Positions 1 to 10,600 of a stretch of DNA of 10,600 nucleotides are shown piece by piece. The stretch is taken from NCBI GenBank assembly GCA_027028665.1, contig JALVIU010000235.1, forward strand, positions 1 through 10,600, read 5' to 3'. The translations under genes were made by a program, and so were the position numbers. Position 1 is the stretch's first letter. Each line of letters begins with the position of its first letter. The notes under the pieces were generated by a model that saw only the letters and a program-made list of their open reading frames with translations, ran no database searches and was not told where the DNA came from. Source of the stretch: Candidatus Atribacteria bacterium. Lineage in GTDB: Bacteria > Atribacterota > JALVIU01.

Positions 1-579
1 GAGGGGATACTTCCGCCTCAAGAACAAGTAAAGGAAGAAAATTATTATCTGGGGAAGAAGTTAAAGCTTTACCTAGTAGAGGTAAAGAAAACCAGTAAAG
101 GGCCTAAGATAATCCTATCCAGAACGCATCCAGGACTTATTAAAGGTCTATTTGAACTTGAGGTACCTGAAGTCTATGAAGGATTGGTAGATATTAAAGC
201 CATAGCAAGAGAAGCAGGTAAGAGAACAAAAATAGCAGTTTTTTCTCGTGATAAGAACATTGACCCAGTAGGTACATGTATAGGAAATAAAGGAACAAGA
301 ATTAGAAATATATTAGCAGAGATAGGTGAAGAAAAAATCGATATAATAAAATGGGAAAAAGACCCCGCTCTTTTTATCAAAAATGCATTGAGTCCTGCAA
401 AGATCATTTCTATAGATATAAATAAAGAGGAAAAAATGGCAAGGGTAATTGTTCCTGATGATCAACTTTCCCTTGCAATAGGAAAAGAAGGGCAAAATGT
501 TAGACTTGCTGTTAAGCTTACAGGATGGAAGATAGATATAAAGCCTCATAAAGGAAGTATTGAGGAAGATGAAAACTAA
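1..579 (+). CDS. nusA: Transcription termination/antitermination factor NusA, C-terminal part (5' end outside window)
   Basis: NusA binds RNA polymerase and nascent RNA and modulates pausing, termination and antitermination. Reading from base 1 gives 192 residues of the 3' part, open from the window edge to TAA at 577-579. The first ~50 residues end the S1 domain and carry the typical NusA stretch around ILSRTHPGL and FELEVPE. Next comes KH1, with AREAGKRTKIAV and the GxxG loop IGNKGTR, then KH2, with LSLAIGKEGQNVRLA and GWKIDI. The protein stops about ten residues after KH2, so it lacks the C-terminal acidic repeats of the E. coli protein and resembles the shorter Bacillus-type NusA. An internal ATG- or TTG-initiated ORF at 184 is only part of this gene. 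It overlaps the start of ylxR, which suggests translational coupling. Family assignment is very secure; the N-terminal polymerase-binding domain cannot be seen. Confidence 0.96.
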   Translation, partial: EGILPPQEQVKEENYYLGKKLKLYLVEVKKTSKGPKIILSRTHPGLIKGLFELEVPEVYEGLVDIKAIAREAGKRTKIAVFSRDKNIDPVGTCIGNKGTRIRNILAEIGEEKIDIIKWEKDPALFIKNALSPAKIISIDINKEEKMARVIVPDDQLSLAIGKEGQNVRLAVKLTGWKIDIKPHKGSIEEDEN

Positions 580-865
580 GAAAATTCCATTTCGTAATTG
601 TATAATATGTGGCGAAAGGAAGCCAAAGAAAGAAATGGTGCGTATAGTCCGTACACCAAATCAGGAGGTAGAGTTGGATTATACAGGAAAAAAGTCAGGT
701 AGGGGAGCATATATATGTATAAAAAAAGAATGCATAGAAAAGGCAAAAAAGACTGATAAATTAAAGGATGCATTGCGAATAGAAGTCCCCCCTGAAATAT
801 ATATAGAATTAGAAAACTTGTTAACTACAGGAGGTGAAGCTGATGGGGAAAATAAGGGTATATAA
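569..865 (+). CDS. ylxR: YlxR/RnpM family RNA-binding protein (DUF448)
   Basis: A small basic protein of about 98 residues. The family is conserved between nusA and infB, and in Bacillus has been described as a modulator of RNase P (RnpM); applying that role here is inference. Family features are visible: a CxxC pair near the N-terminus (NCIICGERKPK), then MVRIVRTP, a LDYTGKKSGRGAYIC segment with the conserved GRGAY, and a second Cys pair (YIC and KEC). I chose ATG 569, 11 bases after AAGGAAG (551-557). TTG at 560 would add three residues but sits only two bases after that motif. From 569 the gene overlaps the nusA stop by 11 bases. Its 3' end overlaps infB by about 23 bases. The exact start is uncertain by three codons. 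Confidence 0.93.
   Translation: MKTKKIPFRNCIICGERKPKKEMVRIVRTPNQEVELDYTGKKSGRGAYICIKKECIEKAKKTDKLKDALRIEVPPEIYIELENLLTTGGEADGENKGI
829..837 (+). promoter_or_regulatory. Strong Shine-Dalgarno that fixes the infB start
   Basis: AGGAGGTGA lies inside the 3' end of ylxR, five bases before ATG 843. The in-frame GTG at 834 is part of this motif and so is unlikely to be the initiator. This makes 843 the infB start and removes three residues from the longest possible reading. Confidence 0.85.
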
Positions 866-2756
866 ATTGGCAGAAGAACTTAAGGTTCATACAAAGGATT
901 TAGTAGATTACTTAAAAAAAGAAGGAGTAAGTATTAGAAATCATATGAGTACAATAGATGAGGAAACAGCAGATTTAATAAGAGAGATGATAGAGACAGA
1001 AAAAGAAGAAAAAATGGAAGAAGAGATATTAGAACCTATGGAGTTTAATAAATTACCTACTTTAAAGGAACTTGCTTTTAAATTAAAGATGAAGCCTATA
1101 GATCTTGCTATAAAGCTTATAAACAGAGGAGATATAGATAGTTTAAATGGTGAAATTAAATACAACACTCTTGTAGAGATCTTAAAAGAATATAAAAAAA
1201 GGCCAATACTACCAAAGGAATTGGAAAAGAAGGCAGAAGAGAAAAAGGAATTACCCCTTAGACCTCCTGTAGTCACAATTATTGGTCATGTAGACCATGG
1301 AAAAACTACACTTTTAGATGCTATTAGAAATTCAAGAATAGCTCAAAGTGAAGCAGGTGGTATTACTCAACACATAGGAGCCTATGAGGTAAGCCTTGAT
1401 AAAAAAAGAAAAATTGTGTTTATAGATACTCCAGGGCATGAAGCATTTACTACTATGCGAGCAAGGGGAGTAAAAGCTACAGATATTGCAGTATTAGTTG
1501 TAGCTGCAGATGATGGTGTAAAACCACAAACGATTGAAGCTATAAACCATGCACGTGCTGCCAATGTTCCCATTATTGTGGCTATAAATAAGATAGATAA
1601 ACCAGGAGTGCAAATAAATAGAGTAAAAGAAGAACTATCTAAACATGGAATAATACCTGAAGAATGGGGCGGAGAACATACATTTGTAGAGATTTCTGCG
1701 CTTCAAAGAAAAGGAATTGAGGATTTATTAGAAATGATCTCTCTTACTGCAGAGATTTTGGATCTTCGAGCTGATGACAAAAAACCTGGTACAGGAATAG
1801 TTATAGAATCCAGACTGGATAAGACAAAAGGAGCAGGTGCAAAGGTCCTTATAAAAGAAGGTAAAATCAAAACAGGGGATTTCTTTATATCAGGAAGTAC
1901 ATTTGGTAAGGTCCGTACTATAATAGGTGGTAATAATAAACCTATAAAAGAGGCAGGTCCTTCAAATATTGTGGAAATCTATGGTTTTTCTTCGCTTCCT
2001 GAAGCAGGAAGTTATCTTTATGTAATAAGAGATAATAAACTGGCAAAAGAATTAAGTGAATATTTTAAAGAACTTAAAGAGCAAGGGAAGAAAGAGGAAG
2101 AAAAGACTGTATCGTTAGACGACTTACTTGAAAAGATAAAAGGAGGAGAAACAAAGAAACTATCTCTTGTTATAAAAGCAGATGTTCAAGGGTCTCTTGA
2201 GGCTATAGAAAAATCTCTTAGCAAAATTGATATGGAAGGTGCAGAGATAGAAATTTTACATAAGGGCATAGGAGGAATAAGTGAAACAGATGTAATGCTT
2301 GCTTCTGCATCAAAAGGAATTGTAGTAGGATTTAATGTAAGACCTGATAGTAAAGCAGAAAAGGCAGCCCAAAGGGAAAAGGTAGAAATTAGAATTTATA
2401 GAGTAATTTATGAGCTAATAGAGGATATAGAAAGAGCGCTTAAAGGACTACTTGAGCCAGTATTGAGAGAGGTTGTGGTAGGGAAAGCGGAAGTAAGACA
2501 GATCTTTAAAATTCCTAAAGTAGGACAAGTAGCAGGTTGTTTTGTTTTAGACGGAAAAATTAAGAGAGGATCGAAGGCAAGACTCATAAGGGATCAAGTA
2601 GTAATAAAGGATTCATTTATAAATAGTTTAAAGAGGTTTAAAGATGACGTAGGAGAAGTAGCAGCAGGATACGAGTGTGGACTTACTTTAGAGGGTGTAA
2701 AAGATTATAAGGAAGGAGATATAATAGAAGCATATGTTGAAGAAGTTGTGGAATAA
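843..2756 (+). CDS. infB: Translation initiation factor IF-2
   Basis: IF-2 is the GTPase that delivers initiator fMet-tRNA to the 30S subunit and promotes 50S joining. From ATG 843 the protein has 637 residues, short next to B. subtilis (~716) and E. coli (~890) because the N-terminal region is compact. Residues ~1-48 are a good IF2_N subdomain ([13 protein letters not shown]). Residues ~70-117 are a second, more divergent one, followed by a Lys/Glu linker. The G domain has G1 GHVDHGKT at 148-155, G3 DTPGH at 195-199, G4 NKID at 249-252 and G5 SAL at 285-287. Domain II follows from ~310. The IF2-specific domain 3 lies at ~425-520 ([25 protein letters not shown]) and the fMet-tRNA-binding C-domain at ~535-630 ([24 protein letters not shown]). 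All GTPase motifs are intact. The stop overlaps the next ATG as TAATG. Confidence 0.98.
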
Positions 2757-3037
2757 TGGTTATTGGAGTATGTAGAGTGGAACTTTCTATTCCCGATAGT
2801 TTTTCTTTAAAGGACAAAAGAAGGGTGCTAAAAAGTATTATTGCACGCATTAGAAATAGATTTAATGTCTCTATTTCAGAGATAGAAGATAATGATATGT
2901 GGCAAAGAGCTATTATAGGTATCTCTTCTATATCCAATGATGCCCATTATACAAATAAGATATTAAATGAAGTAATGAATTATTTAGAAAAAGAAAAAAG
3001 TATTATAATTTTAGATTATTCTATAGAGCTATTTTAA
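2756..3037 (+). CDS. ylxP: DUF503 family protein (YlxP-like)
   Basis: A 93-residue protein of the DUF503 family, regularly found between infB and rbfA in Gram-positive-type clusters. Its function is not established; the location suggests a role tied to translation or ribosome assembly, which is inference. Visible family features are the opening [10 protein letters not shown], the basic SLKDKRRVLKS segment, NRFNVSISE, and MWQRAIIGISSISND. Length is normal for the family. Its ATG shares one base with the infB stop (TAATG) and no strong Shine-Dalgarno precedes it, so translation probably depends on reinitiation by ribosomes finishing infB. Confidence 0.92.
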   Translation: MVIGVCRVELSIPDSFSLKDKRRVLKSIIARIRNRFNVSISEIEDNDMWQRAIIGISSISNDAHYTNKILNEVMNYLEKEKSIIILDYSIELF

Positions 3038-3050
3038 GAAGGTGTAAAAA

Positions 3051-3404
3051 ATGAAAAGATATAACAGAGTTGATCGTGTATCAAAGCTTCTCCGAATGGA
3101 GATCACCAAGATTATTCGAGAAGACGTAAAAGATCCCAGAGTAGAAGGAATAGTTATAACAGAAGTAACAGTTACAAAAGATTTGAGGCAGAGTAAAGTT
3201 TATTTTTCTCTTTATGGCAGTCAGGAAGAGAAAAATAATGCATTAGAAGGCCTAAGGAGTGCAACATTTCTTGTGCAGGAGGAGTTGGGTAAACATCTTA
3301 GAATGAAACATACGCCAAGGCTTACTTTTTACATTGATGATGCTATAGAGAAGGGATTTGAACTTATAGAAAAGATGAAAAAGTTAAAGGAAAATGAAGA
3401 GTAA
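3051..3404 (+). CDS. rbfA: 30S ribosome-binding factor RbfA
   Basis: RbfA binds the immature 30S subunit and helps mature the 16S rRNA 5' end/helix 1 region, notably in the cold. The 117-residue protein has the family's length and layout: N-terminal helix with RVSKLLRMEITKII, then DVKDPRV, VTVTKDL, VYFSLYG, LGKHLRMKHTPRLTF and DDAIEKGFEL. The fold is a single KH-type domain. One oddity: in the interrupted helix where the family usually has A-x-G before FIRREL, this protein reads SATFLVQEEL by eye alignment, so the Gly appears as Phe. AAGGTG lies upstream of ATG 3051. The 3' end overlaps truB by 11 bases. Identification is secure. Confidence 0.96.
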   Translation: MKRYNRVDRVSKLLRMEITKIIREDVKDPRVEGIVITEVTVTKDLRQSKVYFSLYGSQEEKNNALEGLRSATFLVQEELGKHLRMKHTPRLTFYIDDAIEKGFELIEKMKKLKENEE

Positions 3405-4302
3405 TATAAATGGTATATTAAATGTTTATAAGCCCACAGGTATTTCCTCTTTTCAAGTTATAAGTACCTTAAAAAAAGCACTAAAAGTAAAAAAAATGGG
3501 ACATACAGGTACTCTTGATCCTAAGGCAGAAGGGTTGCTTGTAATATGTATAGGAGAAGCTACAAAAATTGCAAATTACATCATGCATGCGAAAAAAAGA
3601 TATAAAGCAGAAATCTTGTTTGGCATTGAAACAGATACACAGGATATGGAGGGAAAGATTTTAAGAGAAAATGAATGTAAAAATTTAAAAGATAAAATAA
3701 GAAGAGCTATTCCTAAGTTCATAGGAGAGATAGAGCAAATTCCGCCTATGTATTCTGCTATTTCCTATAAAGGAAAAAGATTATATGAACTTGCTCGAGA
3801 AGGTAAAACCGTAGAACGAAAACACAGAAAAGTAATCATTTATAAGTTTGAATTTCTAGATTATAGAGAAAAAGATTATCCCATAGGAACCTTTTTTATA
3901 GAATGTTCAAAAGGAACGTATATAAGAAGTCTTGCATATGACTTGGGCAGAGAAATAGGATGCCCAGCTGTGCTTTATTCTTTAACAAGAGAAGGTGTAG
4001 GAGATTTTTCTTTAGATCAAGCATATACTATAGAAGAGATTCGAAAACTTTACAAAGATGATAAATTAGAAGAGATCATTATAGATATAAAAAATGCACT
4101 TCCTCATTTTATACATATAGACATTACCTCAGATGAGGAGCTTAGAATAAGACGCGGACAATTTATTCAATTGAGTAGAAACTTTAAATCTAATAGAGGT
4201 ATGGCGCTTGCTTTGAATAAGGATAGGCCGGTTGCAATAGGAGAGATAAGAGAGAAGGGGAATTTATACTTTTTCTATCCCAAAAGGGTTTTCCATATAT
4301 GA
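3394..4302 (+). CDS. truB: tRNA pseudouridine(55) synthase TruB
   Basis: TruB isomerises U55 to pseudouridine in the T-loop of most tRNAs. The 302 residues begin with the classic NGILNVYKPTGISSF. The catalytic motif GHTGTLDP lies at 36-43, with Asp42 as the expected nucleophile. Further family segments are the KRYKAEILFGIETDTQD region, IPPMYSAISYKGKRLYELAREG, CSKGTYIRSLAYDLG, and the C-terminal PUA-like part (ELRIRRGQFI) ending in FYPKRVFHI. Length matches the Gram-positive type (~300). The gene starts inside the rbfA 3' end, downstream of AAAGG at 3386-3390. It ends in an ATGA overlap with ribF, so rbfA, truB and ribF look translationally coupled. All catalytic elements I can check are present. 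Confidence 0.97.
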   Translation: MKSNINGILNVYKPTGISSFQVISTLKKALKVKKMGHTGTLDPKAEGLLVICIGEATKIANYIMHAKKRYKAEILFGIETDTQDMEGKILRENECKNLKDKIRRAIPKFIGEIEQIPPMYSAISYKGKRLYELAREGKTVERKHRKVIIYKFEFLDYREKDYPIGTFFIECSKGTYIRSLAYDLGREIGCPAVLYSLTREGVGDFSLDQAYTIEEIRKLYKDDKLEEIIIDIKNALPHFIHIDITSDEELRIRRGQFIQLSRNFKSNRGMALALNKDRPVAIGEIREKGNLYFFYPKRVFHI

Positions 4303-5060
4303 GAATAGACTTTATTCCTTATAATAGATTATCAGAGATTTCTAAGATTGTAGGTAATACTAGAATTATAGCAGGTATAGGTGTATTTGATGGAGTTCAC
4401 CTTGGACACAAAAGGCTTATAGCAGAACTTATTACCGATGCAAAAAAAACAGAAAGTGAAAGTGCCATAATAACTTTTCATCCACCTACACGTTTTCTCT
4501 TAGGAAAGAACAAATATTTATTAACAACAAATTTAGAAAAGTTTAGTCTCTTTAAAGATTTAGGAATAAAGAGAGTTATAGTATTTGAATTTAATGAGAG
4601 TTTTTCTAAACTTTCTCCTATGAAGTTTTTGGAGATTATAGGGAAGCTTGAAATTTCTATCTTGTATGTAGGATATGACTTTCGTTTTGGTTATAAGAGA
4701 AGTGGTAATATAAATTTAATGAAAGACATACTCAAAAGTAAGGGTATAGGATTAAAAATAGTGGATATATTAAATTTCCAGGGTAAAAAAATTAGTAGTA
4801 CAAATATTAAAGAATATATATTAGAAGGAAATATAAAAAAGGCTAATATATGTCTTGGATATGATTTTTTTATCACAGGCATTCCTTTTAAAAAGGGAAA
4901 TACTCAAGTTCTTATAACACATGTAAATAAGATAAGACCTAAAGATGGAAGATATAATGTAACTATAGAGGGATTAGGCAGGGATACTGTAAAAATTCAA
5001 AATGGTATTATTTATACGAATTTATTAAATTCAGGGACGATAACTATCACTTTTTCTTGA
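4299..5060 (+). CDS. ribF: RibF-type FAD synthetase with a shortened, PTAN-less riboflavin kinase domain
   Basis: RibF normally has two activities: riboflavin kinase (riboflavin to FMN) and FMN adenylyltransferase (FMN to FAD). The N-terminal adenylyltransferase domain looks complete: GVFDGVHLGH at 28-37 (HxGH nucleotide-binding motif), FHP at 60-62, VGYDFRFG from 124, and SSTNIK at 166-171, matching the usual SSTxIR with Lys for Arg. The protein is only 253 residues, against ~300-320 for the bifunctional family. After FFITG (~194), where the kinase domain should present GxPTAN, I see no such motif. Only a short remnant resembling the later strand remains (RPKDGRYNVTIEG), and the conserved downstream Glu region is missing. 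The ORF ends in a clean TGA. I infer an FMN adenylyltransferase that has lost kinase activity. ATG 4299 overlaps the truB stop; AAAGGG at 4283-4288 is the likely Shine-Dalgarno. Confidence 0.92.
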   Translation: MRIDFIPYNRLSEISKIVGNTRIIAGIGVFDGVHLGHKRLIAELITDAKKTESESAIITFHPPTRFLLGKNKYLLTTNLEKFSLFKDLGIKRVIVFEFNESFSKLSPMKFLEIIGKLEISILYVGYDFRFGYKRSGNINLMKDILKSKGIGLKIVDILNFQGKKISSTNIKEYILEGNIKKANICLGYDFFITGIPFKKGNTQVLITHVNKIRPKDGRYNVTIEGLGRDTVKIQNGIIYTNLLNSGTITITFS

Positions 5061-5081
5061 CTAAAGAAAAGACAATAAAAG

Positions 5082-5131
5082 CACTATTAGTGGTTTACAT
5101 ATAAGAAGTTTTATGATAAACTATATTAGTT
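5082..5131. repeat. Two related small dyads upstream of rpsO
   Basis: CACTATTAGTG at 5082-5092 is a perfect dyad of 5-base arms around one base. AACTATATTAGTT at 5119-5131 is a 5-base-arm dyad around TAT. They share the half-sites ACTA and TAGT. They flank the candidate -35 and overlap the candidate -10, so a repressor site is conceivable. AT-rich DNA produces such dyads by chance, so this is only a suggestion. Confidence 0.3.
5094..5122 (+). promoter_or_regulatory. Candidate sigma70-type promoter for rpsO-pnp
   Basis: TTTACA at 5094-5099 (5 of 6 to TTGACA) is followed after 17 bases by TAAACT at 5117-5122 (4 of 6 to TATAAT). It lies in the only real intergenic gap of the window (5061-5159), a plausible place for an internal promoter. 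The -10 is weak and alternatives overlap it (TATGAT at 5112, TATATT at 5122, neither with a matching -35). I saw no intrinsic terminator in this gap, so read-through from ribF is also likely. Confidence 0.33.
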
Positions 5132-5139
5132 ATTTTAAT

Positions 5140-5149
5140 AAGGAGGTGA
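5140..5149 (+). promoter_or_regulatory. Near-perfect Shine-Dalgarno of rpsO
   Basis: AAGGAGGTGA, a full match to the usual anti-Shine-Dalgarno end of 16S rRNA, ends ten bases before ATG 5160. It is the strongest ribosome-binding site in the window, as expected for an abundant ribosomal protein. Confidence 0.85.
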
Positions 5150-5159
5150 AAAGAGAGAG

Positions 5160-5429
5160 ATGACCCTTTTAAAAGAAGAAAAAGAAAGAATAATACAGGA
5201 GTATAAGATCCATGAAAATGACACAGGTTCTCCTGAAGTTCAAATTGCCATTCTCACCGCCAGAATTAATAATTTAACTGAACATCTAAAGGTTCACAAG
5301 AAAGACTTTCACTCAAGAACGGGTCTTTTAAAGATGGTAGGTCAGAGAAGGGCATTATTAAATTATTTAAAGAGTAAAGATGTCGAGAGATATAAAACTC
5401 TCATTTCTCGTCTCAATTTAAGGAGGTAA
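5160..5429 (+). CDS. rpsO: 30S ribosomal protein S15
   Basis: S15 binds 16S rRNA in the central domain and is a primary assembly protein of the 30S platform. The 89-residue product has the exact family length and signature: [63 protein letters not shown] and the ending SRLNLRR. Start ATG 5160 is set by the strong Shine-Dalgarno at 5140-5149. It is followed by pnp, the standard rpsO-pnp pairing. In E. coli and some other bacteria S15 represses its own mRNA through a leader structure. If the promoter candidate at 5094-5122 is right, the leader here is only about 30 bases, leaving little room for such a structure. That argument is inference. Confidence 0.99.
5420..5429 (+). promoter_or_regulatory. 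Shine-Dalgarno of pnp overlapping the rpsO stop
   Basis: AAGGAGGTAA contains both the last rpsO codons with the TAA stop (5427-5429) and the ribosome-binding site for pnp. Spacing from the GGAGG core to ATG 5441 is about 14 bases, longer than usual. Confidence 0.7.
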
Positions 5430-5440
5430 TATAGAGCAAT

Positions 5441-7558
5441 ATGAATGAAGTTACACAGGAAAAAACGGTAATCAATGGAAAAGAATATATTATTGAAACA
5501 GGGAAAGTAGCGAAACAGGCGAATGGAGCAGTACTTGTAAGATATGGGGACACAGTAGTACTTGTAACTGCTGTAGCAGCAGAAGAACCTAAAGAGGATA
5601 TTGACTTTTTTCCATTGACGGTAGAATTTGAAGAGAAGTTTTATGCAGCAGGTAAGATACCAGGAGGTTTTATAAAAAGAGAAGGTAAACCTGGGGAAAA
5701 GGCTATCTTAAGTGCTCGTCTTATAGATAGGCCTATAAGACCTCTTTTCCCAGAAGGATATAGAAATGAGGTACAGATAATAGCCACTGTGCTTTCTGTA
5801 GATCAGGAAAATCCCCCTGATATTTTAGGTATTACAGGAGCCTCAGCTGCTCTTACAATATCTGACATTCCCTTTGAAGGGCCAATTGCAGGTGTAAGGA
5901 TAGGATATAGAGATGGAAAATATCTTGTTAATCCTACATCTGAAGAGTTAGATGATTCGTTGCTGGATATTGTAGTTGCGGGAAGTAAAGATGCTATAAC
6001 TATGGTAGAAGCCGGTGCTAAAGAAGTATCAGAAGAGGTTATTGTAGGGGCATTGGAATTGGCACAGAGAGAGATTGTAAAATTAGTAGAACTTCAGGAA
6101 AGGCTAAGAGAAAAGATTGGGAAAGAAAAGGCAAGTTTTGAACCACCTGATCTTTCTTCTGTGACAAAGAAGATAGAGGAAGAAGCTTTAGAAGATATAC
6201 GTATATCTCTTATTACAAAAGAAAAGAAAGAGAGAGAAAAAAAACTTTCTCTTATAAAGAAGACCCTAAAGGAGAAGCATGAGGAGGATGAGGAGTTTTT
6301 AAAATATCTAAATGATGCTTTTGAAAAGATAATAAAATCAGAAGTGAGAAGACTTATCTCAACTGAAAAGAAGAGAGTTGATGGTAGAGGATTGGAAGAT
6401 ATAAGGCCCATATCTTGTGAGGTGGGAGTTCTGCCGAGAACTCATGGTTCTGCTCTCTTTACAAGAGGACAAACACAGGCTTTAGTGATAACTACACTTG
6501 GTGCTACAGAGGATGAACAGATAGTAGATGATATTACAGAGGAGGAAAATAAAAAATTCATGCTCCATTATAATTTTCCTCCATTCTCTGTAGGAGAGAT
6601 AAGACCTCGTAGAGGACCCGGGAGAAGAGAGATAGGGCACGGGGCCTTGGCAGAGCGTGCCATAAAGGCAGTACTTCCTCCAGAAGAAGAATTTCCCTAT
6701 ACTATAAGAGTCGTATCGGAGATCCTTGAATCAAATGGCTCTTCTTCTATGGCTACAGTCTGCGGTGCTACAATGTCTCTTATGGATGCGGGAGTAGGTA
6801 TTACAAAACCTGTTTCAGGTATCGCCATGGGTCTTATTAAAGAAGCAGGGGAATTTTTTATTCTTACTGATATCTTAGGATTTGAAGATCATTATGGAGA
6901 TATGGATTTCAAAGTGGCAGGCACAAGAGATGGAATTACTGCTCTTCAAATGGACATAAAGATAAGTGGTATATCTTCTGATATAATGAGAAAGGCATTG
7001 AATCAAGCGAAAAAAGCAAGACTATTTATACTCGATAAGATGGCAGAGACCATTGATAAGCCTCGGGAGAGTCTTTCCCCTTATGCTCCTCGTATAGAAG
7101 TTCTTACAATAAGTGCTAATAAAATTGGAGATCTTATAGGTCCTGGAGGGAAGAATATTAAGCGTATTATCGAGGAAACAGGAGTAAAGATAAACATAGA
7201 ACCCGATGGAAAGGTTTATGTATTTTCTACTAATGAAGGAGCTTTTGATAAAGCAAGGGAGATGATTGAAACTCTTACAAGAGAAGCTAAAGTAGGAGAA
7301 AATTATCTTGGCAAGGTAACTCGTATAACTAATTTTGGTGCTTTTGTAGAAATCTTCCCAGGAAAAGAAGGTCTTGTTCATATATCCAATCTCTCAACAC
7401 GGAGAGTGAAAAATGTAAAAGATGTAGTAAATGTAGGAGATAAGATCCTTGTAAAAGTTATAAATATAGACGATACAGGGAGAGTAAACTTATCCAGAAA
7501 AGCGGTCATTCAAGAAGAGGAAGAAAAGGAGAAAGCAGGGAGGAAAGAAAATAGCTAA
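5441..7558 (+). CDS. pnp: Polynucleotide phosphorylase (polyribonucleotide nucleotidyltransferase)
   Basis: PNPase degrades RNA 3'-to-5' by phosphorolysis as a trimer and can add tails in reverse. The 705 residues match the family length (~700-720). Domain order: first RNase PH core (~15-140, with KFYAAGKIPGGF and RLIDRPIRPLFP), all-alpha linker (~145-310, highly charged), second RNase PH core (from RVDGRG at 312-317 to ~530), KH domain (GPGGK at 567-571), S1 domain (~618-690, GKVTRITNFGAFVEI and GLVHISNLS). Catalytic residues are present in EDHYGDMDFK: Asp483, Asp489 and Lys491 correspond by eye to E. coli Asp486, Asp492 and Lys494. A 15-residue charged tail follows S1. The tail codons also hold the ribosome-binding site of uppP, whose start overlaps this gene's end. 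No anomalies in the catalytic core. Confidence 0.99.
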   Translation: MNEVTQEKTVINGKEYIIETGKVAKQANGAVLVRYGDTVVLVTAVAAEEPKEDIDFFPLTVEFEEKFYAAGKIPGGFIKREGKPGEKAILSARLIDRPIRPLFPEGYRNEVQIIATVLSVDQENPPDILGITGASAALTISDIPFEGPIAGVRIGYRDGKYLVNPTSEELDDSLLDIVVAGSKDAITMVEAGAKEVSEEVIVGALELAQREIVKLVELQERLREKIGKEKASFEPPDLSSVTKKIEEEALEDIRISLITKEKKEREKKLSLIKKTLKEKHEEDEEFLKYLNDAFEKIIKSEVRRLISTEKKRVDGRGLEDIRPISCEVGVLPRTHGSALFTRGQTQALVITTLGATEDEQIVDDITEEENKKFMLHYNFPPFSVGEIRPRRGPGRREIGHGALAERAIKAVLPPEEEFPYTIRVVSEILESNGSSSMATVCGATMSLMDAGVGITKPVSGIAMGLIKEAGEFFILTDILGFEDHYGDMDFKVAGTRDGITALQMDIKISGISSDIMRKALNQAKKARLFILDKMAETIDKPRESLSPYAPRIEVLTISANKIGDLIGPGGKNIKRIIEETGVKINIEPDGKVYVFSTNEGAFDKAREMIETLTREAKVGENYLGKVTRITNFGAFVEIFPGKEGLVHISNLSTRRVKNVKDVVNVGDKILVKVINIDDTGRVNLSRKAVIQEEEEKEKAGRKENS
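7537..7543 (+). promoter_or_regulatory. Shine-Dalgarno pointing at the ATA start of uppP
   Basis: AGGGAGG in the last codons of pnp lies seven bases before ATA 7551, an ideal spacing. No ATG, GTG or TTG occurs at a usable distance in the uppP frame, so this site is the main positional evidence for the unusual start. Confidence 0.6.
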
Positions 7559-8321
7559 ATTAATTTATCTGGCTATACTACAGGGACTTACAGAATTCCT
7601 CCCTGTTAGTAGTTCAGGCCATCTTTTAATCTTAAAAGACCTCTTGCATACTAGTGAACAAGGGCTCTCAATAGAGGTTTACCTCCATTTGGGAACCCTT
7701 TTATCAATTATCATATACTATTTTGAAGATATTTTAGAGTTATTAATCTATTGGAGGAAGAACCTAAAATATATTATGCTTATAATTTTAGGTTCTATTC
7801 CAACTGCCATTATAGGATTTACTATATATAAACTTACAGATAATTATAATTTTGGAATAAAGGCAGTAGGAGGATTCTTTTTAATTACCTCCATATTTCT
7901 ATTTCTTGTGGATAGATTTCAGTTTAATATGAGAAAACAGGGAAATCTATTAAAGAGATCGGAAGGAATTGGGGTATTAGATGCGCTTTTTATCGGGAGT
8001 GCACAGGGGGTAGCCGTATTTCCAGGTATATCGAGGTCAGGATTTACTGTAGGGAGCGCTATACTTAGAAAGATCGATCCAAAGGATGCAGCAAAGTTTT
8101 CTTTCTTGCTTTCTATTCCTGCTATAGGAGGGGCGTTTTTATTGGAGTTTATACATAAAAACATGACTTTTGAGGGGAAGTTCTTAGTTCCTATGTTTAT
8201 TTCTTTCATAGTGGGATATGCTGCTATTCATATATTTATAAAAATACTCACCTCAAAAAGGCTTATTTATTTTACCCTTTATTTACTTATAATAAGTATA
8301 ATCTCTCTTCTTTTCTTATAA
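7551..8321 (+). CDS. uppP: Undecaprenyl-diphosphatase UppP (BacA family), probable ATA start
   Basis: UppP is a membrane phosphatase that recycles undecaprenyl diphosphate to the monophosphate carrier for peptidoglycan and other surface polymers; overproduction gives bacitracin resistance. Read from ATA 7551 it has 256 residues, normal for the family (~255-275). The N-terminus carries the active-site (E/Q)xxxE motif, QGLTE at 11-15, then FLPVSSSGH with His24. The second motif PGISRSGFT lies at 158-166, followed by KDAAKFSFLLSIPA. The rest is strongly hydrophobic with several membrane spans. In frame, the first conventional start is TTG 7644, which would delete QGLTE and SSSGH. The frame is open upstream to a stop at 7485 with no ATG, GTG or TTG before 7551. 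ATA 7551 follows AGGGAGG by seven bases and overlaps the pnp stop by eight. ATT 7563 and CTG 7569 are less likely. A sequencing error (ATG read as ATA) is possible. Confidence 0.93.
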   Translation: MAKLIYLAILQGLTEFLPVSSSGHLLILKDLLHTSEQGLSIEVYLHLGTLLSIIIYYFEDILELLIYWRKNLKYIMLIILGSIPTAIIGFTIYKLTDNYNFGIKAVGGFFLITSIFLFLVDRFQFNMRKQGNLLKRSEGIGVLDALFIGSAQGVAVFPGISRSGFTVGSAILRKIDPKDAAKFSFLLSIPAIGGAFLLEFIHKNMTFEGKFLVPMFISFIVGYAAIHIFIKILTSKRLIYFTLYLLIISIISLLFL

Positions 8322-8324
8322 AAA

Positions 8325-10472
8325 ATGCCTAAAAAAAAGATTGCTAAAGGAAAGAGCACAAAAGAAAAAAACTCAAAAATTCAAGAGTTATTTGGCCTTA
8401 TTACTGTATTAATAGGAGTTTTTCTCATATTTTTGGTATATGGAGATGCATCTCCAAAGTTAGTGGGAAAAGTAGGTCAAATCCTTAAGAGAATACTTAT
8501 AACATATACAGGTATAAATAGGTATTTTCTCACCTTAGCAATATTCTTTTTCGGAATAAAGCTATTAATTGGAAAAATCAATAAAGAAATTATTATAAGA
8601 TATATATTATTCATCTTTCTTATATTCTTTATTGTTACCTCTTTTCACTTTCCTTTCTTAAAAACAGAATTTGCATATAAGATCTCTGCACGAGGAGAAG
8701 GAGGGGGACTTCTAAGTTATTACTTTTCCTATATCTTAAATTACTATTTTGGAGAATTTGGAAGTTATATAGTCTTGTTTTTACTCTCCTTTGTCACTCT
8801 TACGATTATGATAGATTTTTCATTTGGAGAACTTTTAACCAAAGGGATAAATATAATATTTTCTATATTCAGATCTCCAAAAGAAGAATGGGCATCATAT
8901 ATGGAATCTGAAACGGAAAAGGACCTGATTAACAAAAGAGACAAAGAACTTTCTATACTAGGAAAAGAAGAAAAGGATGATCTGCATATAGAAAAACATA
9001 ATTTTATAAACTTAATAGAGGAAGATGTTGTTGAAGAAAAGGCCATAAAGCCTAAAAATGAAGAGCTTCCTCCTATATCTCTTCTTCATAAGAAAGAACA
9101 CAAAACGAATAAGAAATTTGAAGAAGAGATAGAATATAATAAGAAGGTACTTGAAGACAAATTTCACAGTTTTGGCATAGATATAAAAATCGTAAATGTA
9201 GTAAAGGGGCCTACAATTACCCGTTATGAAATAAAACCTCCTCACGGTATAAAGGTAAATAAGATTTTGAGTTTAGGTAATGACATAGCTTTGGCTTTAG
9301 GAACTCCTCAGATAAGGATAGAAGCGCCTGTACCCGGAAAAAAAGTAATAGGAATAGAGGTGCCCAATAAAGAAAGAGAAGTAGTCTACATAAGAGAGCT
9401 GATAGAGTCAGAAGAGTTTCAAAACTCTAAAAATATACTTCCCCTTGCACTTGGAAAAGGAATGGGTGGTAAACCTATTATTGCAGATCTTGTAACTTTA
9501 CCTCACCTTCTCATTGCAGGTGCTACATCTTCAGGTAAGAGTGTATGTATAAATAGTATTATAATGAGTTTCTTATTTAAATTTACACCAAAAGAAGTAA
9601 GGTTTCTTATGATAGATCCAAAAATGGTAGAGCTTAGTGTGTACGAAAGAATACCTCATCTCCTTGGACCCATTGTTACTGATCCAAAAAAGGCTGCCTT
9701 AGCTCTTGAGTGGGTAATTAAGGAGATGGAGAGAAGATTTAGGATATTTGCAGATTTAGGCACGAGGAACCTGGAAAGTTATAATAAATTTGTAGAAGAT
9801 CTACCTGGCTATACAAAAATGCCATTTATTGTAGTAATAATAGATGAACTTGCAGACCTTATGATGGTAGCGCCGAAGGATGTAGAAGGTTCTTTATGTC
9901 GCCTGGCTCAGATGGCAAGGGCTACAGGAATTCATCTCATAGTAGCTACTCAACGACCATCTGTGGATGTAATAACAGGTCTTATAAAGGCAAATTTTCC
10001 TTCCCGCATAGCCTTTACAGTCTCATCACAGGTAGATTCAAGGACTATAATTGATACAAATGGAGCAGAAAAGTTATTGGGAAAAGGAGATATGTTATAC
10101 TTACCCATGAGTATGTTAAAACCTATAAGGGTTCAAGGCGCCTATGTAAGTGATGAAGATGTAAAAGAGGTGGTAGAATTTTTAAGAAATCAAGAAATAA
10201 AAGAATATATGGATATTATACATTTTAGCGAAGAGGAATTGGAAAAGGAGGAATTAAATCAAGAGGAGGGAGAAGAGGACGATCTCTTGAAGGCTGCCTT
10301 AAATGTTATATATACTTATAATAGGGCTTCTGCATCTTTGCTTCAAAGAGAGCTTAAGATTGGTTATCCTCGAGCAGCAAGACTTATAGGTATACTGGAA
10401 AAGAAGGGATATATAGGTCCTCAAGAGGGGAGTAAACCTCGAAAAATTTTGAAAAAAGAGGAGAGTATCTAA
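8325..10472 (+). CDS. ftsK: FtsK/SpoIIIE family DNA translocase
   Basis: FtsK is a septum-anchored ATPase that pumps DNA to complete chromosome segregation at division. The 715 residues begin with a Lys-rich cytoplasmic tail (MPKKKIAKGK), then about four membrane helices (~22-39, 66-83, 89-106, 146-163). A short, mostly charged linker (~185-265) follows, then the motor: alpha subdomain (~265-365, KGPTITRYEIKPPHGIKV) and the RecA-like beta subdomain with Walker A GATSSGKS at 399-406 and Walker B IIDEL around Asp507-Glu508. QMARATGIHLIVATQRPS follows. The C-terminal gamma winged-helix domain (~650-712) has ASLLQRELKIGYPRAARL and GPQEGSKPR, the part that reads orientation sequences (KOPS/SRS). 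The linker is much shorter than in E. coli FtsK and length is close to SpoIIIE/SftA types. ATG 8325 is three bases after the uppP stop with no visible Shine-Dalgarno, so reinitiation is likely. Confidence 0.98.
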   Translation: MPKKKIAKGKSTKEKNSKIQELFGLITVLIGVFLIFLVYGDASPKLVGKVGQILKRILITYTGINRYFLTLAIFFFGIKLLIGKINKEIIIRYILFIFLIFFIVTSFHFPFLKTEFAYKISARGEGGGLLSYYFSYILNYYFGEFGSYIVLFLLSFVTLTIMIDFSFGELLTKGINIIFSIFRSPKEEWASYMESETEKDLINKRDKELSILGKEEKDDLHIEKHNFINLIEEDVVEEKAIKPKNEELPPISLLHKKEHKTNKKFEEEIEYNKKVLEDKFHSFGIDIKIVNVVKGPTITRYEIKPPHGIKVNKILSLGNDIALALGTPQIRIEAPVPGKKVIGIEVPNKEREVVYIRELIESEEFQNSKNILPLALGKGMGGKPIIADLVTLPHLLIAGATSSGKSVCINSIIMSFLFKFTPKEVRFLMIDPKMVELSVYERIPHLLGPIVTDPKKAALALEWVIKEMERRFRIFADLGTRNLESYNKFVEDLPGYTKMPFIVVIIDELADLMMVAPKDVEGSLCRLAQMARATGIHLIVATQRPSVDVITGLIKANFPSRIAFTVSSQVDSRTIIDTNGAEKLLGKGDMLYLPMSMLKPIRVQGAYVSDEDVKEVVEFLRNQEIKEYMDIIHFSEEELEKEELNQEEGEEDDLLKAALNVIYTYNRASASLLQRELKIGYPRAARLIGILEKKGYIGPQEGSKPRKILKKEESI

Positions 10473-10473
10473 G

Positions 10474-10600
10474 ATGGAGGAAGAACTCAAGTCTAAATTA
10501 AAAAGAAAGAGATTAGAAAAAGGCCTTTCCCTTGATGAGGTAGAAGAGATATTAAAAATTAGGAAAAGACATCTGAAATCTATAGAAGAGGGAAATTATA
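10474..10600 (+). CDS. HTH-domain protein, RodZ/YmfM-like N-terminus (3' end outside window)
   Basis: Only the first 42 residues are visible. They form a helix-turn-helix of the HTH_25 type found at the N-terminus of RodZ and of Bacillus YmfM: LKRKRLEKGLSLDEVEEIL, then KIRKRHLKSIEEGNY, matching the usual KI+xRYLxAIExGxF pattern. RodZ proteins link MreB to the membrane in rod-shape control; YmfM-like genes commonly follow ftsK/spoIIIE-type genes in Firmicutes, which supports this reading. The start ATG 10474 lies one base after the ftsK stop, with GAGGAG at 10458-10463 as the Shine-Dalgarno. Whether a transmembrane segment and periplasmic domain follow cannot be seen, so a plain cytoplasmic regulator is possible. 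Confidence 0.8.
   Translation, partial: MEEELKSKLKRKRLEKGLSLDEVEEILKIRKRHLKSIEEGNY

Follow-up and report, generated by a model that had tools for sequence, protein, structure and literature searches.

The question raised by this locus is where translation of uppP, a gene of cell-wall lipid recycling, begins. The uppP frame is uninterrupted between 7488 and its stop codon at 8321 (+ strand), and the only ATG, GTG or TTG that it holds 5' of the protein body is the TTG at 7644–7646. This codon has no Shine-Dalgarno (SD) sequence and lies downstream of the conserved N-terminal UppP motif QGLTEFLPVSSSGH (7581–7622, + strand), confirming the original prediction that no canonical start precedes the N-terminal motifs. 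Gene callers that start at this TTG would, as had also been anticipated, truncate the protein, since the resulting product would lack the N-terminal catalytic motif. When the sequence was read by eye, no ATG, GTG or TTG was found in any frame from about 7510 to 7643. A simple indel, that is, a lost or gained base hiding the start, was therefore rejected.

The window analyzed is the entire contig C235 (10,600 bases), which belongs to an assembly of 1.79 Mb in 413 contigs that is approximately 90% complete. It carries, in order, what we take from reading the translations to be the end of nusA, ylxR, infB, ylxP, rbfA, truB, ribF and rpsO, followed by pnp (5441–7558, + strand, 705 aa), uppP and an ftsK/spoIIIE-like gene (8325–10472, + strand). 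The pnp-uppP-ftsK order is shared within the phylum, and a search for a phage origin of the locus returned no match. The start listed for infB in this window is GTG 834, while ATG 843 would give the more usual N-terminus.

To what extent does the frame upstream of TTG 7644 belong to the protein? The Pfam BacA profile (PF02673) matched the uppP product with 217.8 bits over model positions 2–257 of 257, and from model position 2 the match already reaches upstream of the TTG. With several NCBIfam UppP models, the first residue matched is precisely the one encoded by an in-frame ATA at 7551 (residue 22 of the frame translation P0001). The scores fell below the NCBIfam equivalog cut-offs (178.7 for TIGR00753, against a curated cut-off of 217.5), as expected for a divergent lineage. 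The E. coli UppP structure 5oon aligned over 27–271, QGLTEFLPVSSSGH included, and both the QGxTEFLPVSSxGH and PGxSRSG motifs were found in the product in alignment with 5oon, the second as PGISRSG in the frame translation (8022–8042, + strand). By these alignments, the product is predicted to be a normal undecaprenyl-diphosphate phosphatase, the conserved N-terminal residues of which are encoded with no canonical start upstream.

The ATA (7551–7553, + strand) follows the SD sequence AGGGAGG (7537–7543, + strand; GGAGG at 7539–7543), which lies within the 3' end of pnp, with a gap of 7 nt (7544–7550). From this codon, the uppP (bacA) coding sequence would extend over 7551–8321 (+ strand) and specify 256 residues plus stop, reading I/M-AKLIYLAILQGLTEFLPVSSSGH and giving a predicted N-terminal peptide (f)M-AKLIYLAILQGLTEF. 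The distance to AGGGAGG, the length of the protein and the normal spacing to the conserved motif all agree with what had been proposed, and ATA 7551 was the best start found. A gap of 7 nt is also the commonest among SD-supported starts in this genome, where spacings of 5–9 nt are used. This estimate came from a 61-codon expectation-maximisation, whose start-codon identities (which drifted to TGC and AGC, a modelling flaw) were not used, and from an assumed anti-SD sequence, the assembly containing no 16S rRNA. Because the genome is AT-rich, with ATH and CTG accounting for about 10% of the codons in frame and ATA being the commonest isoleucine codon (55 per mille in the sampled contigs), and because the SD is modest (GGAGG, 5 nt), the pairing of ATA with an SD is in itself weak evidence. 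The case becomes convincing once N-terminal homology and a normal protein length are added to this pairing. Judged from the sequence, then, uppP is probably a normal UppP gene with AUA 7551 as its start codon, which would be selected by the GGAGG inside the end of pnp.

Two other readings of the frame were weighed against the same data. Initiation at a different near-cognate codon, ATT 7563 or CTG 7569, would shorten the protein by 4 or 6 residues; both codons belong to the uppP frame and precede the QGLTE motif, and some UppP proteins do start only 6–8 residues before it. However, their spacings from GGAGG (19 or 25 nt) fall far outside the 5–9 nt of the genome and no other SD lies between, which makes such a start very improbable. 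We consider it likewise very improbable that a +1 frameshift close to the 3' end of pnp yields a pnp-uppP fusion protein, or that uppP is a decaying, untranslated gene. A fusion is formally possible, as the frame is open upstream to 7488, but the part upstream of the ATA residue has no homology in UppP models and no slippery site was recognised. Decay might be tolerated if the one PAP2-family protein encoded in the genome replaced UppP; yet the reading frame is intact with both motifs present, and a well-placed SD precedes the ATA, which speaks against fusion and decay alike.

To place AUA 7551 in the context of the family, we compared it with approximately 105 other uppP loci. In essentially all of them an ATG, GTG or TTG lies 5–12 codons before the QG motif, and the absence of such a codon here is thus not a family habit. 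The exceptions were L016, which is cut by the contig end, and L108. The uppP gene of L108 (position 2988, MAG SZUA-191; TTGAGGTGAATTCTG) has no usable canonical start, its only TTG sitting four codons before the QG motif, and it probably starts at CTG. Relatives' pnp-uppP junctions, a check put forward with the original prediction, were compared among same-phylum loci, the genus, family, order and class being represented by this genome alone. In the three loci that share the pnp-uppP-ftsK order (L005, L024 and L026), uppP starts with ATG, which in L005 follows a GGGAGG SD very similar to that of C235. The AUA is therefore probably derived: in terms of the sequences compared, the gene arrangement is likely to be old, and the AUA would have taken the place of an ancestral AUG later, in this lineage. 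Conservation of the start in relatives is expected of a regulatory start, although it does not strictly define one. Since the syntenic relatives have ATG, the AUA is no conserved regulatory device of the pnp-uppP junction.

We then asked whether uppP is alone in this respect. Eighty unmasked contigs (517 kb, 29% of the genome) with 458 predicted genes whose 5' end lies inside the contig were screened for missing canonical starts, automatically and in part by eye. In at least seven of the 458, uppP included, homology extends upstream of any usable ATG, GTG or TTG. In ruvC (L210:1786, contig C211), position 1 of NF000711 falls on an ATA that forms a 4-nt ATAG overlap with the upstream gene, and the nearest canonical codon, a TTG three codons downstream, lacks an SD. 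The birA gene (L113, contig C1, minus strand, + coordinate about 1848) appears, by N-terminal homology, to begin at the ATA of an ATAG overlap with hisIE, which itself would begin with ATT or ATA (minus strand, + coordinate about 2486) and overlaps its own upstream gene; two consecutive genes on L113 are thus without a canonical start. For motB (L149:3000, contig C242), position 1 of NF005831 falls on a CTG 9 nt after GGAGG and two nt past the stop codon of the upstream gene, probably motA. The mrpE (MnhE) gene (L138:1893, contig C231) has N-terminal homology from an ACG 8 nt after AAAGGAGG; no ATG, GTG or TTG occurs in its first 93 codons, and the first ATG comes 93 codons past the ACG. The seventh gene is infC (L173), with an ATT start, a known habit of that gene.

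Three further genes were noted on SD placement only, each with a near-cognate codon 8–9 nt after a strong SD: a major-facilitator gene (L121, contig C9; ATA, 11-nt SD), a Wzy-like gene (L244, contig C69; ATT) and a lytic-transglycosylase gene (L237, contig C62; ATT). In the first two, GTG is found only inside the SD itself. Candidates on L133 and L153 were dropped because an ATG lies two codons upstream, as was one on L197 (ATA 9920), for which ATG 9944 is a good start. The automated screen alone yielded 5–6 convincing genes among the 458, compared to none in about 500 genes of other genomes, a control that was built around uppP neighborhoods and that missed the L108 uppP through its distance threshold. 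Simply counting the SD sites that have a near-cognate codon gave no enrichment, since the majority of these SDs serve genes that have a good canonical start. On the minus strand of L134 (contig C227), the prfB frame opens at RCIFDPGRIRKR without a start codon, as expected from the known programmed frameshift of RF2.

These companion genes bear on the possibility that ATG (or GTG) is the true codon at 7551 in the cell, the ATA of the assembled consensus being due to a G-to-A error or to a variant from a minority strain. A single transition separates ATG from ATA, the source is a fragmented metagenome assembly and the syntenic relatives have ATG. Moreover, ATG-to-ATA start changes have arisen spontaneously in E. 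coli O104:H4 rpoS (PMC12864459) and in Listeria rsbW (PMC13068326). Against this, the 517 kb examined contain at least six more genes that have no canonical start. The substitution error that this would imply (with the rate taken from the six non-infC broken starts) predicts approximately 125 nonsense codons in the screened genes, and no excess was seen; in addition, 53 same-frame neighboring gene pairs resemble ordinary gene boundaries. General sequence error was rejected on these two grounds. An isolated base error at 7551, which the original prediction regarded as the main alternative, is weakened by the companion genes, and we now consider it rather unlikely.

An AUA start of uppP is a further example of a rare phenomenon that is already known, and the moderately novel part is the apparent frequency of such starts. 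In Listeria, 6 of 2265 conserved genes (0.26%) have fixed non-canonical starts (PMC13068326), compared to 7 of 458 (at least 1.5%) here (Fisher p 0.0025); the two counts come from different methods, the one here partly by eye, and the ratio is indicative. It is suggestive, not decisive, of a lineage that uses near-cognate starts several times more than model bacteria do. We tentatively entertain, at somewhat less than even chances, a class with generally relaxed start selection, in which AUA, AUU, CUG and ACG would work in about 1.5–2% of genes, core genes included (uppP, ruvC, birA, hisIE), and often at overlapping gene junctions. The cause would perhaps be an altered initiator tRNA, IF3 or 16S rRNA. 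No initiator tRNA was found in the incomplete assembly, where an E. coli tRNA query had no match, and three matches to an anticodon-stem pattern were all discarded as lying at non-tRNA places. If selection is relaxed in this way, dozens of this class's proteins would be given a wrong start by callers that accept canonical codons only. With ATG, GTG and TTG only, uppP would be recorded as truncated and inactive, and the companion proteins would be shortened too. Our data suggest that some uncultured lineages may use near-cognate starts several times as often as model bacteria do, which would have consequences for gene prediction, for protein families derived from metagenomes and for views of how strictly IF3 and initiator tRNA police start codons.

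Known systems indicate what such a start could deliver. In S. aureus, the AUA starts of infC, ccpN and citZ support about 10–30% of AUG expression (PMC13009471), and a value of at most 1% has been given for E. coli (Hecht et al. 2017, cited in PMC12864459). The AUA/AUU starts of S. aureus infC, ccpN, citZ and cvfC1 resemble that of uppP in being SD-directed initiation at a third-position near-cognate of a normal coding gene; however, they were mapped by ribosome profiling and have extended SDs, whereas uppP is known here from sequence and has a short SD, and the ccpN and cvfC1 starts are conserved, unlike the uppP AUA (PMC13009471). Listeria monocytogenes rsbW mutants with an ATA start are still translated, more weakly than from ATG, and like uppP, rsbW overlaps its upstream gene (PMC13068326). 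Another near-cognate AUH start is the AUU of E. coli-type infC, with IF3 autoregulation, and infC of this genome also has ATT. Unlike that of uppP, the infC start is conserved, and its feedback logic is established; we know of no such logic for uppP.

Pairing of the initiator tRNA with AUA would leave the third position mismatched, so that initiation there should be inefficient and sensitive to IF3. We infer that the AUA is used in the cell, that it is coupled to pnp and that it lowers uppP yield in an IF3-dependent manner. A low output may be enough for UppP, a low-abundance membrane enzyme, and deliberate regulation of uppP through its weak start may be envisaged. The uppP AUA would be one of a group of near-cognate starts (AUA, AUU, CUG, ACG) in the genome. 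The ATT of infC indicates that IF3 feedback probably exists in this organism, and the near-cognate genes as a group could then respond to the IF3 level.

Finally, we considered the part played by pnp. The pnp stop codon (TAA, 7556–7558) and the uppP start overlap by 8 nt (ATAGCTAA, 7551–7558, + strand). As in known termination-reinitiation pairs, stop and start overlap with the SD inside the upstream gene; those pairs have ATGA or TGATG overlaps (PMC6728339), whereas the start in ATAGCTAA is not AUG and its coupling is putative. Ribosomes terminating on pnp would probably assist initiation at uppP, because with an 8-nt overlap reinitiation needs only a small backward step. The coupling to pnp proposed at the outset is compatible with the positions of the overlap and the SD. 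The start region has little mRNA structure (z −0.19). A special hairpin over the start was rejected on this score, and coupling may not be strictly needed. ATA at stop overlaps (ATAA or ATAG) was not obviously enriched genome-wide, so that coupling permits such starts rather than explains them. Overlap or near contact with the upstream stop recurs among the genes concerned (uppP +8, ruvC +4, birA +4, hisIE +7 and motB −2 nt): five of the seven near-cognate genes overlap or abut it, compared to 55 of 247 SD-supported canonical genes (Fisher p about 0.009), an excess that fits help from terminating ribosomes.
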